The notes beneath the pieces were generated by a model that did no database searches, was not told the origin of the DNA, and saw nothing but the letters and a program-made list of their open reading frames with translations. A stretch of DNA of 64,000 nt from Cytophagales bacterium CG12_big_fil_rev_8_21_14_0_65_40_12. GTDB taxonomy: Bacteria; Bacteroidota; Bacteroidia; Cytophagales; Cyclobacteriaceae. Each line of letters begins with the position of its first letter. The first letter of the stretch is position 1. The stretch covers positions 1 to 64,000 of the forward strand of contig PCUU01000033.1 of the NCBI GenBank assembly GCA_002786855.1. The letters are read 5' to 3'. The translations under genes were made by a program, and so were the position numbers. Positions 1 to 64,000 of the stretch are shown piece after piece.

Positions 1-134
1 CAATAAGCCTTTTAAAATCAATCAATAAAGTACTGTTATACAGTTCATTACAATAGATTTAACGAGAATTTACCAACTATTTTTGGCCATTAAATCATTT
101 TTTGAAATAAACTATTTTTCTTGTGCATTCGTGG

Positions 135-159
135 CCAGTTGGTGAACAACACCAACTGG
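135..159. repeat. perfect inverted repeat (hairpin)
   Basis: Ten-base arms CCAGTTGGTG and CACCAACTGG flank a 5-base loop, a perfect stem. It lies downstream of the leftward gene ending at 232. There is no clean U-tract, so it may be a weak terminator, a 3'-end stabiliser or a dispersed palindrome. The rest of bases 1-231 shows no gene. Confidence 0.5.
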
Positions 160-231
160 GGCGAAAGAGTGTGGCAGCTTATCGGTAAAGAACACCAACA
201 AGGGAGGAAAGAAGTAACCAGCAGTTGGAAG

Positions 232-771
232 TTAATTGAGCTGGGTTACAATTGAATGGGTGTCCTTGTCTCTCCATTCAATTTGAAATAAATCTGTATC
301 TGCGAAACTCTGTAGATAGTTATTTCTTCCTTCCCAAAATAGCATTAGGCCAAATTCTTCTCCTGTGATTTTCCCAAGAGTCTTTAGTAGATACAAATTC
401 AAGCTTTTGCTAACTGCTTCGAATTCAGCATAATCACTTTTTCTAAAATCCCATCTTATTTTGAATAGTTTTCCCTGATAAAAGAAAAATGTAGTTTTTG
501 AAGCGGGTATCTGGTTTATCATGTTAAGAGTATTGCCTCTATAAATACCTTCACGTATTTCATTTTTAATGTTGTTAAGTATGCTGTTTCTTAGAGATGA
601 ATCTTTTTGGTAAATAGCTTCATTACCAGATATATAGTAAAAATTGTTTTCAAATTCAGAAATGTGCTGACCGAGTTTGATAGAATTAAATGAAATGCTA
701 TCCACTGCGTTTTGGCTTATCCCTGAGTTTTGCAAAAGAACTAAAAACAAAATAAGACTAATTAACTTCAT
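232..771 (-). CDS. secreted protein of unknown function
   Basis: A 179-residue protein with a clear N-terminal signal peptide (Lys-3, a hydrophobic stretch to about residue 15, probable cleavage near residue 20). The mature part is mixed alpha/beta with many aromatic residues and no motif I recognise. It is AT-rich compared with the neighbouring kinase gene and transcribed alone. Upstream (772-919) no other gene is seen and no TAnnTTTG promoter was found. Export by Sec is inferred from the signal peptide. The reading frame is convincing, the function unknown. Confidence 0.7.
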   Translation of the reverse strand: MKLISLILFLVLLQNSGISQNAVDSISFNSIKLGQHISEFENNFYYISGNEAIYQKDSSLRNSILNNIKNEIREGIYRGNTLNMINQIPASKTTFFFYQGKLFKIRWDFRKSDYAEFEAVSKSLNLYLLKTLGKITGEEFGLMLFWEGRNNYLQSFADTDLFQIEWRDKDTHSIVTQLN

Positions 772-919
772 GAACTTTGGATTGTATTATGAAATGGAAA
801 ATTCTATAATTATTGATGAATATGCAAGACCAACTAATTTGGAGTTCAAACTGAGTATATAAACCCTCTGATGCTCACTCGTATCGTTTACCTCTCTTAA
901 GATGAACATCCAGTGCATC

Positions 920-1075
920 TTAATCCCAGCCAAAGTACTTTGATAACAAGTGCAACGTGATTACAATAATCACTAAAATCAGAAAGTAGATCGAACAATC
1001 CTTAAAATCTACTTTTTTAGGTGGATCATTGAAGTTGCTTGAAAGTCTTTTGTATTTGTAACTACTGAATACCAT
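920..1075 (-). CDS. small single-pass membrane protein overlapping the kinase 3' end
   Basis: A 51-residue frame starting with ATG inside the last codons of the sensor kinase gene (14-base overlap, different frame). The first 28 residues are polar and basic, followed by one hydrophobic helix (about residues 29-44, rich in Ile, Leu and Val) and a short tail ending near Tyr-47 to Asp-51. The overlap suggests translational coupling with the kinase, so the product might be a membrane partner or modulator of that sensor; this is inference. It was found by reading the minus strand past the kinase stop. It resembles no family I can name. Confidence 0.5.
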   Translation of the reverse strand: MVFSSYKYKRLSSNFNDPPKKVDFKDCSIYFLILVIIVITLHLLSKYFGWD

Positions 1076-2420
1076 TAAAAATCATTTTAAAGGTGGATCC
1101 ATTGCCTAGCTCGGTTTCTAGTTGAATATCGCCTCCATGCAGCTGCATAATTTGCTTCGATAGACTCAGCCCAATACCCGAACCTCGGTTTTTAGTGGAG
1201 AAGAAAGGCATAAAGATTTTCTCTTTGGCTTCATCGGTAATTCCAGATCCATTGTCTCGAATTGACACACACACTTCTTCTTGATTTCGGGACAATTGAA
1301 CCTTCACTATGCCATTTTCTTGGTTTTCGACCACTTCTAAGGCATTTTTTAAGATATTGATCAACACCTGTTCGATCAATTGGTAGTCGATATTCAGAAG
1401 GATTGGTTCATGATCGCTATCGATTTCTAACTGTACTTTAGCTTTGTTGAAATCATTTTTTAGCAAACTGGCCGTATGCTGAATCAGCTGATTCAAATCC
1501 GTTTGCCGCTTTACAGGCTCTGGCAAGTTGGTATAATCGCGATAGGCATTTACGAAATTGATCAGGCCTTCGCTTCGGCCAGAAATGGTGCTAAGGCCTT
1601 CGGTAAGGTCTTCTAAGCTTTCATCACCAATTACATTTTGCCCATTCAGCTTCGATACATCTTCTTTCAAAACTTCGCTAAGGGTAGAAGTAAGGGAAGA
1701 AATAGGGGCAATGGAATTCATGATTTCGTGCCTCAACACTTTCGTTAGATTTTGCCAAGCCTCTAGTTCTTTGGCCTGCAATTCAGCCTTGATATCTTGA
1801 AAAGCAATTAGTCTGTACAGGTCACTACCGAGTTTGTATTTTGTTTCAAGAATCGCGAGTTCTTGCCCATGTTCATTTTTGTAAATGGCTCTTTTCGATG
1901 CATTCAAATGTTCAATGGCTGAAGCAAAAAGCGGTACTTTATTTTTGAGATCGTCAACACTCCGCAGGCTTTCTACCTTTAAAAAATGAAGGGCAGAGCG
2001 ATTGATTAATTTGATTTCGCCATTCTCATTAATAGCAATAATACCAGTACCAATATTTTCAATCACAACTCGTAATTGCTGAAAAGACTGTTCGCTCTTT
2101 TTGCGTTCCTCTAGAATGGCATCAATCACATCTTTAAAAGCCATATTCAACTCCTTAAAGGTTTTTCCCAGCTTATTGTCATGGGTAAAACTCATATTGA
2201 AGTCATTGTACTTGATGGCATCGAAAAAGCGCCTCAGCTTTTTATTGGTGCTTTCTATATAATTGAAAAGCTCGAATACCTCGAAAATGATTATAAAACC
2301 TGTCACCACAGTGGTAACATACTTTTGATCAAAAAAGATAAGGTACACGAACGTGGCGACTGTCAAAAACAGTACAATCACCCTTAAGAGCACATAAAGC
2401 CTGAATCGATTAAAGCCCAT
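1062..2420 (-). CDS. membrane sensor histidine kinase (NtrY/NtrB type)
   Basis: A 452-residue sensor kinase. Two N-terminal transmembrane helices (about 10-30 and 36-52) are followed by a HAMP-like linker, a PAS domain (about 110-210), a dimerisation/phosphoacceptor helix with His-231 in an LRHEIMNS H-box, and a HATPase domain with Asn-359 (N box), DNGSGI at 389-394 (G1) and GSGIGLSL at 413-420 (G2). The almost absent periplasmic loop suggests an intramembrane or cytoplasmic signal. Its start overlaps the stop of the upstream sigma-54 regulator gene by 11 bases, so the two form one operon and very probably a cognate pair. It should autophosphorylate and phosphorylate Asp-54 of that regulator. 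Signal unknown. Confidence 0.93.
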   Translation of the reverse strand: MGFNRFRLYVLLRVIVLFLTVATFVYLIFFDQKYVTTVVTGFIIIFEVFELFNYIESTNKKLRRFFDAIKYNDFNMSFTHDNKLGKTFKELNMAFKDVIDAILEERKKSEQSFQQLRVVIENIGTGIIAINENGEIKLINRSALHFLKVESLRSVDDLKNKVPLFASAIEHLNASKRAIYKNEHGQELAILETKYKLGSDLYRLIAFQDIKAELQAKELEAWQNLTKVLRHEIMNSIAPISSLTSTLSEVLKEDVSKLNGQNVIGDESLEDLTEGLSTISGRSEGLINFVNAYRDYTNLPEPVKRQTDLNQLIQHTASLLKNDFNKAKVQLEIDSDHEPILLNIDYQLIEQVLINILKNALEVVENQENGIVKVQLSRNQEEVCVSIRDNGSGITDEAKEKIFMPFFSTKNRGSGIGLSLSKQIMQLHGGDIQLETELGNGSTFKMIFNGIQ

Positions 2421-3786
2421 ATTTTTCCAGTCTTCTATATAAGGATGAACGGGTAAGCCCTAATTCCTGAGCCGCGTAAGTGATATTGCCATTGTGTTTA
2501 GAAAGCACTTTTCTGATCAGAATACGCTCCACATCTTCGAGATTGAACTGCTCCAGATTAAGGTCATCTTTACTTTGTGAGGGTTGATTATTATTGAAAA
2601 AAAAGTCCTCGGGTTGAAGGATATTATCACGACTCATAATCACTGCTCTTTCAACCGCGTGTTGCAACTCGCGAACGTTGCCAGGCCAAGCGTATTTTTC
2701 AAGTCGTTTGATGGTGGCTTCGCTGAATTTGTAAATGTCTTTGTTGTACTTTTTAGCATACTCCAACAAAAAGTGATTGGCCAACAGTGGAATATCGTCC
2801 AATCTATCGCGAAGCGCTGGCAAAGTCACTTCAATGGTGTTAATTCGATAAACCAAATCTTGCCTGAATTCATTTTTTCTTACCATCTCGTATAACGGCA
2901 TATTGGTAGCGCACACCAGCCTAATATCCACTTCAATGGACTTGTTTGAACCTACTCGATTGACCCTTCTGTTCTGAATAGCGGTGAGTAATTTGGCTTG
3001 AAGCGGGAGGGAGAGGTTACCGATTTCATCCAGAAACAAAGTGCCGCCATTGGCGATTTCAAATCGGCCCGCGCGATCGGCTTTGGCATCGGTAAAGGAA
3101 CCACGGACATGCCCGAAAAGCTCGCTTTCGAAAAGGGTTTCCGATATCGCTCCTAAATCGACACTTACGAACGGTTTGTCGGCTCGCTTGGAGTTGCGGT
3201 GAATGGCCCTAGCAATCAATTCCTTACCTGTTCCATTTTCGCCTAAAATCAGCACATTGGCATCGGTCTGAGCTACGCGATCAATAGTATCGAAAACTTG
3301 GATCATGGAAGAACTTTGCCCGATAATGTCTTTAAATTTCTGATCTAAATCTTGAGCAATGGTATCTTGCCAGTCTTTCATCAGTTTAAGCTCTTCGTTA
3401 GAAGACCTCAATTTGATTGCGGAAAGGAGAGTGGCCAAGAGCTTTTCGTTCTCCCAAGGTTTCATCACAAAATCAGATGCACCAGCCTTGATGGCTTTCA
3501 CGGCCAAGTCTACTGAACCAAAAGCAGTGATGAGAACCACCACGGCTGAGGGATCAATTTCAAGGATGCGATTTAGCCAATTAAAACCCTCTTGACCTGA
3601 GTTCACATCCTGTGTGAAATTCATGTCCAGCATGATTACATCATAGCTTTCGTTTTTGAGCAGATCAGGAATAAGGTTAGGGTCTTTTTCCAAATCAATT
3701 TGTCCAAAATGCCGCTTTAGATATATTTTAGCAGCTTTTAAAAGGTCTTCGTTGTCGTCTATAATGAGTATTCTTCCTTGTTTCAT
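2410..3786 (-). CDS. sigma-54-dependent response regulator (NtrC family)
   Basis: A 458-residue three-domain regulator. The receiver (1-120) has Asp-10/Asp-11, phosphoacceptor Asp-54, Thr-87 and Lys-109. The AAA+ domain has Walker A GENGTGK at 182-188 and Walker B around Asp-253/Glu-254. A Fis-type helix-turn-helix occupies about 425-458. The sigma-54 contact loop reads GSFTDA (229-234) rather than canonical GAFTGA. It is the first gene of the pair with the sensor kinase. The four permease genes that begin 1.2 kb away on the other strand are plausible targets, by position only. Its own promoter would have to lie in or beside the first MITE unit. Confidence 0.94.
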   Translation of the reverse strand: MKQGRILIIDDNEDLLKAAKIYLKRHFGQIDLEKDPNLIPDLLKNESYDVIMLDMNFTQDVNSGQEGFNWLNRILEIDPSAVVVLITAFGSVDLAVKAIKAGASDFVMKPWENEKLLATLLSAIKLRSSNEELKLMKDWQDTIAQDLDQKFKDIIGQSSSMIQVFDTIDRVAQTDANVLILGENGTGKELIARAIHRNSKRADKPFVSVDLGAISETLFESELFGHVRGSFTDAKADRAGRFEIANGGTLFLDEIGNLSLPLQAKLLTAIQNRRVNRVGSNKSIEVDIRLVCATNMPLYEMVRKNEFRQDLVYRINTIEVTLPALRDRLDDIPLLANHFLLEYAKKYNKDIYKFSEATIKRLEKYAWPGNVRELQHAVERAVIMSRDNILQPEDFFFNNNQPSQSKDDLNLEQFNLEDVERILIRKVLSKHNGNITYAAQELGLTRSSLYRRLEKYGL

Positions 3787-3801
3787 GTGCTTGTTATTAG
3801 G

Positions 3802-3975
3802 TCAATTCCCCATCCCCCTTATCCAAGGGGGAGGCGGTTACCGATGGTTTTAATTCTAAATGCGTTTTCTTGTGACTATGCTTTTTGTCTATGTTCTTTG
3901 TAGAGAAGCAGCAATTAATTATTGCTGCTGCCATTCAAACCGCTCCCCCTTTTTTAAAGGGGGCTGGGGGATTCG
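3802..3975. repeat. MITE-like unit, copy 1
   Basis: A 174-base unit whose left end (CCCCCTTATCCAAGGGGG core, then GGCGGTTACCGATGG) and right end (CCGCTCCCCC, T/A core, AGGGGG, GGGGGATTCG) are near-perfect inverted copies of each other, about 38 bases each, and each end is itself a palindrome. The interior (about 95 bases) has no gene. It lies immediately upstream of the sigma-54 regulator. The same unit recurs twice nearby. Confidence 0.8.
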
Positions 3976-4012
3976 TTATTGCCTACTCAAACCTTTATTC
4001 ATTCCTTCTTAG

Positions 4013-4185
4013 TCAATCCCCAACCCCCTTATCCAAGGGGGAGGCTGTTACCGATGGTTTTACTTCTAAATCTTCTATCTAGTGACCATACCTTTTTACA
4101 ATGTATTTTGAATCTCTATCGATCTAAACTATTTATGAAGTCATTCAAACCGCTCCCCCTTTTTTTAAGGGGGCAGGGGGATTCG
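4013..4185. repeat. MITE-like unit, copy 2
   Basis: A 173-base unit with the same terminal inverted repeats as copy 1, starting 37 bases after copy 1 ends and in the same orientation. The interior resembles that of copy 3 (TACTTCTAA near the left end and a run ending in CATTCAAACCGC). Its right end overlaps the 3' end of the DUF559 nuclease gene, supplying its last codons and stop. Confidence 0.8.
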
Positions 4186-4567
4186 ATTCATCAACAGGCT
4201 TATTCAAAGTTTCTTCTGAAAGATGAGCCTCAATTGTCCGAATCGTGTTTTTTAGATCAAACATTACATCTGATTCCGCAATTCTTACTACCCGATAGCC
4301 AAGTTCATTTAATCTTAAATCTCGAATTCTATCTTGATCCTTTTTATGATCATGAGATCTACCATCAAGTTCCAAAATGAGTTTCTCCTTTCTACAGATA
4401 AAATCAACAATATAGTTTTCAATGGGGAATTGCCTATTGAATTGAAGTCCATAAAAGCGCCTGGCCCTTAGGACGTGTGTCCATAAAATAGCCTCACCAG
4501 GAGTACCATGTGTCCTGAGTTTCCTAGCTAAGGGTTTTAAACGTTTGTTATAATGGCTTTTACTCAT
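4145..4567 (-). CDS. DUF559 / Vsr-like endonuclease-domain protein
   Basis: A 140-residue protein of the DUF559 family, related in fold to very-short-patch-repair endonucleases. Seen: an N-terminal basic segment with RRTHGTPGEAILW-like spacing (about residues 13-31), then the nuclease core with an Asp in NYIVDF and the ELDGRSH signature (about 85-92). The last 14 residues (ESNPPAPLKKGGAV) are encoded by the right end of MITE copy 2, and the ATG lies 13 bases from MITE copy 3, so the gene sits exactly between two repeat units. DUF559 genes beside such GC-rich palindromes are common in Bacteroidota. Inference: the nuclease may act in spread or maintenance of these repeats; it could also be a passenger. 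Confidence 0.85.
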   Translation of the reverse strand: MSKSHYNKRLKPLARKLRTHGTPGEAILWTHVLRARRFYGLQFNRQFPIENYIVDFICRKEKLILELDGRSHDHKKDQDRIRDLRLNELGYRVVRIAESDVMFDLKNTIRTIEAHLSEETLNKPVDESNPPAPLKKGGAV

Positions 4568-4579
4568 CTTACTTATTTG

Positions 4580-4752
4580 TCAATCCCCCAGCCCCCTTAT
4601 CCAAGGGGGAGGCGGTTACCGATGGTTTTACTTCTAATCTTACTCTTTCCTTACTTTTCTTTTGGCATAGTGTTTTGAACCTCCATTGATTTAAATTACA
4701 TGCGAAGCCATTCAAACCGCTCCCCCTTTCTTAAAGGGGGCAGGGGGATTCG
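4580..4752. repeat. MITE-like unit, copy 3
   Basis: A 173-base unit with the same ends as copies 1 and 2, in the same orientation. The left end begins just upstream of the DUF559 start codon. With copy 2 it brackets the nuclease gene. The remaining bases up to 4878 contain no gene that I can see. Confidence 0.8.
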
Positions 4753-4878
4753 CCATTACAAATCAAAGGCGACTTTAATATACAAACAAATAGTGCCGTT
4801 CGCCAGCGGACAGCAAAGTTCGGTCTCGACCAATAAGTAGTTATATTGAAATTGTAACTGATTGATATATTGATTTTT

Positions 4879-4900
4879 AAGTTTGGTATGGCTGTTGAAT
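4879..4900 (+). promoter_or_regulatory. candidate promoter of the permease array
   Basis: TAAGTTTG at 4879-4886 matches the Bacteroidota -7 consensus TAnnTTTG. The overlapping 4885-4900 reads TGGTATGGCTGTTGAA, close to the sigma-54 consensus (TGG, 4-base core, TTG) but with GA where GC is expected at -12. Either would start transcription 55-80 bases before the first permease ATG. The sigma-54 reading would link the array to the neighbouring NtrC-type regulator. Confidence 0.3.
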
Positions 4901-4965
4901 AGCACATTCAAGTTTCAGGCTTAAATGCCGAATTTTAAGCAAACTATAAAAATAATTCATGGCTT

Positions 4966-7338
4966 ATGTTCACATCATTTTTTAGAGTCGCCTTTAGATA
5001 TTTAGCAAAGAATAGACTCTATTCATTACTCAATATATTCGGACTTACCGTTGGGCTAGTGTGTTTCATCATCCTTGGACTGTACGTAAAGGAGCAATTC
5101 GATAGGGATGGACACCATGCTAATTCAGCATCGCTTTATCGGGTCTTAACTTCTAGGGGAGATTCAACGGGCACCAGCTCTAATTGGGAGCCTTTTAATC
5201 AGTTTCCAATGGCCCAACTAATGACTGATGGAATTCCTGAAGTTGAGAATGCCGCTCGTTTTGGTCATGATACAGAATTGGTGATTGAGGCGAATGAAAG
5301 AAAGTTTAAAATTGGTTCTGTTCATTTTGCTGATGCAACATTATTTGAACTTTTCGATTTTAATGTCCTCGCTCAATCAAAACCGCTCAATCAGCAGGCG
5401 GTTCAAGGCATTGTAATCACAAAACAAGAAGCTGAAAGATTATTCGATTCTGCGGAAAAGTCAATTGGACAGACAGTTGAGATTAATGGCTACGGCAGTT
5501 TTACTGTGATTGGAGTCATTCAAGATCTGGGGCAGGAGACGCATCTTGAATTCGACTATTTGCTCTCAATGGAAAAAGCTGATAAAGCCTATGCCGAAGA
5601 TGGCTCATTCAGGCAATGGAATGAAATGTCCGCGTTCCCAACTTATATCCAAATTACGAAGGGCGTTGAAGTGGCCTCAATCGAAAGGAAAGCAGCCGTT
5701 TTACTTCAAACACATGTACCTTACTCAGATGTCAAACTAGAACCAGTTGGAGAGGTTTATTTCAGTAAACTGTATCCATTCTTTAAGAAGCAAGGCGATA
5801 AGCAGTTCATTAAATTGTACTTGGTCGTAGGCTTTCTGATACTTTTTATTGCCTGTATTAACTACACCAACCTTTCCACTGCGCGCTATTTAAAAAGGGC
5901 CAAGGAAGTTGGGATAAGAAAAACAGTAGGAGGCCATAGGGCTCAAATTATTACTCAATTTTTCATGGAGTCTATTGTGCTGTCCTCAATTGCAGTAGTG
6001 CTTTCGATATGTTTGACCGAGATATTGTTGCCCTCGTTCAACAATTTTGCTGGCTCATCCATCTCCATTAACTACCAAAATCCATTGACTTATGGGTTAG
6101 CTATTCTTGGAGTTTTAGGTCTCGGCTTATTTTCTGGACTTTATCCTTCCCTTTTTCTTAGTCGATTTAGCGCAATTCAAATTCTTTCTGGAAAAGTCAC
6201 CAAAGGAAAATCAGGCTTACTTTTCAGAAATGTATTGGTAGTGGTTCAGTTCTTTATTTGCATCGGGTTGTTTATTGCTACCAATGTGATTTTCAATCAA
6301 TTCAACCATTTGAAAAAGCTGGATTTAGGTTTGGATAAAGAACAAGTATTGATGATCCCTCTCAATGACAAAGGCCTTAAAGAATCATACAGCCTTTTCA
6401 AAAATGAATTGAGCGCTAATCCTTCTATTGAATGGGTGACAGGAGCGGGGCCTAAAATCTTTGGAGGTCAGGCACAATATTATTTAGAAGTTGACGGAAG
6501 TGATGAATCAACCCCAATTTCTATTTTCCCAGTTGATGCTGATTTCTTTCAGAAATTCGATATCAAGCTTATTGAAGGAAAACTCTACGAATCGGAATTA
6601 GGAGCAGAGGGCAATAACTTCTTGATCGTCAATGAGGCACTTACGAAAGTTGGGGGTTGGAAAATCCAAGATAAAATGGGAACGAACGTGTTCAAGGCAG
6701 ATGTCGGTGTGCCCAATTTAGGGGGTGTAGTTGAAGACTTCGTTTTCTTTTCTGTAAAAGAAGAAGTTACCCCAGCTGCATATTTGTACAGACCGAACAG
6801 CAACAATCAGGCTTACGTAAAAGTAAAGCCTGAGAATTTCGAGGCAACGCTGGCCTTTATTGAAGCTACTTATGAGAAATTCGCAGTTTTATATCCTTTT
6901 GAATTTACCTTTTTAGATCAAGAATATGCTCAGCAATATGCCCAAGAGCAACGTTTAGCGAACATCTTCACCACCTTTAGCGGCATCGCTATTTTCATAG
7001 CGCTTCTGGGCCTATTCGGTTTGACATTGTTTTTAGCGGAGCAAAGACTTAAAGAATTTAGTATTAGAAAAGTACTTGGTGCTTCGGTAGTCCATTTGAT
7101 TTGGCTCATGAACAGTGGGATGACAAGAATGCTATTGATCAGCACACTTTTCGCGGTGCCTTTGGTGTACTATTTAATGCAAGAATGGATCAGCGGCTTT
7201 GCATTTCGAATAGCCTTGAGCTGGTCACTTTTCGCTATACCAGTGCTTATCATTACTCTTTTTGCTTGGTTTACCACACTTTACCAGTCTTTGTCAACGG
7301 CCAAAAGAAATCCGGTTGACTCATTACGAAACGAATAA
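4966..7338 (+). CDS. FtsX/MacB-type ABC transporter permease, array gene 1
   Basis: A 790-residue inner-membrane permease with the double layout of this family: an N-terminal transmembrane helix (about 20-42), a periplasmic MacB-PCD domain, a first FtsX block of helices starting near residue 283 with an RAKEVGIRKTVGG coupling motif, a second periplasmic domain, and a final FtsX block with the matching FSIRKVLGAS motif near 690. No ATPase is fused or adjacent. Proteins of this class are mechanotransmission-type permeases that work with a separate LolD/MacB-like ATPase on lipoprotein, peptide or drug substrates. First of four tandem paralogues; 22 bases separate it from the next. Substrate unknown. 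Confidence 0.92.
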   Translation: MFTSFFRVAFRYLAKNRLYSLLNIFGLTVGLVCFIILGLYVKEQFDRDGHHANSASLYRVLTSRGDSTGTSSNWEPFNQFPMAQLMTDGIPEVENAARFGHDTELVIEANERKFKIGSVHFADATLFELFDFNVLAQSKPLNQQAVQGIVITKQEAERLFDSAEKSIGQTVEINGYGSFTVIGVIQDLGQETHLEFDYLLSMEKADKAYAEDGSFRQWNEMSAFPTYIQITKGVEVASIERKAAVLLQTHVPYSDVKLEPVGEVYFSKLYPFFKKQGDKQFIKLYLVVGFLILFIACINYTNLSTARYLKRAKEVGIRKTVGGHRAQIITQFFMESIVLSSIAVVLSICLTEILLPSFNNFAGSSISINYQNPLTYGLAILGVLGLGLFSGLYPSLFLSRFSAIQILSGKVTKGKSGLLFRNVLVVVQFFICIGLFIATNVIFNQFNHLKKLDLGLDKEQVLMIPLNDKGLKESYSLFKNELSANPSIEWVTGAGPKIFGGQAQYYLEVDGSDESTPISIFPVDADFFQKFDIKLIEGKLYESELGAEGNNFLIVNEALTKVGGWKIQDKMGTNVFKADVGVPNLGGVVEDFVFFSVKEEVTPAAYLYRPNSNNQAYVKVKPENFEATLAFIEATYEKFAVLYPFEFTFLDQEYAQQYAQEQRLANIFTTFSGIAIFIALLGLFGLTLFLAEQRLKEFSIRKVLGASVVHLIWLMNSGMTRMLLISTLFAVPLVYYLMQEWISGFAFRIALSWSLFAIPVLIITLFAWFTTLYQSLSTAKRNPVDSLRNE

Positions 7339-7360
7339 ACTCAATTAAAACAACACGGTC

Positions 7361-9754
7361 ATGTTAAAAAACTTTCTCAACATTTCGATCAGAAACCTAA
7401 AAAGGCAAAAGGCCAATTCCATCATTAATGTTGCAGGCTTATCGGTCGGTATCATGGCCTGCATCATCATCATACTCTACGTCCGCAATGAACTCTCATA
7501 TGAAAAATGGTACCCAGATGCGGATAAAATCTATAGAGTAAATTCGATCTATGAAACTTCTGGTAATGTTTCCAAGTTGGCCATTGGCCCTTCAAAAGTG
7601 ATTCAAGTCTCTCTTCAAGACATTCCAGAAACTGTGTACGCCACCTTTGTTTTCGACTGGAGGGTGGGCAGGGAATTGTTGATCAAGCACGATGACAAAT
7701 CGTTCATAGAACAAAATGTTTTTTATGCCGATTCGAGCTTTTTTAAGGTATTTGACTACCGATTTTTAGAAGGAAATCAAAACGATGCACTCAGGGAGAG
7801 CAAGTCCATTGTTTTTACCGAAAGCACCGCCTTGAAATATTTCGATAGCGTTGAAGAGGCCTTTAACTCAACTGTAAAGCTCAACGACAGCGAAGTTAAA
7901 ATTACAGGAATTGTTGCGGACCCGAAAGGTCAAACTGCCCTTGAGTTCGATATGGTGGTTTCGACCAACACCCTTTTCAATCAGATAGACAACAGTCGCT
8001 GGTTTCCGATGAACTATTTTAATTACGTAAAGGTAAAGGACGAACTGGCGGCACAGCAGTATCAAGATAAATTAAATGCCTATATCCAAAAGGATTTTGG
8101 AGAAGCCATGGAAGCGAATGGTTTCAAAATGTCTTTCGAAATCCAACCCATTACGGATATGCATTTCAATACAGGTTATGAAGCGGATTATTCGGGTGTG
8201 CTTTCTAAGCAATTGATCTATTCGTTGATTGCGATAGCTATTTTTATCCTATTGATTGCTTGTATTAACTACATCAATTTGAGTACGGCCAAGTCAGAAA
8301 AGCGAGCAAAAGAGGTAGGGATAAGAAAAGTGCTAGGGGCGCATCGTCAACAACTGGTGCTGCAATTTTTTGGAGAAACATTTTTGGTAGTGCTCTTTTC
8401 GGTTGTGCTAGGTGTGGTTTTGGCCGAGTTGTTTCTCCCATTCTTCAATCAAATGGCCAATGTGCAACTTTCAATTGAGCTTTTCGAAGATCGGCAGTTT
8501 ATTCCTATGCTGCTTGGATTCATTATTGTTGTCGCCTTATTGTCGGGTAGTTATCCTGCTTCATTTTTATCCTCATTTCAACCAGCCAAGGTATTGAAGG
8601 GTGCTTTTCAAGTAAAGGGAGGCAATATGTTCAGAAGGGTCTTGGTTACCCTTCAATTTGCCGTGAGCGTATTTTTAATCACAGGCACGCTCATTTTATA
8701 CTTTCAACTCACTTACATCCAAAGCAAGGATATTGGGTACGATCAGGATCAGGTGGTCATGGTAAAGCTGCCTGACAGCAATTCGCGAAAGGCTTATTCA
8801 TCTATCAAATCCAGATTTGATAATATAGTAGGTGTAGAAGCCGTAACAGCCTCGAACAATGAAATCTCGAATGTGCTTTCAGGCTGGGGAGCTGTCATGG
8901 ACGGTTTACCAGAAAATGTGACCATTTCGTTCCGCGGCATGTGTGGCGATCAGGATTTTCTCGAAACTTTTGGCTTCGATTTAATTGCTGGCGAAGGCTT
9001 TCAAAATAAGTCTGATTGGGACTCGACTGTGTACTATTTGGTGAATAGAACAGGGATAGAAAAACTTGGATTAACGCCTGAGGAAGCTGTTGGAAAGCGC
9101 TTTGGGATTGATGAAAGTATGATGGGCTATATTTCTGGAGTGGTCGAAGATTTTCACCTTGCCAGCTTGCATTCAGAAATTGAACCTTGGGCGGTATACA
9201 CAGGCCCACAAAACTATAAGCAAATGCTTTATGCAAGGGTTGATATGTCGCGGATTGAGGCCATTAAAAATGAAATGGCTTCCATTTGGTCTGAATTTGT
9301 ACCCAACAGGCAATTTGATTTTCAGTATGTCAACCAAGCTGTTAAGTCATTATACAAAAAGGATAAGCAGCTCGGACAGATTATTCTGACATTTACCATT
9401 TTGGCGATTGTTATTGGATGCCTTGGCTTATTCGGACTGGCCTCTTATTTGGCCGAAAAGCGTACCAAAGAAATTGGAATAAGAAAGGTACTTGGCGCAG
9501 ATGTTTCAAAGATCGTTTTACTGCTGTCTAAGGAATACTTATGGATCATTCTTGTTTCAAATCTGATCGGATGGCCAATTGCCTATTATGCCATGGACAA
9601 ATGGCTACAGTCTTTTGCCTTTAGGATTGATATCCATCCGGCTTATTTCCTGGCTGCAGGCTTGACTACAGTATTCGTAGCCTTGATTACGGTTTCTTAT
9701 CAATCCTTAAAAGCAGCCAATTCCAATCCAACAGAGGCACTTAGAAGCGAATAG
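7361..9754 (+). CDS. FtsX/MacB-type ABC transporter permease, array gene 2
   Basis: A 797-residue paralogue of the preceding gene with the same architecture: N-terminal helix after an ISIRNLKRQK segment, a large periplasmic domain, FtsX block 1 with RAKEVGIRKVLGAH, a second periplasmic domain, and FtsX block 2 with RTKEIGIRKVLGAD near the C terminus. The two FtsX motifs are the closest to consensus of the four genes. It is only 2 bases from the next gene, so these genes are surely cotranscribed. Like its neighbours it needs an ATPase encoded elsewhere. The four proteins could assemble as heterodimers or serve different substrates; the sequence does not say which. Confidence 0.92.
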   Translation: MLKNFLNISIRNLKRQKANSIINVAGLSVGIMACIIIILYVRNELSYEKWYPDADKIYRVNSIYETSGNVSKLAIGPSKVIQVSLQDIPETVYATFVFDWRVGRELLIKHDDKSFIEQNVFYADSSFFKVFDYRFLEGNQNDALRESKSIVFTESTALKYFDSVEEAFNSTVKLNDSEVKITGIVADPKGQTALEFDMVVSTNTLFNQIDNSRWFPMNYFNYVKVKDELAAQQYQDKLNAYIQKDFGEAMEANGFKMSFEIQPITDMHFNTGYEADYSGVLSKQLIYSLIAIAIFILLIACINYINLSTAKSEKRAKEVGIRKVLGAHRQQLVLQFFGETFLVVLFSVVLGVVLAELFLPFFNQMANVQLSIELFEDRQFIPMLLGFIIVVALLSGSYPASFLSSFQPAKVLKGAFQVKGGNMFRRVLVTLQFAVSVFLITGTLILYFQLTYIQSKDIGYDQDQVVMVKLPDSNSRKAYSSIKSRFDNIVGVEAVTASNNEISNVLSGWGAVMDGLPENVTISFRGMCGDQDFLETFGFDLIAGEGFQNKSDWDSTVYYLVNRTGIEKLGLTPEEAVGKRFGIDESMMGYISGVVEDFHLASLHSEIEPWAVYTGPQNYKQMLYARVDMSRIEAIKNEMASIWSEFVPNRQFDFQYVNQAVKSLYKKDKQLGQIILTFTILAIVIGCLGLFGLASYLAEKRTKEIGIRKVLGADVSKIVLLLSKEYLWIILVSNLIGWPIAYYAMDKWLQSFAFRIDIHPAYFLAAGLTTVFVALITVSYQSLKAANSNPTEALRSE

Positions 9755-9756
9755 AA

Positions 9757-12111
9757 ATGAACAACTTTATTAAAACCGGATTGAGAAGCTTTAAGCGAGA
9801 GAAGTTCTTTGGGCTTATCAACTTGACAGGCCTGAGCATTGGAATGTTCTGTTTTTTAGTCACTGCTCTTTATGTAAGAGATGAAGTGACATATGACAGA
9901 TGGCACAAAAATGCCGACAATATCTATATGGCGTCCTTGCAACTGCAAAGAGAAGATGGAGAGCCATTTGATCTCAATCCATCAGATAATTTATTGAGTA
10001 CTTTGAAGGAGGAGAGTTCCGGAGTAGTGGAATCCGTTAGTATTAGCGGTTATAATTGGGCGAACTATCAAATCAATGAGGAGTGGGTTGAAACCAAGAA
10101 GTTCTTTTATTCTTCACCTCAGCTTTTCAAAGTATTCGATTTCAGTTTAAGATATGGCAATGAGGAGTTGGCTTTGGCGAATGCTTCCGATGTGATTCTC
10201 TCTTCTGAAATAGCGGAATCCATCTTTCCAGGAGTAAACCCTGTGGGTGAAACAGTTGCCTTTCAAAATGGCGATGTGTTGAAGGTGGTTGGAGTGCTCA
10301 ATCCGATTCCGAAGAATTCCCATTTACAATTTGACTTTGTTGGCTCCATAGCTAATGAAAACTCCATATACGACTCCTTTGAAGGGGATTGGCTAGTAGG
10401 AAGAGGGTATAGCTACTTTCTTTTGAAAGAAGGGTACAGTACAGAAAAGCTTTTAGCAGACGCCAAACAAATATTAGCTAGAAACGATATTACTGGCCAA
10501 GCTGAAGGACTGAGTTTTTTGAAATTTTCCGACCTCTATCTCAATGGGCAAACTAGGCGTGACGACCCGGATAATCTTTTCGGAGGTCAGCGAAAGTACC
10601 TATACATATTCTCGTTAGTAGGGGGGCTGATTTTGTTTGTAGCCTGTTTCAATTACATCAATCTTACCACAGCTCGCTCTTTTTCAAAGGTAAAGCAAAT
10701 GGGAATTAAAAAAGTAATGGGTGCCAGCCGTACTCGACTGGTGTTTTCGCAAATGGGCGAGACCTTTTTTCTTGCTTTTATCGCTTTAATTCTTGCCATT
10801 ATTGGGTTGGAATTGCTGTTGCCTTTGGTTCAGCCTATAATTGGCAAAACCTTGGAGCTTAATTTTGCATCTGATCCTCAATTGCTGCTTTTGCCATTGT
10901 CTGCCTTGGCAATAGTAGTGGTGCTTTCGGGTATTTATCCCGCATTGACACTAAGTTCATTCAATATTTCTGGTGTATTAAGAGGTGTTTTGCCACAATC
11001 TAAAGTGAGCTTGCTCAGAAAATCGCTGTTTGTATTACAGTTTACAATCTGCACTGCTTTACTCATAACTGCCTTAATCATTCGTGGTCAAGCAAATTAT
11101 TTGATAGAAATGGACAAGGGCTATAATGAGGAGAATATTATGTCCCTAGGTCTATATCAGGAGGGTAAAAGTCTAGATTATCAGGTAGTGAGAAGTGCTC
11201 TTGAAGCTATTCCACAAATTGAAATGGTCTCTTCAGCACCATTACCGCAGTTTCCACCACCAGCCCCCATGTCAGTAATCATCAATGGTAAATCTATACC
11301 AATGACCATTTATGCGGGAAGTGCTGATAAGGATTTTAATGCACTTTTTGGGCTTCAAATTTTAGAAGGCACCGACTTTTCTGGCTTGACTCAGTCCATG
11401 CTGGACAGCGCGGCTATCATCAACGAAACTGCAAAAAAGAAACTTGGACTGAATCCCGCTATTGGAGCGAAAATGCCTAATGGCGAAATTGTCGTTGGTG
11501 TGGTAAAGGATTTTCATTTCTCTTCCACAAAGGATGTAATTGCACCTGCTATGATCACTTATGATCCCAAGCGCTTTTATGCTGTTCAATTCAAATACAG
11601 AGAAAAAGACAAGGAAGCCATTAAAGGTCAAGTGGCTTTAGCACTGAACAAAATGGGAGTAAAAGCAGCACCTAACCTTCAAGAGATCAAAGGATATTTT
11701 GCTTATGCCTATAAAAGAGAAGCGCAGCTGGTCACCATTTTCGATTTGCTGACGGGATTGGTGGTTGTGGTTGCCTTTTTGGGACTATTCGCGCTTTCTT
11801 CCTTCGAAAATAAACTAAGAGAAAAGGAAATAGGCATAAGAAAAGTATTAGGTGCCACTTATCTCAATTTGATACAGACGCTTAATAAGCGCTTTACTTG
11901 GCTTATTATATTGGCGATTGCTGTGGCTGTTCCTATTACAAAATATGGCGTTGAGCAATGGCTTTCTGACTTTCCGTACAGACAGGATAGTCTGAACCTC
12001 CATTTTATTTCCGCCATAGTGATTGTGGGATTTATTGCTTTCTCTGTTTTGGGTTTACACAGTTACTTCAGTGCTCAGAAAAACCCTGTGGATGTGTTGA
12101 GGAATGAATAG
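9757..12111 (+). CDS. FtsX/MacB-type ABC transporter permease, array gene 3
   Basis: A 784-residue member of the same family. The N-terminal helix is followed by a periplasmic domain; the first cytoplasmic coupling motif has drifted to KVKQMGIKKVMGAS, while the second (KLREKEIGIRKVLGAT) is conserved. Gap to the upstream gene is 2 bases, to the downstream gene 84. The drift in one motif may mean that only one half of this protein still contacts an ATPase strongly; that is inference. Start ATG directly follows the upstream stop and is the only good start nearby. Confidence 0.92.
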   Translation: MNNFIKTGLRSFKREKFFGLINLTGLSIGMFCFLVTALYVRDEVTYDRWHKNADNIYMASLQLQREDGEPFDLNPSDNLLSTLKEESSGVVESVSISGYNWANYQINEEWVETKKFFYSSPQLFKVFDFSLRYGNEELALANASDVILSSEIAESIFPGVNPVGETVAFQNGDVLKVVGVLNPIPKNSHLQFDFVGSIANENSIYDSFEGDWLVGRGYSYFLLKEGYSTEKLLADAKQILARNDITGQAEGLSFLKFSDLYLNGQTRRDDPDNLFGGQRKYLYIFSLVGGLILFVACFNYINLTTARSFSKVKQMGIKKVMGASRTRLVFSQMGETFFLAFIALILAIIGLELLLPLVQPIIGKTLELNFASDPQLLLLPLSALAIVVVLSGIYPALTLSSFNISGVLRGVLPQSKVSLLRKSLFVLQFTICTALLITALIIRGQANYLIEMDKGYNEENIMSLGLYQEGKSLDYQVVRSALEAIPQIEMVSSAPLPQFPPPAPMSVIINGKSIPMTIYAGSADKDFNALFGLQILEGTDFSGLTQSMLDSAAIINETAKKKLGLNPAIGAKMPNGEIVVGVVKDFHFSSTKDVIAPAMITYDPKRFYAVQFKYREKDKEAIKGQVALALNKMGVKAAPNLQEIKGYFAYAYKREAQLVTIFDLLTGLVVVVAFLGLFALSSFENKLREKEIGIRKVLGATYLNLIQTLNKRFTWLIILAIAVAVPITKYGVEQWLSDFPYRQDSLNLHFISAIVIVGFIAFSVLGLHSYFSAQKNPVDVLRNE

Positions 12112-12195
12112 AACAGTCAATTGATATTAGCCTATAGTTGTTTTGGCTAATTACTAATTCACACATGAACTATTAACTAATTAAACCAACACGCT

Positions 12196-14550
12196 ATGCT
12201 ACGGAACTATATAAAATCAGCTTTTACAAACCTAAAACGAAATACGGGTTACACGCTGCTGATGATTTTTTCATTGGCTTTGGGCATGTACTGTTTTGTA
12301 ATGGCAGGATTGTATGTTCGCTATGAATATTCCAGAAACCTCAATCATGCCAATTCGGATATGGTGTACAGGGTTATGCTAGATTATGAGCGGTATCACC
12401 AATATATATCAGCAGATATGGTGGCAGAAATACCGAATATAAGTCCAGATGTTGAGGCCGTTAACGTGATAAACTCCTACAATGGAGATGTGTATTTAAG
12501 CAGGGATGAACAAACTTTCATCAGACAAGAAAAGGCCTTTTATACGAATGCCAATGTATTCGATGTATTTAGTTTTCCGCTTAAATACGGTAATCCACAA
12601 AATGCTCTGGTAGGCACAGGGAAAATTGTGATTTCAAGCTTCTTGTCAGAAAGATTGTTTCCAAATGAAAACCCAATTGGCAAGGAAGTTTTAATACATG
12701 ATAAAGGCACTTTCCTAATTAGCGGGGTGATGGAAGAGGTATCCGAGTTGTCAATATTAAACCCTGGACTTTTCTTTTCAATGGATCAGTTTGTGGCGGA
12801 TACTAAAGCCAGTGGTGATACAGATGCTCTCTTAACGCATGTCTTGTTAAAAGAAGGTGCTGATATCGATCGATTCAAAGCGAGTTTGCTTAGGACTGCC
12901 CAAACTATGGTGACTGCAGAGGGATTAAAAGGCATATACACTGAAAAACTAGCTGACGCCTATTGGGGAAACTCTCATTATGAGTACGGTGCACAGTTCT
13001 ATTCCCTTTTTGGAGCTTCAAAAAAAATGATCAAGACTGTACTCTACGTTAGTATAGGTGTATTGCTTTGTGCCTTTTTGGGCTATGTGGCAATTGCTTT
13101 GAGTTTATCCTTAAAGAGAGCGAAAGAGGTAGGGGTTCGAAAGGTGAACGGTGCAAATGTTAGCACCATTCGAAGTCAGTTTTTAGTCGAATCTGTGGTC
13201 TATGCGGCCATTTCTTTATTGCTTACTGTTGTGGCTTTGGAAATTTCTGGGAAGTGGGTTTCCGATTTGCTTCAAGTACCTATTGGTCTGCGGATGGATC
13301 AGCCTGAAGTGATTGTATTCTTAATCGTGTTTACACTTTTTACGGGCCTTATTGCTGGCCTGTATCCTGCCTTTATAGTTTCTAAATTGAATCCTGTAAA
13401 AGTACTTTCTGGTTTTTCAAGTCCAAGTGGTGCTGGTTTTGTTATGAAGCGCATACTACTAACAGCGCAATTTGTGATTACAATCTGTTTGGTTTTTGGA
13501 GTGTATGTTCTCAAACTTCAAGTTTCCGAAATGTCCCAATTCGATAATGGCTATACTACTGAAAATATCCTGTCTTTCGACAATACAAATCCCGAAATGA
13601 AGAAGAATAGCACTGTACTTTTAGAATCCTTACGTTCAGTGTCTGGAGTGGTAGAAGTAGCTAAAGGGCCATTTCCTCTTAATTTTAATGGATTTTCTAA
13701 AGTGAAGATACAATTGAAAGATAGCCTTATTCAGGACAACCCCTCTAGAATTTTCGTATCAGAAAACTTCTTTGAAATCATGGATATTAAGCTCTTAGAA
13801 GGTAACTCATTCAATGGAATATCAGATGAAAACTCTTGCTTAATAAATGACAGTTTTGCCGCTCAACATGGTTTAGAAAATCCATTAGGAATGACTTTGA
13901 ATGTTGATGGAAAGCCAAGAACAGTCATAGGAGTGGTTGGCAATTATGCAGACTGGGGTGTGAGTAATCCAACGCCAATGAGCCACGTGTTTTTGCCTGC
14001 CGCAGATACGAAGTTCCATAGTTATTTACTGAAGATCTCTGACAAAAATCAGGCCTCAGTAATGGCACAATTAGAAAGGATATGGAAAACTTTTGACCCA
14101 GTTAAAGATGTTCGTGTCTTTGCTTTAAGCGATAGAGTTAATGGTTCTGTACAGAAGATGTCTAAAACTTCTACACTGTTTAGTATTTTAGCGGGAGTGG
14201 TGCTGTTGCTTTCCTTTATGAATCTCTTTGGTATGGCCATTATGTTTGCCAATTCTAAAATGAAAGCAGTGAGTATTCGTAAAATTCTCGGTGCTAGTGT
14301 TCCAGAACTACTGGGTAGACTGTCGCTTCCTTTCCTATATAGTTTAATCATTGCAATCCTTATAGCTCTTCCTATTGGCTATTATTTAATGGAACAGTAC
14401 CTAAATGATTATGCAGTAAGAATAAGCCTTAATGCCAGCCAGGGCCTTATTGCTGGCGTCTTAATGATTGTATTGCTGTTCATTGTTATTGGTTTTAAAA
14501 TGCTCCAATTCAGCAAAACCAATCCAGTTGAGGTGTTGAGGAAGGAATGA
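12196..14550 (+). CDS. FtsX/MacB-type ABC transporter permease, array gene 4
   Basis: A 784-residue paralogue and the most diverged of the four. Helix layout is as in the others (N-terminal helix about 18-42, FtsX block 1 beginning near residue 275 with LKRAKEVGVRKVNGAN, FtsX block 2 with MKAVSIRKILGAS). The 84-base gap before it is longer than the other spacings and is AT-rich, so it could have its own promoter, but no TAnnTTTG or -24/-12 element was found there. No transcription terminator is obvious after its stop, where it converges with the DUF6265 gene. Confidence 0.91.
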   Translation: MLRNYIKSAFTNLKRNTGYTLLMIFSLALGMYCFVMAGLYVRYEYSRNLNHANSDMVYRVMLDYERYHQYISADMVAEIPNISPDVEAVNVINSYNGDVYLSRDEQTFIRQEKAFYTNANVFDVFSFPLKYGNPQNALVGTGKIVISSFLSERLFPNENPIGKEVLIHDKGTFLISGVMEEVSELSILNPGLFFSMDQFVADTKASGDTDALLTHVLLKEGADIDRFKASLLRTAQTMVTAEGLKGIYTEKLADAYWGNSHYEYGAQFYSLFGASKKMIKTVLYVSIGVLLCAFLGYVAIALSLSLKRAKEVGVRKVNGANVSTIRSQFLVESVVYAAISLLLTVVALEISGKWVSDLLQVPIGLRMDQPEVIVFLIVFTLFTGLIAGLYPAFIVSKLNPVKVLSGFSSPSGAGFVMKRILLTAQFVITICLVFGVYVLKLQVSEMSQFDNGYTTENILSFDNTNPEMKKNSTVLLESLRSVSGVVEVAKGPFPLNFNGFSKVKIQLKDSLIQDNPSRIFVSENFFEIMDIKLLEGNSFNGISDENSCLINDSFAAQHGLENPLGMTLNVDGKPRTVIGVVGNYADWGVSNPTPMSHVFLPAADTKFHSYLLKISDKNQASVMAQLERIWKTFDPVKDVRVFALSDRVNGSVQKMSKTSTLFSILAGVVLLLSFMNLFGMAIMFANSKMKAVSIRKILGASVPELLGRLSLPFLYSLIIAILIALPIGYYLMEQYLNDYAVRISLNASQGLIAGVLMIVLLFIVIGFKMLQFSKTNPVEVLRKE

Positions 14551-14633
14551 ATAAGAAACAGTTGAAAGGCTCTAATAAAAACGCTCTTAAAGCATTCAAG
14601 AATTCGTCAGACAATCAGATTTGAAGTAATTGC

Positions 14634-15125
14634 CTACTTCACCCGATTATACTTAAACTCGACTTCTTCTGATTTGCCGTTATTCTCCATCACCACATAA
14701 AAAATGATATGATCTTCAGAGATGCGTTTGATGGTGAAATTATCGAAATAGACTGCATTCTTTTCTATTTTAACCAAGGGAAAATCTTGAGTTTCGTCTT
14801 TTTCTTCCCAGCCTATAAGCTTGCTGTCGAAGTGTTTAAGTCTAAATATGATAGTTTCAGATTCTTGCGCAATTTGACAGATTTCGTAAAACTTAACTTT
14901 ATTATCGACAACCAACTTGAAAGCTCCCAACATAGAGTTGCCAAGCGGAGCAGTCCAAACTTCCTCGGTAATTCCTCCAAAGGCTTCACCTTGCCAGTGG
15001 CCCGCAATCCAAGCGACTTGCGATAAATTGGCTTTTGGGGATTTACCATCGCCCAAGCTGACGGTGTTTTGAGAAAACAATGCGCTAGGAATTATAGCGA
15101 ACAAGAGAATGATGATCTGTTTCAT
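14634..15125 (-). CDS. secreted DUF6265 family protein
   Basis: A 163-residue protein with an N-terminal signal peptide (cleavage after about residue 19, SALFSQ). The mature start has the family pattern (leucine-rich segment, AGHWQGEAFGG, then EEVWTAP), which I recognise as DUF6265, a small calycin-like beta-barrel family of unknown function. Predicted periplasmic. It converges with the permease array and has no obvious operon partner. A binding role for a small hydrophobic ligand is possible from the fold type but not shown. Confidence 0.8.
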   Translation of the reverse strand: MKQIIILLFAIIPSALFSQNTVSLGDGKSPKANLSQVAWIAGHWQGEAFGGITEEVWTAPLGNSMLGAFKLVVDNKVKFYEICQIAQESETIIFRLKHFDSKLIGWEEKDETQDFPLVKIEKNAVYFDNFTIKRISEDHIIFYVVMENNGKSEEVEFKYNRVK

Positions 15126-15229
15126 GTTTTTTAAGATCTGACGATTAAGTTAAGGTTTGTGGGACAGATTATCGAATCTATTTTCAAGATCATCACGAAT
15201 GTTTAATGGGTTGTTTAAATTTGATGACG

Positions 15230-15385
15230 ATGAAAAAGAAGGAATGCCCGTCATGTGCAATGGAAATTGATATCAAATCCAAAGTTTGCCCGATTTGCCA
15301 ATATGAGTTTTCTGGATTCCCCAAATGGATCACCGCAATTGCAGTATTGCTCTTGGTGATTATGCTTTTGTGGATTGTATTTTAG
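15230..15385 (+). CDS. zinc-ribbon membrane microprotein
   Basis: A 51-residue protein: two CxxC pairs near the N terminus (CPSC at about 6-9 and CPIC at about 20-23) form a classical zinc ribbon, followed by a hydrophobic helix (about 33-50) that ends the protein. Such zinc-ribbon plus single-helix proteins are common and mostly uncharacterised. TAAATTTG at 15216-15223 matches the -7 element and would place transcription start at or next to this ATG, so the mRNA may be leaderless. An in-frame ATG at 15224 is the alternative. It converges with the gene ending at 15394. Confidence 0.75.
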   Translation: MKKKECPSCAMEIDIKSKVCPICQYEFSGFPKWITAIAVLLLVIMLLWIVF

Positions 15386-15393
15386 TTTTTGCC

Positions 15394-16395
15394 TTAGTAG
15401 CGAAATAGGCGATTTTGAACTTTGATCAGTTTGTTGTTCAGATAGGTAGTTTTTTGAATCCAATTGCCGTGATTGTCATATTCGTAAAAAGTCTTGTAGC
15501 GGTCCACAAAAGTACCTCGCACGGTGCGCGATTCATATTCCACCAAGTCTTCACCCACGAAAATCTGTTTGAAACTAGAGCGGTATTCAGTGGTGTCTAT
15601 GCTGGAAAAGAAGCCGTTTACTTCTACGCGCATAGAGTCCTTTTCGATTAATAAGAATTGTGATTTGGGCCTTTCATTGAAACCATATTCCATTCTTTGA
15701 CTTACCAGCGAGTCTTGTCGATACTCGTATAAGGTGCGGCTTGCCAACTTATCATTATTGTACCTTCTTAGGGTTTCTATGCGACCTAAGCTATCGTACT
15801 GATAATCATAAAGGTTTACACTTTCGGTGCGATTTTCATAATAAACATCCTTGATAGGGTCATTAGAGGGGTTATAGGTGATCTCTCTAACGCTTTTGAT
15901 TTCTTGCTCTCCCCAAAACTCCTTTCTCAAGATCAGTTTATTTTGATCATTGAAGGCAAGAATAGTTTTTGAATATATGGTCGAATCTTTTCGAAGTTTA
16001 ATTTCGGTCTTGGTATGCTCTTGATCGTTGTACAAATAATGCGTCCAGGGGGTTGTAGCTTCCTCTGAAAATTCGAAGTAAGAGACGATTCTAGATAAGG
16101 TATCAAAGCTCATGGTTTTAATGACCTTGTCTTTAAGGATAAAATCAATTTTTGTAACCCTTCCTGCTGTAACCGAATAGTTTTCAATAATAGGAGAGAG
16201 CTGCAGCCCTGCTGAATCCTTTTGCAATTCTTGTGTCCGAATGGTGAAAGAGATAGGGTTGCCCGAAAGTTTGGTTTCGATTATGCTGCGCGAAATTTCA
16301 TCTGAAGGGAAGAAATCAGTTGGATGTTCTTGGGCCATTGGGCACAAGAAAAAACCAAAATGAAGTGAAAGAGTAAAGTATAGTATTCTTTTCAA
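15394..16395 (-). CDS. secreted protein with YD/RHS-like beta repeats
   Basis: A 333-residue protein with a signal peptide (cleavage near residue 21). The mature part contains repeated aromatic-Asp/Gly strands such as YEYDNHGNW and YQYDSLGRI, the pattern of YD/RHS-type repeats or of Bacteroidota MORN-like outer-surface proteins. No toxin domain or RHS cleavage motif is present, so it is not a polymorphic toxin. Likely periplasmic or cell surface. It appears monocistronic. Function unknown. Confidence 0.75.
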   Translation of the reverse strand: MKRILYFTLSLHFGFFLCPMAQEHPTDFFPSDEISRSIIETKLSGNPISFTIRTQELQKDSAGLQLSPIIENYSVTAGRVTKIDFILKDKVIKTMSFDTLSRIVSYFEFSEEATTPWTHYLYNDQEHTKTEIKLRKDSTIYSKTILAFNDQNKLILRKEFWGEQEIKSVREITYNPSNDPIKDVYYENRTESVNLYDYQYDSLGRIETLRRYNNDKLASRTLYEYRQDSLVSQRMEYGFNERPKSQFLLIEKDSMRVEVNGFFSSIDTTEYRSSFKQIFVGEDLVEYESRTVRGTFVDRYKTFYEYDNHGNWIQKTTYLNNKLIKVQNRLFRY

Positions 16396-16474
16396 AAGCC
16401 CTAGAGATTAAAATCCAATGGATTACTAAGATACAATGCCTTTGCTAATTTCAAAGAGAGGTTTTAAAAGAATT

Positions 16475-16500
16475 GGGCAATCTGAATCATCAGACTGCCC
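16475..16500 (-). terminator. hairpin terminator after ggt
   Basis: Arms GGGCA-A-TCTGA and TCAGA-C-TGCCC around a 4-base loop, with a single mismatch; read leftward the stem is followed by AATTCTTTT. It lies 32 bases past the stop of the gamma-glutamyltransferase gene. Confidence 0.6.
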
Positions 16501-16531
16501 AAAAACAATGTCATCACAAAAAATGGGGTGA

Positions 16532-18235
16532 TTAATAGCCCGCAGCGGCATCATCTCCTCTTGGGTCTGCGCCTGCCTCTAAACTTCCATCTTTCAATAC
16601 CAATATTGCATCAACCCGCCCCATTTTTCCAGCCGGTCTGAATTGATGTCCCATAGCTTCCAATTCTTTGATCAAGTTCGCATCAAAGCCATCATTTTCG
16701 GTCATCACCATATCTGGCAACCACTGATGGTGAAACCGAGGAGCAGCCACAGCTTCTTGCATCCCCATACCAAAGTCCACTACGTTGATAATGGTTTGGA
16801 AAACAGAGGTGATGATGGTTGAGCCGCCTGGCGTACCAACAACCATAAAGAGTTTGCCATCTTTGGTCACAATGCTTGGGGTCATGGAGCTTAACATTCT
16901 CTTTGACGGTTGAATAGCGTTGGCTTCACCACCCACAAGCCCGTACATGTTCGGTACGCCCGGTTTTACACTAAAATCGTCCATTTCATTATTGAGCAAG
17001 AAGCCCGCACCGCCAACAAAAACTTTAGATCCCATACCGCCATTCAGGGTAGTGGTAACAGAAACGGCATTGCCCAATTCATCCACCACAGAAAGGTGAG
17101 TGGTTTCCATGCTTTCGTTAGGCGCTGGCTGACCAGCATTGATATCGGAGCTTAAAGTGGCTTTTGCTGGATCGAAACTGGCCATTCTTTTAGTCAAGTA
17201 CTCATCATTTAGTAATCCGTTTGATGGTACATCAAAGAAATCAGGATCGCCTAAATGGGCTGCTCTATCGGCATAAACCCTTCTTTCGGCTTCTATGATC
17301 AAGTGCATGGCTGCTGTGCTATGGAAGCCCATTTTATTCAGGTCGAAAGCTTCCACCATATTGAGCAATTGTACCAAAGCGATTCCGCCACTTGAAGGAG
17401 GGGGCATTGAAATCACTCCGTATTCTCGATATTTAGCTTCTACTGGAGTTCTCCAAACCGCATTGTAGTCTTCTAAGTCTTTTTCGGAAATGATGCCATT
17501 GCCTCTGCTCATTTCTTCCAAAATAAGTCGTGCTGTTTCCCCTTTGTAAAACCCATCTCTTCCGCTGTCTCTGATTCTTTCCAGGGTTTTGGCCAAGTCA
17601 GGAATTCTTACTGTATCGCCTTCCGCCCATTCGGAGCCTTCCATGGCCAAAAAGAAATCGGGCATGATTGTATTGTACTTCATAAAGGCTTCTCTATTTC
17701 CATTTAATCCGTTGGCTTCTCGCGCGGTCAAGGCCCAACCATTGTCGGCCAAGTCTATAGCGGGCTGTACTAAAGCAGCCCAGTCGAGCTTGCCGTATTT
17801 TTTGTGAGCCTCCTCTAAGCCTGCAACTGTGCCGGGTACCCCAGCCGCCAAATGACCTCTTAGGCTTAATCCATCAATCACATTGCCTTCTTTATCCAAA
17901 TACATGTCCCTGCTGCCAGCGAGAGGGGCTTTTTCGCGGTAGTCCAAAGCGTCAGTAGCACCATCGGCCATTCTCGTTACCATGAATCCACCGCCACCAA
18001 TATTGCCAGCACCAGGATATACCACTGCCAAGGCAAACTGCACCGCGATTGCCGCATCCACAGCGTTGCCGCCCTGTTGCATTATTTCTTTACCTACTTG
18101 TGAGGCAAGGGGATGGGCGGAAACGACCATTGCCTTTTGGCCGATGACTCCTCTTTCAATTTGGCGTTCTGGTGCCTTGTTTGATTGACAAGCCATGATG
18201 GCGATCAACAAACTTGCAATGATGGTTTTTTTCAT
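16532..18235 (-). CDS. ggt: gamma-glutamyltransferase (lipoprotein)
   Basis: A 567-residue N-terminal nucleophile hydrolase that transfers or hydrolyses the gamma-glutamyl group of glutathione and related peptides. A lipoprotein signal with lipobox IMAC puts the acylated Cys near residue 16, so it is membrane-anchored, facing the periplasm. Autoprocessing should occur before Thr-378 in ETTHLSVVD; the downstream NAVSVTTTLN, LLNNEMDDFS and GTPGGS motifs complete the small subunit, and the N-terminal AAIAVQFALAV/GGGGFM segments are typical of the large subunit. All catalytic parts are present. It is the second gene after an S9 peptidase (35-base gap), forming a peptide-degradation operon, and is followed by a hairpin terminator. 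Confidence 0.95.
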   Translation of the reverse strand: MKKTIIASLLIAIMACQSNKAPERQIERGVIGQKAMVVSAHPLASQVGKEIMQQGGNAVDAAIAVQFALAVVYPGAGNIGGGGFMVTRMADGATDALDYREKAPLAGSRDMYLDKEGNVIDGLSLRGHLAAGVPGTVAGLEEAHKKYGKLDWAALVQPAIDLADNGWALTAREANGLNGNREAFMKYNTIMPDFFLAMEGSEWAEGDTVRIPDLAKTLERIRDSGRDGFYKGETARLILEEMSRGNGIISEKDLEDYNAVWRTPVEAKYREYGVISMPPPSSGGIALVQLLNMVEAFDLNKMGFHSTAAMHLIIEAERRVYADRAAHLGDPDFFDVPSNGLLNDEYLTKRMASFDPAKATLSSDINAGQPAPNESMETTHLSVVDELGNAVSVTTTLNGGMGSKVFVGGAGFLLNNEMDDFSVKPGVPNMYGLVGGEANAIQPSKRMLSSMTPSIVTKDGKLFMVVGTPGGSTIITSVFQTIINVVDFGMGMQEAVAAPRFHHQWLPDMVMTENDGFDANLIKELEAMGHQFRPAGKMGRVDAILVLKDGSLEAGADPRGDDAAAGY

Positions 18236-18270
18236 TTCGGGTTAAGGTTTAATTAAGGTTGAAGATGATG

Positions 18271-20658
18271 CTATTTGCGCAAAGTGGTTTCAAAAAGCTT
18301 AAAAATTCTTTTGTACTCGTCCGTCCAACTTGATGGAGTTGTAAATCCATGGTTCTCAACTGGATAAAGGGCCATTTCCCAATTGTCTTTTCCTAATTCG
18401 ATCAACCTTTGGGCTAATCTTACTACATCTTGAAAATGCACATTCGTGTCAACCATGCCATGAGCGATCAGTAAATTTCCTTGGAGACCTTCTGCAAAAT
18501 AGATGGGCGAGCTTCTTTTGTAAGCTTTGGGATCTTCGATAGGAGTGTTCAAAATATTGGCAGTATAGCCGTGGTTATAATGGGCCCAATCCGTAACAGA
18601 CCTTAAAGCCGCACCTGAGGAGATTACATCTGGATGATTGAACATGGCAAATAAGGTGATAAAACCGCCATAAGAACCGCCATACATGCCAATTTTCTTC
18701 GGATCAACTCCCAATTCGCTGATCATGTATTTTGCGCCATCAATATTATCAGAAAGGTCCTTACCACCCATGTGTCGGTAAATTCCCGTTCTCCAATCTC
18801 TTCCATACCCTGCGCTACCGCGATAATCAATGTCCATTACGGTGTAGCCCTGCGCCATCAAAAGGTTGTTGAACATGTATTCTCTCAAATAGCTGCTCCA
18901 TCCGTAATGCGCATTTTGAAGATAGCCAGCTCCATGAACAAATATGACACCTGCGCCATTGGCGTTTTCTGGTTTATAAACCCGTGCATGCACCATTTCG
19001 CCATCAGCAGCATTGAAGGTAATTACTTCGGGCTCTACCCAATCGTATTTCTTGAAGCCATCTTTTAAACTTTCTGTCAGTTGTTTTTTCTCAGCTCCCG
19101 GCCTATTTGGTTGAATAAAAAGTTCTGGAGGGCGGTTGGAGTAAGAATAAAGTAGGGCCAAATTCTTCTCGTCAGGCGAAAGAGTCACTTCATTATGACC
19201 ATCCTCGGATGTGATTTGAGTGATTTTTCCACCTTTTACAGGCATTGAATAGAAATGACGAATTCCTGGGTGCTTCATATTGGCAGTGAAATACCAGGTT
19301 TTACCATCGCTTGACAATTGAGGGCTGTCAACCTCATAATTGCCCTTGGTAATCTGAGTGGTCAAGCCATTGGAGAGATCATGCAAATAGAGGTGCGAGT
19401 AGCCCGTTTTTTCCGATTGAAAGTAGATTGTTTTGTCGTCCGGCAATAGACCAAGCACACCAGAAAAACCTTCGCTTCCAATGCCAGGACCCGCAATCCA
19501 AGCTTCATCTCTTTGCCGATCAATTGGAATAATATCGCCAGAAGAGGGTAGAAGACGTACAATCCAGCGGTCTTTATTGTCGTGCGAGCCAAAGTGTACG
19601 ATGGTATACTGGCCGTCCTTCGACCAAAGAATATCATTGGCCGAAACAAGTCTTGGTGCTTTCTCAAAGCTTTTTTCAGGATAATCTTTGATGTAATCTG
19701 GCAAGTCGCTAATGCCTGGCAGTTTTTTGCTGTCAATAATATAAAAGCTATCCGCTTGAATATTATAAATCCCGATTTCTCTAAAACCTTGCTCACCACC
19801 TACTTTCGATCTTGCATTAATATCTGTGGTATAGCCTGTGCTTGTAACATAGTTAGGCACTATGGTCGGTTTTGCTGGATTTTCTGGTTGCTTTCTAACG
19901 CTAAAACTAACATATTTTCCATCGGGTGAAAGTTGCAAATGGCCTACATTCTCTAAATCAATAACGGATTTTTTATCTTGATTTTCTTGCATAAAACGCT
20001 GTGCTGCCCCGGAGAAGCGCCTTGGGCGGTTGCGCTGTTCCTTCAAAATATCTGAGGTGGAAAGCTGATCATCTGACAGCCACTTATCTTGATCTCTGTT
20101 TCCGGTTCGGTTAAATCCAGGTCGAGCAGCAGTTTCCTCATCCGACTTGATTTTGAAGTTCGTCAATTGGGTGATTAAGCCTGTTCGGGTATCAATTGAA
20201 AATAAATTATTGTCTGTTGTGAAGGTGATGATGGCTTCATCGCTGTGAAAACTAGGGCTAGTTTCCCTGCCAACAGTTGATGTTAATTTCTTCTCTGCCA
20301 TTGACTTAACGTCCATGATATAAATGTCTCCGCTTCTTTCGAATACAATTTTGCTTTTGTCCTTGTTGTATTGAAAGCTGGATGGAAAGCCATCGTTGGC
20401 ATCTTCAACTTCTTCTGGTTTACCACCACCAATGGCCAACTTGTAAAAAGAACTGTAAGCATCGCCATCTGGATTCCATTGGAAGAAAACCGACTTACCA
20501 TCTCTGGACCAACTCACCCTTGAAGGCGAAGAACCTACAAATTGATCTGGTTCTTGCATAATTTCATTTACGGTTAGCTTTGAAAGCGGCTGTTTTTGAG
20601 CGTAGCTGGCAATTGATACTACAATTAGGAACTGAAAAGCAATTAAAATTCTGGTCAT
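18271..20658 (-). CDS. secreted S9 family prolyl oligopeptidase-type peptidase
   Basis: A 795-residue exported serine peptidase. Signal peptide to about residue 20, then a TolB/DPP-IV-like beta-propeller (about 40-530), then an alpha/beta hydrolase domain with catalytic triad Ser-662 (GGSYGG), Asp-737 (GMVDTN) and His-770 (ENHG). The family (DPP-IV and acylaminoacyl peptidases) trims short peptides from the N terminus. It lies directly upstream of ggt and is probably cotranscribed with it, which fits scavenging of amino acids from peptides in the periplasm. The length is normal for the family and no key residue is missing. Confidence 0.93.
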   Translation of the reverse strand: MTRILIAFQFLIVVSIASYAQKQPLSKLTVNEIMQEPDQFVGSSPSRVSWSRDGKSVFFQWNPDGDAYSSFYKLAIGGGKPEEVEDANDGFPSSFQYNKDKSKIVFERSGDIYIMDVKSMAEKKLTSTVGRETSPSFHSDEAIITFTTDNNLFSIDTRTGLITQLTNFKIKSDEETAARPGFNRTGNRDQDKWLSDDQLSTSDILKEQRNRPRRFSGAAQRFMQENQDKKSVIDLENVGHLQLSPDGKYVSFSVRKQPENPAKPTIVPNYVTSTGYTTDINARSKVGGEQGFREIGIYNIQADSFYIIDSKKLPGISDLPDYIKDYPEKSFEKAPRLVSANDILWSKDGQYTIVHFGSHDNKDRWIVRLLPSSGDIIPIDRQRDEAWIAGPGIGSEGFSGVLGLLPDDKTIYFQSEKTGYSHLYLHDLSNGLTTQITKGNYEVDSPQLSSDGKTWYFTANMKHPGIRHFYSMPVKGGKITQITSEDGHNEVTLSPDEKNLALLYSYSNRPPELFIQPNRPGAEKKQLTESLKDGFKKYDWVEPEVITFNAADGEMVHARVYKPENANGAGVIFVHGAGYLQNAHYGWSSYLREYMFNNLLMAQGYTVMDIDYRGSAGYGRDWRTGIYRHMGGKDLSDNIDGAKYMISELGVDPKKIGMYGGSYGGFITLFAMFNHPDVISSGAALRSVTDWAHYNHGYTANILNTPIEDPKAYKRSSPIYFAEGLQGNLLIAHGMVDTNVHFQDVVRLAQRLIELGKDNWEMALYPVENHGFTTPSSWTDEYKRIFKLFETTLRK

Positions 20659-20935
20659 GAGAATAATGTTTCTTTAGAATTTCTGTAAAAAAATGAGAAA
20701 AAGGTAAAGCGGCCCATAGGACTCAATTAATCTTGAAAAATAGCAAAAAAAGAAATAAGCATGAGCCTCGTTTTTATGGTTGGCAAAATTGAGCGCTATT
20801 GGCAAGTTTGGGATGTGTTTTCCATATATGGGAAAGGAAAAACTTCGACCTACAATTCATATCTGCACAGGAATGCCAAAATCGGACAATCTACAACCAA
20901 ATATTATTTGGCACTATATCAGCAGATGTATCTGT

Positions 20936-21313
20936 ATGCTTCGAAAGAAAAATATTTTGGTAGTGGATGACGAATTGCTCATTCAGCAGCTTCTTCAATA
21001 TTGCCTAACACCTAAATATAAAGTCTTTTCATCGAGCAATGGGAAAGAAGCCCTTGAACTTTTAAGATCGGACGTCATCATAGATTTGATGATTACTGAT
21101 TTGGAAATGCCCTTAATGAACGGGACAGAGCTGTTGAATCAAATTTCAACGGAAGGCCTCAAAGTTAAGCCGCCTGTGATTATGATTTCAGGGAATGATC
21201 AATTTGATGCCGCGACTTACATTCAATCGAAACAAATTCTTGCATTTATGCGCAAACCCTTTCAACTAGACGTACTCACGAATAGGGTAGAGCAAATTCT
21301 TGAAATAGCTTAG
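20936..21313 (+). CDS. single-domain response regulator
   Basis: A 125-residue stand-alone receiver (CheY-like). Acidic pair at Asp-11/Asp-12, phosphoacceptor Asp-55 in MITDLEMP, a Ser in the SGN segment, and Lys near 109 in RKPF. No output domain, so it signals by protein contact or acts as a phosphate relay. The frame is open for 52 more codons upstream, but that extension does not look coding, so I start at the ATG at 20936, which precedes the first beta strand. It converges with the sigma-54 regulator and overlaps its stop by 4 bases. It could relay to that protein; this is inference from position. Confidence 0.88.
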   Translation: MLRKKNILVVDDELLIQQLLQYCLTPKYKVFSSSNGKEALELLRSDVIIDLMITDLEMPLMNGTELLNQISTEGLKVKPPVIMISGNDQFDAATYIQSKQILAFMRKPFQLDVLTNRVEQILEIA

Positions 21314-22677
21314 ATACCTTCATCTTCCATTTCCTTCAAATAACGGTAAATACTAGACTTGCCAATGTCCAATTTACTCGCTACCAGTAGCACATTATTA
21401 TCGTGCTTATTCAAGAAATGGCGAATGATTTTGAACGTATATTCGCGCAAAGTCATTTCGTCCATCAAAAATTGCCCTTCTTTCTCTAAGCTGTTAAAGG
21501 TGATGTCTTCTTCTTGGATTTCATTGTTATCGCACATCACGGCAGCCAATTCAATCACCGATTTTAGTTCTCTGACATTTCCTGGGTAGCCATACTTCAA
21601 TAATTTAGTCTGTGCTTCTCGGCTGATGCTGACTTTTCCTAAGTTATTTTCTTTGGAAAAAGTGTTCAAGAGGTGTTTCGCAATCAGCAGTATGTCTTTG
21701 TCGCGATCTCTTAATGGAGGTAATTCTACGGGAATGCCTTGAAGGCGGTAAAATAAATCTTCTCTAAAATTGCCGTTTTTCACTTCTTCGGCCAAGTTTT
21801 TATGGGTAGCCACCAAAATCCGGACATCGAATTTAACGGCTTCATTTCCACCAATCCGGTTCAATTCCCTTTCTTGGATCACCCTCAATAGTTTGGCCTG
21901 AAGGTTAATGTCCATTTCGCCTATTTCGTCCAAGAAAATAGTGCCACCATCTGCCTCTTCAAACTTGCCTTTTCGCCTAGCCAAAGCACCTGTAAACGCG
22001 CCTTTTTCATGTCCAAAAAGCTCGCTTTCGATTAAATTATCAGGAATAGCAGCAATGTTCACGGCTACAAATGGATTTTTCTTGCGCTCAGAGTTGTAAT
22101 GAATGGCCTTGGCCACCACCTCTTTGCCTGTACCTGTTTCGCCAGTAATGGAAACGGTGATATTGGTTTTAATGGCCTTGGCCAAAAGCTCGAAAACCTT
22201 TTGAATGGCAGGGCTTTCGCCAATAATGCTTTTTTCAAACTCATATTTTTCGCCAATTTCTTCGCGCAGTTGCGAGATTTCTTGTTTTAAAGAAACATTC
22301 TTTTTGGCGTTGTTGATCGAGTTCAGCAGACGTTCCCGCGTTTCTTGGTCTTTGGTGATATAGTCATAAGCGCCCACTTTGAGCAGATGCACAGCGGTAT
22401 TGATATCATCCTGCGAGGAGACAACAATCACATTGGTCTCAGGATTATTGGATTTGATGGCTTTTAGCACTTGATCGCCCGTCATATCGGGTAGAGAATA
22501 GTCGAGGGTAATCACGGCAGGATTCTCATTTAAATGCGCGATACAGTCCTTGCCATTTGCAAATACCTTGACCACATGATCCGGATTTAACTCTGCAATG
22601 TATCGTAAAAGCTTTTGGTAGACGGGATCGTCTTCAACAATAAAAATCTTAATCGGTTCGGGTATATAGTCCATCAA
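21310..22677 (-). CDS. sigma-54-dependent response regulator (second copy)
   Basis: A 455-residue NtrC-type regulator. Receiver with Glu-15, Asp-16, Asp-17, phosphoacceptor Asp-59 and Lys-109; AAA+ domain with Walker A GETGTGK at 179-185, the canonical sigma-54 loop GAFTGA at 226-231 and a GGTIFLDEIG Walker B; C-terminal helix-turn-helix near 425-450 (ASKLDIGKSSIYRYLKE). Unlike the first NtrC-type protein of the window it keeps the standard GAFTGA. No histidine kinase is adjacent, so its partner lies elsewhere; the small receiver gene at its 3' end is the only signalling neighbour. Target promoters unknown. Confidence 0.94.
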   Translation of the reverse strand: MMDYIPEPIKIFIVEDDPVYQKLLRYIAELNPDHVVKVFANGKDCIAHLNENPAVITLDYSLPDMTGDQVLKAIKSNNPETNVIVVSSQDDINTAVHLLKVGAYDYITKDQETRERLLNSINNAKKNVSLKQEISQLREEIGEKYEFEKSIIGESPAIQKVFELLAKAIKTNITVSITGETGTGKEVVAKAIHYNSERKKNPFVAVNIAAIPDNLIESELFGHEKGAFTGALARRKGKFEEADGGTIFLDEIGEMDINLQAKLLRVIQERELNRIGGNEAVKFDVRILVATHKNLAEEVKNGNFREDLFYRLQGIPVELPPLRDRDKDILLIAKHLLNTFSKENNLGKVSISREAQTKLLKYGYPGNVRELKSVIELAAVMCDNNEIQEEDITFNSLEKEGQFLMDEMTLREYTFKIIRHFLNKHDNNVLLVASKLDIGKSSIYRYLKEMEDEGI

Positions 22678-22801
22678 TGATTTGGCGAGTGCGCTTCGAA
22701 GTTATTAATTAAAAAGTCTATTAAAAAGTAGTATAAAGGGCATTTTTAATCTTAGCGCATGCAAGTTAGGCCAAACGCCTGAAAGTGGCTTTAATAGTCC
22801 T

Positions 22802-22818
22802 CCTGAGCTTGTCTCAGG
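22802..22818. repeat. CCTGAG hairpin
   Basis: CCTGAG - 5-base loop - CTCAGG, a perfect 6-base stem. The motif is of a type widely scattered in bacterial intergenic DNA; only one copy is seen in this window. Confidence 0.5.
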
Positions 22819-22903
22819 ATTCGATAATTTAAAATGATGTTGAAATCGAAGGCCATTTCAGAATCTTCGAAATGTGAAATTCCATATAAGCATCACATAA
22901 TCA

Positions 22904-22919
22904 AACCGCTGAAGCGGTT
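22904..22919. repeat. REP-like palindrome
   Basis: AACCGCT, GA, AGCGGTT: a perfect 7-base stem with a 2-base loop, 17 bases from a second palindrome. Two adjacent palindromes of this form resemble REP elements mobilised by Y1 (RAYT) transposases, although the RAYT in this window is flanked by different palindromes. Confidence 0.55.
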
Positions 22920-22936
22920 AACAATGGCGGCAAAAC

Positions 22937-22966
22937 TATAGCCCACGGTTTAAACCGTGGGCTATA
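22937..22966. repeat. 30-base perfect palindrome
   Basis: The 15 bases TATAGCCCACGGTTT are followed at once by their exact reverse complement. In RNA this would be a loop-less or cruciform-type stem. Probably a REP-type element paired with the palindrome at 22904. Confidence 0.6.
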
Positions 22967-23024
22967 AGAATTGATGTTTTAGGGGAATGGTTTTAACCAT
23001 TTTGGAGTGAAAGTTTATTCGTGT

Positions 23025-23164
23025 CGTCATTGCGAGATATGAAACCTGTGCTAACAAGGTTTCATGACGCGGCAATCTGTCTTTTCTTTGTTTTGCGGTC
23101 TGGAGGCTAGAGATTGCTTCGTCATAAGCTTTTGCTCTTGCAACGCTTATTTCTCGCAATGACG
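23025..23164. repeat. 140-base dispersed repeat, copy 1
   Basis: Bounded by 10-base inverted ends GTCATTGCGA and TCGCAATGAC. The reverse complement aligns with the repeat at 26787-26919, sharing the first 18 bases and an AAAGCTTATGAC segment followed by an AAGCAAT run. It is a MITE-like family of a kind common between genes in Bacteroidota. No coding content. Confidence 0.6.
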
Positions 23165-23313
23165 CTTCGATTTTGCTTTTATCATGTTTGTTGAACCTTA
23201 ATTTGGGCAATCTCACGGCCCCAACAGGGTGACATCTAACATTTGGCGTGTTTGTGGGATATTTATAAATGGGAAATAAGGTTAGGACTAAGTCCTTGAT
23301 TAATAGGTGGTCA

Positions 23314-23330
23314 CAGGTTTGGAAAACCTG
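23314..23330. repeat. CAGGTTT hairpin
   Basis: CAGGTTT, GGA, AAACCTG: perfect 7-base stem, 33 bases before the AbiGi-like gene stop. Another short palindrome, AGGACT-A-AGTCCT, lies at 23284-23296. Confidence 0.5.
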
Positions 23331-23362
23331 CGAGAGGGGAGCCAAGTGTAAAATGGTGTTTT

Positions 23363-24130
23363 CTAAAAGTCTTCTTTTATTTGCTTTACGGTTAAGATTT
23401 TTGACGTTAAAATGTCAATTTCTTGATTACTATATTTTTTGTTAATTTCTCTAACCGCCTTAATTAATGGATGTATTTCAGACTCATCTTTCACAAAAAG
23501 ATATTTAATATCTTCTGGCTTAAATGTTAATTTGAATTTTTCAAGCTTGCGATTTTCTTGCTCCAACTTTATCGAATTATTATATTCTTCTAAAGAAAGA
23601 GTACCTTCAATACTTTCATCAAAATCGACAATTGGCACGTATCGCCATTCTCTTTCGTTGTAGAACCGAACATTAGTAATTAACTCTCCATTTCTCCTAA
23701 AATCGCCTTGATATGACTTAAAGTATTTTAAAACTTTAATATAGTTGTGAGCTGCACGAGCGAATTTATCAGGTACTTCATCCGTTTTTAGTAAATCAAT
23801 AATATCTTGTGATAACTGCCCGAATGAGTCAGCTAATAGAGAATCTACATTTGCGTAGATTACTGGGTTTAATTTAATTTTTATTCCCCAATCTTTCCTC
23901 ATGCCAATTCCATAAGAACCATACAATTCAACATGTTCTAAAATTTGACTTAGAGACAAATCACAAAAACAAACCATAGGAAATGCTGATAATAAACCAG
24001 TTTTAATTTCTGAACTAAGCCTTGTTTCCTCAAAGCAGTATCTTGGAATAAATCCATTTTCCAAAATCCCCACCAAAAAATCTTGTTTTGGTGTGAAATG
24101 GAAAAGGCTATCAGAGCTTATATTACTCAT
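23363..24130 (-). CDS. AbiGi-like abortive-infection antitoxin protein
   Basis: A 255-residue protein that I recognise as AbiGi family from its N-terminal pattern: LFHFT near residue 10, a segment LVGILENGFIPRYC (about 19-32), then a MVCFCDLSLS region (about 52-61) and a REWRYVP motif (about 163-170). AbiGi is described as the antitoxin component of the AbiG abortive-infection system, whose toxin is AbiGii; no AbiGii-like gene is adjacent. It is AT-rich, isolated and next to a repeat island, which fits recent transfer. It could instead be a stand-alone ADP-ribosyltransferase-like or DarT-like enzyme, because FHFT/ENGF starts also occur there. Confidence 0.7.
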   Translation of the reverse strand: MSNISSDSLFHFTPKQDFLVGILENGFIPRYCFEETRLSSEIKTGLLSAFPMVCFCDLSLSQILEHVELYGSYGIGMRKDWGIKIKLNPVIYANVDSLLADSFGQLSQDIIDLLKTDEVPDKFARAAHNYIKVLKYFKSYQGDFRRNGELITNVRFYNEREWRYVPIVDFDESIEGTLSLEEYNNSIKLEQENRKLEKFKLTFKPEDIKYLFVKDESEIHPLIKAVREINKKYSNQEIDILTSKILTVKQIKEDF

Positions 24131-24245
24131 AAATTGTTTTGATTATTTTTAGACTTGTTAAATAATATTATAAGACTTTAACACCAGAAAAATGCCTAAA
24201 ACTCCTCTAATAACCTACCGATTTTACCTCTCTCAGGTTGGCTAA

Positions 24246-24638
24246 TCAGACAAACGCCTTGGTAACCTCTGTCGGAATTCGGGTGGGTTTTAGGGTGTTG
24301 GCGTCAATCATACACCACCATGAACTGGATTGCATAAGTAATTCGCCTGTAGTGGCATTGAAAGCCCTTACGAGTCGGTTACTTTTTACGCCAGTATGTT
24401 GATCGACATGGGTTTTAATCTGGATTTGATCTCCCAAAAAAGCTGGCTTTTTATATTCTATAAAATGATTAATAGCTACCCACTTGTATAGGTCTAGCCA
24501 TTCAGGTTTTGCAGCTTGTGTCCAGTGGGCTTCCGAAATGTCTTGCACCCATTGCAAATAACGCACGTTGTTAACATGCTGCATGGCGTCCAAATCGGCT
24601 GCGGTTACTTCAAAAGTAGATTCAAAAATAGGGGGCAT
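24246..24638 (-). CDS. acyl-CoA thioesterase, 4HBT family
   Basis: A 130-residue single hot-dog-fold thioesterase of the YbgC/FadM type. Seen: the DLDAMQHVNNVRYLQW segment (about 16-31), whose Asp/His/Asn belong to the family's active-site region, and the central beta strands. It would hydrolyse short or medium acyl-CoA in the cytoplasm; the exact substrate is not readable. It appears monocistronic, leftward, between the AbiGi-like gene and the SRPBCC operon. The 150 bases on its right show no gene. Confidence 0.85.
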   Translation of the reverse strand: MPPIFESTFEVTAADLDAMQHVNNVRYLQWVQDISEAHWTQAAKPEWLDLYKWVAINHFIEYKKPAFLGDQIQIKTHVDQHTGVKSNRLVRAFNATTGELLMQSSSWWCMIDANTLKPTRIPTEVTKAFV

Positions 24639-24789
24639 ATAAATCTTTTAGCGACAATTTAACCTAAAATCTCTTTTCGCCAGAAGTTATTCACCTCGAA
24701 GTCCATTCAATTTTAAGATTTGGACCAAAGGTTTTGAAAGCAAAATTGATACTCAGGACAACTCAAATTGGCTCTGCCATTCTAAAATC

Positions 24790-25263
24790 TTAGACCTTAT
24801 TCAATAAGTCATCCAGTTGCTCATACGCTTGGATCAAGGCATTCTCCATGCCATTTTTAATCATTTCATCGCGATATTCAACAGAAGGACAAAGCGTTTG
24901 AATGGTGACTTTAGTGCCAGTACCTTGGCTTTCAAATGTTGTAAACTCTAAAGTGGGAAGTAGTCTTTGCGGAAGCCCTACAAACTCAGAAGTTTTTATA
25001 ATTCTTTCGTTAGATGCTACTTCGTGAAAAACACCTCTGAATCCAAACTCCATTCCTGACTCATGACGATGTGTATGATAATAACTGCCACCTGTTGTGC
25101 AATCCATTTCATGGACTGTCATATTTAAAGTTTTCGGTAAAAACCATTGCGCAAGCATTTCAGGATCGGAAAATGCTTTGAATAGAAGTTCTTTTGAGGC
25201 TTCAAACTCTCGGTGTACAAAAAAATCTTGTTTACCAGGTGCTGCGATAATTTCTGTTTTCAT
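24790..25263 (-). CDS. SRPBCC (AHSA1-type) ligand-binding protein, operon gene 4
   Basis: A 157-residue START/Bet v1-fold protein of the AHSA1 (activator of Hsp90 ATPase-like) subfamily, with the family opening (REFEASKELLFKAFSDPEML, about 18-37), a W near 41 and a C-terminal long helix (about 135-155). It has a hydrophobic ligand pocket by fold; no ligand is known. Last gene of an operon arsR-SRPBCC-SRPBCC-SRPBCC. Bacteroidota carry many such ArsR-linked AHSA1 genes. Whether it binds a small molecule or assists a chaperone is open. Confidence 0.85.
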   Translation of the reverse strand: MKTEIIAAPGKQDFFVHREFEASKELLFKAFSDPEMLAQWFLPKTLNMTVHEMDCTTGGSYYHTHRHESGMEFGFRGVFHEVASNERIIKTSEFVGLPQRLLPTLEFTTFESQGTGTKVTIQTLCPSVEYRDEMIKNGMENALIQAYEQLDDLLNKV

Positions 25264-25310
25264 AGTTTCTTTTTGAAATGGTAATAAATCATATAAAAGC
25301 CATCTCCAGT

Positions 25311-25760
25311 TTAGAAAAGTGATTTTTCTGGGTAGAGTGAAAGGCGTTCCAAATTTTGTTTGAGACCAACATCGGCTTTAAAAGCGCGGACAGCCTCTTC
25401 TAAACTCGGAACTGAATCAAAAACATTTGTCCACTCTACTTCTGTTTGATTTCCTTTATCGATCAAAGTGATGATGATAGTGAATTTTGGTTCATTTAAA
25501 TGGTCGAGCATCAATTTTGACAATGGCTTGATTTCCGAATAAGTAAACTTATTCTCAAAATCAGTTCCATCTGGACTGTGCATGGTAAACTCCCAAATTC
25601 CTCCTTCAACAACTTCCATTCTGTGGATACTGTTGGTAAAACCATCAGGACCCCACCAGTCTTTGATGTATTCAGGGGTAGTCAATACTTTCCACAATAT
25701 GCCAATCTGGGCATCGAAAACTCTTGTTATTTTTAAGGATCTTTTGCTAATATCTTCCAT
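25311..25760 (-). CDS. SRPBCC (AHSA1-type) ligand-binding protein, operon gene 3
   Basis: A 149-residue member of the same family, with a start pattern ending in TTPEYIKDWWGPDGF (about 27-41) and GGIWEFTMHSPDG (about 52-64). It is 22 bases from the gene upstream and 47 from the one downstream. The three SRPBCC paralogues of this operon are clearly diverged from each other in the loop regions, so they are probably not recent duplicates and may bind different ligands. Confidence 0.85.
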   Translation of the reverse strand: MEDISKRSLKITRVFDAQIGILWKVLTTPEYIKDWWGPDGFTNSIHRMEVVEGGIWEFTMHSPDGTDFENKFTYSEIKPLSKLMLDHLNEPKFTIIITLIDKGNQTEVEWTNVFDSVPSLEEAVRAFKADVGLKQNLERLSLYPEKSLF

Positions 25761-25782
25761 ATTGATTTATCTGGACTGTTAA

Positions 25783-26271
25783 TTAAAAACCATTTCCCAA
25801 GAGTTCATCCAAGTTTTCAAGCGCGGCAGTAAAACCTTCTTTGAAACCAAGGTCGATGATCTTCTGAATGTCTTCTTCCTTCTCGAATGAGATTTGAATA
25901 GTAACAGTAGTTTTTGCCCCCTTTTCGGTAAAGGTATTTTTCCATGTCATTTGAGGAATATCGCTATTCGGGTTGCCATCTTCATCGCAAAAAGCGTCAA
26001 TGGCAGTGTAATGGTCTTCAGCAACAATGGACAAGTAGTCCAATCGGCACCAATGTTTGTCTCCTTCGGGACTTAACATATGGTAGAGCCAAAATCCCCC
26101 TTCTTTAAAATCCAATGATTTGGTTACGGTTTGGTAGGGGCGTGGCGCCCACCATTGGTCCAACAATTCTGCAGTAGTCCAGGCTTTCCAAACCATTTCT
26201 TTTGAGGCTTGGAATTGTCGTGTAATGTGAAGCTTTTTGTTAGAAAGGTCTTTTGTGAATGCTAGTTTCAT
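25783..26271 (-). CDS. SRPBCC (AHSA1-type) ligand-binding protein, operon gene 2
   Basis: A 162-residue AHSA1-type SRPBCC protein. The consensus TRQFQASKEMVWKAWTTAEL (about 17-36) and DQWWAPRPY (about 37-45) are textbook for the family, and the C terminus is a long amphipathic helix. It starts 11 bases after the ArsR-type regulator gene and is surely cotranscribed with it. Cytoplasmic, no signal peptide. The ArsR family usually senses metals or small molecules, so this protein may bind or remove the inducer; that is inference. Confidence 0.87.
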   Translation of the reverse strand: MKLAFTKDLSNKKLHITRQFQASKEMVWKAWTTAELLDQWWAPRPYQTVTKSLDFKEGGFWLYHMLSPEGDKHWCRLDYLSIVAEDHYTAIDAFCDEDGNPNSDIPQMTWKNTFTEKGAKTTVTIQISFEKEEDIQKIIDLGFKEGFTAALENLDELLGNGF

Positions 26272-26282
26272 AAGCGTATGGT

Positions 26283-26636
26283 TTAAAAAATGGATAGTTG
26301 CTCTGTAGGTTTGGCTGAAGGCTCGTTCTTTTTCATTTGAGTAAGTACCTTATCAAGCCTGTTAAATCGGTCTTCCCACATTTGTCGGAAGGGCTCTAGC
26401 CAATCGGCTACTTCGGCAAGCTTTTTGGGCTGAACTTCACAGAATCTTTCCCTTCCTTGCTGTGTGATATTGATCAGACCGCATTCTTGAAGAATCTTGA
26501 TATGTTGAGAAATGGCAGGTCTGCTCATCTCAAAATTATCTGCTATTGCATTTAAATTGAGTGAGTTGAATGCGATTAGATTGATGATGTTCCTACGTGT
26601 AGGGTCTGCTATTGCTTGAAATACGTCTCGCCTCAT
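26283..26636 (-). CDS. ArsR family transcriptional regulator
   Basis: A 117-residue winged-helix repressor. Residues 1-90 hold the fold: the IADPTRRNIINLI helix (about 9-21), the recognition helix with MSRPAISQHIKIL (about 38-50) and a wing with QQGRERFCEV. There is no ELCVCDL metal site, so it is of the SRPBCC-associated, metal-independent type. It is the first gene of the operon with three SRPBCC genes. Two copies of a 16-base inverted repeat lie in the promoter immediately upstream, which indicates autoregulation. Confidence 0.92.
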   Translation of the reverse strand: MRRDVFQAIADPTRRNIINLIAFNSLNLNAIADNFEMSRPAISQHIKILQECGLINITQQGRERFCEVQPKKLAEVADWLEPFRQMWEDRFNRLDKVLTQMKKNEPSAKPTEQLSIF

Positions 26637-26652
26637 GCTGCCTTAATTATGT

Positions 26653-26668
26653 GTAAGTATTTGCTTAC
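26653..26668. promoter_or_regulatory. ArsR operator, proximal
   Basis: Inverted repeat GTAAG-N6-CTTAC (GTAAGTATTTGCTTAC), 17 bases upstream of the regulator start. The stretch between this site and the distal one contains TTTATTTG on the minus strand, a 7/8 match to the -7 element, so this site would cover the transcription start. Confidence 0.7.
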
Positions 26669-26678
26669 AAATAAAAGT

Positions 26679-26694
26679 GTAAGTATTTACTTAC
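26679..26694. promoter_or_regulatory. ArsR operator, distal
   Basis: GTAAGTATTTACTTAC differs from the proximal site at one position and lies 26 bases from it, centre to centre. It would cover the -33 region. Two sites flanking a promoter fit repression by an ArsR dimer pair. Confidence 0.7.
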
Positions 26695-26786
26695 GCAAAT
26701 GATAAAGAGAAATAATTTTGGCAGTGAAAATTCAGTTAGACGAGGAAAGGACGAAGTTTGAAATGTTACATGTAGAACAAATAGGT

Positions 26787-26919
26787 GTCATTGCGAGAAA
26801 TAAGGTTTACGCTAGTCAAAGCTTATGACAAAGCAATATAATGCATTCGTAACTTGGCGGTGAGATTGCTTCACGTCAATATCATCACTTCGGAAAACTG
26901 TAGCAGGTTCGCAATGACG
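26787..26919. repeat. dispersed repeat, copy 2 (inverted to copy 1)
   Basis: The ends GTCATTGCGA and TCGCAATGAC are the same 10-base inverted ends as in the repeat at 23025-23164. The left half aligns with the reverse complement of that copy; the middle has diverged. Nothing else is seen in 26695-26967. Confidence 0.6.
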
Positions 26920-26967
26920 GCACAGAGGTTGGCTTTCCCAATACTCAATACCCACAACTCAATACAC

Positions 26968-27342
26968 TTACCTCACCGATGTAATCCACCAAGTGTTGCC
27001 AAAAGGATCTAGAACCCCGCAGGTTCTGCCGTAATCTTGATCGGATAATTGCATCACGGAAGTGGCGCCATGGTCTAGTGCCTTTCGATAGGATTCGTCT
27101 GCATTCTGCACATAGACGAATAGGTTTGCTGTTTGGGGAGTGAATTGCTCGGTTGCGCTGCAAAACATAATGGTGCTCGTCCCAATGCTTAGCTCTGAGT
27201 GCATTATGGTCTTTTCATCTTCTCGCAATTTGGTCATGTTTACTTCGGCATCGAAGACTTGCTTTGCGAATTCACCGAAACCTTCTGCTTCATTGAGCAT
27301 CAGGTACGGCATTACAGATTGGTGTCCTTGAGGTATTTTCAT
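26968..27342 (-). CDS. VOC (glyoxalase/bleomycin-resistance fold) protein, PhnB-like
   Basis: A 124-residue vicinal-oxygen-chelate-fold protein. Seen: the first beta-alpha-beta unit with MPYLMLNEAEGFGEFAKQVF (about 11-30), a second unit with LFVYVQNADESYRKALDHGA (about 73-92) and the closing PFGNTWWI (about 112-119) typical of the PhnB group. It lacks a complete His/Glu metal set that I can assign, so a catalytic role is uncertain. Transcribed alone from a -7 element at 27372-27379; it sits beside an AraC-type regulator. Confidence 0.85.
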   Translation of the reverse strand: MKIPQGHQSVMPYLMLNEAEGFGEFAKQVFDAEVNMTKLREDEKTIMHSELSIGTSTIMFCSATEQFTPQTANLFVYVQNADESYRKALDHGATSVMQLSDQDYGRTCGVLDPFGNTWWITSVR

Positions 27343-27371
27343 CGTATTTCTGTTTTTGGTTTACAATGATT

Positions 27372-27379
27372 CAAAATTA
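27372..27379 (-). promoter_or_regulatory. -7 promoter element of the VOC gene
   Basis: On the minus strand TAATTTTG matches TAnnTTTG. It sits 30 bases upstream of the VOC start codon, placing the transcription start near 27365. A matching -33 element is not clear. Confidence 0.4.
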
Positions 27380-27417
27380 TGATGTACTGCAAGGCGAAAA
27401 TTGGAAAAACCCGACAT

Positions 27418-28212
27418 TCACTCTCTCCATTTGGTATTAGGTGATTTTCCCGAAAAGTATTCTTTCGGCCCAATACCAGCGAACCTATTGAAGTCATGAA
27501 TGAAATGTGATTGATCGTAATAACCGCAATCCAAAGCAATGTCCGATAATTTCAGATATTCCTTCCCATAAAATTGAATGGCATGGTGAAATCTAGCAAT
27601 GCGAATAAATTGCTTAGGACTGAAACCCGCAAACTGAGAAAACTGCCGCTCTAATTGCCGTTCGCTGATCGCATGATCTGAAGAAAGTTGCTTTACAGTT
27701 GGTGTTCCGTCCGTCTGAATAATATGCTTTAACAATTCAAATACGGGCAACTGAGTTGTTTTTGATTTTGACAGTCTCTTTTCAACAAAGTTTTCGATAA
27801 TGGTAATGCGTTGCTCATCAGAGCTGCTGTTCATAATTTGGTCTTCTAAATTTGCCCCAATCCCTTTTAATATGAGGTCGATTTCAACCATCTGATTGGT
27901 AAGTTCCTTTGCAGGAATACCAAAGAGTAAAGGGATTGCATGAGGATAGAAATAAATCCCAAACATGCTAAAACCACTGTCGATTACAAACTTACTGGTT
28001 TGATTAGTTGGGCCATTAATTCCTGATAAAAAGGACGGCTTTCGCTCGCCTTTCTCATCAATTACATCGAACTGGCCTTTGTAATGAAAAACAAGCTCAG
28101 GGCATACATCAGCCATCCCGTAATGGGTGTAAGGTTGGTTACTTTCCAGAAACCAAAAGCAGCGGATGTAATCCTTGAGCTTTATTGAAGGAAGAACAGT
28201 ACGGTAAATCAA
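27418..28212 (-). CDS. AraC family transcriptional regulator
   Basis: A 264-residue regulator. The N-terminal half resembles the DUF6597 sensor found in Bacteroidota AraC proteins (YIRCFWFLES opening, HYKGQFDV, GIYFYPHA near 108-115). The C-terminal half is an AraC DNA-binding domain of two helix-turn-helix units, with ISERQLERQFSQFAGFSPKQF (about 188-208) and IALDCGYYDQSHF (about 227-239). It is the last gene of the leftward series that starts with the DoxX gene at 30184 (21-base gap to the next). It probably controls its own operon or the nearby VOC gene. Confidence 0.9.
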   Translation of the reverse strand: MIYRTVLPSIKLKDYIRCFWFLESNQPYTHYGMADVCPELVFHYKGQFDVIDEKGERKPSFLSGINGPTNQTSKFVIDSGFSMFGIYFYPHAIPLLFGIPAKELTNQMVEIDLILKGIGANLEDQIMNSSSDEQRITIIENFVEKRLSKSKTTQLPVFELLKHIIQTDGTPTVKQLSSDHAISERQLERQFSQFAGFSPKQFIRIARFHHAIQFYGKEYLKLSDIALDCGYYDQSHFIHDFNRFAGIGPKEYFSGKSPNTKWRE

Positions 28213-28233
28213 ATGGATTGAATTTGACGTAAA

Positions 28234-28674
28234 TTACGCCTTTTCAGCACAATTGAACATCCAATGCACTCCAAACTTGTCAGTGCAACTGCCGTAATAA
28301 TCACCCCAGAACATGTCTTGTAGATCCATGGTTACGGTTCCTCCAGTTGAAAGCGCATCGAATAGTTTTTTGGTTTCCACTCTGGTGTCGGGCTGAAGGT
28401 TGATGTAGCTGTTGTTACCAAAGTTTACTTTGAATCCCATGCTTTCTGGTGCGTCTGTACCCATTAGGCTGTGGCAACCTAAAATGCATAATTCCACATG
28501 CATCACGAGATTTTTGTCTTCTTCGGCCGTAGGAGGCATTCCTTCCTGCGCTGGGATATCGCCAAAGCGCATAATTCCCTGTCCGAAAAATTCTCCTCCA
28601 AAAACGGATTTGTAAAAATTAAATGCTTCCTCAGTATTTCGAGAAAAGTTGAGATAAGTGCTAACTGCTGCCAT
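28234..28674 (-). CDS. VOC family protein, PhnB-like
   Basis: A 146-residue PhnB-type VOC protein with the hallmark YLNFSRNTEEAFNFYKSVFG start (about 7-26) and a C-terminal WGDYYGSCTDKFGVHWMFN segment (about 123-141). Similar proteins were once annotated as 3-demethylubiquinone methyltransferase; that name is not supported. It is one of three VOC genes within 4 kb, each a separate subtype. Ligand unknown. 16 bases separate it from the next gene upstream. Confidence 0.88.
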   Translation of the reverse strand: MAAVSTYLNFSRNTEEAFNFYKSVFGGEFFGQGIMRFGDIPAQEGMPPTAEEDKNLVMHVELCILGCHSLMGTDAPESMGFKVNFGNNSYINLQPDTRVETKKLFDALSTGGTVTMDLQDMFWGDYYGSCTDKFGVHWMFNCAEKA

Positions 28675-28690
28675 AATGTTGTGTTTGATT

Positions 28691-28990
28691 TTAATTGAGT
28701 TTAAAACTTAAATTATTCTCTTCCAGTGCGCTTTTCAATACAGACATGGCTTTTGGCCCCATACCGTGAAGTACTGATATTTCCTTTTCGCTGTATGCTG
28801 AAATTTCGTTTAAACTGGAAATTCCTTTTCCTTCCAAAGCCCTTCTGGCTGGTGCTGCGATTTGTGACAAGAAGCCATTTTTGGGTTTTCGCTGTGCTTC
28901 GCAAATCGGGCAAGTAGGGCAATCGCTAGTTTTATAAAATTCATGCCCTTTTGTGCAGGTCCTTAACCCTTCTTCTTTCCCTGCCGTCAT
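28691..28990 (-). CDS. zinc-binding protein with RNA polymerase alpha-CTD-like HhH domain
   Basis: A 99-residue protein with four cysteines (about 12, 24, 27 and 30) in a TCTKGHEF ... CPTCPIC arrangement forming a zinc finger, then a helix-hairpin-helix domain of the RNA polymerase alpha-CTD type (about 40-92; GISSLNEISAYSEKEISVLH and GMGPKAMSVLK). The alpha-CTD fold binds DNA or sigma factors. It lies 2 bases from the DHFR-like gene in the DoxX operon. Such proteins recur in similar neighbourhoods; the function is not established. Confidence 0.8.
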   Translation of the reverse strand: MTAGKEEGLRTCTKGHEFYKTSDCPTCPICEAQRKPKNGFLSQIAAPARRALEGKGISSLNEISAYSEKEISVLHGMGPKAMSVLKSALEENNLSFKLN

Positions 28991-28992
28991 GA

Positions 28993-29556
28993 TTAAATGC
29001 TTTGTTGTTTCTCATAAGTAAGCAACACTACTCCGCTTTTGAACACCTTTGAATTAATGAGTTTAAGGTTTAGCGTGTCTTTTATACCACTGAAGAGCGT
29101 TTGTCCGCTTGGTAGCGCAACGGGGTCGATCATGATTTGATAAGTATCGATTAACCCGGCATCGGTAAACTGAGATACAATACTTCCACTTCCCAGAATG
29201 GTCATGTCATTTCCTTCAGTCAGTTTTAGTTTTGCTATTTGATCTATACTATTTCCACTGATTATTGAAGTGTTCTGCCATTCGGCTTTTTTCATCGTAT
29301 TCGAGAATACTATTTTTTCAGCATTATTCATTCCAACCGCCACTTTAGGGAACATTTCGGCCGCCATCTCGGTGGGCCAAAAACTACTCATCATTAGGTA
29401 AGTAGTCCTTCCAAACAATAGTATATTTTCTGATTGAAGTGATGCTTCTGAGAATTCAGCCTCTTCTTTGCCATGTTGATGCCAACTGGTGTTTTCGTTT
29501 AGGCCTTTATAATAACCATTGAGCGATAAAAATGTAAATGAGTTTAGTTTACGCAT
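28993..29556 (-). CDS. dihydrofolate reductase family (RibD C-terminal-like) protein
   Basis: A 187-residue NADPH-binding alpha/beta protein of the RibD_C/DHFR superfamily: SLNGYYKGLNENTSW (about 11-25), GRTTYLMMSSFWP (about 50-62), a GSGSIVSQFTDAGLID strand-helix (about 121-136) and a final LTYE (about 179-182). Members catalyse NADPH-linked reductions of pterin-like or other small compounds; this one lacks assigned substrate. It is not the essential folA gene, which has a different active site. In the middle of the DoxX operon, 2 bases from the zinc/HhH gene. Confidence 0.87.
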   Translation of the reverse strand: MRKLNSFTFLSLNGYYKGLNENTSWHQHGKEEAEFSEASLQSENILLFGRTTYLMMSSFWPTEMAAEMFPKVAVGMNNAEKIVFSNTMKKAEWQNTSIISGNSIDQIAKLKLTEGNDMTILGSGSIVSQFTDAGLIDTYQIMIDPVALPSGQTLFSGIKDTLNLKLINSKVFKSGVVLLTYEKQQSI

Positions 29557-29575
29557 GGTTGCATTTTGTTATTGG

Positions 29576-29788
29576 TTATAAAAGCAAAGCCTCATTATTC
29601 ATTTCGTTTAGCAATCGAATAATGGACTTAGTATCAATCTTGATTCCCTGCGTTTCAATGCGAAGAATTTTGTCGCAATCCTCTAAATCGAAGTTGGCCA
29701 AATAGTCTGGGTAGGCTTCTCGAATTTGATTTAATACCTTCCTAGCCTTACTCCAGCTGTCGATATTTGTGGCAAATACTTCGATCAT
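29576..29788 (-). CDS. conserved small protein, HMA-like fold possible
   Basis: A 70-residue protein. The pattern ending in NQIREAYPDYLANFDLEDCDKILRIE (about 22-47, one Cys) resembles small cytoplasmic Bacteroidota proteins with a ferredoxin-like (heavy-metal-associated type) fold, but it has no CxxC metal site. It is 19 bases from the DHFR-like gene and 27 from the DoxX gene. Function unknown. Confidence 0.65.
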   Translation of the reverse strand: MIEVFATNIDSWSKARKVLNQIREAYPDYLANFDLEDCDKILRIETQGIKIDTKSIIRLLNEMNNEALLL

Positions 29789-29815
29789 AAATAGCTGATT
29801 ATTTTGGGTTTGCTA

Positions 29816-30184
29816 TCAGGTATTTGGATTCAATTTATGATAATGGATATAAGAAAGCACTAACACAACCATAAAAAATAAGGGCAGTAGAAGTACAGGG
29901 CCAAAGCCATCTACAGCCGCATTGCTCACAAATGCCGCTATAAAGTCAATCGCAAATCCGGCATAAGCCCATTCTTTTACGCGTTTTGGTATCGAAGGAA
30001 TAATGAGTGCCAAAGAGCCAAGTACTTTAAATACAGTAAGCATGACTCCAAAATAATCGGGATAGCCCAAATGACGGATTCCTTCTTTGGCCAATTCGGT
30101 TTGCGAAGTCAGTGCGGGCATAACGCCTTCAAACAGAAAAATTAGAATGGTAGTGCTCCAAAAAATTATTTTGCTCTTTTTCAT
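29816..30184 (-). CDS. DoxX-like membrane protein
   Basis: A 122-residue inner-membrane protein with four helices (about 7-24, 46-64, 72-92, 97-115) of the DoxX family. An upstream in-frame ATG at 30217 would add 11 polar residues; I chose 30184 because the MKKSKIIFW start directly precedes the first helix as in relatives. DoxX proteins act in membrane-linked redox stress or sulfur metabolism in other bacteria; no such role is shown here. It is the first gene of the leftward operon. An operator-like direct repeat lies 77 bases upstream. Confidence 0.83.
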   Translation of the reverse strand: MKKSKIIFWSTTILIFLFEGVMPALTSQTELAKEGIRHLGYPDYFGVMLTVFKVLGSLALIIPSIPKRVKEWAYAGFAIDFIAAFVSNAAVDGFGPVLLLPLFFMVVLVLSYIHYHKLNPNT

Positions 30185-30260
30185 AGTAGTGGTTTTTGAT
30201 TTTTGTGATTCGTTCAATACAAATTTGCCTAAATAAATTGTTTACTAAGCGGTGCGTATC

Positions 30261-30290
30261 CGCCATTGTTAAGGGTTGATTACGCCATTG
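30261..30290. promoter_or_regulatory. AraC-type operator 1 (direct repeat)
   Basis: CGCCATTG occurs at 30261-30268 and 30283-30290, 22 bases apart (two helical turns). The stretch AAGGGTTGATTACGCCA (30271-30287) recurs with one change at 31486-31502. This spacing is characteristic of AraC-family half sites. It lies upstream of the DoxX operon. Confidence 0.55.
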
Positions 30291-30335
30291 CATCTGTTGT
30301 TTGCTCATTGAGCTTGATTTTCCAAAAAGAGGTTT

Positions 30336-30743
30336 TTAATCCCTACTATGAAAAAGCCATTGCTTTCCAAATTGGTCGGTAAGACTGCCCAGAAAACTGC
30401 CCGAAAATGTGGATTCAAGGGGCTGCAAGGCATCCCCATTTTTTGCAAGTCTTTGATAATAATAGCGTGCTTCACTTATAGTATTACATTCAAGCCAAAT
30501 AGAAAGTGAATTGCCTTGCACCAAACTGTGCTCTCCAACGAGGTCTGTTCCCATCAGCTTAAAATGATGGGTCTTAATGGAAGCCTGAAGAATGTAGCTT
30601 TGCATTTCAGGATTCAATTGGCTTCCCAACGGTGAGTCACCGAGGGTCTGAAACTGAATTTCACCACCAAAGCACTGATGGTAAAATGTCATCGCCTCAC
30701 GACAATTGCCGTTAAACGTGAGGTATATACCCAGCTGACACAT
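30336..30743 (-). CDS. VOC family protein, PhnB-like
   Basis: A 135-residue PhnB-like VOC protein: YLTFNGNCREAMTFYHQCFG (about 7-26), a central FKLMGTDL and a closing GSLTDQFGKQWLFH (about 119-132). It is the third VOC gene of the cluster, and it is the terminal gene of a leftward operon SRPBCC - DUF4287 - VOC. Function unknown; a metal-dependent reaction is possible but I cannot assign all ligands. Confidence 0.87.
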   Translation of the reverse strand: MCQLGIYLTFNGNCREAMTFYHQCFGGEIQFQTLGDSPLGSQLNPEMQSYILQASIKTHHFKLMGTDLVGEHSLVQGNSLSIWLECNTISEARYYYQRLAKNGDALQPLESTFSGSFLGSLTDQFGKQWLFHSRD

Positions 30744-30749
30744 GTTTTG

Positions 30750-30968
30750 TCAATTCCTTTTCCCCTTTAAGTAAGCCAACAGGGCCATGGCATGTCCGTG
30801 CCCTAAATCGAATTCATCTTTGAGCCAATCCGTGATCGTTGTCGCCTTTATGCCTTTAATGATTTCACCATTCTCGGTAAAGCCTTTGGTCTCGGCCATG
30901 GCGCTGAAATCTTCAAGACGCTTTCCTGTCTTCGATTGAATATTATCCAAATAGGCTTGAAATGACAT
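30750..30968 (-). CDS. DUF4287 domain protein
   Basis: A 72-residue protein matching DUF4287: the start MSFQAYLDNIQSKTGK (1-16), then GIKATTITDWLKDEFDLGHGHAMAL (about 39-63). DUF4287 is often fused to or next to SRPBCC proteins, and here it lies between an SRPBCC gene and a VOC gene, with 6 and 21 base spacings. Cytoplasmic and small; function unknown, possibly helical-bundle binding. Confidence 0.85.
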   Translation of the reverse strand: MSFQAYLDNIQSKTGKRLEDFSAMAETKGFTENGEIIKGIKATTITDWLKDEFDLGHGHAMALLAYLKGKRN

Positions 30969-30989
30969 ATTGAAACGTTTTAAGTTGAA

Positions 30990-31400
30990 TCAATTTTTCT
31001 CGGTGTAGGCCTTAAAGTTATCGAGTATGGCCTGCCAACCATCGCGCTGCATGTCTATGGGATTTTCGCTTTCAGGATCAAAGGTTTCTACGATCTCTGT
31101 ACTTCCTTCTTTCTCTTCAAAAGTGATTTTCACGGTTCTACCATCCTCCATGGTATAGGCAATTAACTTATGATGGATGACTTCATCATAGATTCCTCCA
31201 AAATCGAAACCGAAACTGCCATCTTTGGCTTCCATTCTTGTGGTGAATTTACCACCTGTTCTTAAGTCATTTTCAGCGCTTGGGGTATGCCAATCGTCCG
31301 ATGCGCTGCACCATTGCGTAATGTGTGCTGGTGTTCCCCAAAAATCCCAAACTTTGTCGATGGGTGCGTTTACGGTAGCTTGTATGGTGATCTTTTCCAT
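30990..31400 (-). CDS. SRPBCC (AHSA1-type) ligand-binding protein
   Basis: A 136-residue SRPBCC protein: VNAPIDKVWDFWGTPAHITQW (about 10-30), GGKFTTRMEAKDG and a C-terminal helix (DGWQAILDNFKAY, about 119-131). It is the first gene of the SRPBCC-DUF4287-VOC operon and is divergent from the GlxA-type regulator gene, with 124 bases between the starts. That regulator is therefore the natural candidate to control it. The ligand pocket is implied by the fold only. Confidence 0.87.
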   Translation of the reverse strand: MEKITIQATVNAPIDKVWDFWGTPAHITQWCSASDDWHTPSAENDLRTGGKFTTRMEAKDGSFGFDFGGIYDEVIHHKLIAYTMEDGRTVKITFEEKEGSTEIVETFDPESENPIDMQRDGWQAILDNFKAYTEKN

Positions 31401-31475
31401 GTCTTTATTTTAAGGTTTTCAATAGATTACATTACAAATATCTCAATTCAATTTTATTTACAAGAGGGGGGATAC

Positions 31476-31504
31476 CGACACTTTAAAGGGTTGATTCCGC
31501 CAAT
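31476..31504. promoter_or_regulatory. AraC-type operator 2
   Basis: AAGGGTTGATTCCGCCA at 31486-31502 matches operator 1 at 16 of 17 bases, and a related half site CGACACT (31476-31482) lies 22 bases before CGCCAAT. The TTG at 31491 and TACTTTTA at 31514 are spaced like -33 and -7 elements of the regulator gene, so the operator overlaps its -33 box and also lies upstream of the divergent SRPBCC operon. Confidence 0.6.
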
Positions 31505-31524
31505 CTTTTATTTTACTTTTAAGC

Positions 31525-32508
31525 ATGAAAACCGTTTCGATATTTGTTCCTGAGTCATCTGTAATGGAGGCAGTAGCTGACCCTCGCTATATGTTTACCG
31601 CTGCAAATCAGTTTCTGCAAGCAGCAGAAAAGACACCCCTTTTCAATGTGCAATTGGTGGCATTAACGAAAGAAGTAAGGCTGCATGGCGGTGTATTCTC
31701 CGTCCATGCGGATAAGCTGATTGGAGAAGTTAAGCAAACCGACTTGATCATTATTCCTGCGCTTTTCGGTGATATGAAAAATGCAGTAGAAGTAAATCAA
31801 GAGGCAATCCCATGGATTATTGAGCAACATAATAATGGGGCAGAAGTGGCTTCTCTTTGCTTAGGCGCATTTTTGCTAGCGTCTACAGGTTTGCTTAAAG
31901 ACAAAAAGTGTTCAACACATTGGGCTTATTATAACGAATTTAGGACCACCTTTCCAGATGTAGAAATTATGGATGGGAGTATTATTACCGAAGAGAAAGG
32001 CATTTACTCAAGTGGCGGAGCCAATTCTTATTGGAACTTGCTCCTTTATATTCTCGAAAAATATGCCGATCGCGATACTGCTATTTTAGCCTCCAAATAT
32101 TTCGCTATTGATCTTGACCGCAGCAGCCAATCTTCATTTGCCATTTTCAATGGACAGAAGGACCATAATGATGAAGCGGTTAAACTGGCACAGCAATATT
32201 TAGAAGAGAATTTCCAAGAGAAAGTCTCTGTGGATGAAATAGCAGATCATGTGGCGGTAAGCCGAAGAAGTTTTGAACGAAGGTTTAAACTAGCCACTGG
32301 AAACACCATTTTAGAATACCTGCAACGCATTAAGATTGAAGCGGCCAAACGTAGTTTTGAATCCAGCCGAAAAAACATCAATGAAGTCATGTTTGATGTG
32401 GGCTATACCGATACCAAAGCTTTTCGTAATGTATTCAAGAAAATTACTGGACTCACCCCGATTGAATACCGAAACAAATATGCTAAGATGGAGATGGCCA
32501 GTGCTTAG
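31525..32508 (+). CDS. GlxA-type transcriptional regulator (DJ-1/PfpI + AraC)
   Basis: A 327-residue regulator: an N-terminal DJ-1/PfpI-fold amidotransferase-like domain (1-190) with the nucleophile-elbow Cys in ASLCLGAF (about 112-119), and a C-terminal AraC domain (about 215-320) with VSVDEIADHVAVSRRSFERRF and VMFDVGYTDTKAFRNVF helices. The DJ-1 part serves as sensor or dimerisation domain in GlxA relatives. It is divergent from the SRPBCC operon and overlaps the convergent DUF1801 gene by 4 bases. Repeated operator-like sequences suggest it controls itself and three leftward operons. Confidence 0.9.
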   Translation: MKTVSIFVPESSVMEAVADPRYMFTAANQFLQAAEKTPLFNVQLVALTKEVRLHGGVFSVHADKLIGEVKQTDLIIIPALFGDMKNAVEVNQEAIPWIIEQHNNGAEVASLCLGAFLLASTGLLKDKKCSTHWAYYNEFRTTFPDVEIMDGSIITEEKGIYSSGGANSYWNLLLYILEKYADRDTAILASKYFAIDLDRSSQSSFAIFNGQKDHNDEAVKLAQQYLEENFQEKVSVDEIADHVAVSRRSFERRFKLATGNTILEYLQRIKIEAAKRSFESSRKNINEVMFDVGYTDTKAFRNVFKKITGLTPIEYRNKYAKMEMASA

Positions 32509-32867
32509 GCTTTGATGGTTCCATTTCGATATAAATTCAAAGCTTGATGGAGTAATGGTCCAATGGCTTTAACAGGAAGGTCTTGTAGTGGATCAACCCT
32601 AAAGATTTTCATTCTGGAACGCGTACCCGCTTCTAAATCAGGGTGATCGAGGTGTTTTCCTTCTACAAAAAGTACGTAGGGCGCTTTCGTTTTTTTATCC
32701 GTCCACAGATAACAGAAGACCTTTTTCTTGTAGCAAAAGCATGGCATTCCATATTTGCGGGTTTCGCTTACCTGCTCATCTTGCCCCAGAATAATCCTTC
32801 TTAAGGCCAACAAACAGCCTTTTGTAGGCTCTTCCTGCACTAAGTAAAAATCCTCAGGGCTCTGCAT
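32505..32867 (-). CDS. DUF1801 (YdhG-like) domain protein
   Basis: A 120-residue protein of the DUF1801 group: a helical opening, then SETRKYGMPCFCYKKKVFCYLW (about 34-55) with three Cys, and PYVLFVEGKHLDHPDLE (about 63-79). DUF1801 proteins recur beside SRPBCC and VOC genes in many Bacteroidota; function unknown. It is 3 bases from the TMEM175-like gene upstream and probably cotranscribed with it. Confidence 0.83.
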   Translation of the reverse strand: MQSPEDFYLVQEEPTKGCLLALRRIILGQDEQVSETRKYGMPCFCYKKKVFCYLWTDKKTKAPYVLFVEGKHLDHPDLEAGTRSRMKIFRVDPLQDLPVKAIGPLLHQALNLYRNGTIKA

Positions 32868-32870
32868 GGC

Positions 32871-33491
32871 TTAGGCAATTCTAGCCAACCTTTTTTTGAA
32901 ATGGGCATTGATCAAAGCTTGAAAAACGAAGATCAAAATGAAAATGAAACGCGCCAAAGCGGGGAAAACAAAAGCTACCAGGCCTGCAATTACCCATACC
33001 ACAAATGAATTCAAAGCCCTCATCTTTTCCCATTGCCCAGTGATCGGGTCAATAGCGCCAGAAGGCTTCACCTTTTTGACCACATAGCGCACGATCAAAT
33101 AATTAAAGAGACCAATGGCAGAAAGATTGAAACTGTAAAAAATGAAAGGACCCGATAGGTCAAATCCATTCACGTAAAATGAGGTAGCAAAGGGCATCAG
33201 CACCACAAAAAGAAGAAGAAAAATATTTAGCCAAAGGAGTTTTATGTCAAAATCTTCAACGTAACTCATAATGCGCAAATGGGCAATCCAATACACCGCT
33301 GTGACCAAGAAGCTCACCACCAAACCAATGAAATTGGGCATTAAACCTGAAAGAACGCCCCAAGTGCCTTTTGCTGCAACCACTTGGTAGGTTGGAATGG
33401 CGACTTCCAAGACCAGCAAGGTCATGGCGATGGAAAATACTGCATCTATAAAACTAATGATCCTTCCTCTTTCGAATGATGTTCTGCGCAT
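32871..33491 (-). CDS. TMEM175-family potassium channel-like protein
   Basis: A 206-residue membrane protein with about six helices and the bacterial TMEM175 signature in helix 1, ISFIDAVFSIAMTLLVLEV (about 12-30); the family's FSD triad reads FID here. Bacterial TMEM175 proteins form tetrameric K+-selective pores. It heads a two-gene operon with DUF1801. An operator-like sequence resembling those at 30.3 and 31.5 kb lies 41 bases upstream, which would link an ion channel to the ligand-binding cluster. Conduction is not implied by sequence alone. Confidence 0.85.
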   Translation of the reverse strand: MRRTSFERGRIISFIDAVFSIAMTLLVLEVAIPTYQVVAAKGTWGVLSGLMPNFIGLVVSFLVTAVYWIAHLRIMSYVEDFDIKLLWLNIFLLLFVVLMPFATSFYVNGFDLSGPFIFYSFNLSAIGLFNYLIVRYVVKKVKPSGAIDPITGQWEKMRALNSFVVWVIAGLVAFVFPALARFIFILIFVFQALINAHFKKRLARIA

Positions 33492-33531
33492 TGTTCTGGG
33501 TTAAGCTTAAAAGTAATAAGAAATGCTTTAC

Positions 33532-33546
33532 GGCTTGATTATGCCA
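33532..33546. promoter_or_regulatory. candidate AraC-type operator 3 (weak)
   Basis: GGCTTGATTATGCCA matches the core GGGTTGATTACGCCA of operator 1 at 13 of 15 bases and lies 41 bases upstream of the TMEM175 gene. The distal half site is not recognisable, so this is weaker than the other two. Confidence 0.3.
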
Positions 33547-33699
33547 AAGAAATTTTAGACATGTTCACGTTGACATAAAAAAAATACCGACCAAAAAAGC
33601 CGGGCCATGATTCCAAAGTTTATCCAATATCTTTAGTTCATGGGGAAAATCACCTTCCTGCCAAAATCAAATCCACAATCATCTTTAACAGACTCAGCC

Positions 33700-36435
33700 A
33701 TGCGGACATTTAAAACTTACTTCTTCGCCATAATCATTGGCCTTTTCACCATTAACCAAGCCCTTTTTTCTCAAGAAAAGAAAGTACTCACCTTAGCCGA
33801 CTACGGGCAGTGGAACAGCATCAGAAATGCTTCCATTTCGCCCAATGGGCTTTGGATGACCTATTCGTATGTGCCAAATGAAGGCGATTCAAGACTTTTT
33901 ATCCGCAAAATTGAAGGCGATACCGTGCGAAGCGTCATCAATGGCAAGCAAGTCGATTTTTCTTTGGACAATACATGGGTGGCCTACCTTTCTGACCTGC
34001 CAGAGAAAGAGGCTGAAAAGCTTAAAAAGCAAAGCAAACCAGTCGCGAGCAGGCTGGAGCTGTACCATCTTGTCACCAACGCGGTGACTGAAGTGGAAAA
34101 TGCTGCTTCTTTCAGCTTTTCCAAGGCTTCCAATTACATCGCCATCCATAAAAATCCCGCTGACCGCAAAGCAGAGCACAAAGGAAGTGACCTTATTCTG
34201 AAGGATTTAAAAGGCAACCAAAGCTTGAATATCGGTAACGTGTCCAGCTATGCCTTTAATGAGGCAGGTACCCTTTTTGCCTATTTAGTGGATGCCGATG
34301 GCGACAATGGCAATGGCATTTACTTGGTTGATCTGAGCAATCACCGCACCTGGGCCATGCATACGGGGTCATATTCCTACAGCCAGTTGACATGGAATGA
34401 AAAAGGAAATCAATTGGCTGCCCTCTATGGCAATAAGCAGGAAGGGAATGTGGAAAGAGAAAATACCCTTTATTGGGCATCTAACCTTAGTGCAGGCATG
34501 TCGGCTTTGAACGGACAACAGACTTATGCCCCTGAAAGCGACCCGAAATTCCCACAAGAAATGGTCATCAGCGAATACAGCGGCCTTACTTGGAATGAAA
34601 GCAATACACAGCTTTTCTTTGGTGTAAGAGCGCAGGAAAAGGAATTGAAAAAGGAAGATGAGTTAAAAGCTAATGTAGATGTTTGGCATTGGAAAGATGA
34701 GCGCGTACAATCTGTTCAAATGATTCAAGCGGGTAGAGATCGCAGGGCGACTTTTACTGCGGTTTTGAATTTAGCTGATAAGAAATTCTTCCAACTAGAA
34801 AACGAAGACATGTCTAATGTCAATTACAGCAAAAAGACGGCTTGGGCGTTGGGCCAATCCGATACAAAGTACCGTGGTGATGTAAACTTGCCCGGCAATT
34901 TCGATGACTTATACGCCATCAATACCACCACAGGAGCAAAGACCTTGATCACCGAAAAGCTCTATTGGAAATTGGGGCTATCGCCAAATGGGCAATGGAC
35001 GCTCTTTTCACGCAATGGCGAAGTGTTTGGCTACAATTTCAACAGTGGAAAAACCACCAATTTGAGCAGCAAAACAGGTCTCAATTTTGAAAATAAGGAA
35101 TTTGATACCCCCGTTGAAAAACCGACTTATGGTGTTGCCGGCTGGTCGGCTGATGGGGAATGGCTAATGCTCAACCACAAATACGACATTTGGGCGGTGG
35201 CTTTGAACTCCGACAAAGCGCAAAACCTAACGCAAGGACTTGGCAATGAAGGCGAAATCCGTTTTAGACTTACACAATTAGATCCAGAAGCCGATAGCTA
35301 TGACCTAAAACAAGCTTTGTTACTTTCTGCCTATGGCGAATGGACCAAAAAATCAGGCTATTACTCCGTGCAAATGGGTAAGCAGCCCAAAGTATTGCGT
35401 TACGAAGATAAAATGATCGGCCGTCCGACAAAGGCCATTGTGGCCAATACCTTGATGTTTACGGAGCAAACTTTTGAGGAGTTTCCTGACTACTGGGTGG
35501 CCGATTTGTCATTCAAAAACCCAAAGAAAATCACGGAAGCCAATCCTCAACAAGCGAATTACAAATGGGGTAAAAGAATTCTAGTGGATTATACCGATCA
35601 GCGTGGACATAAATTACAAGCGACTTTGGCCTTACCAGCCGATTATGAAACGGGCAAAAAGTACCCGATGGTGATGTACTTCTACGAGAAAATGTCTCAA
35701 AGACATCATCAATACTCAATGCCTACTTACGATGACCGACCGCACATGTCTACCTTTGCGAGCAATGGCTATTTGGTGTTGATGCCCGACATCGTTTTTG
35801 ATGAAGGCAAACCAGGTTCTTCGGCTTTGGACGATGTAACAAGTGCCGCCAAAGAAGTCATCAGACTCGGTTATGCCGATCCAGAAAACATTGGTTTACA
35901 AGGTCATAGCTGGGGTGGTTATGAGTCTTCCTTTATATTGACACAAACCGATATGTTCAAGTGCGTTGTCACTGGCGCTCCGTTGACCAACTTGATCAGC
36001 ATGTACAATATTGCTTACAAAGCCTCAGGCAGTTTGAATGGTCCAATCTTGGAATGGTCGCAAGGCAGAATGGGAGTGAGCCCTTGGCAAAATATGGAGC
36101 TGTACCGCAGTCAATCACCCATCCATCATGCCCAAAATATAAAAACTCCTTTCTTGATTTTGCATGGCACTGCCGATGGCGCGGTAGATTGGAACCAAGG
36201 TCTGGAGTTTTACTCCACCGCCCGCAGATTGGGCAAAGAGGTGATCCTATTGTCGTACCCAGATGAACCCCATCATTTGGGCAAAGAAGACAATCAAAAG
36301 GACTTCCAAATCCGGATGAAGCAATACTTCGACCATTTCTTAAAAGGCACTGCCGCCCCTTTATGGATGACCCAAGGCATTCCTCAAAGTGATAAAAAGC
36401 GCGTTGGGCCAGAAGTAATGGGAGGGGAGAAGTAG
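33700..36435 (+). CDS. secreted S9 family peptidase
   Basis: A 911-residue exported serine peptidase. Signal peptide from the ATG at 33700 (MRTFKTYFF, cleavage near residue 25); the longer frame from 33640 is disfavoured because TATCTTTA at 33628-33635 would start transcription at about 33642 and the extra 20 residues precede the signal peptide. A beta-propeller fills about 50-600; the hydrolase domain carries Ser-737 (GHSWGG), Asp-826 (HGTADG) and a His at 858 or 859 (DEPHHLG). It differs strongly from the other S9 enzyme at 18-20 kb. A hairpin terminator follows. Confidence 0.92.
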   Translation: MRTFKTYFFAIIIGLFTINQALFSQEKKVLTLADYGQWNSIRNASISPNGLWMTYSYVPNEGDSRLFIRKIEGDTVRSVINGKQVDFSLDNTWVAYLSDLPEKEAEKLKKQSKPVASRLELYHLVTNAVTEVENAASFSFSKASNYIAIHKNPADRKAEHKGSDLILKDLKGNQSLNIGNVSSYAFNEAGTLFAYLVDADGDNGNGIYLVDLSNHRTWAMHTGSYSYSQLTWNEKGNQLAALYGNKQEGNVERENTLYWASNLSAGMSALNGQQTYAPESDPKFPQEMVISEYSGLTWNESNTQLFFGVRAQEKELKKEDELKANVDVWHWKDERVQSVQMIQAGRDRRATFTAVLNLADKKFFQLENEDMSNVNYSKKTAWALGQSDTKYRGDVNLPGNFDDLYAINTTTGAKTLITEKLYWKLGLSPNGQWTLFSRNGEVFGYNFNSGKTTNLSSKTGLNFENKEFDTPVEKPTYGVAGWSADGEWLMLNHKYDIWAVALNSDKAQNLTQGLGNEGEIRFRLTQLDPEADSYDLKQALLLSAYGEWTKKSGYYSVQMGKQPKVLRYEDKMIGRPTKAIVANTLMFTEQTFEEFPDYWVADLSFKNPKKITEANPQQANYKWGKRILVDYTDQRGHKLQATLALPADYETGKKYPMVMYFYEKMSQRHHQYSMPTYDDRPHMSTFASNGYLVLMPDIVFDEGKPGSSALDDVTSAAKEVIRLGYADPENIGLQGHSWGGYESSFILTQTDMFKCVVTGAPLTNLISMYNIAYKASGSLNGPILEWSQGRMGVSPWQNMELYRSQSPIHHAQNIKTPFLILHGTADGAVDWNQGLEFYSTARRLGKEVILLSYPDEPHHLGKEDNQKDFQIRMKQYFDHFLKGTAAPLWMTQGIPQSDKKRVGPEVMGGEK

Positions 36436-36464
36436 GATTTTAGGCTGGATAACTTTAAAAAGAT

Positions 36465-36492
36465 AAAAAAGGGGCTGATAAAGCCCTTTTTT
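36465..36492 (+). terminator. Rho-independent terminator
   Basis: A6-GGGG-CT, loop GATAA, AG-CCC-T6: a stem of about 11 pairs with one bulged G ending in a run of T. It lies 29 bases after the S9 peptidase stop and is the clearest terminator of the window. Confidence 0.8.
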
Positions 36493-36707
36493 ATGGACTT
36501 TCTGGGTTAGACTGAGGAACCGTAATGCCAGCAGAGTTTCATTAGCTTTTTGCGGGTGATGAAATGGCCCTTTTTTGAGGTGAGGATCGCGAGGGAACAG
36601 CCTTTGCAAATATGTTACTTATATAAACATTCAATATTTTAAAATAAATATTTCTATTTAGTTATATTTAAACTTCATCTAGTGAAAAGCAATTGAAAGG
36701 AGCTATC

Positions 36708-36866
36708 ATGAGTACATTTAATAAAGCATTTAAAGGAGAGCTGGTGGCGCAAGATGCGAATGATGTGCCTGCTGAGGTGTTGTCGGAACGGGTGAAGAAA
36801 TCCCGAAGGGATGAAACTATGCTAGAAAAGAAATCAAAAGCCAAACTCAAAACCCCGAAGGGGTGA
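36708..36866 (+). pseudogene. hsdS 3'-end remnant 1 (type I restriction specificity subunit)
   Basis: A 52-codon frame whose reading NKAFKGELVAQDANDVPAEV with following SERVKK is the conserved C-terminal helix of HsdS (consensus NKAFKGELV-QD-NDEPA--LLERI). In-frame codons before the ATG (EKQLKGAI) continue the resemblance for about 14 residues until a stop. The rest of hsdS, and hsdM/hsdR, are absent. Its last codons are formed by the palindromes of the adjacent REP unit. It is a relic, not a functional gene. Confidence 0.6.
36800..36864. repeat. REP palindrome pair upstream of the Y1 transposase
   Basis: ATCCCGAAGGGAT at 36800-36812 and ACCCCGAAGGGGT at 36852-36864, two related palindromes with a GAA loop. 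The same pair recurs at 37599-37656, and inverted GGGG/CCCC palindromes lie on the other side of the transposase. This is the layout of REP elements around a RAYT. Confidence 0.7.
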
Positions 36867-36896
36867 TATATTCAGAGAAATAAAAAGAGACAAACA

Positions 36897-37361
36897 ATGC
36901 CAGGAACATTTACCCAATTATACATTCAAGTGGTATTTGCCGTAAAAGGCCGTCAAAATCTTATTGCCAAAAGCTGGAAAGACGAGCTTCATAAATATAT
37001 TTCGGGCATTATCACCAACAAAGGGCATAAAGCGATTATTGTAAACGGAATGCCCGATCATGTTCATCTATTTATAGGCCTTAAGCCATCAATGGCTTTG
37101 AGCGATTTAGTGCGAGATGTGAAAAATAATTCATCAAATTTCATCAATAAAAATAGATGGGTATCAGGGCGTTTTTCTTGGCAAGAAGGATACGGTGCCT
37201 TTTCTTATGCCCACTCGCAAATTGATCAGGTTTACAATTACATTTTGAACCAGGAAGAGCATCATCGAAATACAAGCTTCAAACAAGAATACACCACCTT
37301 TCTACGCAAATTTCAAATTAATTACGATGATCAATATTTGTTTGATTGGTTGGAAGATTAA
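36897..37361 (+). CDS. Y1 (IS200/IS605-type, RAYT-like) transposase
   Basis: A 154-residue HUH-superfamily single-strand transposase. The His-x-His motif lies in MPDHVHLFIG (about residues 57-66) and the catalytic Tyr is probably within YAHSQIDQVYNYI (about 103-115). The first segment (TFTQLYIQVVFAVKGR) is typical of the Bacteroidota RAYT branch. It appears intact. Flanked on both sides by palindromes (36800-36864 and 37365-37430), it is probably a REP-associated transposase rather than a full insertion sequence. A broken copy of the same gene lies 330 bases downstream. Confidence 0.9.
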   Translation: MPGTFTQLYIQVVFAVKGRQNLIAKSWKDELHKYISGIITNKGHKAIIVNGMPDHVHLFIGLKPSMALSDLVRDVKNNSSNFINKNRWVSGRFSWQEGYGAFSYAHSQIDQVYNYILNQEEHHRNTSFKQEYTTFLRKFQINYDDQYLFDWLED

Positions 37362-37364
37362 TGT

Positions 37365-37430
37365 CACCCCTTTGGGGTTCAGATTCATAACTTCATGAAC
37401 TACTATAAAAAGTCCACCCCTTCGGGGTTG
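37365..37430. repeat. REP palindromes downstream of the transposase
   Basis: CACCCCTTTGGGGTTC at 37365-37380 and CACCCCTTCGGGGTTG at 37415-37430. They are the inverse orientation of the ACCCCGAAGGGGT palindrome upstream of the gene, so the transposase is bracketed by inverted REP-type ends. Confidence 0.65.
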
Positions 37431-37451
37431 ATATAAATACAAGAAACATTC

Positions 37452-37565
37452 ATGTACTTATACAACATTAACAATACCAGACTCAAAGAAGTCGCCCAAC
37501 TGCCGCTGGCTCTATTGAATAAAACTTTTAAAGTAAAGTTGGTGGCCCAAGGTGAGAGAAATTAG
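37452..37565 (+). pseudogene. hsdS 3'-end remnant 2
   Basis: A 37-codon frame ending KEVAQLPLALLNKTFKVKLVAQ plus GERN and a stop, matching the HsdS tail pattern (LPQ-LLNKAFKGELVAQ) but truncated earlier than remnant 1. In the DNA that follows, GGGTTGTTGTTTGAGCGGG resembles the GAGGTGTTGTCGGAACGGG stretch of remnant 1, so the two regions are homologous with a frame change. A decayed relic. Confidence 0.5.
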
Positions 37566-37598
37566 CAGGCAGGGTTGTTGTTTGAGCGGGCCGAATAA

Positions 37599-37656
37599 AT
37601 CCCGAAGGGATGAAACTATGCTAGAAAGAGTTCAAGATCAAAAACCCCGAAGGGGT
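37599..37656. repeat. second copy of the REP palindrome pair
   Basis: ATCCCGAAGGGAT at 37599-37611 and ACCCCGAAGGGGT at 37644-37656, with the shared spacer start GAAACTATGCTAGAAA, as at 36800-36864. It lies between hsdS remnant 2 and the broken transposase copy. Confidence 0.7.
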
Positions 37657-37686
37657 GACATCTGAAGAAATAAAAAAAGACAGACA

Positions 37687-37836
37687 ATGCCATGGACATT
37701 TATCCAATTAATCATTCAAGTGGTATTTGACGTAAAGGGCCGTCAAAACCTTATTGCCAAAAGCTGGAAAGACGAGCTTCATACATATTTCCTGGTATCA
37801 TCACCAACAAAGGTCGCAAAGGGATTTTAATAAACG
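37687..37836 (+). pseudogene. truncated, frameshifted Y1 transposase copy
   Basis: The first 32 codons closely follow the intact transposase at 36897 (MP-TF-QL-IQVVF-VKGRQ, then NLIAKSWKDELH). A one-base deletion after the codons for ELH-Y shifts the frame and the DNA match ends near 37836. The HUH motif and the catalytic Tyr are lost, so it is dead. Confidence 0.8.
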
Positions 37837-38072
37837 AACCCCCTTCACAATCCCACCAAAACAGGAGCTTGGTATGCAATCCATGTATCCCTTACTTTAC
37901 TTATTTTACATTTAAACAGTCATACATATATTCACAAAATACCATTAAGTAGGTATTGACTTTCTAGGTTACTATTTCTAGCTTGTACGAGTTAAACATG
38001 TGGGTAGCTCAAAGCTGAGCCATAAAATGTTTAACGACCAGCGAGTAAGAATTTTTTAAACCAAAACGCACT
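37837..38072. other. intergenic leader of the tyrosinase gene
   Basis: No gene is seen. The stretch contains the nested inverted repeat at 37991-38035. No clear TAnnTTTG element was found. Confidence 0.5.
37991..38035. promoter_or_regulatory. nested inverted repeat upstream of tyrosinase
   Basis: Outer arms GTTAAACAT and ATGTTTAAC (9 bases, perfect) enclose an inner hairpin GCTCA-AAGC-TGAGC. It ends 37 bases before the tyrosinase ATG. It could be an operator for a dimeric regulator or a structured 5' leader. Confidence 0.45.
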
Positions 38073-39587
38073 ATGACTACATTCACACGCAAAAATGCTT
38101 GGAATCAAGGGGGTACCTTTGATAATCCAGACTTGCTTTGGTACGCCAAAGGAGTAAAAGAAATGATGTCGAGGCCCTTAAACGACCCCACCAGTTGGTG
38201 GTTCTATGCCGCGATTCACGGACAGTATATTGTTGATAATGACGGCTCTGGCCCTCCGCCTACAGGCTACCCCAATTGGGCATTTATTCCTGGCCCACCA
38301 GCAGTGCCTACCACGCCATTGCCATCCCCAAGTATAATCTCACAATACTGGAACCAGTGTCAACATGCTGGGTGGTTTTTTCCTCCATGGCACAGAGGGT
38401 ATTTGTATGCGCTTGAGAATATCCTTCGGGGGATTATCGTAAGCCACGGAGGGCCAAGTGATTGGGCTTTGCCGTACTGGAATTATCTCAAGAAGCAAAC
38501 CAATCAATATCAAATGCCACCAGCATTTGCCAGCCAGACCTTACCCGATAATACGCCAAATCCTTTATTTGTGAATGCCAGGTATGGGCCAAATGGCAAT
38601 GGAAATATTTACGTGCCAATCCCACCCGTCAATCAAAACTGTCAACAGGCCACAGCCTACACGAACGAATATGGGGGAGGGGTAACAGGTTTTGACCACT
38701 TTGACAGCAGCACAGGACGCTTGGAGAATAATCCTCATAACTACGTCCATGGATTTGTGGGCGGTGCTTCTGGGCAAATTGGAGGCTTAATGGGAGATCC
38801 CGGTTTAGCAGCGCTTGATCCGATTTTCTATTTGCATCATAGCAATATCGACCGATTGTGGGCTGCTTGGAATGCTGCGAGTAATAGTAATCCTACGGAT
38901 ACTGCATGGTTAAATGGCCCTACAGCCAGTGGCGATAGGAAGTTTTACATGCCCAAACCAGACGGAACTGCATGGCAGTACACGCCAGAAATGGTAAATA
39001 CCACCAGCCAATTGAACTACACTTATGACGATATAAGTATTTCAGCACCAGCTTTGGTGAGTAAAAATGCCATGAGATTACGTAAATTGGGTGTACCGCT
39101 TCAAAACATCAGTAAAGAAAGCCAAATGGAAAGCAAAGCAACGCCAGAATTAATCGGAGCCAGTACAGCCTCAATGAATTTAGGTGCAGCTGGTGCCAAT
39201 GCGGTAGTAAAACTGGACGCTTCAGGTTTACAAAAAGTGAAAAGCAGTTTGCTCAAAGCAGCAGAAAATGAAAAGCCAGATGAAGTGTACCTTCAGCTCG
39301 AAGGGGTAAAAGGTACGGCAGATGCCAATATGTACACCGTATCGGTCAATCATCAGTATGCAGGACATATTTCTCTTTTTGGTTTAAGAGTAGCTTCGGC
39401 CAAAAAAGGGCACCATGCAGGCGCTGGTCTTACGATTCGACTGGATATTTCTTCTATTGTAGATGAACTCCATCTTAATGATGAGCTTAAAGATTCGCTT
39501 GAAGTAATTATTCAACCTGTTGGATCCACACTTATTGATGACCAATGCACCATTGAAAGAATAAGTGTCTACAAGGTGAAAAAATAA
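38073..39587 (+). CDS. tyrosinase-family copper oxidase
   Basis: A 504-residue type 3 copper protein that would hydroxylate monophenols or oxidise catechols. Copper A ligands: His-49, His-98 and His-107 (CQHAGWFFPPWHR, with the spacing of plant and bacterial enzymes). Copper B ligands: His-222, His-226 (PHNYVHG) and one of His-255/256 in DPIFYLHHSNIDRLW. The C-terminal third (about 395-504) resembles the PPO1 KFDV-type domain found in plant polyphenol oxidases, which covers the active site in proenzymes. No signal peptide, so the location is uncertain. Followed 7 bases later by a DUF2182 membrane protein. Confidence 0.9.
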   Translation: MTTFTRKNAWNQGGTFDNPDLLWYAKGVKEMMSRPLNDPTSWWFYAAIHGQYIVDNDGSGPPPTGYPNWAFIPGPPAVPTTPLPSPSIISQYWNQCQHAGWFFPPWHRGYLYALENILRGIIVSHGGPSDWALPYWNYLKKQTNQYQMPPAFASQTLPDNTPNPLFVNARYGPNGNGNIYVPIPPVNQNCQQATAYTNEYGGGVTGFDHFDSSTGRLENNPHNYVHGFVGGASGQIGGLMGDPGLAALDPIFYLHHSNIDRLWAAWNAASNSNPTDTAWLNGPTASGDRKFYMPKPDGTAWQYTPEMVNTTSQLNYTYDDISISAPALVSKNAMRLRKLGVPLQNISKESQMESKATPELIGASTASMNLGAAGANAVVKLDASGLQKVKSSLLKAAENEKPDEVYLQLEGVKGTADANMYTVSVNHQYAGHISLFGLRVASAKKGHHAGAGLTIRLDISSIVDELHLNDELKDSLEVIIQPVGSTLIDDQCTIERISVYKVKK

Positions 39588-39594
39588 TAGGCAG

Positions 39595-40347
39595 GTGGGA
39601 CTATCATATCGAGTAAGAATTGCGATCACACTTGTTATTATTGCGATAAGCCTATTGGTCTGGATAGTGTTATTCACAAACAATCATCATGACCTGACTA
39701 TGGAACATAGTCAGGTTATACTATGTGGTCTGAACGTTGAGGAAAGCGAAATGTCAATGAATTTCGGATCGTTTTCATCGCAGATGATGGCTTGGTGTTT
39801 AATGGTGATTGCCATGATGTTGCCTAAACTGATCATGCCCGTGCGTTTTATTTTTATGCGCAGCCTAAAACGTGTCCGAGTACTTTTCTCCTTACTTTTT
39901 GTGCTTGCTTATTTGGCTGTATGGATGTTTGCTGGCGTATTTTTGATCACCGCCATCACTTATATTAAACAGCTATCGCCCATGTCGTTTATGCCTGCGC
40001 TAGGCGCATTGATCCTTGTTTTGGCTTGGCAGTTTTCGCCCATCAAGCAGCGTTTTTTAAATCTTGGGCATGAGCACCGGAACCTTGCAGCCTTTGGTTG
40101 GCCAGCAGTGCGTGATGTGCTTCATTTTGGAGTGATGCATGGCATTTGGTGCGTAGGCGCGGGTTGGTTATTAATGTCATTTCCAATGCTTCTGCCTCAA
40201 GGCCATATGCTGGCCATGGTCATTGTTGCATTTATCATGATTGGCGAGCACTTGGAACATCCCAGGATTCCCAAATGGCGTTTGAACTTTCGCCTTAGGC
40301 TGGTAAAGGCCGTCATCACCCAAACAAGTATAAGGCTTAGGCATTAA
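39595..40347 (+). CDS. DUF2182 membrane protein (predicted metal-binding)
   Basis: A 250-residue membrane protein with about six helices (first about 7-27). The MMAWCLMVIAMMLPKLIMPV segment (about 62-81), with its Met-rich patch and Cys, is the DUF2182 signature. The family is annotated as a predicted metal-binding integral membrane protein; Met and Cys suit copper. The start is GTG at 39595, 7 bases after the tyrosinase stop, since no ATG occurs before helix 1. The tight linkage suggests a role in copper loading or phenol metabolism of the tyrosinase; this is inference. Confidence 0.8.
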   Translation: MGLSYRVRIAITLVIIAISLLVWIVLFTNNHHDLTMEHSQVILCGLNVEESEMSMNFGSFSSQMMAWCLMVIAMMLPKLIMPVRFIFMRSLKRVRVLFSLLFVLAYLAVWMFAGVFLITAITYIKQLSPMSFMPALGALILVLAWQFSPIKQRFLNLGHEHRNLAAFGWPAVRDVLHFGVMHGIWCVGAGWLLMSFPMLLPQGHMLAMVIVAFIMIGEHLEHPRIPKWRLNFRLRLVKAVITQTSIRLRH

Positions 40348-40424
40348 TTTGCAAGCAGCGGTAAAACTTAATGGATAGTTAAAAATAATAGGGTAAGAGA
40401 TAGCCTGAGATTTACATTCGTTTT

Positions 40425-40940
40425 CTATTTCTGATACTCAATTTTAAGGATTTCCCATACAAAATCACCGATTTTGGTGTTAACTATTACTTCATCTCCA
40501 ACAGTTTTATCAAGAAGCGCTTTGGCCATAGGGGAGTCCATTGAGATATAATTTTTGTTGCCTATTAACTCTTCGTAACCAACAATACGAAGACGATTTT
40601 GAAAGCCTTTTTCTTCGTTTTTAATTTCTACCCAAGCACCAAAACTCACTTTTCCTTCTTGGTTGGGGTGGTATTCAATGATTTTAAAGTCATCAATACA
40701 TTTACGCAAATAACGAATGCGATTATCAATTTCTCGCAACCGCTTCTTGTTGTAATGGTAATCGGCATTTTCTGAGCGATCTCCCAAACTTGCAGCCCAT
40801 GCAACCTTAGCGGTAACGTCTGGACGTTCAACTCGCCACAAGTGATCATGTTCTTCCCTTAATTTTTGAAAGCCTTCGGACGTAATCATTTGCGAGCGAT
40901 TGAGCTTTGGTAGCGTTGATTCTGGAATTTTTCGCCTCAT
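40425..40940 (-). CDS. greB: transcription elongation factor GreB/GreA family
   Basis: A 171-residue transcript-cleavage factor. An N-terminal coiled coil (about 20-95) has the acidic tip in LGDRSENADYHYNKKRLREID (about 52-72), whose Asp/Glu enter the RNA polymerase secondary channel, and a C-terminal FKBP-like domain (about 100-171). The tip with YNKKR matches GreB more than GreA, though Bacteroidota GreA/B naming is loose. Transcribed leftward, apparently alone; its promoter is in the following intergenic stretch. Confidence 0.9.
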   Translation of the reverse strand: MRRKIPESTLPKLNRSQMITSEGFQKLREEHDHLWRVERPDVTAKVAWAASLGDRSENADYHYNKKRLREIDNRIRYLRKCIDDFKIIEYHPNQEGKVSFGAWVEIKNEEKGFQNRLRIVGYEELIGNKNYISMDSPMAKALLDKTVGDEVIVNTKIGDFVWEILKIEYQK

Positions 40941-41283
40941 AATAACTGACCTTGTTTTGATAATTGTAGCAAGATAATATATGGATAGTTTGTCCGTGCA
41001 AAATAATCTACAGAACTATAGTTTGTGTTACACAGAGCTTAACGAGAGCTAAGAACAGTAATGATAAAAGAGAGCGTTTGGTTACCATTATAGTACTGCA
41101 CACTTTCGCAAAGTCGTTAGCGTACAAGTGACGATAACTGATCTTATTTAACCTCTATTACTTAAATGCATATCACCAGCGCTGCAAGCCTTCTTAACGT
41201 TTATGTATGTTATATAATTTATATTATGTTAAATAAGAATTTCAAAGAAAAGGGAGACCGTTTTTGATCTCCCTTCTTCTAGA
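40941..41283. other. intergenic stretch
   Basis: A 343-base AT-rich region between two leftward genes. Apart from the terminator at 41250-41275, no gene, RNA or repeat that I recognise. Confidence 0.5.
41250..41275 (-). terminator. hairpin terminator after the TPR gene
   Basis: AAGGGAGA and TCTCCCTT form a perfect 8-base stem with a 10-base loop; read leftward it is followed by TTCTTTG. It starts 9 bases past the stop of the TPR protein gene. Confidence 0.7.
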
Positions 41284-42450
41284 CTATTTACCTTCTAATT
41301 CTTCTATTCTTTTCAAGATCGCATCTCGCTTTTCATCCATCTCCAATTGGTCATACACAGTGCTCAATGGATTCATGCTATACACATCATCTGGTTTTAG
41401 CTCGATACACTTTTCAAAGTATGGCATCGCCATTTTGAACTTGTCCTTCGCTTCGTTCTTCTTAGCCTCATAAGCTTTATTATCATCAATTAAATTAGCT
41501 TCTTTTAAAAGCTCTGCTCCTTGATTAAAATAAGCACTACCAGCAATAAACAAAGCATCACCATAATCCGCTTTGATTTCAATCGCCTTTAAGGCCGAAG
41601 CTAAGGCATCAGTGAAGTTATCACTGCTCCATTGTAAGTACGCCAATGTGTAATAAGCCACCTCATCAGCCGAACCTTCGGCAATTGATTTTTTCAAACC
41701 ATTGATGGCCTCATCTAATTTATCAGCTTTGATCAACACATCAATTTCGTAATCCTTGTACAACTTCTCTTCAGGGAATTTCTCTTGTGCTTTTTTGATC
41801 ACAGTCAATGCATTGTCTAAATCTTCATTTTTAAGGTAAATGTCGATCATTCCATTGTAAGCATAGGCTGTGTTTTCAAACTCCTCAGTAGATTGGATTA
41901 CCTTTTGATAATATTTCAACGCTGGCTCGTTCATGTCTGCTGAATATGCGCTATAGCCTGCATAGAAGTCCAAAACGATATTCTCTTGGCTGTCGGCAGA
42001 TAAGCTGAAATATTCATGCGCTTTGGCATAATCTTCTGTTTCGAAAGCGGCATTTCCAGCACGGTTCAATAACTCTTGCATCAATGCAATTCCATCGCCA
42101 CCGCCTAAAAATTGGCCTTCACCATTCAAAATCGGCACTGTCATCAGGTCTTCTTTCACTTTTTCACCACCTTTTTCAATCGCTGTAAGAAAATAAGCGT
42201 AAGCCTCTCTGGCCAACTCCACATTCGCCTGGTCAGCTTGAAACTGGAATAATTTTGACTTACCTAAAATGGTGTAAACACCCGCATCATCCTTGGTTTC
42301 AGGATCGTTTGCACACTGTTCAGCCAAGGTAAGGGCTTCGGCATACTCACCTTTTTTAAAGGCTTTTTCTGCACTTTTTAACACTTTCTTTTGTCCGTAT
42401 ACCCCCGCTACAACACACAGCAGTAGGGCGGTAAAAAATAGCTTTTTCAT
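41284..42450 (-). CDS. exported TPR protein
   Basis: A 388-residue protein with a signal peptide (cleavage near residue 19, VYGQ) followed by tetratricopeptide repeats over most of its length (for example about 30-60, 130-165, 190-220, 255-290, 350-380). TPR arrays act as protein-binding scaffolds, here in the periplasm. It lies 26 bases downstream of gyrA and ends in a terminator, so it may be the last gene of the gyrA transcript. No catalytic motif. Confidence 0.88.
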   Translation of the reverse strand: MKKLFFTALLLCVVAGVYGQKKVLKSAEKAFKKGEYAEALTLAEQCANDPETKDDAGVYTILGKSKLFQFQADQANVELAREAYAYFLTAIEKGGEKVKEDLMTVPILNGEGQFLGGGDGIALMQELLNRAGNAAFETEDYAKAHEYFSLSADSQENIVLDFYAGYSAYSADMNEPALKYYQKVIQSTEEFENTAYAYNGMIDIYLKNEDLDNALTVIKKAQEKFPEEKLYKDYEIDVLIKADKLDEAINGLKKSIAEGSADEVAYYTLAYLQWSSDNFTDALASALKAIEIKADYGDALFIAGSAYFNQGAELLKEANLIDDNKAYEAKKNEAKDKFKMAMPYFEKCIELKPDDVYSMNPLSTVYDQLEMDEKRDAILKRIEELEGK

Positions 42451-42476
42451 GATTTGGTCTCTTTTTTTGGTCTAAT

Positions 42477-45023
42477 TTAGTCTTCAGTTTTTATTTCATT
42501 GTCTCCATTTTCAGATGTTGGAGCAATATTTTCGTCAACAATCGGCTGTATTTCTTCTACATTCACTGCCGTTGTTTCTACATTGATAATTTTCTCTACT
42601 GATGAAATCTCATCGCCTTCGTTTAAGCGAATGAGCTTCACCCCTTGAGTGGCCCTTCCCATTACTCTCATGGATTCCACTGAAATCCTGATGGTAATCC
42701 CAGATTTATTGATAATCATTAAATCATCGCTGTCCACCACTTCTTTTATGGCGACCAAGTTACCAGTTTTCTCGGTAATATTAATGGTCTTCACTCCTTT
42801 GCCACCACGTTTGGTGATACGGTAATCATCTATCAATGAGCGCTTACCGTAGCCTTTTTCAGATACCACTAGTAAGTTAGCCTCTTCCCTATTGACACAT
42901 ACCATGCCAATTACCCTGTCATCGGCATTGGCCAGCCTTACGGCCCTTACTCCAGCGGCATTTCTTCCCATAGGGCGAACATCGCTTTCATGGAAGTGAA
43001 TGGCACGGCCAGATTTAGCACCAATAATGATGTGATTGTCTCCATTCGTGAATTTTACCTCCAAAAGGCGGTCTCCTTCATTGATGGAAATGGCGTTAAT
43101 TCCATTGGTCCTTGGGCGTGAATAAGCTTCTAAAGAAGTTTTCTTGATGGTGCCCTGCTCGGTACACATGATCACGAAGTTATTATTAATGTAGTCCTCA
43201 TCTTTCAGGTCTTTTACATTAATTACAGCACGTACCTTATCTCCTGATTCTATATTGATCAAGTTTTGAACAGGTCTACCTTTGGCAGTTTTGCTTCCTT
43301 CAGGCAGTTCCCAAACTTTTTTCCAGAACACTTTTCCATACTCTGTAAAAATGAGCAAATAATCATGGGTCATACCGGTGAACAAGAATTCGGTATAGTC
43401 ATCCTCTTTCGAGCCAGCTCCTTTTGAACCTACGCCACCTCTACCTTGCGTCCTGTATTCTGAAAGTAAGGTTCTTTTTACATAACCCAAGTGTGAAAAA
43501 GTAATCAACATGTCCTCATTAGGGATCATATCTTCTGCACTGAAGTCTTCCGCAGAATGGATAATGTCTGTTCTGCGCTCATCGCCATAACGATCTCTGA
43601 TTTCAGTCAGCTCGTCTTTGATGATTTGCATTCTTAATTCTTCCTTCTCCAAAATCTCCTGAAGTCTGGCAATCAAAGCCATGATTTCTTCATATTCCTT
43701 TTGAATTTTATCGCGCTCTAGTCCTGTTAACCTTTGCAGACGCATTTCCAAAATGGCTTTGGCCTGAATTTCAGAAAGGTCGAATTTCTCCATCAAGCCG
43801 GTCTTGGCCACCTCAGGATCCCTTGAATTTCGGATCAAGGCGATCACTTCATCGAGATTATCGAGGGCGATTAAATAGCCCAAAAGGATATGCGCTCTTT
43901 TCTCGGCTTCGTTCAATTCAAACTGTGTTCTTCGAACGACAACATCATGCCTATGTTCTACATAGTATTTGATTAAGTCCTTGAGATTGAGCGTTAAAGG
44001 TCGGCCTTTTACAAGTGCTACATTATTCACCCCAAAGCTCGATTGTAGTTGCGTATACTTGAACAAATTGTTCAAAACCACATTGCCAATGGCATCTTTT
44101 TTCAACTCGTATACAATGCGCATCCCCGTTCTGTCCGACTCATCTCTTAAATCGGAAATGCCCTCAATTTTCTTTTCGTTGATCAAAGCTGCGGTCTTCT
44201 CGATCATGCTGGCTTTGTTCACCATGTAAGGAATCTCCGTAACGATAATTCGCTCCCGACCAGATGGCATGGTTTCGATCTCGGACTTCGCACGCAAAAC
44301 GACACGTCCCCTACCTGTTTCGAAGGCCGATTTTACGCCAGTATAGCCATAAATCGTTCCTCCCGTAGGAAAATCAGGGGCGGTAACATGCTGCATCAAT
44401 TCTTCGACCGTGATGTCGTTATTGTCAATATAGGCCATGGTACCATTGACCACTTCTGTAAGGTTATGGGGTGCCATATTGGTGGCCATACCTACCGCAA
44501 TTCCAGAACTTCCGTTCAAAAGTAAGTTGGGAAGCTTACCTGGCAACACTGAAGGCTCTTTTAAAGAGTCGTCAAAGTTGAATTGAAAATCAACGGTGTC
44601 CTTGTTAATGTCTACCAAGAGTTCTTCGGCAATACGTCTTAAACGTGCCTCAGTATAACGCATTGCTGCTGGTGAGTCACCATCAACAGAACCAAAGTTA
44701 CCTTGTCCGTCTACCAAAGGGTAGCGCAGCGACCACTCTTGGGCCATTCTCACCATGGTATCGTAAACTGAAGAGTCACCGTGTGGGTGGTATTTACCCA
44801 GCACCTCTCCTACAATTCTTGCTGATTTTTTATAAGGTTTATTCCAATTGACACCGAGGTCCAGCATTCCGTAAAGTACCCTTCTGTGTACGGGTTTTAA
44901 ACCGTCTCTTACATCTGGTAAAGCTCTTGAAATAATCACCGACATAGAATAGTCGATGTAGGCTCCCCTCATTTCATCTTCAATATTAATGGGGATGATT
45001 GTCTCGTTCGTTCCTTCTGCCAT
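42477..45023 (-). CDS. gyrA: DNA gyrase subunit A
   Basis: An 848-residue type II topoisomerase subunit that cuts and reseals DNA to introduce negative supercoils with GyrB. Catalytic Tyr-123 lies in AAMRYTEAR. The quinolone-determining region reads [10 protein letters not shown], with the usual Ser (84, E. coli Ser-83) and Asp (88, E. coli Asp-87) intact. The C-terminal beta-pinwheel holds a GyrA-box-like motif (KRGGKG, near residue 740). The last 45 residues are an acidic tail. Length and organisation are normal. Confidence 0.97.
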
Positions 45024-45112
45024 TTACTCTAAAAATACGTGAAATCTAAAGGCAGCAAGATACTAATTAATGTTGGAGAAAAGGCTAAAAATGTCGTCAA
45101 ATCAGGGCTTTT

Positions 45113-46240
45113 TCAACCATTTCCTTTTCCGTACTTCACAACTTTTTTCCTGCTCTGACCGAACTTGCCAGTTCTAGGATTTTGGGGTTGAAAAATTGAT
45201 CTTCCACGGTAAATTCTTCCATTAAATACATGTTCCATTTGTACGCGGTTGGCACCGTGCTTATTTCTTGGGTAAGTCGGGTACTTGATCAATGCCCCGA
45301 AGTCCACCGAAAAAATACTAAAGGCATGGGTGGTGGTAATGAACTCATCGGCCAAACTGTATTTTCTCATTTCGAACGAGGGCCTCACGTAGAGTTTGAA
45401 GTATTTTGAAATCGTTGATTCGAACATTAGCCCGACATTGAAGAATGGATCGTAGGTAACGAGTTCTTGATTGAGGTGAGCAGCCTTGCTTTTCCAAACC
45501 CCACCTGCCAAATCCACCCAAACAGAAAAGTCAACGAATTTGTAGGCGTTATAGGAAATAGAGCCGAACATTTTGGAAGTTGAAATCTTGGTTTGAGGCA
45601 AAATAAAATTGCCTACTCTCAAATCAACCTCTTGCGTATGAACAGCATTTCTGAATTTTAAAGTGCCAGTACTGATCCCCGCACCTACTCGCAAAAACTC
45701 ATCATCTGACATTACCCTGTCACCTGTGGTTTTTAGTTGCAACCTATCCACCCTATTGAAAGAAAAAGTGACGCGCAAGGTCAAAGGGTTTATTCTACCA
45801 TTGTTTTGGTAAACAAATGCCGTGGTATCCGTTCTTACGATTTGCGAGTCGTCATCTATTCTAAAAATGTCGGTTGGCGATAAATCATTGAACCAATTGC
45901 TATAAGCGTTGAACGGCCCATCTGATTGCGCTTCCTGTCCTATGGGTACGATGTACAAAAGGTCTCCTCTAGGATTGCGGACCACGCTGACATCGGTAAG
46001 TTCATTTTCGTAGCTAAAATAGCCATATCCTTTTTCGAGCTGAAGGTTAAACTTATTGAGCATTTTCCTGACGGGACTCACCATTAAGTCTTTCTCCTTT
46101 GCGGGGTCCTGTGCTTGACCAGGGGTAAATGCCTTTAAAGCACTTTGCTTATCTTTTTTTTTGAAAAGCTGGGCATTAGCATTGGTAGAGATGCACAATA
46201 CAAGGCATGTAAGAGAGATGAAAAAGAGATGTCGTTTCAA
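45113..46240 (-). CDS. probable outer-membrane beta-barrel protein
   Basis: A 375-residue exported protein with a signal peptide (cleavage near residue 23, ANAQ). The middle part has alternating polar/aromatic strands (for example LRVTFSFNRVDRLQLKT, about 156-172) and the tail is basic (FGQSRKKVVKYGKGNG). It fits a small outer-membrane porin-like or surface protein. It is divergent in content from neighbours and lies between gyrA and a small secreted protein. I do not recognise the family. Confidence 0.7.
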   Translation of the reverse strand: MKRHLFFISLTCLVLCISTNANAQLFKKKDKQSALKAFTPGQAQDPAKEKDLMVSPVRKMLNKFNLQLEKGYGYFSYENELTDVSVVRNPRGDLLYIVPIGQEAQSDGPFNAYSNWFNDLSPTDIFRIDDDSQIVRTDTTAFVYQNNGRINPLTLRVTFSFNRVDRLQLKTTGDRVMSDDEFLRVGAGISTGTLKFRNAVHTQEVDLRVGNFILPQTKISTSKMFGSISYNAYKFVDFSVWVDLAGGVWKSKAAHLNQELVTYDPFFNVGLMFESTISKYFKLYVRPSFEMRKYSLADEFITTTHAFSIFSVDFGALIKYPTYPRNKHGANRVQMEHVFNGRIYRGRSIFQPQNPRTGKFGQSRKKVVKYGKGNG

Positions 46241-46301
46241 TGAAAATCGGTTTCTACAATATAAAAGCCAAACTATCTTATTTATTATTGATGGGCAACA
46301 A

Positions 46302-46329
46302 AAAAGGTCGCAATTACTCGCGACCTTTT
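46302..46329 (-). terminator. hairpin terminator after the 154-residue protein gene
   Basis: AAAAGGTCGC and GCGACCTTTT form a perfect 10-base stem with an 8-base loop; read leftward it ends in a run of T (TTTTTTG). It is 24 bases beyond the stop of the gene at 46353. Confidence 0.75.
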
Positions 46330-46352
46330 CTGATTTAGTATATTAAGGTTGA

Positions 46353-46817
46353 TTAAGGTTTCTCTGTGGATAAGTCTGCCATATAAGCATCAATCTTAGC
46401 TTTAGCATCTCCGCCTTTGGCGTAAGCTGCTTTTGCTGCTTTGTATTTGGCAGCACCTAAGGTGTATTTCGCCAAATTATTCACCACGTCACCAGCGGCA
46501 TCGGTCCTGTCTTTCACTCTTTTTTGAATGGTAGCATAAAATTGCTTTTCGAAATCAGTAGTTCCGGCAGGAAGTTTACTTACATCACCTTTGGCAGCAG
46601 CATCCAATTCGGCATACCTGTTACCATCTATGCCCTCTTGCTTTTCAATCAATTCATTTACATAAGGACTGATTTTGTCGGTGATTGCTTTTTGAGCTAA
46701 CATAATGATAGCATAATCTTTCATGTCTTGCTCTTCTAGCGTTTGAGCCTTAACGGCAGTTGAGCTTAGACCAATCATCAAGCACACAAGTAAAGCTTTT
46801 GTCAATGTTTTCATCAT
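46353..46817 (-). CDS. secreted helical protein of unknown function
   Basis: A 154-residue protein with a signal peptide (cleavage near residue 25, VKAQ) and a mature part that is mostly helical and rich in Ala, Lys and Asp. No domain is recognised. It is monocistronic with its own terminator. It may be a small periplasmic helical bundle. Confidence 0.75.
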   Translation of the reverse strand: MMKTLTKALLVCLMIGLSSTAVKAQTLEEQDMKDYAIIMLAQKAITDKISPYVNELIEKQEGIDGNRYAELDAAAKGDVSKLPAGTTDFEKQFYATIQKRVKDRTDAAGDVVNNLAKYTLGAAKYKAAKAAYAKGGDAKAKIDAYMADLSTEKP

Positions 46818-46881
46818 TTTTTCTCCTCTTTGAAGTTCAGTGTTAATTTTAATCTTCCAAATAATGTCTTTCCTTTAAAAG

Positions 46882-47001
46882 ATGCAAGAGAAAAAAACAC
46901 TAAAAATCGACTATCGCCAAAAATACGGTTCGGATTTGGGCCTTCTCGAAGAAAAGCCAAGCGAATTTTACTCGAACGGCTTTGATTTGAAGCCCTATTG
47001 A
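46882..47001 (+). CDS. possible 39-residue small protein
   Basis: An ATG frame of 39 codons in the gap between divergent genes. The product is charged at the N terminus (QEKKTLKIDYRQKYG) and ends in YSNGFDLKPY. The codon choice and amino-acid mix look coding, but it is short, has no recognised relative and no clear promoter. It lies 66 bases upstream of the ArsC-like gene. Could be a chance frame. Confidence 0.3.
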   Translation: MQEKKTLKIDYRQKYGSDLGLLEEKPSEFYSNGFDLKPY

Positions 47002-47033
47002 GCGCTGTGTGATGAAATATTGATGTGAATTTC

Positions 47034-47041
47034 TACTTTTG
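47034..47041 (+). promoter_or_regulatory. -7 promoter element of the ArsC-like gene
   Basis: TACTTTTG matches TAnnTTTG, with transcription starting about 19 bases before the ATG at 47068. The -33 element is not clear. Confidence 0.4.
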
Positions 47042-47067
47042 AAGCCCATTAAAAATTAAAACAAGTA

Positions 47068-47415
47068 ATGAGAAAAGTATACTACCTCTCCACCTGCTCT
47101 ACCTGCAAAAGAATTATGGACGGTTTGGATTTGGAAGGATTTGAACGGCAAGATATCAAAAGCGAAGCCATCACAGAAGCCCAAATCGATGAGATGCATG
47201 AACTTGCAGGCACATACGAAACACTATTTAGTCGAAAAGCAATGAAATTCAGGGCCTTGGGGCTTCACGAAATGGAACTACAAGAAACGGATTACAAGCA
47301 TTATATTTTGGAGGAATATACCTTCTTAAAAAGGCCTGTCTTTATTATTGATGGTCAGATTTTTATCGGAAACTCCAAGAAAACCATTGAAGAGGTGGCT
47401 AAAGCGCTTAATTAA
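47068..47415 (+). CDS. ArsC/Spx-family thioredoxin-fold protein
   Basis: A 115-residue single-domain protein of the arsenate reductase/Spx family. The N-terminal CSTC motif (Cys-10, Cys-13) follows the first beta strand, and the KRPVFIIDGQIFIGN segment (about 86-100) is the family closing strand-turn. ArsC reduces arsenate with a glutaredoxin or thioredoxin system; Spx-like relatives bind RNA polymerase. With no other ars genes around, an Spx-like or redox function is as likely as arsenate reduction. Monocistronic. Confidence 0.85.
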   Translation: MRKVYYLSTCSTCKRIMDGLDLEGFERQDIKSEAITEAQIDEMHELAGTYETLFSRKAMKFRALGLHEMELQETDYKHYILEEYTFLKRPVFIIDGQIFIGNSKKTIEEVAKALN

Positions 47416-47569
47416 GCCATTGCAATAAATCTTCAGAATTAAGTTAGAGAGGAGAACCTTTTATCCCATAAGGGCATTCTTTTAGTAATTCATAATCACC
47501 TCTAAAGATTTGAAAGGATTTCCGCGAAATGACTTTCCAAAAAGGTTTTGAGGTTGTCTAATCTATTAC

Positions 47570-48229
47570 TTAAATGAGTTTTAACTCCTCTATCGTGGCA
47601 ATTGGGTCAATAGACTTAAATACGAAACTTCCAGCTACTAAAACATCTGCACCAGCCTCCATCAGCAGGGGTGCATTAGCAGCATTCACTCCCCCATCGA
47701 TTTCGATCAGCGTTTTTGCATCATTTTCAGCAATGATCTCTTTCAGTTGACGCACCTTTTTATAAGTGTTTTCAATGAATTTTTGGCCTCCAAAACCTGG
47801 ATTCACGGACATTAAACAGACCAGATCAATATCTTTGATGGTGTCCTCTAGCAGTTGTACGTTGGTATGTGGGTTAATTGCCACGCCAGCTTTACAATCA
47901 AGCGATTTTATGACTTGTAAAGTGCGGTGTAGATGGGTGCATGCTTCGAAATGGACTGTAATGGTTGCTGCACCTGCATTCCTAAAAGCTTCTAAATAAC
48001 GATCAGGGTTGACAATCATGAGATGTACGTCCAAAGGCTTTTTTGCATATTTATTGATGGCTTCGCACACCGGTATTCCAAAAGAGATATTAGGAACAAA
48101 TACACCATCCATAATATCGATGTGGATCCAATCGGCTTGGCTTTCATTCAACATTTCGATATCACGCTGAAGGTTCGCAAAATCAGCAGCTAAAACAGAT
48201 GGGGCTATAATCGGAGCATTCATGCCCAA
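47570..48229 (-). CDS. rpe: ribulose-phosphate 3-epimerase
   Basis: A 219-residue TIM-barrel enzyme interconverting ribulose 5-phosphate and xylulose 5-phosphate in the pentose phosphate pathway. Motifs: ADFANLQRDIEML (about 15-27), WIHIDIMDGVFVPN (about 34-47, with metal-binding His and Asp), DVHLMI (about 67-72), VNPGFGGQKF (about 141-150) and a final IDGGVNAAN (about 176-184). All catalytic groups are in place. Ends the leftward run lipoprotein - T9SS subtilase - rpe; the gap before it is 7 bases. Confidence 0.96.
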   Translation of the reverse strand: MGMNAPIIAPSVLAADFANLQRDIEMLNESQADWIHIDIMDGVFVPNISFGIPVCEAINKYAKKPLDVHLMIVNPDRYLEAFRNAGAATITVHFEACTHLHRTLQVIKSLDCKAGVAINPHTNVQLLEDTIKDIDLVCLMSVNPGFGGQKFIENTYKKVRQLKEIIAENDAKTLIEIDGGVNAANAPLLMEAGADVLVAGSFVFKSIDPIATIEELKLI

Positions 48230-48236
48230 ATATAAT

Positions 48237-49847
48237 CTAATATTTGATCAACTTTTTAACCGTTCGTTGATCACTGGTTTGGATGACCAAAATATAGAGT
48301 CCTGCCAAAGCATTTACCAAATCGATTTCGAATCTATTCTTCCACTGTGTTGGAAATATGTTGGTTTCGAAGAGCCTTTTACCATGATGATCTAAAAGGG
48401 TTAATATCACTTCTTTTTCAAAATATTGTGGCTCTAGCGCGATAGTAAAGGTTTCTTCCGTAATTGGATTAGGATAAGCCACTACCCCACTTTCGATTGG
48501 CGTTTCGTAATTGCTGGCCAATTCAGCAGCCCGCACAAAGCTCGGTATGCCATAGCCCAATTCATTGTCTGGCGAGGCAAATTGGCTGGCACTCTCTTTC
48601 ATGATTTGAATGACTTCGAAATTAGTAAGTGAAGGGAAAGCCTGCCAAAAACCTGTGACCAAACCCGCTACAATAGGCGAAGAAAAAGAGGTGCCGTTTT
48701 GATTGGCGATAGTACCGTTTGCTGTAACGACAGCCGTTCCTTGCCCCAAAGCACTCAGGTCTGGCTTGATTCTTCCGTCTGCTGAAGGACCAAAACTGCT
48801 GAATGTTGCTCGGCTAAAAGCAGAATTTATGGCTCCAATGGCTAAAACAGCTTCACTATCCGCAGGAGCCGTGATAAAGTTCCAAGCATCATTTCCTTGA
48901 TTACCAGCACTATTGACCAAAAGTATGCCCTTGCTTGCCGCAAGATTGGCTGCCCTGGTAATTACCGTAGTTTTGCCATCCATATCGGCATAGCTGTAGT
49001 TCATGCTGTTATCATTAAATTCTGAATAGCCTAAGGAAGTATTGATCACATCAACCCCGGCACTATCGGCCATCTCAGCTGCAAACAGCCAATTGTACTC
49101 TTCCACTCTGAATTCTCCTGGCGCTTCCGTCACAAAAAGCAGGTAATCAGCAGCTGGAGCAGCTCCAATATATTCGTCCTCAGCATTAGAAGCCATAACA
49201 GAAAGTACCCGAGTACCATGGCTTTCATTGTTTTCCACGTTATTCCTATTGATCACAAAGTCTTTGGTCAACAGAATCCTATTGGAACTGAATAAATGGG
49301 ACAAAGGTGCTAATTGGCTTATGTTTGAAAAACCACCGTCAAAAACACCAACCATCATTCCTTCCCCTCGAAATCCTTCTTGGTGCATAATGTCAATGTC
49401 CAAAATCTCGTTTTGAAAGGCCGAAGCGGATGCCTCCTCTTCCGTAAATGCTGCATAAGAATCCCCATTTACATTATCGGACAGCACTGCACCGGGAGCT
49501 ACATATTCAATGCTCTTCACGAATGGTAGTTCTTGGATTCTGGGAATTAAGTCGGCTTCCATTTGAACCAGCACTCCGTTCATCCATTTTGTAGGGAAAT
49601 AAACTTCAGCACCTAAGTCGCTCAATCGTTCTAAATATGCTGCATTGACAGGTAAATCATTTTCCACGATCAGGAGTTGCTGCCTTAATCTTCGATCTAT
49701 GGCGCGTTGCGAAAGAAATTCAATTGGACGCTCAATACTAAAGTCGGTTCCTGATTTATCCACAAAAAAAACCATGTAACGGTCTTGCGCGGAGAGCCCA
49801 TTACTAATAAAAAGGCTGAAAAAAAGGGTCTTAATTACCGTCCTCAT
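48237..49847 (-). CDS. subtilisin-like serine protease with T9SS sorting domain
   Basis: A 536-residue extracellular S8 peptidase. Signal peptide from the ATG at 49847 (an upstream ATG at 49877 would add 10 residues before the signal, which is unlikely). Catalytic Asp-170 (VGVFDGG), His-210 (NESHGT) and Ser-387 (GTSFSS), oxyanion Asn-316 (SAGNQG). The C-terminal 80 residues (from VAYPNPITEETF, about residue 453) are the Por/T9SS sorting domain that directs the enzyme to the cell surface or outside. It overlaps the lipoprotein gene by 17 bases. Confidence 0.93.
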   Translation of the reverse strand: MRTVIKTLFFSLFISNGLSAQDRYMVFFVDKSGTDFSIERPIEFLSQRAIDRRLRQQLLIVENDLPVNAAYLERLSDLGAEVYFPTKWMNGVLVQMEADLIPRIQELPFVKSIEYVAPGAVLSDNVNGDSYAAFTEEEASASAFQNEILDIDIMHQEGFRGEGMMVGVFDGGFSNISQLAPLSHLFSSNRILLTKDFVINRNNVENNESHGTRVLSVMASNAEDEYIGAAPAADYLLFVTEAPGEFRVEEYNWLFAAEMADSAGVDVINTSLGYSEFNDNSMNYSYADMDGKTTVITRAANLAASKGILLVNSAGNQGNDAWNFITAPADSEAVLAIGAINSAFSRATFSSFGPSADGRIKPDLSALGQGTAVVTANGTIANQNGTSFSSPIVAGLVTGFWQAFPSLTNFEVIQIMKESASQFASPDNELGYGIPSFVRAAELASNYETPIESGVVAYPNPITEETFTIALEPQYFEKEVILTLLDHHGKRLFETNIFPTQWKNRFEIDLVNALAGLYILVIQTSDQRTVKKLIKY

Positions 49848-50568
49848 CAATAAAGCCATGCGCAAAAATGGTCTCACGATAAAATCTGCCAGATTGGATG
49901 ACGGTCAATCCCTCACATTCTGATCTTGTACAGATCTTGAGTACCTCGTATTGTTTAGAAATCAAACCGATGCTATCTGCATAAATTTCTCTTCTAAAAT
50001 CCTTGAAGGTAATGCCGTCTTCGTCATTTTCTTGTTCTATAGTCATCGTGGTGGTTGCCTCTAGGTCGTCATTCACAGCAATGTTAGTAAGTGCACCAAA
50101 ATTGATGATTCTAAACTGGTCAGTGTCCCTTGTGTTGTAGATATTCCCGTCCCAAGTCCTGTCTGTTTGGGCAGGGAAAACCATTTTTACGATAGGGATA
50201 TTATTCTCGATAGAAACTGCCCTGTCGCGTTCGATTCGGATCGTCCATACTGAATCAAGCCGCCAGGGTGTATTGGCATCTGGCCTCGTAAGCCTGTGTA
50301 TTAGCCGAGATTCTTCGCCCTGTGAATTAACAAATGCCTCCTTCACCTCTTCGCGCAGCTGATAAACAGAAGTATCGCTCATGCCTACGCCAGTGTATCT
50401 AATTTCACGGACATTGTATTCGCGGTACTTATTTTCAACCATATAGAAATAAGTCACTCCAGTGGAAGGATCAGCGGCAGGGATCAACTCATCACTCGAT
50501 CCGCAAGCAGAAATGCCTAAAGCAAGTATGAAAAACAGGAGTAAAATGTTCTTCGACATAAGATTCAA
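49831..50568 (-). CDS. lipoprotein of unknown function
   Basis: A 245-residue protein with a lipobox (GISAC, acylated Cys near residue 22), hence anchored in a cell membrane. A second ATG at 50559 is an equally plausible start. The mature part is beta-rich with many acidic residues and no recognised domain. It is the first gene of a leftward run (lipoprotein, subtilase, rpe) and its start lies 45 bases beyond the terminator-like hairpin at 50613-50647. A role in surface proteolysis with the subtilase is possible by position only. Confidence 0.75.
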   Translation of the reverse strand: MNLMSKNILLLFFILALGISACGSSDELIPAADPSTGVTYFYMVENKYREYNVREIRYTGVGMSDTSVYQLREEVKEAFVNSQGEESRLIHRLTRPDANTPWRLDSVWTIRIERDRAVSIENNIPIVKMVFPAQTDRTWDGNIYNTRDTDQFRIINFGALTNIAVNDDLEATTTMTIEQENDEDGITFKDFRREIYADSIGLISKQYEVLKICTRSECEGLTVIQSGRFYRETIFAHGFIDEDGN

Positions 50569-50612
50569 ATCAGAATTAGTTAACGCTTTTGATTTGGATA
50601 GAGTATAAAATA

Positions 50613-50647
50613 AAAATGGTACTACGACTAATTCGTACTACCATTTT
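50613..50647. promoter_or_regulatory. terminator-like leader hairpin
   Basis: On the minus strand AAAATGGTA-G-TACG and CGTA-G-TACCATTTT form a 13-pair stem with one mismatch, followed by TTTATTTT. It lies between the -7 element at 50664 and the lipoprotein start, so it sits in the 5' leader. A 22-codon frame starts in the hairpin (minus strand ATGGTAGTACGA). It may be an attenuator. Confidence 0.4.
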
Positions 50648-50663
50648 CTTCAATTCACCCGAC

Positions 50664-50671
50664 CAAAGATA
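50664..50671 (-). promoter_or_regulatory. -7 promoter element of the lipoprotein operon
   Basis: TATCTTTG on the minus strand matches TAnnTTTG. A -33 element is not evident. Transcription would start near 50657, just before the hairpin. Confidence 0.4.
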
Positions 50672-50787
50672 CGAGATTAAGCTGTACTTGTTGATAAATT
50701 TAAAGGTAATCTAAGGTTCAAAAAAGCAATATTGCGCTTGATGCCACAAGAATTCCTAAAAAGGCTGTAAAACAGTTCTAATTCATT

Positions 50788-50795
50788 TAGTTTTG
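50788..50795 (+). promoter_or_regulatory. -7 promoter element of the TrpF-like gene
   Basis: TAGTTTTG matches TAnnTTTG and lies 48 bases before the ATG at 50844. The -33 element is weak. Confidence 0.35.
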
Positions 50796-50843
50796 TCCTT
50801 GGATCAAATTCAATCGATCAATTCAATATAAAGTAGTTCAATT

Positions 50844-51437
50844 ATGGCCCTGAAAACCTTTGTAAAAGTGAGTGGAATTAACAATCTAAGTGATGCCCGG
50901 TATTGCGCAGGTATGGAAGTGAATGAGCTTGGATTTGAAATTGAAGAAAGTAGCCTCAATTATGTTGATCCTCAAGTTTTTAAAGAAATCAAAGGATGGC
51001 TTTCTGGTGTTGAGTTTGTAGCTGAAATTACAACTGATAGCACTGCGATAATTGACTTAATCTCTCATTATGAGGTTGACCTGATTCAAGTAGAAAAGCT
51101 TGAACAAATTGGCGAAGCTCTTGAAACAGGTTTAAAAGTTTGCTTTGCTACAACCGACAAATCAAGTGCCTTAAAAGCTTGGGAAATTTCGAAACACCAA
51201 TTGGCTTATATTTTATTCGATGGATCTGAGCGTTCAGTTGAAGAAATAAATGAACTAGCCAAGATGTTTCCCTTGGTGTTGGCCTCGGGCTTTGATGCCA
51301 CATCTGTGAATGACATAATTGAGGGGCCAATAAAGGGCATATCTATTCGAGGCGGAAATGAAATCCGACCTGGGTATAAAGATTTTGATGAAATGGCCGA
51401 TATTTTGGAAGCATTAGAAATTGACGACTTGGCTTAA
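50844..51437 (+). CDS. TrpF-like protein (phosphoribosylanthranilate isomerase fold)
   Basis: A 197-residue TIM-barrel protein whose start (FVKVSGINNLSDARYCAGMEVNELGF, read in two halves) follows the TrpF pattern K-CGI---DA----G---GF, but the catalytic Cys is replaced by Ser (KVSGI). The later barrel segments (VLASGFDATSVND and KGISIRGGNEIRPG) are retained, with the phosphate-binding GG. True TrpF needs the Cys and an Asp as acid/base; here the second is not clearly kept. It is outside any trp operon. It is probably a diverged paralogue with another role, or a weak enzyme. Confidence 0.75.
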   Translation: MALKTFVKVSGINNLSDARYCAGMEVNELGFEIEESSLNYVDPQVFKEIKGWLSGVEFVAEITTDSTAIIDLISHYEVDLIQVEKLEQIGEALETGLKVCFATTDKSSALKAWEISKHQLAYILFDGSERSVEEINELAKMFPLVLASGFDATSVNDIIEGPIKGISIRGGNEIRPGYKDFDEMADILEALEIDDLA

Positions 51438-51447
51438 GGCAAACCGT

Positions 51448-51463
51448 TTAAGTAAATACTTAC
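51448..51463. promoter_or_regulatory. remote ArsR-type operator
   Basis: TTAAGTAAATACTTAC matches the reverse complement of the distal ArsR operator at 26679-26694 at 15 of 16 positions. It lies 57 bases upstream of the SixA-like gene start, in front of TATCTTTT at 51478-51485 (7/8 match to the -7 element). It may allow the ArsR protein at 26.3 kb to control this gene. Confidence 0.5.
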
Positions 51464-51520
51464 TTATCTTTCTGCTGTATCTTTTCTGTTTTATATCTTA
51501 AGTCTTTTAAACTTCCTGTC

Positions 51521-52036
51521 ATGAAATTTTTAGCATCGATCTCTCTTGTTTTCTATCTGTTATTTAGTGGTTGCGCACAAGCCCAAGAGGTAAAAGAAGA
51601 AAGTACTTTAACCACATTTATTTTAATCAGGCATGCAGAAAAAGGTACTGATGATCCAAGAAATCCTTCGCTTAATGAAGAAGGTATGGAAAGAGCACAA
51701 AACTTAGTCGCACTTTTAAAGCATGTAGATATAAATGTGCTTTACTCCACCCCTTACAAAAGAACTCAGCAAACAATTCAACCCTTAGCCGATAAATATG
51801 CTTTGAGTATTAATGAATACAATCCAAGCAGCATGGACTTTTTGAAAGAAGCTTGGGCTCAAAACAAAGGAAAAACAATTGTGATTTCAGGACATTCAAA
51901 TACTACGCCCAAGGTGGCCAATTACCTGTTAGGTGACGCCAAGTTTGCCGACCTTAACGAAAGCGAGTATGATAAGGTGTTTGTAGTTACAATCAACGAA
52001 ATCGGAAAGGGAACGGTGACTGTTTTGAGTTACTGA
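51521..52036 (+). CDS. SixA-like histidine phosphatase lipoprotein
   Basis: A 171-residue protein with a lipobox (LFSGC, acylated Cys near residue 18) and the histidine phosphatase fold: RHAEKG (about 38-43, nucleophile His-39), SLNEEGMERA, YSTPYKRTQQT and a second His in ISGHSNTTP (about 122-130). It is anchored to the membrane facing the periplasm. SixA-type enzymes dephosphorylate phosphohistidine or small phosphate esters. It follows the remote ArsR operator and is a candidate regulon member. Confidence 0.88.
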   Translation: MKFLASISLVFYLLFSGCAQAQEVKEESTLTTFILIRHAEKGTDDPRNPSLNEEGMERAQNLVALLKHVDINVLYSTPYKRTQQTIQPLADKYALSINEYNPSSMDFLKEAWAQNKGKTIVISGHSNTTPKVANYLLGDAKFADLNESEYDKVFVVTINEIGKGTVTVLSY

Positions 52037-52038
52037 TT

Positions 52039-53838
52039 TTACTTTAACTTACAATGTTCGGCTAAGGCATTTTTAACATTTTCATTATTTAATTCTGAGG
52101 ACTTTTTGAAGTCTAGACATGCATCATATTTGTTGCTTAAATTAATTTTTGCCAGACCTCTCCGATAATAAATGTTTGAATCTTGTTCTAAGTTTAAGGA
52201 CATTGTATAGTCATCGACTGCTCCGTTATAATCGCCTAACTCTTCTTTAATATAAGCTCTGTAATCATAGTAGACAGCACTATTTGGACTTAACAGTATT
52301 GCTTTGTCGATATCACGCATAGCAGCTGTAAATAGAGATACCTCGAAGTATGCTAGCGCTCTGTTCGAATAAGCCCCATGCAAAGCACTATCTAAGGAGA
52401 TTAAATAATCATAGACCTCAATAGCGCGATTATAATCAGATAAATTTTCATAAGTCTGTCCTAAATTATATTGAAACTGCGTATTTGTTGAATCTAAATT
52501 TGTCGCTTTTTTAAAAGATTCGAGCGCTTCATCATATTCCTCAAGATTGTAGAGCGTCACGCCTTTGTAATTGAATAAATCAGCATATTCCATCCCCATA
52601 ACAATAGCCTTATTGTAATCTATTAAGGCCTCTTCATATTTTCCAAGCTCCGCTCGGGCAATGGCTCGATAATAATGACTAGTTGCACTTAAAGAATCTA
52701 AGCTAATGGCTTTTGAATAGAATTTTTCTACGACATCAAACTCCTTAAATTTAAACATTAATAATCCATAATTTGAGGCCACTAAGGCTGAGGTTGAATC
52801 CATTGAGTACGACTTTTCATAGTCCTTTTTTGCACCGTTATAGTCGCCCAAATAATACTTTGCTAAACCTAAGTTATTGAAAAAGATAGGCCTTTGACCC
52901 TTATCGAATTCAATGGCTTTAGAAATATCCGCTATAGCTCCATAATAATCTCCCATACTAATTTTAGCCAAACCCCTAACATTTAGCGTATTCACATCAT
53001 TAGGATTTCTTTCAAGACCCTTCGAAAAAATCTCTATAGCCTCTTGATTTTTGCCATCAGACCTTAATGCTTGTCCTTCGTCATAATACTGTTGAACAAG
53101 GTTTACCTTTTGTTCTTTGGGTTGATTATACTGTTCAATCACAGCTTCAGTCATTACAAAAAGTGAGTCATCTACAACTAAACCGAGCCCAAAATCGGTA
53201 ATTTCGAATATCGCCTCACCCTCTTTCTGGTTTTTATCAATGTAAATGGTAGGTAACAATAGGCCTTGAAAATCCTTGTATCCTGAATAATAGTATTCGT
53301 AATTTTCCCATTTTTCACCTCTCAATAAAAAGGTCTTATCATCAAAGTAAAACAGCTTCGTCTCATTGTCTTTGACAATCTTTAATTCTAATAAATCCAA
53401 TGAATCCAGCTTCACATTAGCTACTGATTCGCCTACAAAACCACTGTCTAGAAAAGCTAATAATTTATCACTTTTAGCATCAATCGATAACCAGCCCATG
53501 TCTGAACTTTCAGGTTTATCAAATTCAAAATTTTTTGTTATTGGATTGAAAGACCAACTCAGGGTATCATTTGATACTGAATAAAACAGAGCCCCCATGA
53601 AATCCATTTCATACCTACTTAAGGGCCCTTTTTTATATAGTCTGAGCGGAAATTTTATCTCACCCATCTGCCCGTTTGCAGTTGCCGAAAAGTTTTCAAA
53701 GTCGATATGACTAGAATTTTTTATGTATGATTCAACAACCTGTTTATGTTCTTTAATTAGCTTCTTGACAGTTATTTGAGCATTTAAATTTATTACAGAG
53801 AATAACACACAAAGTGTTAAGGAAATACTTCTTACCAT
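52039..53838 (-). CDS. exported TPR protein (long)
   Basis: A 599-residue protein from the ATG at 53838; the ORF is open six more codons upstream to another ATG, but the signal peptide fits the shorter form (cleavage near residue 20, NLNAQ). After a beta-rich N-terminal domain (about 20-240) there are about ten TPR units (about 250-590, for example GDYYGAIADISKAIEFD and YDEALESFKKATNLDS). The N-terminal part resembles outer-membrane-carrier-like folds but I cannot name it. It converges with the SixA-like gene with 2 bases between. Confidence 0.85.
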   Translation of the reverse strand: MVRSISLTLCVLFSVINLNAQITVKKLIKEHKQVVESYIKNSSHIDFENFSATANGQMGEIKFPLRLYKKGPLSRYEMDFMGALFYSVSNDTLSWSFNPITKNFEFDKPESSDMGWLSIDAKSDKLLAFLDSGFVGESVANVKLDSLDLLELKIVKDNETKLFYFDDKTFLLRGEKWENYEYYYSGYKDFQGLLLPTIYIDKNQKEGEAIFEITDFGLGLVVDDSLFVMTEAVIEQYNQPKEQKVNLVQQYYDEGQALRSDGKNQEAIEIFSKGLERNPNDVNTLNVRGLAKISMGDYYGAIADISKAIEFDKGQRPIFFNNLGLAKYYLGDYNGAKKDYEKSYSMDSTSALVASNYGLLMFKFKEFDVVEKFYSKAISLDSLSATSHYYRAIARAELGKYEEALIDYNKAIVMGMEYADLFNYKGVTLYNLEEYDEALESFKKATNLDSTNTQFQYNLGQTYENLSDYNRAIEVYDYLISLDSALHGAYSNRALAYFEVSLFTAAMRDIDKAILLSPNSAVYYDYRAYIKEELGDYNGAVDDYTMSLNLEQDSNIYYRRGLAKINLSNKYDACLDFKKSSELNNENVKNALAEHCKLK

Positions 53839-53901
53839 AAAATGAACAATGAGCATTGAAAATAATACTGAATAGCGACTTGCACAAAATAAACAGAAGA
53901 A

Positions 53902-54786
53902 TTAAATATTTGTTTTAGACTTAATTGAATTCAAAAAGACTAATCCAAAAAGCGAACTCACCAAAGTAATCAGGAAGAATAATGAAGCAAATGCGGCAGC
54001 GGCATTCTCATTCAGTAAAAAAAGCGAAGCACCAGTTACCATTACCCCTTCCCTTACACCAATGCCTCCAGGTAAAGAGATTGGCAGAGCGGCTGCCACA
54101 GAAGACACTAAGAAGAGTGTAAAGTAATTCAGGTATCCTTCGCTAATCCCGAAACTCTTCAGCATAAAAAAAGCACACAATACTTGCAATGATTGTACAC
54201 CCAGCGCTTGGAGATTAGTAATATGGTTTACCTTTTTGAAAGTAGGAAAAAAGAGGTGTACCAGAATATAATAAGCAGGATAGGCCATCAATAAACAAAT
54301 CCATAATACAATTCCATAAGCGCCAAGAAGTTGATAACTCTCACCTCCTATCAAGGCTAAAATGAAGGCTAGAAAACCTAAAGCCACAACACCACTGATT
54401 CGATCTAATAAAGTTGCCGAAATCAAGCCTTTAAGAGGGGTTTTGAACTGTTTATTGAGCAAGTAGACTTTATAACCGTCTCCTCCAATGCCCCCAGGAA
54501 ACACCTGATTGTACAACATGCCCACATAATATAGCTTGAGGTTGAAGTGGTTTTGAAGCTTTAGGCCTAATGCCGTAAAGAAGATATTCAGTCTAAAAGC
54601 GCTCAGTATTTTTGATGCGTTGAATGCGATTATGGCCAACAACAACCATAAGATGTCAATCCCAAAAAGTCTTGATTTATACTCATTAACATCGATTTTA
54701 CCCAGCACAAAGTAAATGGCTACGGCTGCAATAGCAATTTGAAAAACGAGCTTGAGGAGCTTTTTAAGCTTTGACTTGTCCAACAA
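53902..54786 (-). CDS. LPG-synthase-TM (YbhN/UPF0104) family membrane protein
   Basis: A 294-residue inner-membrane protein with about eight helices, matching the lysylphosphatidylglycerol synthase transmembrane (UPF0104/YbhN) family: LYYVGMLYNQVFPGGIGGDGYKVY split over about 85-108, and LPISLPGGIGVREGVMV (about 234-250). Relatives flip or modify lipids, or are uncharacterised; no cytosolic transferase domain is present. The ATG overlaps the glycosyltransferase gene by 23 bases, so they are translationally coupled and likely act on a common lipid-linked sugar. Confidence 0.87.
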   Translation of the reverse strand: MLDKSKLKKLLKLVFQIAIAAVAIYFVLGKIDVNEYKSRLFGIDILWLLLAIIAFNASKILSAFRLNIFFTALGLKLQNHFNLKLYYVGMLYNQVFPGGIGGDGYKVYLLNKQFKTPLKGLISATLLDRISGVVALGFLAFILALIGGESYQLLGAYGIVLWICLLMAYPAYYILVHLFFPTFKKVNHITNLQALGVQSLQVLCAFFMLKSFGISEGYLNYFTLFLVSSVAAALPISLPGGIGVREGVMVTGASLFLLNENAAAAFASLFFLITLVSSLFGLVFLNSIKSKTNI

Positions 54787-55708
54787 ACACTTCTTTTAAA
54801 CGATAGACTTTCTTGTTCTGAGATTCGTAATAAGTACGCATCATCAATTCAGCAATGATCCCTACCGTGATGAATTGGATACCTCCTAAAACCAGAATGG
54901 CACCAAGTAGCAACAGAGGTCTACCCCAGATATCTTCACCATAACCAAATTTAACTATGAGCAAATACAGGTTAATTAACATTCCAGAAGCGAAGGTCAG
55001 GATGCCCAAACCACCAAATAAATGCATTGGTTTTCTAAAGTATTTCTGAAAGAAAATCATCAGGATCAAATCGGCCATTACCTTAAAGGTCCTGTTGATG
55101 CCATATTTTGATTCTCCATGGATACGGGCATGATGGTTAACATCCACCTCGGTCATTTCGGCCCCTTGTAGCTTAGCCAAAACTGGAATAAAGCGATGAA
55201 GCTCGCCATACAATCCTAAATTCTTAGCAATATCTTTTTTGTAAATCCTTAAAGAACAACCATAATCAGAAAGTCGGACGTCAGTTGTGTTTCGAATAAT
55301 CCAGTTAGCTATTTTGCTAGGGAATTTTCTTAAGAAGAAACCGTCTTGTCGGTTGGCCCTTACTCCTGCTACTACATCATATTCCCCTTCTTCAAGTTTG
55401 GCCATCAGTTTAGGAATGTCCGCTGGATCATTTTGCAAATCCCCGTCCATGGTAACGATGTAATCGCCTTCGGCAGCATCAATACCAGCAGAAAGGGCTG
55501 TGCTTTGGCCATGATTCTTGTTGAAAATCAGTAGTTTAGTCCTGTCATTGGCCACGGATTTGATGTTTTTGACGGTATTGTCTTTCGAGCCGTCATCTAC
55601 CAAGATAAGTTCGTAGTCAATGCCCTCTAAGGCTTCATATTCTTTCTGACAAAGCGGAATGACATTGTCCTCTTCGTTGTAAACGGTAACAACAACAGAT
55701 AACTTCAT
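54764..55708 (-). CDS. family 2 glycosyltransferase (ArnC/DPM1-like)
   Basis: A 314-residue protein from the ATG at 55708, which begins directly with the MKLSVVVTVYNEEDNVIP start of the GT2 domain (a longer frame to 55873 adds an unlikely 55 residues). Seen: DDGSKDNT (about 37-44), MDGDLQNDP (about 85-93; the metal-binding DxD is DGD), GRANR-like acceptor region and two C-terminal transmembrane helices (about 220-245 and 260-285). It would transfer a sugar to polyprenyl phosphate at the inner membrane. Operon with the LPG-synthase-like gene. Confidence 0.92.
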   Translation of the reverse strand: MKLSVVVTVYNEEDNVIPLCQKEYEALEGIDYELILVDDGSKDNTVKNIKSVANDRTKLLIFNKNHGQSTALSAGIDAAEGDYIVTMDGDLQNDPADIPKLMAKLEEGEYDVVAGVRANRQDGFFLRKFPSKIANWIIRNTTDVRLSDYGCSLRIYKKDIAKNLGLYGELHRFIPVLAKLQGAEMTEVDVNHHARIHGESKYGINRTFKVMADLILMIFFQKYFRKPMHLFGGLGILTFASGMLINLYLLIVKFGYGEDIWGRPLLLLGAILVLGGIQFITVGIIAELMMRTYYESQNKKVYRLKEVFVGQVKA

Positions 55709-55799
55709 AGCGTGATTTTCTGAATGCAAAATAAAGGCTTTCGCTTTTGAATACCTAACAAGCCATTGATTCAAAAAGAAGTTCGATTTTAGAGCAATT

Positions 55800-56171
55800 T
55801 TAAATCCATGCTTGATTATTATGAGTCCTTTCGTGCTGTACGGCTCCTGTATGCAAGGTGGCAGCTGGTTCAAACAACATTACCCAGACTTCTTCTCCAT
55901 CTTTAGTCCTCGGATTATGCTCCACTCCTTTCGGCACAATAATCATTTCGCCTTCCTTGATCACTTCGGTTCTATCTCTAAATTCCATGATCAGCTCGCC
56001 TTTCCAAACTAAAAATAGTTCGTCTTCATTTTCATGACTGTGCCAGACAAAATCGTTGGTTAGTTTGGCCAATTTGACCAATTGCCCGTTGAGTTCGCCA
56101 ATGATTCTAGGCTTCCAGTGGTCATTGAATAGATCAAACTTATTGAGCACGTTTACTTTTGAGTCTTTCAT
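55800..56171 (-). CDS. cupin domain protein
   Basis: A 123-residue single cupin. Metal-site motifs: WHSHENEDELFLVWKGEL (about 42-59, with His, His, Glu) and a second conserved half VPKGVEHNPRT (about 78-88, with His). It may be a dioxygenase or an isomerase-like sensor. It lies 11 bases downstream of the cyclase gene, so the two are probably cotranscribed; the functional link is unknown. Confidence 0.9.
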   Translation of the reverse strand: MKDSKVNVLNKFDLFNDHWKPRIIGELNGQLVKLAKLTNDFVWHSHENEDELFLVWKGELIMEFRDRTEVIKEGEMIIVPKGVEHNPRTKDGEEVWVMLFEPAATLHTGAVQHERTHNNQAWI

Positions 56172-56182
56172 GTTCTTTTCAA

Positions 56183-57229
56183 CTATTTTCTATTGACGGA
56201 ATATACTTTTACTTTCTCCATTTTGCCTCTTAGGGTTTCTTCACATTCAAACTGAATTTGAAAAAGAGATTTGTCTTTAAGTTTATTGATGAAAGTTTCT
56301 GAGGCCAGTAGACTTTTACCAACTGAGTTGCACATTTCCTGAATACGGGCAGTAATGTTCAACGTATCACCATGGTAGGCAATTTCTTTCTTAATTTCAC
56401 CCACTTCAGAGGCCGTAACATCTCCCTCATTTAAGCCAGCCTTGAAATAAGGTTCAATCCCATATTTGTTCGCGTAATAGCTTTTTCTTTTCAAAAGTTG
56501 ATCTTCAAAGGCCCAATAAGCTTTGATACAATGGGCATAGTCAAAATTGCTGGAACTCTTCCAGCTTAGTACCACCTCGTCACCTACATATTGGTAAACC
56601 TCTGCCCTATGTTGTTGCACAACTTTAAGATCGAAAAAGCAATCTTGTATAAATTGACTATAGCTGATATGACCAAGCTTTTCGGCTATAGTCGTAGATC
56701 CTTTCAAATCAATGAACATAAAAACACGATTTTCCACCCTTGGAGTATAAAAATCGCCACGAATAAACCGTCTTAAATTACCTTGGCCCAGCAATAAGTT
56801 GATTTGCCTTAAACTGGCCAATACAAAATTCACCAACAGGGAATAAAAGAAAACCAAAATGGCGGAAGGGTTAGAAATGAACTCGAAAAAACTGACCTCT
56901 CGATTAAATCCAACGATGTGTTTAAAAAAATTGTAGGCAAGCACCATCATCAAGCTCATGATAAATGTGTTCTGGATAAAACCTAAAATCGTCAGCTTCC
57001 AAAGTGGGATCCTACGGTAGTAATAGCGTTCCACTTTGATTTGAGTAATTCCAAATAATACTCCCGCAATTGGGCCAAAGGTCAACACCATTCTAAGTGC
57101 ATGGTGTGGCTGAGGATCGGCAGGCGTATTTAGCTCCACGCCATATGTCCTTACAATCACCCAAAGGCCGATGGCGATAATCCAGCCGATTACATAATCT
57201 CGTATAACGAAAAGGTCAGACTTTAACAT
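56183..57229 (-). CDS. membrane class III adenylate/guanylate cyclase
   Basis: A 348-residue membrane protein with four to five helices (about 12-28, 48-62, 80-100, 122-142) and a C-terminal cyclase domain (about 165-348). Metal-binding aspartates: Asp-174 (MFIDLKGST) and Asp-217 (GDEVVLSW). A conserved TLNITARIQ segment and a late Arg support catalysis. The base specificity (ATP or GTP) cannot be read safely. It is followed by the cupin gene with an 11-base gap. No cyclic-nucleotide receptor was seen in the window. Confidence 0.9.
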   Translation of the reverse strand: MLKSDLFVIRDYVIGWIIAIGLWVIVRTYGVELNTPADPQPHHALRMVLTFGPIAGVLFGITQIKVERYYYRRIPLWKLTILGFIQNTFIMSLMMVLAYNFFKHIVGFNREVSFFEFISNPSAILVFFYSLLVNFVLASLRQINLLLGQGNLRRFIRGDFYTPRVENRVFMFIDLKGSTTIAEKLGHISYSQFIQDCFFDLKVVQQHRAEVYQYVGDEVVLSWKSSSNFDYAHCIKAYWAFEDQLLKRKSYYANKYGIEPYFKAGLNEGDVTASEVGEIKKEIAYHGDTLNITARIQEMCNSVGKSLLASETFINKLKDKSLFQIQFECEETLRGKMEKVKVYSVNRK

Positions 57230-57407
57230 TTCAGAAGTTGGGGTGTTGCTAAATCGTTTGGGTTTTTGCTTGTTTTAATCCAAGGTGAAAGTAAGCATCA
57301 AATTGATTGAATCATACGTACACGGGCATTAATACTCCTTTTGGTAGCACTAGGTTAGATTTTCATGAGCAAAACTCCAAAAGATTTAAATTTTGATATA
57401 TTTGAGC

Positions 57408-58262
57408 ATGCTAGATAACTGTTCTTTGAGATCAATCGGTAAAATCGCTAGTATCGTTTTGGTCAGTGTCTGCTTGATATTTTCATGTGCATCGGACGAA
57501 GAAGTATCAGAAGAGGACAAAGAAGAGCTTAAAATAGAGTTTGTTGAGTTGAATTCGCCTGATGAGATTTTGCTCATCAATGATTCGTTGGTCAAGCCCA
57601 TTTTATACTCTAGGATCATGGGCATCGATACATTGCCCATTGACCAAAAGAAAGAAAAATTCATTGCCGCAGTATTGCCCGCCATTTTAGTTGCTAAACA
57701 CAGGATCAAACAGAAAAGAACGAAAGTGCGTGAATTGCTGGAAAAAAAAGACTGGACAGCTCAAGATAGCACCTTCTACCTATCACTTTGCGAAGAATAC
57801 AAAACCGATGTAAGCTCTGTTTTGCTCAACCGAATGATGGTACACCCCAATAGTATTATTTTAGCGCAAGCCATTATTGAAAGTGGCTGGGGAAGTTCAA
57901 GGGTATTTCAGGAAGCCAATAATATGTTTGGTATTTGGTCGTACAGTGCTAAAGAGCCACGCATTGCGGCCAAGTATAAAAGGGCTCAAGAAACGATCTA
58001 TTTGAGAAAGTATCACGACTTTTCTGAATCTATACAAGACTATTTTAAAACTGTGGCACGGACAAATGCTTACAGAGAGTTTAGAATGGCGCGTTTAGAA
58101 ACAGATGACCCTTTCAGTTTAATCAAGCATTTATGGCGTTATTCCGAGAGAGGCGAAGAATATGTAATCCAACTTTCCAGCATGATCCGATTCAACAAAT
58201 TGACTCAATACGATGATTACCGCATTGACCCCTCTTACTTTCAAACAGCAGATAATTATTAA
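57408..58262 (+). CDS. Bax-like glucosaminidase domain lipoprotein
   Basis: A 284-residue protein from the ATG at 57408 with a lipoprotein signal (IFSC, acylated Cys near residue 27), an acidic linker, and a C-terminal peptidoglycan glucosaminidase domain of the Bax type (about 140-260) with catalytic Glu in AQAIIESGWGSS. TATATTTG at 57397-57404 matches the -7 element so closely upstream that the mRNA could be leaderless or start downstream; TTG at 57426 would then be an alternative start. It overlaps the deacetylase gene by one base. Confidence 0.87.
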   Translation: MLDNCSLRSIGKIASIVLVSVCLIFSCASDEEVSEEDKEELKIEFVELNSPDEILLINDSLVKPILYSRIMGIDTLPIDQKKEKFIAAVLPAILVAKHRIKQKRTKVRELLEKKDWTAQDSTFYLSLCEEYKTDVSSVLLNRMMVHPNSIILAQAIIESGWGSSRVFQEANNMFGIWSYSAKEPRIAAKYKRAQETIYLRKYHDFSESIQDYFKTVARTNAYREFRMARLETDDPFSLIKHLWRYSERGEEYVIQLSSMIRFNKLTQYDDYRIDPSYFQTADNY

Positions 58263-59293
58263 TGAAATCCTTTGCTATTTTTTTACTACTATCATTGGCT
58301 TCTGGGCTTTTTGCTCAGCGCAATGAAGTGGTTTCGTTGGTTTATCACCGTTTTGGTGATGATCGTTATCCTTCTACAAATATATCGCTATCCACTTTCG
58401 AAAAGCATCTCAAATATTTGAAAGAGGAAGGATTTGAAAGTGTTACTTTTTCTCAAGGCATCAAAATGATTACCTCAGATGCGGTAAAAGGAAAAACAGT
58501 GGCCATTACGATAGATGATGGTTATTTAAGTTTTTTTGAAAATGGACTTCCGCTTTTAAAGCGATATGGCTTTACAGCCACCTTATTCGTGAACACTTCA
58601 ACCATTGGAGGAAACGACTTCATGGATTGGGAACAAATTAAAAAGGCTCAAATTGAAGGAATTGAAATCGGAAATCATAGCAATACACACCCCTATTTCC
58701 TTGACGTTTCTGAACGGACCAGCGAAAGCTTTTTCCGACAAGAAATTGAAAGTTCTCAAGCACAAATGACTCAAGCATTAGGTCAGGCGCCTATTGTTTT
58801 TGCTTATCCCTATGGTGAAGTCAATGAAGAAATGAAGCCTATTTTAAAAGAAATGGGCTTTATTGGCGCGGCTGCTCAAAATTCTGGGGTGATTCATGCT
58901 GGATCAGACTTATTTCAATGCCCTCGTTTTCCCATGTCCGAATCTTTCGGAACACTCACCCAATTCAAAGAAAAGGTAGAAATGCGAGGGCTTGAGGTAA
59001 TAAAAGCAGAAGCAATCTCAACTGGCTACAATGGAAGCATAGACAAGCCTCGCATTAATCTGGAATTTAAAGAAGAGGGCCTTTTCGTGGAGTCAATGCA
59101 GTGTTTTGTTCAGGGCAGCGAATGTTTAAAGTCGGTGCAGATATATCGCGATGGCTTGGTGAAAATGGCCATACGTCCAAAAACTGCTTTGAGCTCACGC
59201 AGAACGCTCTTCACGATTACCATTCCAGACAATGATGGCAACTGGCATTGGTACAGCTACTTGTGGGTGATCCCTAACACGGGAAACGACTGA
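58262..59293 (+). CDS. secreted polysaccharide deacetylase
   Basis: A 343-residue NodB-fold protein with a signal peptide (cleavage near residue 19, LFAQ). Catalytic features: VSLVYHRF (about 24-31), TIDDGYLSF (about 79-87, with Asp-Asp), GNHSNTHPYF (about 137-146, with His-His), and a C-terminal beta-sandwich (about 245-343) that may bind carbohydrate. It would deacetylate peptidoglycan or another beta-1,4-linked sugar in the envelope. The start overlaps the stop of the Bax-like gene (TAATG), so the two wall enzymes form an operon. Confidence 0.9.
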   Translation: MKSFAIFLLLSLASGLFAQRNEVVSLVYHRFGDDRYPSTNISLSTFEKHLKYLKEEGFESVTFSQGIKMITSDAVKGKTVAITIDDGYLSFFENGLPLLKRYGFTATLFVNTSTIGGNDFMDWEQIKKAQIEGIEIGNHSNTHPYFLDVSERTSESFFRQEIESSQAQMTQALGQAPIVFAYPYGEVNEEMKPILKEMGFIGAAAQNSGVIHAGSDLFQCPRFPMSESFGTLTQFKEKVEMRGLEVIKAEAISTGYNGSIDKPRINLEFKEEGLFVESMQCFVQGSECLKSVQIYRDGLVKMAIRPKTALSSRRTLFTITIPDNDGNWHWYSYLWVIPNTGND

Positions 59294-59398
59294 CCTATAG
59301 AATTTTAGTTCATGATGAACTTAAAGTGCTGAAATAGGCTTTCATAAACTGCGAAGAATAGTACAAGCTTTAACTTGATAAAGAGCAAGTCAAATGGC

Positions 59399-59406
59399 TA
59401 TATTTG
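59399..59406 (+). promoter_or_regulatory. promoter of the IF2-N protein gene (-7 element)
   Basis: TATATTTG matches TAnnTTTG, with a TTG at 59375-59377 spaced 21 bases upstream as a -33 element. Transcription would start about 12 bases before the ATG at 59425. One of the best promoters of the window. Confidence 0.5.
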
Positions 59407-59424
59407 CCCACCAAATTCAACACA

Positions 59425-60255
59425 ATGCGCCTCAGACAATTAGCTCGGAAATTAGATGTCAACCCCAGTCGGCTTTTGGATATTTTAAGCGAAAATGGGC
59501 ATTCTATCGAAAACGACCCTAATTTCAAACTTACCGAAGAACAAGAGCAATTGATTACCACTCGAATTGCCTCTAAGAAAGTCGAGATAATCGAAGTGAT
59601 CGAAGAGGCACCAAAAGAGGTTGAATTAGAAGAAGAAGTTCCTACCCCAAAGAAAAAAGTGCTTCCGAAGAAAATCGAGCTAAAAGAACCTAAGGTAAAA
59701 AAAGTAGAAGCTCCTAAAATCTATTCTTTAGAAAAGGAAATAGAAGAAAAAACCAAAGACATTGAGTTAATCAAAGCCCCCAAATTAAAGCTTGATGGAT
59801 TGAAAGTATTGGGGAAAATTGATTTACCAGCACCAAAGCAGAAGCCTGTTAAAGAAGAAAAGGAAGCAGAAGATAAAGCTAAGGATGTCCCAAAAGCCAG
59901 GAGAAACAACATTTCAGAAGATAGAAAACCTCAACCCGAAAGAAAGCCAAGGCCAAACAGCATCGAACTAGAAAGAAGAAGAATAGAGCGCGAGGCCAAA
60001 CAAAAGCGCGAAGCGGAAGAAAAGCATCTTAAAGCACTAAAAGAAAAGCACTACAAAGAAACTGTATTAGCCAAACAGAAGGCCAATGCGGCCAAAAAGA
60101 AAAAGAAATCGGCTCAGCCATTAACTCCAAAAGCAGTAACTGAAGAACCAAAAATTAACAAGCCAAAAGCACAGAAAGCGCAAAAAGTAGTCAAGAAAAA
60201 AACAGTTTTGGGAAGATTCTGGGCTTGGTTAAACGGAGCTTACGATAATTATTGA
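59425..60255 (+). CDS. orphan IF2 N-terminal-domain-like protein
   Basis: A 276-residue protein. The first 45 residues (RLRQLARKLDVNPSRLLDIL, then NGHSIENDP) match the IF2_N-type helical domain found at the start of bacterial translation initiation factor IF2. Then comes a long Lys/Glu-rich low-complexity region (about 60-250) with coiled-coil character, and a short C-terminal GRFWAWLNGAYDNY. No GTPase domain. It may be a nucleic-acid or ribosome-associated protein, or a fragment-like derivative. Start at ATG 59425; an upstream TTG at 59404 lies inside the promoter and is rejected. It overlaps xdhC by 7 bases, convergent. Confidence 0.78.
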   Translation: MRLRQLARKLDVNPSRLLDILSENGHSIENDPNFKLTEEQEQLITTRIASKKVEIIEVIEEAPKEVELEEEVPTPKKKVLPKKIELKEPKVKKVEAPKIYSLEKEIEEKTKDIELIKAPKLKLDGLKVLGKIDLPAPKQKPVKEEKEAEDKAKDVPKARRNNISEDRKPQPERKPRPNSIELERRRIEREAKQKREAEEKHLKALKEKHYKETVLAKQKANAAKKKKKSAQPLTPKAVTEEPKINKPKAQKAQKVVKKKTVLGRFWAWLNGAYDNY

Positions 60256-61262
60256 GTCCTAAGCGGACTGTTCTTCACTTTAATGATTTCTGCCATAATA
60301 CTCAAGGCAATCTCACGTGGCATTTTGGAGCCAATGTCCAAACCGATAGGTGCGTGAATCAAATCCAGTTCATTTGAACTAAATCCAAAGGCAGTCAATC
60401 TATCGATTCGCTTTGCATGCGTTTTGCGACTGCCCAATGCACCAATGTACCGAACATTCGATTTCAAAAGGATTTTCAAAGCTTCGTCATCAATCTTAGG
60501 GTCATGCGAAAGAATGACAGCATAAGTGTTTTTATCCAAATCAAGGCTTGGCAAAACTTCCTGTGGCCAACGAATCTGAATTTTATCGGGTTTGGTTTTA
60601 TAAATCGTTTTAGTAGCGAAAGTGGCCCTAGGATCGATTAGCAAGGTTTCGAAGCCAAACATTTGTGCCATTTCGGTCAATGCAACGGTAATATGTGCGG
60701 AGCCAACCATTAATAGCAATGGCTTTTTAGGGAAAGTCATCACAAAGTGATTTCCTGAAAACAGCGTCTTGCTGTCACTTTCGTAATACGCAGTTTCTAT
60801 TTCGGCTAATTGCGCTTTTACCAAGGAGGTTCCGCTTACCTCACCATTTGCTAAAACGATTGAGTAGAGCGGTTTTTCCTCCAATGTCATAAGTAATGAA
60901 AAGCCTGTATCTTCTTCCAGCAGCTTATTTACTTCCTCCCAAACTGCATCAGGATAAAAGGGCTGGATGAAAATCTCTAATTCTCCCCCACAGCTTAAAC
61001 CCACTTCCCAAGCCTCTTCATCTGTCACTCCATAATGAACAAGCTCCGCTTTTTTCGAAGCTAAAACTTCAAGCCCTTTCTTTACCACAGCGCCTTCAAC
61101 ACAGCCCCCACTCACAGAACCAATCATTTCTCCAGCTTTGGTAATCACTAAAGACGAGCCAACCGGCCTTGGTGAACTTTTCCATGTATTCACTACCGTT
61201 GCAATAGCAAGTTCTTGCCCTTCTTTCTTTAATTTGCGTATACTTGAAACTATTTCTATCAT
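60249..61262 (-). CDS. xdhC: XdhC/CoxI family molybdenum cofactor chaperone
   Basis: A 337-residue protein of the XdhC family: N-terminal GSVSGGCVEGAVV (about 47-59, with Cys) and a C-terminal Rossmann-like part (about 180-337) with IDPRATF and a GALGSRKTHAKR segment. XdhC binds molybdenum cofactor and hands it, often sulfurated, to xanthine dehydrogenase family enzymes. It is divergent from moaA. Presence implies a molybdoenzyme of that family in the genome; none is in the window. Confidence 0.9.
   Translation of the reverse strand: MIEIVSSIRKLKKEGQELAIATVVNTWKSSPRPVGSSLVITKAGEMIGSVSGGCVEGAVVKKGLEVLASKKAELVHYGVTDEEAWEVGLSCGGELEIFIQPFYPDAVWEEVNKLLEEDTGFSLLMTLEEKPLYSIVLANGEVSGTSLVKAQLAEIETAYYESDSKTLFSGNHFVMTFPKKPLLLMVGSAHITVALTEMAQMFGFETLLIDPRATFATKTIYKTKPDKIQIRWPQEVLPSLDLDKNTYAVILSHDPKIDDEALKILLKSNVRYIGALGSRKTHAKRIDRLTAFGFSSNELDLIHAPIGLDIGSKMPREIALSIMAEIIKVKNSPLRTQ
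61239..61246 (+). promoter_or_regulatory. candidate promoter of moaA (-7 element)
   Basis: TATACTTG is a 7/8 match to TAnnTTTG with a TTG at 61215-61217 as -33 (21-base spacer). It puts transcription start near 61253, inside the start of xdhC on the other strand, and excludes a TTG codon at 61244 as translation start. Confidence 0.35.
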
Positions 61263-61312
61263 GGCTAAAACGCTTGGTGGATTTTGTGAAAACCTCTAGA
61301 ACGAAGATACAC

Positions 61313-62302
61313 TTGCTTTACGATAATCACGGCAGACAACTCAGATATTTAAGGTTAGGCGTCACCGAACGCTGTAATCTCAGGTGCTTTTACTGCATGC
61401 CTGAGGAAGGTCTGAACTTTAGTCACAAATCCCAAATCCTATCATTCGAAGAAATGAAAAGGTTGACCAGCATTTTGGCTAAAATGGGGATCAACAAAGT
61501 GAGGATTACGGGCGGAGAGCCATTCGTGCGTAAGAACATAATGGACCTTATCGAAGACCTTACTCATATTGAAGGAATTGATTCTGTGAATATTACCACC
61601 AATGGCACAAATCTCATTGAGCATTTGCCTCGACTGAAAGCCATCGGCATTGATGCGATCAATTTAAGTTTAGACTGCCTAGACAAAGATCGTTTCTTCA
61701 AAATCACCAGAAGAGATGAGTATGATCAAGTAATCGCTTCTTTTCATGCTTTAATGGAATCCGGTATCAGCACCAAAGTCAATATGGTGGTAATGCAAGA
61801 GCATAATATCGATGATATTATTCCGATGAGCGAATTGACTTTAACCCATAATGTAAGTGTCCGATTTATCGAAGAAATGCCTTTCAACGGTGGCGGGAAG
61901 CTTTTCACACCTATCAAATGGAATGCAAAGCAAATCATTGAGCACGTTAAAACTAAATATCCAGCTACGGTTCGACTGAACGATCATGAAAGCTCAACCT
62001 CTCACAATTATCAATTGCCTGACGCGAAAGGTTCGATTGGAGTGATTCCAGCCTATACGCGTACCATATGCACTGCCTGTGATCGTATCAGATTGACACC
62101 AAAAGGTGAGCTCAAAACCTGTCTCTACGATTCAGGTGTTTTCAGTTTTAGAGACTTTATTCGCAAAGGCGCAACAGATTTAGAGATCGAAGACCAATTC
62201 AGAAAACTCTTTAGCAATCGGGCGAAAGATGGTTTTGAAGCGCAGCAAAGAGAAAAAACAAATTCAAATTCATTCGAATCAATGGCCACAATTGGCGGTT
62301 AG
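61313..62302 (+). CDS. moaA: GTP 3',8-cyclase MoaA
   Basis: A 329-residue radical SAM enzyme of the first step of molybdenum cofactor synthesis. The radical SAM cluster uses Cys-21, Cys-25 and Cys-28 (CNLRCFYC) and the second cluster Cys-253, Cys-256 and Cys-270. The protein ends in the GG motif typical of MoaA. No ATG exists near the front; the TTG at 61313 gives the start MLYDNHGRQLRYLRLGVTER, the usual MoaA opening, whereas the frame open to 61244 adds 23 unrelated residues. Operon with moeA (3 bases) and moaC. Confidence 0.93.
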   Translation: MLYDNHGRQLRYLRLGVTERCNLRCFYCMPEEGLNFSHKSQILSFEEMKRLTSILAKMGINKVRITGGEPFVRKNIMDLIEDLTHIEGIDSVNITTNGTNLIEHLPRLKAIGIDAINLSLDCLDKDRFFKITRRDEYDQVIASFHALMESGISTKVNMVVMQEHNIDDIIPMSELTLTHNVSVRFIEEMPFNGGGKLFTPIKWNAKQIIEHVKTKYPATVRLNDHESSTSHNYQLPDAKGSIGVIPAYTRTICTACDRIRLTPKGELKTCLYDSGVFSFRDFIRKGATDLEIEDQFRKLFSNRAKDGFEAQQREKTNSNSFESMATIGG

Positions 62303-62305
62303 TTT

Positions 62306-63514
62306 ATGGAATTCATCCCCTATTTAGAAGCATTAAGTATCGTTAAAAGCAATCCCTTTACCCCAGTTCAGACTGAAAAGGAATTGAAAGATTGTTTGGG
62401 ACTGATTTTGAATGAAGACTTGGTGGCTGATCGTCCCTTCCCTCCTTTTGATCGGGTAACCATGGACGGCATTGCCATTGATTATAAAGCATTTGAACAA
62501 GGCCAAAGAACCTTTGAGATTGAGCAGACTATTGCTGCAGGCACTGCTCAATACACACTTCAAAATAGGGAGAATTGTGTACAAATTATGACAGGTGCTA
62601 TGATGCCCATTGGTGTTGATACCGTGGTTCGATACGAGGATATCACGATTGAAGGCAGCAAGGCAACTATCAATATCGAAGCCCTCATGCCGCAACAGAA
62701 TGTCCATTTTGAGGGCATCGACAAGCGCAAAGGTGATGTTATTGTGAAAAGAGGAATTCGGCTCGGTGCTCCTGAAGTGAACATTGCTGCGGCCATTGGT
62801 AAGTCAAAGCTATCGGTACTTTCTCCACCCAAAGCAATAATTATTACCACAGGCGATGAACTTGTGCCGATTGATGATATTCCTGAACCTCATCAAATCA
62901 GAAGATCTGGCAATTATGGGGTACAAGCGATACTGAATCAATTCGATATTGAAACTTCCATGCATCATTTGAATGATGATAAAGCATTGATCAAGAAAGA
63001 ATTAAATACTTTTATCGAAACTCATGATTGTATTGTTTTATTAGGCGGGGTCTCCAAAGGTAAATTCGATTTTCTTCCTGAAGTTTTAGAAGAATTGGGC
63101 GTCAAAAAGCATTTTCATAAAGTGAATCAAAGGCCTGGAAAACCATTTTGGTTCGGTACTGCCCCGAATGGCACCACCATCTTTGCCTTACCGGGCAATC
63201 CTGTAAGCTCATTTATGTGTGCCTCTGTGTACATAAGAGCATGGGTAAATACTTCACTCAAACAAAGTGAGACCAGCATTAAAGTCAAGCTTGATCAAGA
63301 TGTCAACTTTCCTGCGCCTCTCACCTACTTTTTAGAATGCTCAACGACCTTCAATGAAAATGCTGAGTTAGTAGCTCATCCTTTTATTGGTCATGGCTCA
63401 GGCGATTTCGCGAATTTGGTAGCAGCTGATGGTTTTATTATCCTTCCTGACGACAAGTCCACATTTAAAAAAGGAGAAGTATTTGATTTTGTACCTTATA
63501 GAAGCCGATTTTAA
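62306..63514 (+). CDS. moeA: molybdopterin molybdotransferase MoeA
   Basis: A 402-residue enzyme inserting molybdate into adenylylated molybdopterin. Four-domain MoeA layout: the DRPFPPFDRVTMDGIA segment (about 39-54), GAMMPIGVDTVV (about 97-108), the central GGVSKGKFDF (about 245-254) with the molybdopterin-binding loop, and ALPGNPVSS (about 293-301). Normal length. It follows moaA by 3 bases and precedes moaC by 3. Confidence 0.95.
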   Translation: MEFIPYLEALSIVKSNPFTPVQTEKELKDCLGLILNEDLVADRPFPPFDRVTMDGIAIDYKAFEQGQRTFEIEQTIAAGTAQYTLQNRENCVQIMTGAMMPIGVDTVVRYEDITIEGSKATINIEALMPQQNVHFEGIDKRKGDVIVKRGIRLGAPEVNIAAAIGKSKLSVLSPPKAIIITTGDELVPIDDIPEPHQIRRSGNYGVQAILNQFDIETSMHHLNDDKALIKKELNTFIETHDCIVLLGGVSKGKFDFLPEVLEELGVKKHFHKVNQRPGKPFWFGTAPNGTTIFALPGNPVSSFMCASVYIRAWVNTSLKQSETSIKVKLDQDVNFPAPLTYFLECSTTFNENAELVAHPFIGHGSGDFANLVAADGFIILPDDKSTFKKGEVFDFVPYRSRF

Positions 63515-63517
63515 CTT

Positions 63518-63997
63518 ATGCCAAAGGAATTTACCCATATCGATAAAGACAAACCTCACATGGTGGATGTGGGCGATAAAATTGAAACGAAACGAACCGC
63601 CATTGCCAAAAGTGAAGTTCAATTACCTGTTAGTCTTCAAGAGTTTGTAGCGGATGGGGAAATTAAAACCTTAAAAGGTCCTGTATTTCAAACGGCCATC
63701 ATTGCAGGCATTCAAGGCGCTAAAAGAACTGCTGAATTGATTCCATTGTGTCATAACTTGCCACTCAGCAAAGTAAGCATCGACATTCAATTGAAACAAA
63801 ACCTGTTGGTTGAGATTCTTTGCGAAGCCCATACTTATGGTAAAACTGGCGTTGAAATGGAGGCCTTAACTGGAGCTTCGGTGGCTGCTTTAACCATATA
63901 TGATATGTGTAAAGCTTTCTCTCATGAAATCGAAATCAAGAATACAAGATTGATCAAAAAAACTGGTGGCAAAAGTGATTTTAATAGTGCTAACTGA
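63518..63997 (+). CDS. moaC: cyclic pyranopterin monophosphate synthase MoaC
   Basis: A 159-residue enzyme that converts the MoaA product to cyclic pyranopterin monophosphate. Signature residues: MVDVGDKIETKR (about 11-22), LCHNLPLSK (about 77-85, catalytic His) and GVEMEALTGASVAALTIYDM (about 109-128). It ends 3 bases before the window edge, complete. The rest of the pathway (moaD, moaE, mobA) is presumably just beyond the window. Confidence 0.95.
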   Translation: MPKEFTHIDKDKPHMVDVGDKIETKRTAIAKSEVQLPVSLQEFVADGEIKTLKGPVFQTAIIAGIQGAKRTAELIPLCHNLPLSKVSIDIQLKQNLLVEILCEAHTYGKTGVEMEALTGASVAALTIYDMCKAFSHEIEIKNTRLIKKTGGKSDFNSAN

Positions 63998-64000
63998 TTT

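Follow-up and report, generated by a model that had tools for sequence, protein, structure and literature searches.

Which sites does the GlxA-type regulator encoded in this part of the genome of Cytophagales bacterium CG12_big_fil_rev_8_21_14_0_65_40_12 act upon, and in which direction would it control the genes transcribed leftward from them? The window, that is the whole stretch of 64,000 nucleotides of contig PCUU01000033.1 that was analysed, contains the following genes in the region of interest.

31525 to 32508, plus strand: GlxA-type regulator gene (glxA), encoding a DJ-1/PfpI-like domain and then an AraC-type helix-turn-helix (Pfam DJ-1_PfpI, HTH_18, HTH_AraC)
30990 to 31400, minus strand: SRPBCC/AHSA1 gene, first in the leftward operon at operator 1 (Pfam AHSA1)
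30750 to 30968, minus strand: gene for a 72-residue protein, second in the SRPBCC operon (open reading frame; no NCBIfam match)
30336 to 30743, minus strand: VOC/PhnB-like gene, third in the SRPBCC operon (Pfam 3-dmu-9_3-mt and Glyoxalase)
29816 to 30184, minus strand: DoxX-like gene, first in the leftward operon at operator 2 (Pfam DoxX_2)
29576 to 29788, minus strand: gene for a 70-residue protein, second of the DoxX gene run (open reading frame; no NCBIfam match)
28993 to 29556, minus strand: RibD_C (dihydrofolate-reductase-like) gene of the DoxX gene run (Pfam RibD_C)
28691 to 28990, minus strand: gene in the DoxX gene run, for a 99-residue protein (above cut-off for NCBIfam NF005841, hypothetical protein; no Pfam match)
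28234 to 28674, minus strand: VOC/PhnB-like gene of the DoxX gene run (Pfam 3-dmu-9_3-mt and Glyoxalase)
27418 to 28212: gene for a second AraC-type protein, within the same gene cluster

Terminator-like sites between 26600 and 31530 were as frequent as by chance (4 vs 4.3) and so do not mark the operon ends.

Two copies of one operator

The first-pass annotation had proposed that AraC-type operators shared by three leftward operons link these to the GlxA-type regulator. The pair of sites on which this proposal was built is sound: AAGGGTTGATTACGCCA (30271–30287) and AAGGGTTGATTCCGCCA (31486–31502) are identical at 16 of 17 positions, the first site carries CGCCATTG at both 30261 and 30283, a distance of 22 bases, and the second has a weaker half-site at the same distance (CCGACA, then CCGCCA). 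Both belong to one kind of operator, although a length of 17 bases understates the conserved unit, which spans about 39 bp and at both sites comprises two 15-bp half-sites similar to GGGTTGATTnCGaCA, arranged as a direct repeat 22 bp apart. The leftward strand reads TGTCGC-N16-TGTCGC.

31464 to 31504, plus strand: operator 1, between glxA and the SRPBCC operon; half-sites 31466–31480 and 31488–31502; profile match
30249 to 30289, plus strand: operator 2, upstream of doxX; half-sites 30251–30265 and 30273–30287; profile match

Seventeen sites found upstream of GlxA-type orthologs served as the training set for a 41-position profile; operator 1 is among them, operator 2 is not. A search of the whole 4.06-Mb genome with this profile, a scan that the annotation had named as a check, returned only two strong places, and these are the two claimed operators (operator 1, matched at 31465–31503, 33.9 bits, E 8.9e-8; operator 2, matched at 30250–30288, 29.4 bits, E 2.4e-6), the third-best place scoring 11.2 bits. 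Within the window the corresponding matrix gave 48.2 and 41.2 for the two sites and 8.0 for the next-best place. With up to three mismatches to the 17-base pattern there were five matches in the window, compared with 0.59 expected, and none of 100 shuffles reached five; with up to two mismatches there were nine matches genome-wide, the perfect ones being the two operator sites only.

Promoter geometry and direction of control

The distances between the operators and the neighbouring promoters were compared over two sets of loci. The profile matched 61 places, of which 58 were analysed; three from one genome were omitted, their scores mirroring those of another, and one further weak match (15.1 bits) lies outside the analysed set. 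The 58 sites include weak intragenic matches that are probably false, and the 33 among them that have glxA to their right were picked out manually and include one decayed copy. A phylum-wide Bacteroidota draw gave 42 places, of which 28 new ones were analysed, three were already known (two of them from one genome) and 11 were left out. A match to the Bacteroidota -7 box was defined as at least five of six consensus bases, and two -7 boxes in the window have five of six each.

31435 to 31442, minus strand: -7 box GATATTTG for the SRPBCC operon, separated from operator 1 by 21 bp, predicted start near 31430
30220 to 30227, minus strand: -7 box CAAATTTG for the DoxX operon, separated from operator 2 by 21 bp, predicted start near 30215
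31514 to 31521, plus strand: -7 box TACTTTTA for glxA, separated from operator 1 by 9 bp

On the leftward strand a -7 box lies exactly 21 bp past the operator at 44 of the 58 sites, compared with a background of 0.26 sites per offset. The same holds for 26 of the 40 sites that are not identical to any training row, for 33 of the 41 that score at least 23 bits, and for 16 of the 28 new phylum-wide loci, the box being absent in the other 12. The 14 sites of the first set that lack it comprise 4 of the 33 glxA sites and 10 of the 25 others, and three of the 14 have a box at 20 instead. On the other side, a box at offset 9 is found at 26 of the 33 sites with glxA there and at none of the 25 others, as well as at 19 of the 28 new loci. 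Scans for sigma-70 promoters gave no excess over shuffles (12 vs 10.0; 10 vs 12.6), as is to be expected in this phylum, where the primary sigma factor is unusual. With the leftward starts as predicted, the SRPBCC and DoxX promoters both have their half-sites at -36 to -50 and -58 to -72. The near half-site then abuts the -33/-35 position, with a constant spacing to the -7/-10 box, which is the class II arrangement. The -33 TTG of glxA (31491–31493) falls inside operator 1.

We consider it likely that the GlxA-type protein, a regulator of the GATase-1-like AraC kind, is dedicated to these neighbouring genes, acts as a class II activator of the leftward promoters and covers its own promoter. 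A dimer would bind the two direct-repeat 15-bp half-sites, the near one taking the place of the -33 element at the SRPBCC and DoxX promoters, and the bound protein would recruit the primary-sigma polymerase to a TAnnTTTG-like -7 box at the fixed 21 bp. The far half-site of operator 1 would cover the -33 element and spacer of the glxA promoter, so that glxA should be kept low by the same occupancy. The activity may be set by a small molecule that the DJ-1-like domain senses. Simple autorepression may be the wrong description, because CdhR of Pseudomonas, according to excerpts of PMC5806209, can either activate or repress its own gene, and which of the two it does depends on ligand.

The direction of control is not itself readable from sequence, and the protein might bind the same sites and repress the leftward operons until relieved by ligand, as some AraC-type proteins do without ligand, CdhR included in the excerpted text (PMC5806209). 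We regard repression as unlikely: the whole operator is upstream of the leftward -7 box and the distance between the two is constant, which is the position of an activator, and a repressor would not need such exact spacing.

Association of the motif with the GlxA-type regulator

Across genomes the motif tracks the GlxA-type regulator. In a set of 99 genomes the motif was found in 31 of 36 with a close GlxA ortholog and in 5 of 63 without (Fisher p ~2e-15), which leaves five genomes with a close ortholog and no match and five with a match and no close ortholog. With the 17 training genomes removed, the counts were 14 of 19 and 5 of 63 (p ~4e-8). The reversed profile matched none of the 99 genomes, whereas the true profile matched 36. 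A GlxA homolog adjoins the motif at all 28 newly fetched loci analysed from the phylum-wide draw, and three sister species (G004, G006 and G014) retain both operators. Co-occurrence and adjacency thus support this part of the proposal: an operator for an AraC-type dimer that goes with the GlxA-type gene and is shared by the SRPBCC and DoxX operons.

Could the sites belong to another regulator, such as the second AraC-type protein (27418–28212)? That protein is encoded within the same gene cluster and has matches (E<=1e-30) in 16 of the 99 genomes, of which 10 carry the motif (Fisher p ~0.02). On the other hand, G004 and G014 have no match to it at E<=1e-30 and G006 has one of only 31% identity, yet all three keep both operators, and phylum-wide it is glxA homologs that the motif adjoins. 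We thus find ownership by another regulator very improbable. Binding of the motif by the second protein only, which the annotation had named as the outcome that would overturn its proposal, is unlikely because of this distribution in the sister species.

The third leftward operon, TMEM175/DUF1801, had been included on account of a weaker site at 33530–33546, and here the proposal does not hold; its SRPBCC and DoxX parts stand. The site matches 14 of 17 pattern bases, the free position counted (three mismatches). With the 41-position matrix its score is -3.7, which 50 other places in the window exceed, and the profile searches gave no match there; no second half-site was seen 22 bases upstream. 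The -7 box expected from the geometry of the other sites would fall within the TMEM175 gene, and the closest TMEM175 orthologs found among 29 genomes, two in number and both 79% identical, have not kept the site upstream. On score, geometry and conservation we do not count the site as a member of the operator class; a three-site regulon is already refuted by these comparisons and merits hardly any credence. The idea that a small repeat or mobile element, not an operator, is present here in two copies, as near-identity at a distance of 1.2 kb might suggest, can be dismissed almost entirely, since phylum-wide only the half-site bases are conserved while the spacers vary, there are two strong copies per genome, and their position is locked to promoters.

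Related regulators and predicted targets

The GlxA-type protein matches Pfam DJ-1_PfpI (46.3 bits) and HTH_18 (73.6 bits), both above cut-off, and the N-terminal fold of its predicted structure matches 3er6 and 3gra. The closest named full-length family is FtrA (NCBIfam NF006902; 149 bits over residues 49–321); this score is far under the equivalog cut-off of 425, and likewise GbdR reaches 105.1 bits compared with an NCBIfam equivalog cut-off of 480, so we assign neither identity.

In Escherichia coli, AraC at araI1-I2 also occupies direct-repeat half-sites, of which the near one adjoins the -35 element. The class II logic is the same as at the GlxA operators, although AraC has no DJ-1-like domain and acts at a sigma-70 promoter.

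The GlxA-type protein and its operator share with the GATase-1-like AraC regulators the DJ-1/PfpI-like N-terminal domain, the AraC-type helix-turn-helix, and a direct repeat of TGTCGC/GGTCGC cores, here spaced one base longer than the usual ~21 bp. Excerpts of PMC5806209 place CdhR and GbdR of Pseudomonas in the GATase-1-like subfamily of AraC proteins, the same domain build as here, and give the CdhR box as GGTCGC-N15-GGTCGC, reporting great similarity to the GbdR, SouR and ArgR boxes. The ARG box of Pseudomonas ArgR is described as TGTCGCN6GNAA in tandem, 5 bp apart. The CdhR and ArgR boxes have the core seen here, likewise in direct repeat, and their regulators share the architecture of the GlxA-type protein. 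A CdhR site, like operator 1, lies between the regulator gene and a divergent target operon. By the CdhR and ArgR consensus strings the spacing is 21 bp, compared with 22 bp here. The Pseudomonas regulators differ in phylum and sigma factor, and their targets serve arginine or carnitine catabolism, whereas the predicted targets at the operator sites are small VOC, SRPBCC, DoxX, ABM, RibD and DinB proteins. The position of the operator suggests ligand-dependent activation of the neighbouring operon, as in GATase-1-like regulators. Among open PubMed Central papers we recognised no description of this operator.

The conserved operator ties these small proteins (DoxX, SRPBCC/AHSA1, VOC/PhnB, RibD_C, ABM and DinB) to one sensor and so offers a handle on their common signal. 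A speculative extension, to which we attach a rather low probability, is a regulon found throughout the Bacteroidota, with a single operator at fixed distances between two divergent primary-sigma promoters. The DJ-1-type AraC protein, in which Cys112 is invariant and Cys129 usual, would respond to electrophiles such as reactive carbonyls or quinones and would turn on genes for detoxification (VOC/glyoxalase, DoxX, SRPBCC, ABM, RibD-type reductase and DinB), while the same binding would shut its own nearly leaderless gene. A search of the literature on quinone regulons with DoxX found nothing bearing on this idea. The fixed geometry of operator and -7 box provides a ready model for class II activation with the unusual Bacteroidota primary sigma factor, and might serve as an inducible promoter part for Bacteroidota.

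The first leftward gene was assigned at 44 of the 56 sites outside the window, of which 43 were scanned (one locus was left out), and at 26 of the 28 new loci. SRPBCC orthologs were not retained as a general target: among 59 genomes there are 16 (E<1e-30), and the fetched loci of ten have no motif. The motif occurs at the other six, all beside glxA, and the SRPBCC gene is therefore a target by place, not by family.

Two predicted operators in the genome

Both 17-base sites lie where the first-pass annotation had placed them, and when the whole genome containing the window (4.06 Mb, 99 contigs) was searched with the 17-base pattern at up to two mismatches, nine matches were returned, of which only the window's two sites were perfect. 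Comparison of the DNA upstream of glxA orthologs revealed that the conserved operator unit extends beyond 17 bases: a half-site of about 15 bp occurs twice in direct repeat, 22 bp apart, and its second copy reads GGGTTGATTnCGaCA. The operators and the regulator gene are located as follows.

31525–32508, plus strand: glxA, encoding the GlxA-type protein (DJ-1/PfpI-like plus AraC-type HTH)
31464–31504: operator 1, between glxA and the leftward SRPBCC operon
30249–30289: operator 2, upstream of doxX

Nearly all of the 99 related genomes (97) contain some match to the GlxA-type protein at E ≤ 0.001, many to one domain only; 36 of the 99 have a close ortholog, with a match of about 290 bits or more. 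The nearest named relatives, from Roseivirga seohaensis, R. echinicomitans and R. ehrenbergii, are 94–95% identical. Upstream DNA was compared in 30 fetched glxA-ortholog loci; a good site was chosen in 21, since some have no operator, and 17 were used to make the sequence-only operator profile R1. Across the whole genome R1 has two strong matches, 31465–31503 (33.9 bits) and 30250–30288 (29.4 bits, absent from the training set), and the next scores 11.2. With a simple matrix the best scores in the window are 48.2, 41.2 and then 8.0. The earlier proposal of three shared operators is thus borne out for two, on stronger evidence than was first supposed; the third (33530–33546, before the TMEM175/DUF1801 operon) scores −3.7 with the same matrix and is a chance match. 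The two-site operator is a well-supported regulatory prediction, of a known kind and directly testable.

Association of the operator with the regulator

R1 matches were found in 36 of the 99 related genomes at E ≤ 0.01, and none of the 99 was matched by the reversed control profile. Where a close ortholog is present, 31 of 36 genomes carry the motif, versus 5 of 63 where it is absent, 17 of the 31 being the source of the training sites; without these 17 genomes the figures are 14 of 19 versus 5 of 63 (p about 4 × 10−8). An R1 match is absent despite a close ortholog in G020, G025, G041, G051 and G089, and at the glxA genes of G051 and G089 (L008, L022) the sites are variant or shifted. Five genomes have the motif but lack a close ortholog: G036 and G077, with strong matches, and G062, G073 and G080, with weak ones.

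In a phylum-wide draw of 395 genomes, 40 had an R1 match at E ≤ 1e-4. The 28 loci newly fetched from this draw all have a GlxA homolog (44–75% identical) next to the motif, on the side expected and with its start no more than 250 bp away. Among loci of GlxA relatives in named genomes, 20 of 30 have the motif and 0 of 30 match the reversed profile; the 30 include the three sister species already encountered, one locus without upstream DNA (L209) and one with only 176 bp (L199).

Several side observations were made. A decayed glxA remnant adjoins an intact-looking operator in G036 (L077, C155), and a second such operator, in G052 (L080, C1), also lies next to a decayed glxA. Close glxA genes with operators occur in MAGs labelled Melioribacteraceae (L184) and Pyrinomonadaceae (L202), reflecting either lateral transfer or misbinning. 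Six loci (L081, L086, L091, L098, L099, L108) form a site subgroup with TGTCTA/TGTCAT-like cores, before ABM-domain genes where tested, and possibly represent a regulator subfamily with shifted specificity.

Promoter geometry

Published studies (PMC6847099, PMC7366714, PMC9723704) describe the Bacteroidota primary sigma factor as reading TAnnTTTG at about −12 to −5, together with a TTTG near −33 that is nevertheless not evident in Flavobacterium johnsoniae. With a match of ≥5 of 6 bases required, 44 of 58 sites have a leftward −7 box exactly 21 bp past the operator and 3 others have it at 20 bp; the average at other offsets is 0.26 sites. Because the box lies outside the R1 profile, this result is not built in, and when sites that duplicate a training row are set aside, 26 of the 40 left have the offset-21 box. 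On the opposite side, a −7 box 9 bp past the operator occurs in 26 of the 33 sites that have glxA on that side and in 0 of the 25 others. The 28 new phylum-wide loci have the leftward box in 16 cases and the glxA-side box in 19. The predicted leftward boxes in the window are:

31435–31442, minus strand: −7 box of SRPBCC, GATATTTG
30220–30227, minus strand: −7 box of DoxX, CAAATTTG

With these fixed offsets, therefore, the near half-site spans −36 to −50 relative to the predicted leftward starts; at the glxA promoter the far half-site takes in the −33 TTG and the spacer. Judging from this geometry and AraC precedent, the GlxA-type protein would bind as a dimer, activate the leftward promoters in class II fashion and, when bound, occlude the glxA promoter.

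Counting from the −5 position, with predicted starts, the leader would be 30 nt long for SRPBCC and 31 nt for DoxX. A gap of 3 nt separates the predicted −7 box of glxA from its start codon (31514–31527), and for this reason the glxA mRNA may lack a leader; among 44 glxA homologs with a good −7 box, 15 have a gap of 3–6 nt. Leaderless mRNAs make up only a small share of transcripts in the Bacteroidota studied (5.5% in F. psychrophilum).

Predicted targets, related regulators and possible signal

The first leftward genes at 43 sites fall into few Pfam families (one protein may match several): Glyoxalase 13, 3-dmu-9_3-mt 8, AHSA1 8, DoxX_2 6, ABM 6, RibD_C 3 and DinB_2 2, with singles including an MFS transporter, a DUF1761 protein, an amidohydrolase and a cyclase domain. 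At 26 phylum-wide loci the counts are Glyoxalase 8, DinB_2 6, 3-dmu-9_3-mt 6, AHSA1 2 and RibD_C 2, plus singles. One motif match (L084:1348–1386, 27.3 bits) precedes a gene encoding a guanylate/adenylate cyclase domain, and no −7 box was found there at offset 21. In other genomes too (L089, L101, L103), DoxX has a separate operator that is not next to glxA. In the window the DoxX operator comes directly after the final gene of the SRPBCC operon; it lies within a single long run of same-strand genes, to which a further regulator also belongs:

27418–28212, within the DoxX-led same-strand run: second AraC-type gene, DUF6597 plus HTH

If cotranscribed, this gene would make a cascade under operator 2. 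Its protein has no match in G004 or G014 at E ≤ 1e-30.

CdhR binds GGTCGC-N15-GGTCGC, to which the sites of GbdR, SouR and ArgR are said to be very similar (PMC5806209), and the ARG box is TGTCGCN6GNAA in tandem repeat 5 bp apart (PMC10963909). TGTCGC-N16-TGTCGC, the consensus obtained in this analysis, agrees in type with these published forms and differs by one extra base of spacing. By both its domain architecture and its operator, the GlxA-type protein is thus a member of the GATase-1-like AraC group. A literature search of open PubMed Central papers yielded no recognised description of this operator, and the host phylum, target set, promoter geometry and wide spread of the site seem to be new.

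All 70 distinct homologs retain Cys112, His132 and Trp133 of the GlxA-type protein, and 66 of the 70 have Cys129. Cys112 occupies the position of the DJ-1 nucleophile. In 3er6, the nearest solved regulator domain, the residues aligned to Cys112 and Cys129 are both non-cysteine, and in 4ofw, the plant DJ-1 homolog D, cysteines align to both. A redox or electrophile signal is at most a possibility. In Bacillus, quinone-stress regulons pair DoxX and VOC genes.
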